Shown here in pieces: positions 1-16,742 of a stretch of DNA of 16,742 nucleotides (position 1 is the first letter of the stretch; every line of letters begins with the position of its first letter). The stretch spans positions 1 to 16,742 of the forward strand of contig JAUYSF010000009.1 of the NCBI GenBank assembly GCA_030696435.1. Direction: 5' to 3'. The notes beneath the pieces are model-generated. The model was given only the letters and a program-made list of their open reading frames with translations. It did no database searches and had not been told where the DNA came from. The DNA comes from Desulfoprunum sp. (GTDB lineage: Bacteria > Desulfobacterota > Desulfobulbia > Desulfobulbales > Desulfocapsaceae). Made by a program: the position numbers and the translations under genes.

Positions 1-741
1 GTCACCCAATTTGACAATTTTGTGAAGAAGGATCAGGCTGTCAATGTGCGTTGGCAAAAAATCCCGTACAATCAACTTTACCAGGGGATCCAGATAGTTT
101 TTGAAGACCGGGATCTGATTGTTATTGATAAGCCGGCTGGATTGCTGACTGTGGCAACCGACACGGAAAAACGGAAGACAGCCTACAGTATCCTGAGTGA
201 TTATGTAAAGAAGCGGGATCCTGATAATAAAATTTTTGTAGTACACCGTATTGATAGGGAAACCTCTGGGCTTCTGCTTTTTGCCAAGAGTGAGGAGATA
301 AAGGATGCCGTGCAGGGAACGTGGATGTCAACCATCACTGAACGGATCTATGTTGCGGTGACGGAGGGAGCGGTGGAGCCGACAGAAGGAGTGATCACCT
401 CGTGGTTGACTGAAAGCTCAGCCTTCAAAGTCTACTCCAGTCAGAATTCACAACAGGGGAAAAAGGCCGTCACCCATTATCAGACCGTTACGAGCAACCG
501 GGACTATGCCTTACTCAAGGTTTCCTTGGAGACGGGGCGAAAGCATCAAATCCGGGTACACTTGCAGGATATCGGACATCCGGTGATTGGCGACAAGAAA
601 TATGGATCGACCGTCAACCCTTTGAAACGTCTCGGGCTGCATGCTCAGGTTCTAGCCTTTATCCATCCGGTGAGCAATGTTCCGTGTCGCTATGAGACCC
701 CAGTTCCCCGCCAGTTTATGAGGTTGTTTGGCAAAAAATAA
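1..741 (+). CDS. RluA-family RNA pseudouridine synthase (5' end outside window)
   Basis: Isomerises specific uridines in structured RNA, usually rRNA or tRNA, to pseudouridine in the cytoplasm. The reading frame is open from base 1. The first visible residues (VTQFDNFVKKDQAVNV) resemble the end of an S4 RNA-binding domain, so the gene probably begins upstream; the GTG at 22 has no ribosome binding site and is an unlikely start. The catalytic domain starts near VFEDRDLIVIDKPAGLL. The signature HRIDRETSGLLLFAKS carries the catalytic Asp (codon at 253), and the family's later motif GRKHQIRVHLQDIGHPVIGD follows at about 535-591. The gene ends with TAA at 739-741. Family assignment is firm. The target position in RNA, and so whether to call it rluA, C or D, cannot be told from this fragment. 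No neighbour on its left is visible. Confidence 0.93.
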   Translation, partial: VTQFDNFVKKDQAVNVRWQKIPYNQLYQGIQIVFEDRDLIVIDKPAGLLTVATDTEKRKTAYSILSDYVKKRDPDNKIFVVHRIDRETSGLLLFAKSEEIKDAVQGTWMSTITERIYVAVTEGAVEPTEGVITSWLTESSAFKVYSSQNSQQGKKAVTHYQTVTSNRDYALLKVSLETGRKHQIRVHLQDIGHPVIGDKKYGSTVNPLKRLGLHAQVLAFIHPVSNVPCRYETPVPRQFMRLFGKK

Positions 742-1006
742 TAGAAATTGAGCGTATGATGCAAATTGTGCACCCCAACTCAATCATGAAGCAAAGAGTG
801 CAGGCGGTTTTTTTCTATCCGTGCCTTGCCTGATTCTCTTTCGATACTATTATGTTGTAAAATTTCAGCAATACATGTATGCTGCTTTACAAATAGTATT
901 CCAATGTCAAAAGTCCGAGCATACTCTTTCCCGCCTCTCGCTGTGTTTTTCACATTGCTCGATGCCGTAAAAGTCTCTGCTGATCATGTTTACAAGGAGA
1001 ACCAGT
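742..1006. other. Intergenic spacer with compound inverted repeat
   Basis: This 265-nt non-coding spacer separates the pseudouridine synthase from the RRM gene. I see no convincing gene in it. A T-run at 809-815 has no good hairpin in front of it, so no clear terminator for the upstream gene is visible. The notable content is the structured inverted repeat at 844-899, listed separately. Confidence 0.6.
844..899. repeat. 56-nt compound inverted repeat / potential long stem-loop
   Basis: Three nested pairs of arms stack on one axis. ATACTATT (844-851) pairs with AATAGTAT (892-899); TGTAAA (856-861) pairs with TTTACA (886-891); CAGCA (866-870) pairs with TGCTG (880-884). A small TA/TA pair and a CATG loop sit at the tip. 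The right arm is nearly continuous, while the left arm has 4-nt bulges at 852-855 and 862-865. It ends about 107 nt before the RRM start codon, so it could be a structured leader, an operator or a small transposon-like repeat. No T-run follows, which argues against an intrinsic terminator. Confidence 0.55.
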
Positions 1007-1273
1007 TTGAAGCTTTTCGTCGGCAGTCTGCCATTTGATATAACCGAACCTGAACTTTTGGAGCTTTTTTCAACCTACGGAAGCGTAATCGAGGCCAAGC
1101 TTGTTATCGACCAGTTTTCTGGACGATCCAAGGGCTTTGCCTTTATTGAGATGTCAACCAGATCCGAAGGGCACAAGGCCATGGAGGATCTCAATGGTAA
1201 GGAATATAAGCATCGGGCTCTCGTTTGTAATGAGGCGAAACCTCCCAAAAAAAGAGGCCAACATCGCCATTAG
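1007..1273 (+). CDS. RRM-domain RNA-binding protein (bacterial RNP-1 type)
   Basis: A single RNA recognition motif makes up nearly the whole 88-residue protein. RNP2 is LFVGSL at residues 3-8, and RNP1 lies within KGFAFIEM, about 40 residues later, the classic spacing. The tail KPPKKRGQHRH is basic and short. I chose the TTG at 1007 because AAGGAG at 994-999 sits 7 nt before it and it gives the usual MKLFVGSLPF-type start; the ATG at 986 would add seven residues and lies in front of the ribosome binding site. Such proteins bind single-stranded RNA and are often linked with cold growth. Its neighbours, an RNA helicase and a cold-shock protein, suggest a shared role in RNA remodelling. The exact RNA targets are unknown. 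Confidence 0.9.
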   Translation: MKLFVGSLPFDITEPELLELFSTYGSVIEAKLVIDQFSGRSKGFAFIEMSTRSEGHKAMEDLNGKEYKHRALVCNEAKPPKKRGQHRH

Positions 1274-1513
1274 GCTGAGTGGCTTGCAATTATACAACAT
1301 GCTCAATGCATGAAAACCAGCAAGGGGTTCAGTGTGTGTCAGAATGGTTCTGTTGTCGCATTGATCTTTGCCAACTTGCTGAAAACAGTTCTGCTTCTTC
1401 GGTCTGACCAGAAGGAGAAGAAACTGAAATTTTGCCCTCTTTACCCCTTCTTTTGGGGGAGAGAGCAGATTTAAGGATGAATTTGTACCCGAAATTGGGT
1501 GCCAGGAGTTTTA
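1274..1513. other. Long leader region of the DEAD-box helicase gene
   Basis: This 240-nt spacer between the RRM gene and the helicase has no convincing ORF. It holds several modest hairpins: CTTCT (1394-1398) with AGAAG (1410-1414) enclosing GGT/ACC; CTCT (1437-1440) and CCCC (1444-1447) pairing with GGGG (1455-1458) and AGAG (1460-1463); and ACCC (1487-1490) with GGGT (1497-1500) just before the ribosome binding site at 1503-1508. Individually they are weak. Together they could be a structured leader, as in many cold-induced RNA helicase genes, but this is inference. Confidence 0.35.
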
Positions 1514-2752
1514 ATGAGTTTTAAAGTTTTTTCGTTTCACCCCCATCTTGAAACCGCAATTCAAACCAGCGGTTACACCACACCAACCCCCATCCAACAG
1601 CAGGCCATGCCGTCCATTCTTGGTGGACGTGATCTTTTGGGCCTTGCTCAGACCGGCACCGGCAAAACAGCTGCTTTTGTCCTGCCCACATTGCAGCGGC
1701 TTTTACAGGGGCCGAGAAAACGGGTCAGGGCTCTGGTTGTTGCGCCGACCCGTGAACTTGCAGAGCAGATCAATGATTACTTTTTGAAAATGGCCGTCGG
1801 AACTAATCTGCGCAGTGCCGTCATATATGGTGGAGTAAGCAAATCCAACCAAGCTAGGCGATTGCGAGAGGGCGTGGAGGTGATTGTCGCCTGTCCTGGA
1901 CGTCTCCTTGACCATTTACAGGATAAGGCCGTGGATCTGAGTCATGTTGAAATGCTGATTCTCGACGAGGCCGATCACATGTTCGATAAGGGGTTTCTGC
2001 CGGACATCCGTAGGATACTCAAACATGTGCCGGTGAAACGCCAGACCCTGATCTTTTCCGCCACTATGCCGGGTGAAGTTCGCCACCTCGTTGAAGACAT
2101 TCTTTCTAACCCGGTAACGGTTCAGATCGATTACCAGAAGTTGATAAAATCCGTTTCTCATTCGATGTATCAGGTCGAGCAAAGCGGCAAAACAGCATTA
2201 TTGCAGGAACTGCTTAGTAAACCGGAATTGCAGAATGCTCTGGTATTTACCAGGACGAAGCACAAGGCTCGGAGTCTGGCCCTTTCGCTTGAGAAGGCTG
2301 GATTTAGGGCGGCAGCCTTGCAGGGAAATATGTCGCAGGTGAAAAGGCAGCAGGCGCTGGAAGGTTTCAAACAAGGTACATATAATATTCTCGTGGCGAC
2401 GGATATCGCAGCCCGAGGTATTGATGTATCGGGGCTTTCCCACGTTATCAATTTTGATATGCCGGATACCGTCGAAGCCTACACTCACCGTACCGGCCGA
2501 ACCGGACGGGCTGCCTGTGCCGGAGATGCATTTACTTTCATGACCAGTGACGATTATCGTATCGTACAGCAGATCAAAAAAGCTCTCGGTTCAGATATGC
2601 CCATTGCGACTATTTCGGGATCTCCAGGAAAAGCACCGATAAACAGGGCTCAGGCCGTGAAACCGAAGACTGAGAAGGCAGTACCCGCTGCAAATGCAAA
2701 CAAGAATAAACAGAGACGAGGACGTGCCACATCATTTGATTTTGGCATTTAA
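1514..2752 (+). CDS. DEAD-box ATP-dependent RNA helicase, RhlE-like
   Basis: Uses ATP to unwind short RNA duplexes; it acts in ribosome assembly or RNA decay in the cytoplasm. All family motifs are present in the 412-residue product: Q-motif region with TPTPIQQQAMP (23-33), Walker A AQTGTGKT (45-52), APTREL (77-82), DEAD (151-154), SAT (182-184), ATDIAARGID (294-303) and HRTGRTGR (324-331). After about residue 360 comes a loose, Lys/Arg-rich tail ending QRRGRATSFDFGI, typical of RhlE-type proteins that use it to bind RNA. I chose the ATG at 1514, which has CAGGAG at 1503-1508, over an in-frame GTG at 1499. It lies between an RRM gene and a csp gene on the same strand. The precise subfamily (RhlE, CsdA, SrmB) is not certain; the short tail and gene context favour RhlE. 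Confidence 0.95.
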   Translation: MSFKVFSFHPHLETAIQTSGYTTPTPIQQQAMPSILGGRDLLGLAQTGTGKTAAFVLPTLQRLLQGPRKRVRALVVAPTRELAEQINDYFLKMAVGTNLRSAVIYGGVSKSNQARRLREGVEVIVACPGRLLDHLQDKAVDLSHVEMLILDEADHMFDKGFLPDIRRILKHVPVKRQTLIFSATMPGEVRHLVEDILSNPVTVQIDYQKLIKSVSHSMYQVEQSGKTALLQELLSKPELQNALVFTRTKHKARSLALSLEKAGFRAAALQGNMSQVKRQQALEGFKQGTYNILVATDIAARGIDVSGLSHVINFDMPDTVEAYTHRTGRTGRAACAGDAFTFMTSDDYRIVQQIKKALGSDMPIATISGSPGKAPINRAQAVKPKTEKAVPAANANKNKQRRGRATSFDFGI

Positions 2753-2772
2753 GCGTCTCTGAGACAGATGGC

Positions 2773-2793
2773 CTGTCCGGGAGTTCCGGACAG
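2773..2793 (+). other. GC-rich hairpin between helicase and csp genes
   Basis: CTGTCCGG (2773-2780) and CCGGACAG (2786-2793) are perfect complements around a 5-nt GAGTT loop. No T-run follows, so it is not a standard terminator. It lies 77 nt before the csp start codon and may be a leader structure, a partial attenuator or an RNA-processing boundary. Confidence 0.5.
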
Positions 2794-2870
2794 CTTGCCG
2801 GGTGATCGAAAGATTACCTGGCCCTATTACAAAACGGTCAAAAAGTGACCGAGTTCAAAGGAGTAGTACA

Positions 2871-3074
2871 ATGGCTGAAGGTACAGTTAAGTGGTTCAAT
2901 GATGCAAAAGGTTTTGGTTTTATTGCCCAGGACGGTGGTAAGGATATCTTTGTACATCATACAGCAATTCAGGGCGATGGGTTTAAATCTCTTGAAGAAG
3001 GAGAGCGTGTCACCTTTGATGTCGTTGATGGTCCTAAGGGACCGGCGGCTGAGAACGTCAACAAAAAGAAATAA
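2871..3074 (+). CDS. CspA-family cold-shock protein
   Basis: A 67-residue single cold-shock domain (OB-fold) that binds single-stranded nucleic acid and melts RNA secondary structure. The hallmark motifs are plain: [15 protein letters not shown] (RNP1) near residues 4-18 and DIFVHHTAI (RNP2) near 25-33, with the usual ending [10 protein letters not shown]. The start is the ATG at 2871, with AAAGGAG at 2857-2863; in-frame codons further upstream would only add a non-family extension. It follows the RhlE-like helicase by 118 nt and may be cotranscribed or have its own leader. The strong hairpin 3082-3118 terminates it. The sequence cannot tell whether it is cold-induced or constitutive. Confidence 0.96.
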
Positions 3075-3081
3075 GTAGTTA

Positions 3082-3118
3082 TGCTGTGCACCTCTCTGAA
3101 CAGGAGAGGTGCACAGCA
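3082..3118. terminator. Perfect 15-bp hairpin between convergent genes
   Basis: Arms 3082-3096 and 3104-3118 are fully complementary around the 7-nt loop TGAACAG. It sits in the 64-nt gap between the csp stop and the stop of the oppositely oriented threonine aldolase gene. The T-run after it is poor on the + strand. On the - strand, the sequence after it is mixed A/T with a T-rich stretch about 15 nt on. Its place and strength support a bidirectional terminator or 3' protective stem. Confidence 0.75.
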
Positions 3119-3138
3119 ATTGACGAGTTGTGATGTTG

Positions 3139-4185
3139 TTATATTCTCGTTTGGTTCTGCTGGTTTTTTTGCTGTTGAAAAAATGACGACATAGAGCTGA
3201 TGACCTTTTTCAGGTCTCGGGTGGTGATATCAAGATGGGTCACCAGGCGGAGGTGTTGGGATGGGCTTATCAGGATGTTCTGCGTCTGCAAAAAGACGGC
3301 GAGGTCGTGGCAGAGGTCCGAGTTAATATTAGCAAAAATCATATTCGTCTGCACATTTTCCGTTTCTACTCGCAATTCCTCAAATTCGAAAAAACCCTTT
3401 GCCAGCAGTTCGGCATTGTGGTGGTCTTCTTTCATTCTCTCGACATGATGTTCAAGGGCATAAAGCCCCGCTGCAGCGAGAATGCCTGCCTGTCGCATCC
3501 CTCCTCCGACGACTTTACGCCAGCGTCGTGCTTCTTTAATAAAATCCTTGCTGCCGCCGACCACAGAGCCCACCGGCGCTCCCAATCCCTTCGAAAGACA
3601 TACTGAAACTGTATCGAAATGTTTTGTCAGTTCTGATACCTGGACACCGAGTTTGACTGAGGCGTTAAAGATACGCGCACCGTCGAGGTGCAATGCCAGC
3701 CGTTTTTGCCTGGCGAATTCAGCTGCTGATTGCAGGTATTCAACCGGCAGGACCTTGCCCGCCTGGGTATTTTCAAGGCAAAGCAGACGTGTCCTGGCGA
3801 AGTGAAAATCATCTGGTTTGATGGCTGTTGCAACCTTGGCCAGATCCAGGGTCCCGTCTTTGTCAAAATCAAGGGGTTGCGGTTGAATGCTGCCCAGCAC
3901 AGCCGCTCCTCCTCCTTCGTATTTATAGGTGTGGGCCTGTTGTCCGACTATATATTCATCCCCTCGGGCGCAGTGGGTCATAAGGCTGATGAGATTTGCC
4001 TGGGTACCGCTGCAGGTGAAAAGGGCTGCTTCAAAGCCCAACATCTCGGCCACGGTTTCTTCCAGTCGGATAACCGTCGGATCATCCCCGTAGACATCAT
4101 CGCCGACCTTGGCGCCCGCCATGGCCTTACGCATTGCAGGAGTGGGTTTGGTAACGGTGTCACTTCGCAGGTCTATCGTTTTCAT
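3139..4185 (-). CDS. ltaE: Low-specificity L-threonine aldolase
   Basis: A PLP enzyme that cleaves L-threonine or L-allo-threonine to glycine and acetaldehyde, supplying glycine. The 348-residue product begins with the family's IDLRSDTVTKPTPAMRKAM. It carries GDDVYGDDPTV (28-38), the PLP-stacking region around CSGTQAN (58-64), HLDGAR (166-171) with the Asp that contacts the pyridine nitrogen, and SKGLGAPVGS with the Schiff-base lysine at about residue 199. Length is normal for the family. The ATG at 4185 gives the canonical N-terminus but has no clear Shine-Dalgarno. The gene starts 63 nt after the SulP gene and is probably the last of its transcription unit. No other glycine or threonine genes are nearby. 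Confidence 0.93.
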   Translation of the reverse strand: MKTIDLRSDTVTKPTPAMRKAMAGAKVGDDVYGDDPTVIRLEETVAEMLGFEAALFTCSGTQANLISLMTHCARGDEYIVGQQAHTYKYEGGGAAVLGSIQPQPLDFDKDGTLDLAKVATAIKPDDFHFARTRLLCLENTQAGKVLPVEYLQSAAEFARQKRLALHLDGARIFNASVKLGVQVSELTKHFDTVSVCLSKGLGAPVGSVVGGSKDFIKEARRWRKVVGGGMRQAGILAAAGLYALEHHVERMKEDHHNAELLAKGFFEFEELRVETENVQTNMIFANINSDLCHDLAVFLQTQNILISPSQHLRLVTHLDITTRDLKKVISSMSSFFQQQKNQQNQTRI

Positions 4186-4248
4186 AGAGTAATTTTCATG
4201 TGGTTGAGTAATGATGAGACCATCAGCAGGATATTCTTCACTTGAGTT

Positions 4249-6066
4249 TCAGGTAGTTGCATTTAGAGTAACTGGAAAAGCTTCTAGGACATAAGGTATC
4301 GTCGCGCATTCCCGAAAGATCCTGATCTGGCAGTGCTGGCATATCTCTTTGTCGAGACGGTCAAATATCCCGGAAATGGCCTCGACTTTTGATTCGTAGA
4401 TATTCTCGGCCCCGATTTCCAAAAGGTATTCATAGAATTTGAAATGGTCGCAGACATTTTCCTTGATATCGTACAGATACAGTTGGCCATTGCGGTCCTT
4501 GAGTTCTCTTGTAAGCTCCATAAGGAGTTCTGCCCCGGTCATATCGATGAGGTTGATACCGCTGGCAACAATAAGCAGATGCTTTTGGTTCGGATATTTG
4601 CGCAGCAAGGCGAACAGGATTTTTCTCACATGGCTGATGGCGCCGAAATAGAGGGAACCGTCTATCCTGACAATTTTGAACTGGGGGCACTCCGGTAACC
4701 TGATATCGGTGGTGAAAGGATGATTGGGAAGACGTGGATCGGGCACCCTGACGCGGATGTGGGGATGCGAGGTGCGATTCAGATAGATGACGAGCGAGAG
4801 CATGAACCCGAGAAAGATGGCAAACTCCAGTTGCAGAAAGAGAGTGGCGAAGAATGTTGAACAGAGGATGAGGGTTTCATAGGTGCTGGCCTGGAGAATT
4901 TTTCTGATTTTGGCAAAGTCGATGAGCCCCCAGGCCACGAGCAAAAGGATTCCCGCCATGACCGAGAGGGGGAGGTAGGTGGCAAGCGGGGCAACCAAGA
5001 GCACCAGGACAACGAGCAACAGGCCGGCAAAGATTGCAGCCAGCGGAGTCTTAGCGCCAGCTTGGTAGTTCAATCCACTCCGGTTAAACGAACCCGTGGC
5101 GACATAGCCAGAAAAAAAGCTACCGATAATGTTGGAGAGTCCTTGGCCGATGAATTCCTGGTTCCCATCGAGGTCCTGTCCGGTTTTGTCGGCCAGGGAC
5201 CGGGCGATGGAGACCGCCTCGGTCAGGGCAAAGAGGGTGGTGGCCAGCGCGGCCGGAGCAAGAAGACGGATATTTCCCAGGGTAAATTCAGGTGCAGAGA
5301 GAGGAGGCAGTGAGGAAGGCAGGGCGCCGACACAGGCTATCTTGGTTGTCTGCGGTCCAAAAAGCATATTGAGCAGGAGGCCGGTGCCGATTCCCACCAG
5401 CATGGAGACAACGATATAGGGGAATTTGGGTCGGAAACGTTTGACCAGAAGTCCGGCCATAATCGTTGTCAGGCCGGTTGCCACCGCATAAATATTGATA
5501 TCCTGCCAGTGGCTGAAAACGGCATAGAGGGTCTGCGGCAGGTCGGCTGTTCGGGGCAAAGTGAGGCCGAGAGAGTGCTTGAGTTGACTGGCCATGATGA
5601 GGATTGCCGCCCCGGCGGTGAAGCCGACGACTACCGAATGGGAGATAAAGTTGACAATGACCCCGAAACGGACGAGCCCCATACTGAGCTGGATGAGCCC
5701 AACCATCATGGTCAGGGTCAGTGCGAGTTGGATATAGTGGGCGCTGCCCGGTGCCGCATGCTCGCTGAGAGCGGAATACATGACAATGGAGGCGGCTGTC
5801 GTCGGGCCGGAAACCAAGTGCCAAGAGGAGCCGAAAAGGGCGGCGATGACCGCAGGAACCATCCCGGCGTAGAGGCCGTATTCAGGAGGCATTCCGGCTA
5901 TGGCCGCAAATGCTACGCCCTGGGGCAGGGCGACGATCGCCCCGGTTGCCCCTGCCAGGATATCTGCCTTCAGAGTTCGTCTCGTGACCCTCGGCCACCA
6001 ACTCAGAAAGGGGAGAAAAAATTGGGACCACTGCTGCCGGTCGGGAGGGGACGATTTCATAGGCAT
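4249..6066 (-). CDS. SulP-family anion (sulfate-type) transporter with STAS domain
   Basis: An inner-membrane anion carrier of 605 residues. The N-terminal two thirds is hydrophobic, with about 10-14 membrane segments starting at residue 35, and holds the SulP signature region PEYGLYAGMVPAVIAALFG (61-79) followed by SGPTT. The C-terminal STAS domain spans about 463-560, with the conserved loop NLIDMTGAELL where the usual phosphorylatable Ser is a Thr (about 510). A short Cys-bearing tail (ICQHCQIRIFREC) follows; such tails occur in some SulP proteins and could bind metal. Substrate is unproven: sulfate, bicarbonate and other anions are all carried by this family. Sulfate uptake would suit a sulfate reducer but is inference. 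It starts 61 nt after ligA. Two near ATGs exist (6066 and two codons on); AGGTA precedes the first closely. Confidence 0.93.
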   Translation of the reverse strand: MPMKSSPPDRQQWSQFFLPFLSWWPRVTRRTLKADILAGATGAIVALPQGVAFAAIAGMPPEYGLYAGMVPAVIAALFGSSWHLVSGPTTAASIVMYSALSEHAAPGSAHYIQLALTLTMMVGLIQLSMGLVRFGVIVNFISHSVVVGFTAGAAILIMASQLKHSLGLTLPRTADLPQTLYAVFSHWQDINIYAVATGLTTIMAGLLVKRFRPKFPYIVVSMLVGIGTGLLLNMLFGPQTTKIACVGALPSSLPPLSAPEFTLGNIRLLAPAALATTLFALTEAVSIARSLADKTGQDLDGNQEFIGQGLSNIIGSFFSGYVATGSFNRSGLNYQAGAKTPLAAIFAGLLLVVLVLLVAPLATYLPLSVMAGILLLVAWGLIDFAKIRKILQASTYETLILCSTFFATLFLQLEFAIFLGFMLSLVIYLNRTSHPHIRVRVPDPRLPNHPFTTDIRLPECPQFKIVRIDGSLYFGAISHVRKILFALLRKYPNQKHLLIVASGINLIDMTGAELLMELTRELKDRNGQLYLYDIKENVCDHFKFYEYLLEIGAENIYESKVEAISGIFDRLDKEICQHCQIRIFRECATIPYVLEAFPVTLNATT

Positions 6067-6127
6067 TACCTAAAAGGTGTGGCAGGTTATTGGTGGTCTC
6101 TGTCGGGGTACGGTTTCATCTCGCAGG

Positions 6128-8327
<2,200 letters not shown>

Positions 8328-8589
8328 GGTGTGCTCCTTGGAAGGGGATGTTGAGATATAGTTACTTGTTTGTTAAGGCCAAAAAAAAGTATAAACCCAT
8401 TTCTTCCGCAAACCAAAGGGTATTTTAGGCATATTGAGGCTGGGCCAGGGAAGGCGCAGGTCGACATGATTTTTTCTTCTTGTCGCTCCCCTCAGATAAT
8501 ACTATCCTTCAAGTAGTGGCCTGAGAGTAGATTCTTTGCGGTGCAGGCTGTTGGAGCGGTATGATTTAAAACATATTATTGAGGATATT
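8328..8589. other. Divergent intergenic region (tautomerase / galE)
   Basis: This 262-nt spacer must hold promoters for the leftward tautomerase-ligA-sulP-ltaE unit and for galE. I find only weak hexamer matches and no clear operator or terminator. A TTGGAG-N17-TATTAT match at 8550-8578 lies too close to the galE start to be convincing. Confidence 0.4.
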
Positions 8590-9606
8590 ATGCATATACT
8601 GGTTACTGGGGGGGCTGGTTACATAGGTAGCCACACCTGTCTTGAACTGCTGAACGCGGGCCATGAGGTGACGGTGGTCGACAATCTCTGCAATGCCAAA
8701 GAAGAGTCACTGCGCCGGGTCATGGAACTGACTGGCAGACCACTCAGTTTTTTTCGGGTGGATCTCCGGGAGAAAAGGGCCCTGGCCGATGTCTTTGCTG
8801 GTGCAAAGAACAGAGTGGATGCCGTCATCCATTTCGCCGGCTTGAAGGCGGTGGGAGAATCGGTGGCCAAACCTCTCGCTTATTTCCAGAATAATCTCAC
8901 CGGAACCCTGGTCCTGTGTGAGGTGATGGCGGAGCAAGGGGTCAAAAATATCGTCTTCAGTTCCTCGGCAACTGTCTACGGCGATCCGGCAACTGTCCCG
9001 ATCACTGAGGATTTTCCACTTTCCTGCACCAATCCTTACGGCCGCACCAAATTAATGACAGAGGAAATTCTCCGGGATATACATGTGGCCGATAAAGAGT
9101 GGAATGTGGTCCTGCTGCGCTATTTCAACCCTGTCGGGGCGCATAGAAGCGGCAGAATAGGAGAGGATCCAAACGGCATCCCTAATAATCTGATGCCGTA
9201 TATTTCCCAGGTGGCCGTCGGTAAGCGGGAGCAGCTCTCAGTTTTCGGCAACGATTACTCTACGCCCGATGGAACAGGGGTGCGTGATTATATCCATGTG
9301 GTGGATCTCGCCCTGGGGCATGTGGTGGCGCTGGGAAAAATGCAAAAACGATCCGGGGTTGTTGTTTATAACCTTGGAACGGGACAGGGCTATAGTGTGC
9401 TGGAAATGGTAGCCGCCTTTATAAAGGCCACTGGTAAAAAGGTCCCTTATGTTGTGGCGCCACGCCGGCCCGGCGATGTCGCCGTCTGTTATGCCGATCC
9501 GCATAAGGCCATGGTTGAGCTGGGTTGGCGAGCAGAGCGCGGGATTCTTGAGATGTGTGAGGATACCTGGCGCTGGCAAATCAATAACCCCGAGGGCTTT
9601 CCCTGA
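8590..9606 (+). CDS. galE: UDP-glucose 4-epimerase
   Basis: Interconverts UDP-glucose and UDP-galactose for surface polysaccharides or galactose use; a cytoplasmic short-chain-dehydrogenase-fold enzyme. The 338-residue product begins [16 protein letters not shown], whose GxxGxxG motif binds NAD. Catalytic residues are visible as the Ser stretch FSSSATVYG (about 123-131) and the Tyr-150/Lys-154 pair in NPYGRTK. The later RYFNPVGAH and [16 protein letters not shown] motifs match GalE closely (here the Gly before VRDYIHV follows PDGT). Length equals that of the well-known enzyme. The ATG at 8590 follows GAGG at 8581-8584; an in-frame ATG at 8536 would add an unrelated extension. It appears to be a single-gene unit. 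Confidence 0.96.
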
Positions 9607-9628
9607 TCTTCAAGGAGAGGTCTCTTGC

Positions 9629-9658
9629 GGCCTAAATTTGTGGGATAAGGCCTTTTTT
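9629..9658 (+). terminator. Possible intrinsic terminator after galE
   Basis: GGCCT (9629-9633) and AGGCC (9648-9652) can pair and are followed directly by six T residues. The stem is short and the 14-nt loop is large, so termination may be weak. Confidence 0.4.
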
Positions 9659-9821
9659 CTCATAGCGGGATTTGCCTGTCAATAAAATGAATTTCGCGCT
9701 ATTTCCCGCTCCATTTTCTCAGATTTTCTTGCCGTTATAGGGATAAAATGTACATGCAATATTATATTCCTATAATCATCTGATTTTCCCCGATTTTTTC
9801 CCACTGCAGTTTCAAACCTAC

Positions 9822-9850
9822 AAATCTATAGGTCGACGACCTATAGATTT
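9822..9850. promoter_or_regulatory. 29-bp palindrome (13-bp perfect arms, 3-bp spacer)
   Basis: AAATCTATAGGTC (9822-9834) and GACCTATAGATTT (9838-9850) are perfect reverse complements separated by GAC. It lies 189 bp before the maturation protease start and 216 bp after galE. No T-run follows on either strand, so an operator for a dimeric regulator is as likely as an RNA hairpin. I do not recognise it as the site of a known regulator. Confidence 0.6.
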
Positions 9851-9928
9851 CAAAAATATGCGACAGAGTTGCATTTTATTGTCCCTCAGCTCCTATTATT
9901 GGACTGGCTTGCCTCAATAAAAATACGT

Positions 9929-9945
9929 TATATCAATATGATATA
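9929..9945. promoter_or_regulatory. 17-bp AT-rich palindrome
   Basis: TATATCA (9929-9935) and TGATATA (9939-9945) are perfect arms with an ATA spacer. It lies about 30 bp upstream of the candidate -35 hexamer, a common place for an activator site. A self-complementary AATTATTAATAATT follows at 9956-9969. Local AT richness makes chance palindromes more likely, so confidence is modest. Confidence 0.4.
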
Positions 9946-9973
9946 TGTATATGGGAATTATTAATAATTTTAC

Positions 9974-10002
9974 TTGAAGTTACCTATAACGAGTGGTACA
10001 TT
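9974..10002 (+). promoter_or_regulatory. Candidate sigma-70-type promoter of the hydrogenase/Hdr operon
   Basis: TTGAAG (9974-9979), 17 nt, then TACATT (9997-10002). Each hexamer matches four of six consensus positions at ideal spacing. Transcription would start near 10009, about 30 nt before the first gene. It is a prediction from hexamers only. Confidence 0.35.
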
Positions 10003-10038
10003 TTCGCAAAACTTTGACAAAGAGGCACTGTTTGCACA

Positions 10039-10530
10039 ATGACACAAAAAAAAATCTCAACGGTTATTTTTGGTTGTGGCAACGTAGTCATGGGTGATGA
10101 TGGCTATGGTCCTGCTGTTATTGATGAACTTAACTCTCGATATGAATTGCCTGAAGGTGTTGAGGCCATTGATGTCGGGACATGTGTGCGTGAGCATCTT
10201 TTTGATTATGTGTTGTCAGCAGAAGGCAGACCTGACAGGATCATTATCTTAGATGCGGTCGATTTTACCGACCGAAAACCCGGCGATGTCTTTCTGATGG
10301 ACACGTCAGCAATTCCTCCTAAAAAAATCCACGATTTTTCCCTCCATCAATTCCCCACCGTAAATCTGCTAGTTGAGCTGGAACAGCACACCGGTATCCG
10401 AGTGTATATTCTGGCCGCCCAGGTTGAGTGTATTCCCGAAGAAATCACCCCGGGACTTTCACCAGCCATGTCTGCTGCCGTTTCTGTAGCGTGTGAGAAG
10501 GTTTTGCAAATTCTTTCTGAAAAAAGCTAA
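10039..10530 (+). CDS. [NiFe]-hydrogenase maturation protease (HyaD/HybD/FrhD family)
   Basis: Cleaves the C-terminal extension of the hydrogenase large subunit after nickel insertion. The 163-residue product opens with FGCGNVVMGDDGYGP (11-25), the family signature, with an acidic nickel-contacting position at Asp-21. IIILDAVDF (68-76) supplies the second acidic position and HQFP (103-106) the conserved His. The length is typical. The 'GCGN...GDDGYG' form resembles proteases that serve group 3 (F420/methyl-viologen-type) hydrogenases, fitting the mvhG-mvhA genes at the other end of this operon. The ribosome binding site is weak (AGAGG 13 nt upstream). The gene stops 15 nt before the HTH/HdrC/CCG fusion gene and is probably cotranscribed with it. 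Confidence 0.92.
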   Translation: MTQKKISTVIFGCGNVVMGDDGYGPAVIDELNSRYELPEGVEAIDVGTCVREHLFDYVLSAEGRPDRIIILDAVDFTDRKPGDVFLMDTSAIPPKKIHDFSLHQFPTVNLLVELEQHTGIRVYILAAQVECIPEEITPGLSPAMSAAVSVACEKVLQILSEKS

Positions 10531-10545
10531 ATGAGGTGACCTTTT

Positions 10546-12003
10546 ATGATGTACGAATTTAGAGTCAGCGAAATGGCAGAGGAATTTGGTGTACATCGGA
10601 ACACCATAAGAAACTGGATTGCCGCCGGGACTCTTCCTGCCAAGGAAGGTCCTGGTCGCAAGTATCTTATGAAATTCCATGATTACCAAGTCCTTTGTGA
10701 GAAGTTTGGCCGCGAGCCGGTTATTCACCCCAGCAACCATGTCGAGCTTGCCAACATCCAGTCGATGGAGGCCTTGGCAGGGCAGATGGTTCCCATGGAG
10801 CTGGATGGTCATCATAGTGCGTTGGCCATTGATCCAAGCTGGGCCGATGCCTGTCTGACCTGTGGTACCTGTGCCAGTGCCTGCCCCATTGCCGGTGTTG
10901 ACGGCCTGGATCCGCGCAAGATCGTCCGTATGGCGGTTCTCGGTATGGATAAAGAATTGGTTGATTCGCAGTGGCCGTGGAAATGCACGATGTGCGGCAA
11001 GTGCGAGGAATCTTGTCCTGCTAGTATCCAGATCACCGCACTCATGCGCAAGATTCGCGGTACCCGTGATCGGGACAAGGTGCCCGGTCCGATTCACAAA
11101 GGTGTCGTCATGTGCCTTGAGCGTGGCAACAATCTCGGCATCCCGAAAGACGACTTCGTCTTCCTCTGTGAAGAACTTGGCGAGGAGCTGGCGGCTGACT
11201 GCTGTCCCGGTTTTGTCACCCCTGTCGATGTGCATGGAGCCAGGGTTCTTGTGACTGTCAACTCCAAGGAACCTTTCGCTGAGCCCGACGATATGAAATG
11301 GTGGTGGAAGATTTTCTATGCCGCCGGCGAATCCTGGACCATCCCCTCCGAAAACTGGGAAGGCGTGAACTGGGGCCTGTTCTCCGGTGACGACGCTTCC
11401 ATGAAAGTGGTTGTCGGCCGAATCGTCGACAACATGCGGAGGTTGAACTGTAAAGTTCTCCTCCTCCCGGAATGAGGCCACGCATACTTTGCAACCCGGT
11501 CCGGGTTGAACAGATGGTTTCCAGAAGTTTTCAAAGAATTCAAAGTAATGTCCATATTCGAGTTGATGCTTGAATATCTCCGAGAAGGCAAGATTCAGGT
11601 TGATAATACCATTCATACCCATCCTGCCGCCTACCATGATCCCTGCAACTATGGCCGAAAGTCGCTGAAGGCATTCGGGCAGGCCTTCTTTGAAGAAGGC
11701 CGCGAGATTGCTAAGGCCTGCTGTACCGACCTGCGGGAGCTCAATCCCAACAGGAATGGGGCCTACTGCTGTGGCGCCGGTGGTGGTGCCTGGGCCATGC
11801 CTTTTAATGCTGAACGCGTATATTATGGTCGGACCAAGGCCCGCCAGATTTCCGAATCAGGTGCTGAGTTGGTAATTGCCCCGTGCCATAACTGCCGTGA
11901 CCAGATCATGAAATCCCTTAACAAGGAATATGAGCTCAATGTCGAGGTCAAATACCTGTGGGAACTGGTGGCGGATTCGCTCATCATGCCGAATAAGCAA
12001 TAA
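10546..12003 (+). CDS. HTH-HdrC-CCG fusion iron-sulfur oxidoreductase, selenoprotein (Sec at UGA 11473)
   Basis: Read through the in-frame UGA at 11473-11475 as Sec-310, this is a 485-residue protein. Residues about 4-55 form an excisionase/MerR-type helix-turn-helix (SEMAEEFGVHRNTIRNWIAA). Residues 100-160 are an HdrC-like two-[4Fe-4S] ferredoxin (C103, C106, C109, C113 and C147, C150, C153, C157). Residues about 205-485 are a CCG-type domain as in HdrB, HdrD, GlcF and DsrK: Sec stands in the family's E-C-G-H-A-Y motif (PEUGHAYF), and C367, C408-C409 and CHNC (447-450) form a complete second cysteine set; the first set is degenerate. It likely takes the place of HdrB plus HdrC beside HdrA, reducing a disulfide-type acceptor that the sequence does not identify. 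GAGGTGA at 10533-10539 precedes ATG-ATG (10546, 10549). The HTH fusion is odd and could mean a redox-sensing regulator instead of, or as well as, an enzyme. Confidence 0.88.
11492..11508 (+). promoter_or_regulatory. bSECIS-like hairpin after UGA 11473
   Basis: CAACCCG (11492-11498) and CGGGTTG (11502-11508) pair perfectly around the loop GTC, with G first in the loop. The stem begins 16 nt after the UGA and lies inside the coding sequence. This fits the bacterial SECIS pattern in which SelB binds an apical hairpin just downstream of the Sec codon. Confidence 0.85.
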
Positions 12004-12035
12004 AAGCTAAGATTGAAAAACACTGGTGAGTGGTT

Positions 12036-12053
12036 CTTGTCTGTGAAGACAAG
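12036..12053 (+). other. Intercistronic hairpin between the CCG fusion gene and hdrA
   Basis: CTTGTCT (12036-12042) and AGACAAG (12047-12053) pair perfectly around GTGA, with two further possible T-G pairs outside. It lies in the 130-nt gap, the longest inside this operon. No T-run follows, so an RNA stability or processing element is more likely than a terminator. Confidence 0.5.
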
Positions 12054-12133
12054 GGCTTGAGAATAAGGAAATATCCTGCTGTTCTCTAAAATAATGGGAT
12101 ATGTATATTAATAATCGAGAGGAGACACCTATC

Positions 12134-15100
12134 ATGCTTGACACTAAAAAAGTTGGGTCGGTAATGATTGTGGGAGGTGGAGTCACAGGGATGCAGGCAG
12201 CCCTGGATCTCGCTGATTCCGGATACTATGTTTACCTGGTTGAAAAATCAGGCGCTATCGGCGGTGCCATGGCGCAACTGGACAAGACCTTCCCGACCAA
12301 TGATTGCTCGATGTGAATTATCGCGCCAAAATTGGTTGAGTGCGGTCGGCACTTAAATATCAAGTTGATGACTCTCAGCGAAGTTACCGGGGTTGCCGGT
12401 GTTGCTGGAGATTTTACCGTAACAGTGAAAGAGGCTCCACGGTATGTGGACATGGATAAGTGCATCGCCTGTGGCGCCTGTACCGAGAAGTGTCCGAAAA
12501 AAGTGGACAGCGAGTACAATGCCGGCACCGGCAAACGTAAGTCCATCTATGTAAAATATGCCCAGGCTGTACCCCTGAAGTACCAGATCGATCCTGCCAC
12601 GTGTATCCGCCTGCAAAAGCCGGGTGCCTGCGGATTCTGTGAAAAGGTCTGTGATGCCGGGGCGATCAATTTCGACGATACCGAAAAAATTCATCAGATC
12701 AACGTTGGAGCGGTTGTATTGGCCCCCGGTTTTGAGGCCTACGATCCAACAGAGGCCAAGGTCTGGGGTTTCGGCACCCTACCCAATGTCATTACCTCTC
12801 TGCAGTTGGAGAGATATCTGTCTGCCTCCGGCCCTACCGAGGGACATCTCGTTCGTCCTTCCGATGGCAAACCGGTCAACAAAGTGGCCTTCCTGCAGTG
12901 TATCGGTTCCCGTGACGAGAACCTCTGCGGCAACGGTTACTGTTCTTCCGTCTGCTGTATGTACGCGATCAAAGAGGCCGTTATCGCTAAAGATCATGTA
13001 CAGGGCCTGTCGGCGAGCATCTTCTATATGGATATGCGGACCCACGGCAAGGATTTTGATAAGTACATGGTTCGGGCCAAAGAAGATTCCGGCGTACGTT
13101 TTGTCCGCTGCCGGGTAAATGGCATCGAGGCCCAGGGCACCAACGGCGACTTGCGCCTCCATTATATCAATGAGGGTGGACGCCAGGTTGAAGAGTACTA
13201 CGATATGGTGGTCCTCTCTGTCGGTCTGCAAACGCCGAAACACGTTCTGGAGCTTGCCGAAACTGCCGGAATTCAACTCACTGCCGACAAGTTTGCCGCA
13301 ACCTCTGACTTTGCCCCGGTCCAGACCTCGCGGGCCGGTATCTTTACCTGCGGCTCCTTCGCCGGTCCCAAAGATATTCCCCAGTCAGTGGTCGAGGGAT
13401 CTGCCGCTGCTGCTGCAGTCGCTGATCTTCTGGCGCCGGCACGGCATCAGCTGTCCTCCGAGGCTACCTTCCCGGCTGAGAAGGATATCAGTAGTGAAGA
13501 TCCGCGGATCGGCGTTTTTGTCTGCCATTGCGGTTCCAACATTGCCGGTGTCGTCGATGTGAAAGCGGTTGAGGATTATGCCTCCACCCTGCCAAACGTC
13601 GTCTATGTCGAGCGGAACCTGTTCTCTTGTTCGCAGGACACCCAGGAACAGATAACCAAGACGATTCAGGAGAAGAACCTGAACCGTATCGTTATCGCCG
13701 CCTGTACCCCGCGGACCCATGAGCCACTTTTCCGCGAGACTCTCAAGGCCGCTGGATTGAATGAATATCTCGTCGAGATGGCCAACATCAGGAACCATAA
13801 TTCCTGGGTTCATGTCGCAGAGCCCGCCAAGGCAACCGCCAAGGCCAAGGATCTGGTAAGGATGGCGGCTGCCAAAGTGACCTGGAGTGCTTCGCTGAAG
13901 CCGATCTCCGTGCCGATCACCCAGAAAGGTCTGATCATCGGTGGCGGTGTGGCCGGTATGACCGCTGCCCTGAATCTGGCTGAGCAGGGATTTGAGGTGC
14001 ATCTGGTTGAGCGCACCGAGACCCTCGGTGGCAATGCCCTGTATCTCAAGCATACCTGGTCGGGCGAACATATCCCAACCCAGGTCGCCAAGCTGGTCGA
14101 CAAGGTGGTATGGAACGACAAGATCACCATTCACAAGGGCTTTGAAGTATCGGCCGTTGAGGGATTTGTCGGCAATTTCAAGTCGACCATCAGCTCAAAA
14201 GAAGGTGTCTCCAAGGTCATCGAGCACGGCATCGGCATCGTCGCTACCGGTGGCAGTATCTATACCCCAACCGAGTATGGTTACGGCAGCATCAAGCGGG
14301 TGGTCACTTCCATCGAGTTCGACAAGCTGCATGAACTCAAGGAGAAGAGCATTAAGGCAAGTCATAACTTTGTCTTTATTCAATGTGTCGGCTCCAGAGA
14401 GTCTGATCACATGTACTGCTCCAAGGTCTGCTGTACCCATTCGGTGCAATCGGCGATTGAACTGAAGAAGGAAGATCCTTCTCGCAATGTCTACATCCTC
14501 TATCGTGATATGCGAACCTACGGGCAGCGTGAGGCCCTGTATCGCCAAGCCCGGAAAATGGGCATCATCTTCATCAACTATGAACTCCACGGAAAACCGC
14601 TGGTTACGGAAGACGGTCATGTGGTTGATGTCGAGGTCTGGGATCATGTCCTGCACCGTCCGCTGAAAATCAAAGCGGATATGGTGATACTGGCTTCCGC
14701 CATCAGGCCGAAGTCCGATGCCGCAGAACTTGGCAAGCTCTATAAGATTCCCGTCGATGGTGATGGCTTCTTCCAGGAGGCCCATGCCAAGCTCAAACCG
14801 GTTGATTTCTCAACCGATGGTATGTTTGTGGCCGGTATGGCGCATTACCCGAAACCGATCGAGGAATCAGTAGCCCAGGCCCTGGCCGCGGCTGCCCGTG
14901 CCGCAACACTGCTGTCAAAACACGAAGTCTCTCTTGATGCAGTGAAGGCAACCGTTGATCCTGACTACTGTGACGGCTGCGCCCTCTGTGTCGATGTCTG
15001 TCCTTATAACGCTATCACCCTGTTGACCAAAGAGGCTGCGACCGAAGGCGGTCAGGCCCATAAGATCATCGAGGTTAATAAGGCGCAGTGCAAAGGTTGT

Positions 15101-15199
15101 GGTTTGTGCCAAGGCACCTGCCCAAAGAGAGGCGTGTATGTTTCCGGCTTCACGATGAAACAGATCAGCAGTCAGATTCAGGCGGCCCTTGCGGTCTGA
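12134..15199 (+). CDS. hdrA: HdrA-type flavoprotein with two FAD modules, selenoprotein (Sec at UGA 12314)
   Basis: HdrA is the flavin-containing, electron-bifurcating core of heterodisulfide reductase complexes. Reading UGA 12314-12316 as Sec-61 gives 1021 residues, well above the roughly 650 of archaeal HdrA. First half: FAD motif [15 protein letters not shown] (14-28), the motif DCSMU with Sec in place of Cys, an inserted ferredoxin (C110, C113, C116, C120; C157, C166, C169, C173) and the Cys-rich HdrA signature CIGSRD...YCSSVCC (256-275). Second half: N-terminal HdrA domain [16 protein letters not shown] (about 461-476), a second FAD motif IIGGGVAGM (about 601-609), a second CVGSRE...YCSKVCC (751-767) and a C-terminal two-cluster ferredoxin (C946-C956, C986-C996). 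The start ATG 12134 has AGGAGA 8 nt upstream; the in-frame ATG 12101 does not. The final TGA at 15197 is a true stop: another TGA follows four codons later. No signal peptide, so cytoplasmic. Confidence 0.93.
12336..12356 (+). promoter_or_regulatory. bSECIS-like hairpin after UGA 12314
   Basis: TTGAGTGC (12336-12343) pairs with GCACTTAA (12349-12356), including one G-U pair, around the loop GGTCG. The stem begins 19 nt after the UGA. The GGTC in the loop echoes the GGTC core of the well-studied formate dehydrogenase SECIS loop. Confidence 0.85.
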
Positions 15200-15254
15200 T
15201 TCTCATGTTGAATAACCTAGAAATGAACTTTTACGTTTATAAGGAGTAGATCAA

Positions 15255-15677
15255 ATGAGTTTTGAGCCAAAAATCATTGCATTCTGCTGCAACTGGTGCT
15301 CCTACGCCGCTGCTGATCTGGCTGGAACGGCCAGGATGCAGTATCCGCATAACGTGCGGATTATCCGTGTAATGTGCTCAGGTATGGTTCATCCTGAGCA
15401 TGTAATGGATGCCCTTGGCCAAGGTGCCGATGGTGTCCTGGTACTTGGCTGACACCTCGGTGAATGTCATTACCTGGATGGTAATTATAAAGCTATGAGC
15501 CGCTCTAACATGATCACTGAACTGTTGGAAGACTTTGGATATGATAACGGTCGATTTGAAATAACCTGGGTTTCCTCCGCCGAGCCTGATAAATTTGTCA
15601 AAGCAGTCACCGATATGACAAATCGTATCAAGAAGTTGGGCCCCATCAACAATCAAGATGCCGCAGTCACGGCATAA
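15255..15677 (+). CDS. mvhD: MvhD-type hydrogenase/Hdr electron-transfer subunit, selenoprotein (Sec at UGA 15450)
   Basis: MvhD carries a [2Fe-2S] cluster and passes electrons from the MvhAG hydrogenase to HdrA. Reading UGA 15450-15452 as Sec-66 gives 140 residues, the normal family length; stopping there would leave only 65. Conserved cysteines are C11, C12 and C15 (FCCNWCSY), C41 (VMCSGMV) and C71. The usual G-C-H-x-G-x-C-H-Y motif reads [14 protein letters not shown], so Sec replaces the first Cys. The sequence after it ([21 protein letters not shown]) continues the family without a break. AAGGAG (15241-15246) sits 8 nt before the ATG. The gene lies 55 nt after hdrA and 11 nt before mvhG. 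It is soluble with no membrane segment. Confidence 0.93.
15469..15485 (+). promoter_or_regulatory. bSECIS-like hairpin after UGA 15450
   Basis: ATTACC (15469-15474) and GGTAAT (15480-15485) pair perfectly around TGGAT, with G at loop positions 2 and 3. The stem begins 16 nt after the UGA, the same distance as in the CCG fusion gene. Confidence 0.82.
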
Positions 15678-15688
15678 AGGAGGGTGAT

Positions 15689-16633
15689 ATGGGTGTACGA
15701 ACAGCTCTCGAATGGCTGGGCTCATGTTCCGGTTGCGAAATCGCGATCCTGAATATCGGCGAGGCCTTGATTCCAATCATCACCGAGGCCCTTGAAATCG
15801 TTCATGCCCCTGTGCTTATGGATCATAAGTACTTCGGCCAGTGCGGTGAGGGCCTTACGCTCGAGATCCCGGAGGCTGTCGTCGGTATTGTCACCGGCGG
15901 TGTCAGCAACCATGAGCATCTCGAGGTACTCGAAGAAATGCGCAAAAAATGCACGGTCCTGATTGCTCTGGGAACCTGTGCGACCCATGGTGGCATTCCA
16001 TCCCTGATGAATGGTCAGGATCGTAAGACCAGTTGGGAAGAAATCTACCAGACAATAACCACCGATCCAGGCGCCAAGGTCCCGACCATTGAGGTCCCGG
16101 CGCCACTGGATCGAGTCTATGCCTGTGACGAGAAGGTCAAGATTGACATGCAGCTTCCCGGCTGCCCGCCCAATCCGGCCCACATTGCCGAGGTCATTAT
16201 CTCACTTTTGGAAGGTAGGCCTCCAGTGCTGCCCGGTAAGAGTGTCTGTGACAGTTGCCCAACCAAACGGGAAGGCAAAGGCGCTGTCACGAAGGTAAAA
16301 CGTTTTATTACCAATGCCGAGTTCACCGCCGGTGAGCCGATCAGCGAGATGCGCTGTCTGCTTGAGCAGGGGTATATGTGCATGGGTCCGGTTACGGCAG
16401 CAGGCTGCGCCAAACTCGGTTCGCCAAGCTGCATCAGCGCCCGTGTACCATGTAGGGGCTGTTATGGACCTGTACTCAAGGACGGCAATCAGCTGCTTGA
16501 TATGATGAATGCGCTGGCGAGTAATGGCATTGATTTCAATTCAGTGACTGATCGTCGGTCCCTGCTGAGATTTTCCGGGGCACATGGAATGCTCAAGCCA
16601 GTCAAAAAACGGGTAGAAGAGGAGGAAGGTTAA
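15689..16633 (+). CDS. mvhG: F420-non-reducing-type [NiFe]-hydrogenase small subunit
   Basis: Carries the iron-sulfur chain that takes electrons from the NiFe site of the large subunit. The 314-residue product has the proximal-cluster ligands of small subunits: C13 and C16 (SCSGC), C97 (GTCATHGG) and C159 (PGCPPNP). A second half rich in cysteine (C187, C190, C223, C231, C240, C248, C255, C258) fits two further clusters, as in MvhG and FrhG-like group 3 enzymes. There is no twin-arginine signal, which supports a cytoplasmic group 3 enzyme and not a periplasmic uptake hydrogenase. A strong ribosome binding site (GGAGG at 15679-15683) precedes the ATG. It sits between mvhD and mvhA, the same D-G-A order as in methanogens. 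All expected cysteines are present and no in-frame UGA is seen. Confidence 0.94.
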
Positions 16634-16634
16634 T

Positions 16635-16742
16635 ATGGGAACTGTACTAAATATTGCACCAGTTTCCCGCATAGAAGGACACGCAAAAATTGCCATCCAT
16701 CTTGACGATGCCGGCAATGTTGAAGATGCATTTCTGCACATT
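16635..16742 (+). CDS. mvhA: [NiFe]-hydrogenase large subunit, N-terminal fragment (cut by window end)
   Basis: Only the first 36 codons are in the window. They read [20 protein letters not shown] and continue, carrying RIEGH (12-16), the N-terminal hallmark of [NiFe]-hydrogenase large subunits, at the usual distance from the start. The ATG lies one base after the mvhG stop, with GGAGGAAGG (16621-16629) inside the mvhG end, so translation is tightly coupled. The nickel-binding CxxC motifs lie outside. Given three Sec residues upstream, it would be worth knowing whether the C-terminal CxxC here is UxxC, as in some related hydrogenases. Confidence 0.9.

Follow-up and report, generated by a model that had tools for sequence, protein, structure and literature searches.

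Selenoproteins of hydrogenase–heterodisulfide reductase systems have been described in both bacteria and archaea. Zhang et al. 2006 (PMC1794560) reported the closest system, a glpC-hdrA-frhD-frhG-frhA operon with four selenoproteins, from Syntrophobacter fumaroxidans and Desulfotalea psychrophila. A 2026 review describes how FrhA and FrhD interact with the HdrA and GlpC of this operon as still unclear, and reports that almost all selenocysteine (Sec)-using archaea have HdrA, VhuD and VhuU-type selenoproteins (PMC13188914). The locus analysed here, a window of 16,742 nucleotides of Desulfoprunum sp. DNA, together with a second contig of the same genome, has the same five genes in the same order, Sec in GlpC, HdrA, FrhD and FrhA, and the hdrA-hdrA duplication of the published operon, if the CCG protein of the window is equated, as we do here, with GlpC of that operon. 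The selenoprotein content of the operon, of which a preliminary description had called the combination of three Sec subunits notable, is already known and was printed in 2006 (PMC1794560). What distinguishes the present locus from the published account, as far as its accessible text goes, is a hycI gene in front, a helix-turn-helix (HTH) domain, 9-bp repeats and Sec/Cys switching across four sites. The main text of PMC1794560 does not mention helix-turn-helix, DNA-binding or transcription, the accessible part of PMC5109826 adds nothing further on the HTH, and the HTH and repeats of this operon were not found in print in the open-licence literature, a weak negative.

Other known systems share parts of this arrangement. 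Homologues of HdrA, MvhD, MvhG and MvhA connect the locus to Vhu/Hdr of Methanococcales and to the solved HdrABC–MvhAGD complex (5odc and relatives), whereas here one HTH-bearing protein with one complete CCG motif replaces HdrB and HdrC. Desulfobacterium autotrophicum HdrD4 and other Hdr selenoproteins similarly place Sec in an HdrD-type protein, HdrA and MvhD, and the accessible sections of PMC2702500 mention no DNA-binding domain. Among NCBIfam models, those closest to the CCG protein are HmcF, TmcB and DsrK (202, 173 and 133 bits) of sulfate-reducer electron-transfer complexes; the scores lie far under the cut-offs (750, 735 and 400), and the matches begin at residue 98 or later, leaving the HTH outside.

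An operon with four probable selenocysteine sites

All features lie on the forward strand. The operon begins with a hycI-type hydrogenase maturation protease gene (10039..10530; Pfam HycI 73.5 bits; NCBIfam TIGR00072 123.3 bits, cut-off 47.45), followed by the CCG selenoprotein gene (10546..12003). The duplicated HdrA–HdrA flavoprotein (12134..15199) matches solved HdrA 5odc_A by phmmer in three stretches (E 1.6e-187) and NCBIfam HdrA2 at 967 bits, below the cut-off of 1100. The MvhD/FlpD/VhuD subunit (15255..15677) matches Pfam FlpD (185.3 bits), six PDB MvhD-type sequences (E 1.4e-50 to 8.7e-31) and NCBIfam VhuD (150.5 bits, below the cut-off of 215). The MvhG/VhuG [NiFe] hydrogenase small subunit (15689..16633) matches Pfam Oxidored_q6 (98.8 bits) and NCBIfam VhuG (204.6 bits, below the cut-off of 450). 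These matches support the Hdr/Mvh assignments made in the preliminary description. The final gene, mvhA, is cut by the contig end after 36 codons (16635..16742); its remainder lies on contig C28 (locus L118), which shares a 121-base exact overlap with the contig of the window, C77. There, the MvhA match (C28:14-1459) is 92% identical to that of L026, the cultured relative Desulfoprunum benzoelyticum, and holds one TGA, at D-P-U-M-S-C, giving the U-x-x-C of the C-terminal Ni motif as for a [NiFeSe] large subunit.

Within the window, three UGAs each sit in an otherwise open family frame: at 11473..11475 in the CCG gene (residue 310 of 485, context PE-U-GHAY), at 12314..12316 in hdrA (residue 61 of 1021, DCSM-U-IIAPK) and at 15450..15452 in mvhD (residue 66 of 140, LG-U-HLGECHY). 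SECIS-like hairpins follow at 11492..11508, 12336..12356 (loop GGTCG) and 15469..15485, their stems starting 16, 19 and 16 nt after the UGA. The preliminary description had proposed these UGAs and hairpins from a single sequence; both are borne out across homologues, in which the UGA sites align with Cys, and the genome encodes selA, selB, selD and tRNA-Sec (selC). Sec identity is thus supported by the sel genes, the tRNA, the SECIS-like hairpins and the Cys homologues, and the mature proteins probably contain Sec. Read in this way, the operon encodes four Sec genes, for the CCG protein, HdrA, MvhD and MvhA, rather than the three first counted, the fourth UGA lying past the window end.

The CCG protein combines the N-terminal HTH with an HdrC-like pair of [4Fe-4S] motifs and an HdrB-like fold. 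The two complete CCG motifs of HdrD or HdrCB are not found: the complete Cys set comprises C367, C408-C409, C447 and C450, the other half holds C302 and Sec310, and Pfam gives one CCG hit. Sec310, placed at the CCG site by the preliminary description, lies outside the complete motif; when aligned once to EtfD, it coincided with the leading Cys of a CxxC. HdrB is not recovered significantly by sequence (best E 0.029) and emerges from the predicted fold alone.

Selenocysteine–cysteine switching among related operons

We compared these sites in relatives, keeping the best 80 of 85, with 60 stretches chosen among the matches listed from a search of 257 genomes, most of them not yet represented as named contigs. 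In codon counts that include some loci twice because they come from two sources, the CCG site reads TGA in 75, Cys in 28 and Ser, Leu or Thr in 6 of 109 HTH-type loci; the HdrA site TGA in 73, Cys in 29 and TGG in one of 103; the MvhD site TGA in 59 and Cys in 33 of 92; and the MvhA site TGA in all 77 loci reached (DPU-MSC, DPU-ISC or DPU-LSC), TAA and TAG being absent from all four sites in the loci read. The lone TGG belongs to a paralogue-like locus, L180, that is 48% identical.

Hairpin pairing is retained in Sec forms and largely lost from non-Sec forms. Among unique sequences, with each stem defined from one Sec sequence (L022), which biases the comparison toward Sec forms, and with distant HTH-less relatives among the non-Sec sets, full pairing is found in 43/64 Sec versus 0/50 non-Sec forms for the CCG gene, 30/49 versus 2/31 for HdrA (loop GGTCG in 49/49 versus 7/31) and 35/36 versus 3/41 for MvhD; the MvhA hairpin is present in 67/67 Sec sequences, with no non-Sec form available for comparison. 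The idea that the UGAs are true stops in split or decayed genes has nothing in its favour except the codons themselves. It is contradicted by the 75 of 110 HTH-type CCG matches that have exactly one TGA, at a single site in an intact frame with no other stop (the other 35 are stop-free), by hairpins retained mostly in UGA forms and by the complete Sec machinery of the genome. We consider it extremely improbable and discarded it on the Cys-homologue frames, hairpin retention and codon counts.

The switching set was restricted to HTH-type loci with a CCG protein of at least 440 residues, an HdrA no shorter than 900 residues with at least 50% identity, and an MvhD of at least 60 residues; L024 (HdrA 48%) and partial loci were excluded, and 88 loci became 79 after removal of identical ones. 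In these 79 operons, the CCG protein and HdrA agree as Sec in 52 and as non-Sec in 25, and differ in two (L070 and L182). Parsimony assigns four changes to the CCG protein, four to HdrA, five to MvhD and none to MvhA. Changes at the first three sites fall together in three clades, and MvhA stays Sec where reached. In the largest of these clades the three changes map to adjacent nodes (18, 17 and 19 tips) and their direction depends on midpoint rooting. The suggestion that the electron path was tuned as a unit is thus partly supported: concordance of the CCG protein and HdrA in 77 of 79 operons and joint change in three clades speak for it, and the two discordant operons and the switching of MvhD without the other two speak against it. 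These operons offer natural switches in which a subset of subunits has changed, with MvhA Sec as an internal control for retained Sec decoding.

A predicted winged-helix head and 9-bp direct repeats

By Pfam match and predicted fold, the CCG selenoprotein carries at its N terminus (residues 3–53; 10552..10704) a putative winged helix of the MerR/BldC-like kind, fused to its Fe-S part. This domain matches Pfam HTH_17 at 33.0 bits (cut-off 27), and the two best structure rows for its predicted model (pLDDT 91.6) are BldC–DNA complexes; a sequence search against the PDB gave no significant match (best E 0.028). Streptomyces BldC (6amk, 6ama) has the winged-helix fold predicted here and likewise goes with 9-bp direct repeats; one protomer binds one 9-bp repeat, and protomers assemble head to tail on direct repeats, according to the accessible text of PMC5859096. 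BldC is a stand-alone protein of 68 residues, whereas here the domain belongs to a 485-residue Fe-S protein and the repeat letters differ. Positions 15–25, the recognition helix, are retained in 93–95 of 96 proteins of at least 440 residues in an unfiltered set (invariance in a separate alignment, pre-filtered for the letters HRNT, proves nothing), and the linker that follows is poorly conserved and of low confidence in the model. No second copy of this HTH was found in the genome at E 0.01 or better. Neither the domain nor the repeats figured in the preliminary description.

Abutting the hycI start codon is a candidate operator (10025..10038), two GCAC-type direct repeats with 9-bp spacing (GCACTGTTT GCACA). 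The 14-mer has its sole exact match in the 3.82-Mb genome here; it is exact in 18 of 99 hycI-bearing loci and carries 1–6 mismatches in the others. Among upstream pieces of at least 150 bases with non-identical ends, direct repeats in runs of at least two, spaced by 9 bp, occur upstream of 77/96 HTH operons, 0/29 HTH-less relatives and 15/3000 shuffled controls; with one locus per relatedness cluster, the counts are 26/33 and 0/13. The spacing of 9 was counted 90 times and the next, 18, 18 times. By gene, repeats lie upstream of hycI in 70/87, the CCG gene in 7/99 and MvhD in 1/83, and upstream of HdrA (0/95), MvhG (0/73) and MvhA (0/72) in none.

The proximity of the first repeat to hycI, within 60 nt of the match start in 57 of 70 positive loci, would suit a signal acting in the RNA or in translation, not a DNA operator. 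We judge this improbable: repeats begin ~96 and 107 nt upstream in L063 and L064, lie well upstream in L083 also, and stand ~60–210 nt upstream in hycI-less operons, and no Rfam family reaches the gathering threshold in 9600-16742.

A more serious alternative, possible though doubtful in our estimation, is that the operon makes only the known enzyme complex, the winged helix serving for docking or structure and the repeats being the site of an unlinked regulator of hydrogen metabolism. Winged helices can act as protein contacts, DNA binding by this one is predicted, and HTH-less relatives occur in other operons. The operon type itself is already known (PMC1794560). Against this stand the near-invariance of the recognition helix, a repeat period equal to the BldC protomer footprint and the persistence of the repeats where hycI is missing: of nine HTH loci without an adjoining hycI, six have TTGCACA/TGTGCAA in the 250 nt before the HTH gene, and in five of these (L162, L164, L166, L170 and L180) it forms a pair 9 bp apart.

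Sigma-70 promoter predictions show no positional relation to the repeats beyond that in shuffles, and a scan of 9607-10100 gave one site versus 2.0 expected, so we make no claim on repression or activation. Nor did the triple pattern indicate a genome-wide regulon, with no clear excess across the order. In the genome itself, allowing up to two mismatches, the 14-mer occurs 23 times, an excess over the 9 occurrences of the pattern when reversed.

A proposed link between electron flow and operon control

The explanation that we somewhat favour is that of a known deltaproteobacterial four-selenoprotein Hdr–hydrogenase operon whose HTH binds its own 9-bp repeats, such that the CCG selenoprotein may autoregulate its operon. 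By homology, MvhA would oxidize H2 at its NiFeSe site, MvhG and MvhD would relay electrons to the flavin of HdrA, and one branch would go to the HdrC/HdrB-like CCG protein, the operon products presumably forming a complex. At the operon start, the BldC-like winged helix would bind head to tail on the repeats. Redox control of this binding is plausible: the redox or assembly state of the CCG protein would decide its location, in the enzyme complex or on DNA, and the operon would thereby adjust to its own electron load.

The boldest form of this proposal, that a catalytic Fe-S/Sec protein also serves as transcription factor for the hydrogenase operon that encodes it, through a BldC-like head on 9-bp repeats, with H2 electron flow read at the operon start, strikes us as evenly balanced. 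If true, the protein would count as a regulator of the trigger-enzyme kind whose sensing end contains selenium, and would give a case of a BldC-type DNA-binding domain joined to an effector domain. Should the GlpC-like protein also act as a regulator on DNA, gene control in sulfate reducers would be coupled directly, and testably, to hydrogen electron flow and selenium.

Four Sec codons in one operon

From position 10039 the window, which makes up the whole of contig C77 in a 3.82-Mb assembly of 494 contigs, encodes in order a hydrogenase maturation protease (hycI), a CCG-domain protein (10546..12003, forward strand), a duplicated HdrA, MvhD, MvhG and, up to codon 36, MvhA. The 485-residue CCG protein comprises a predicted N-terminal MerR/BldC-like winged helix followed by HdrC-like and HdrB-like parts. 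The in-frame UGAs reported in the preliminary description at 11473 (CCG protein), 12314 (HdrA) and 15450 (MvhD) were all recovered in their described contexts. The check for Sec machinery was likewise positive, as the genome carries selA (523.7 bits), selB (362.5 bits), selD (382.1 bits) and a tRNA with anticodon TCA. One in-frame TGA lies inside selD itself (contig C423, 5851-6801). Another contig of the assembly, C461, carries a tRNA (locus L013, 995-1086, forward strand) that scores 61.6 bits on the Rfam tRNA-Sec model (gathering threshold 47) but to which ARAGORN assigns a GCA (Cys) anticodon. This tRNA is flanked on one side by a CCG-protein frame and on the other by one that we read as formate-dehydrogenase-like. 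Cysteine tRNAs of the selC* type have been described.

The start of contig C28 matches the window's end exactly over 121 bases, and mvhA continues there with a single in-frame TGA at D-P-U-M-S-C. A small zinc-ribbon-like frame, then HypD-like and HypA-like frames follow, all named from their translations. This operon, with Sec in GlpC, HdrA, FrhD and FrhA, appears in Zhang et al. 2006 (PMC1794560); a 2026 review (PMC13188914) refers to it as a four-selenoprotein-gene operon whose interactions are unclear, and Strittmatter et al. 2009 (PMC2702500) lists HdrA, HdrD4 and MvhD proteins that contain Sec. The selenoprotein combination put forward as notable in the preliminary description is therefore already in print. 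Within the open-licence literature searched, the winged helix and the upstream repeats may tentatively be regarded as the new elements.

Switching between Sec and Cys

Homologues came from the best 80 of 85 relatives in a CCG-protein scan of named genome contigs and from 60 further stretches picked among the matches listed in a search of 257 genomes of the order, all of which had a match, many being distant paralogues. In the winged-helix (HTH)-type set, in which some loci are present in both sources, TGA occupies the CCG site in 75/109 loci, the HdrA site in 73/103 and the MvhD site in 59/92; at the MvhA site it is found in 77/77 loci where that site is reached. Downstream hairpins are retained in Sec forms and mostly absent from non-Sec forms, a comparison biased towards Sec forms because a single Sec sequence supplied the stem definitions. 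Ser, Leu or Thr replaces Sec/Cys at the CCG site in six listed loci representing five distinct operons (L051 together with its duplicate L157; L155; L159; L067; L070), with the remainder of the protein retained.

Across 79 non-redundant operons, written in the order CCG-HdrA-MvhD-MvhA (U, Sec; C, Cys; x, Ser, Leu or Thr; -, site absent or not reached), the patterns were UUUU (44), CCCU (13), CCC- (8), UUU- (4), UUCU (4), xCCU (3), and xCC-, xUCU and CUCU (1 each). In a tree built from the concatenated proteins without their Sec columns and rooted at its midpoint, three clades contain changes in each of CCG, HdrA and MvhD. Two are L051/L153/L154/L155/L159 (support 0.999) and L156/L158 (1.0); the third spans 17-19 tips, with a support of 1.0 read for its 12-tip part only. 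MvhD changed further in L186/L188 and L066/L067/L070, and CCG and HdrA states are discordant in L070 and L182. Taken together, these distributions indicate that CCG and HdrA change state nearly in concert, that MvhD does so with more freedom and that MvhA never does. Because MvhA stays Sec wherever it is reached, the switches do not reflect loss of Sec decoding, a control that the eight CCC- operons and the xCC- operon lack. Seven loci (L156, L158, L162, L164, L166, L170 and L178) have all-Cys HTH-CCG, HdrA and MvhD, with hycI, mvhG and mvhA absent from the DNA examined; hyp-like genes, as read from translations, come next in L162, L166 and L178.

A winged helix and 9-bp direct repeats

Immediately before hycI lies a 14-mer candidate operator (10025-10038, forward strand) of two GCAC-type direct repeats 9 bp apart. 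Counting k-mers in the operon's upstream regions brought out TGTGCAA in 63/89, compared with an average of 20 for the commonest 7-mer in shuffles. Ninety direct-repeat pairs are spaced exactly 9 bp apart; the runner-up spacing, 18 bp, has 18 pairs. Scored with a half-site pattern drawn up only once the motif had been seen, runs of at least two repeats precede 77/96 HTH loci, 0/29 HTH-less relatives and 15/3000 shuffles (26/33 versus 0/13 after thinning by relatedness). Context confounds the HTH-less comparison, since that set sits in other operons and was scored upstream of the CCG gene itself. Within the same operons, repeats precede hycI in 70/87 cases, CCG in 7/99, HdrA in 0/95, MvhD in 1/83, MvhG in 0/73 and MvhA in 0/72.

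The exact 14-mer occurs once in the genome. Allowing up to two mismatches gives 23 matches, versus 9 for the reversed pattern, and further target sites elsewhere in the genome are possible. Promoter scans were uninformative on the direction of any control. Twelve HTH-less relatives of the CCG protein (L071-L082), 61-67% identical, all have a UGA at the same site; in the DNA examined, some loci being short, HdrA matches neighbour 2/12 and an MvhD match 1/12.

DNA binding by the winged helix is predicted mainly because the 9-bp period, obtained from DNA, and the BldC match, obtained independently from the fold, agree. Cys51 (10696-10698), at the HTH domain's end, does not vary among the orthologues (96/96) and might act as a redox handle for the putative DNA-binding head. 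From knowledge of the family, H2 would be oxidised at MvhA, with MvhG and then MvhD relaying its electrons to the flavin of HdrA. Sec is probably incorporated in the proteins. The CCG protein would then accept electrons from HdrA and bind the 9-bp repeats, and may couple the two.
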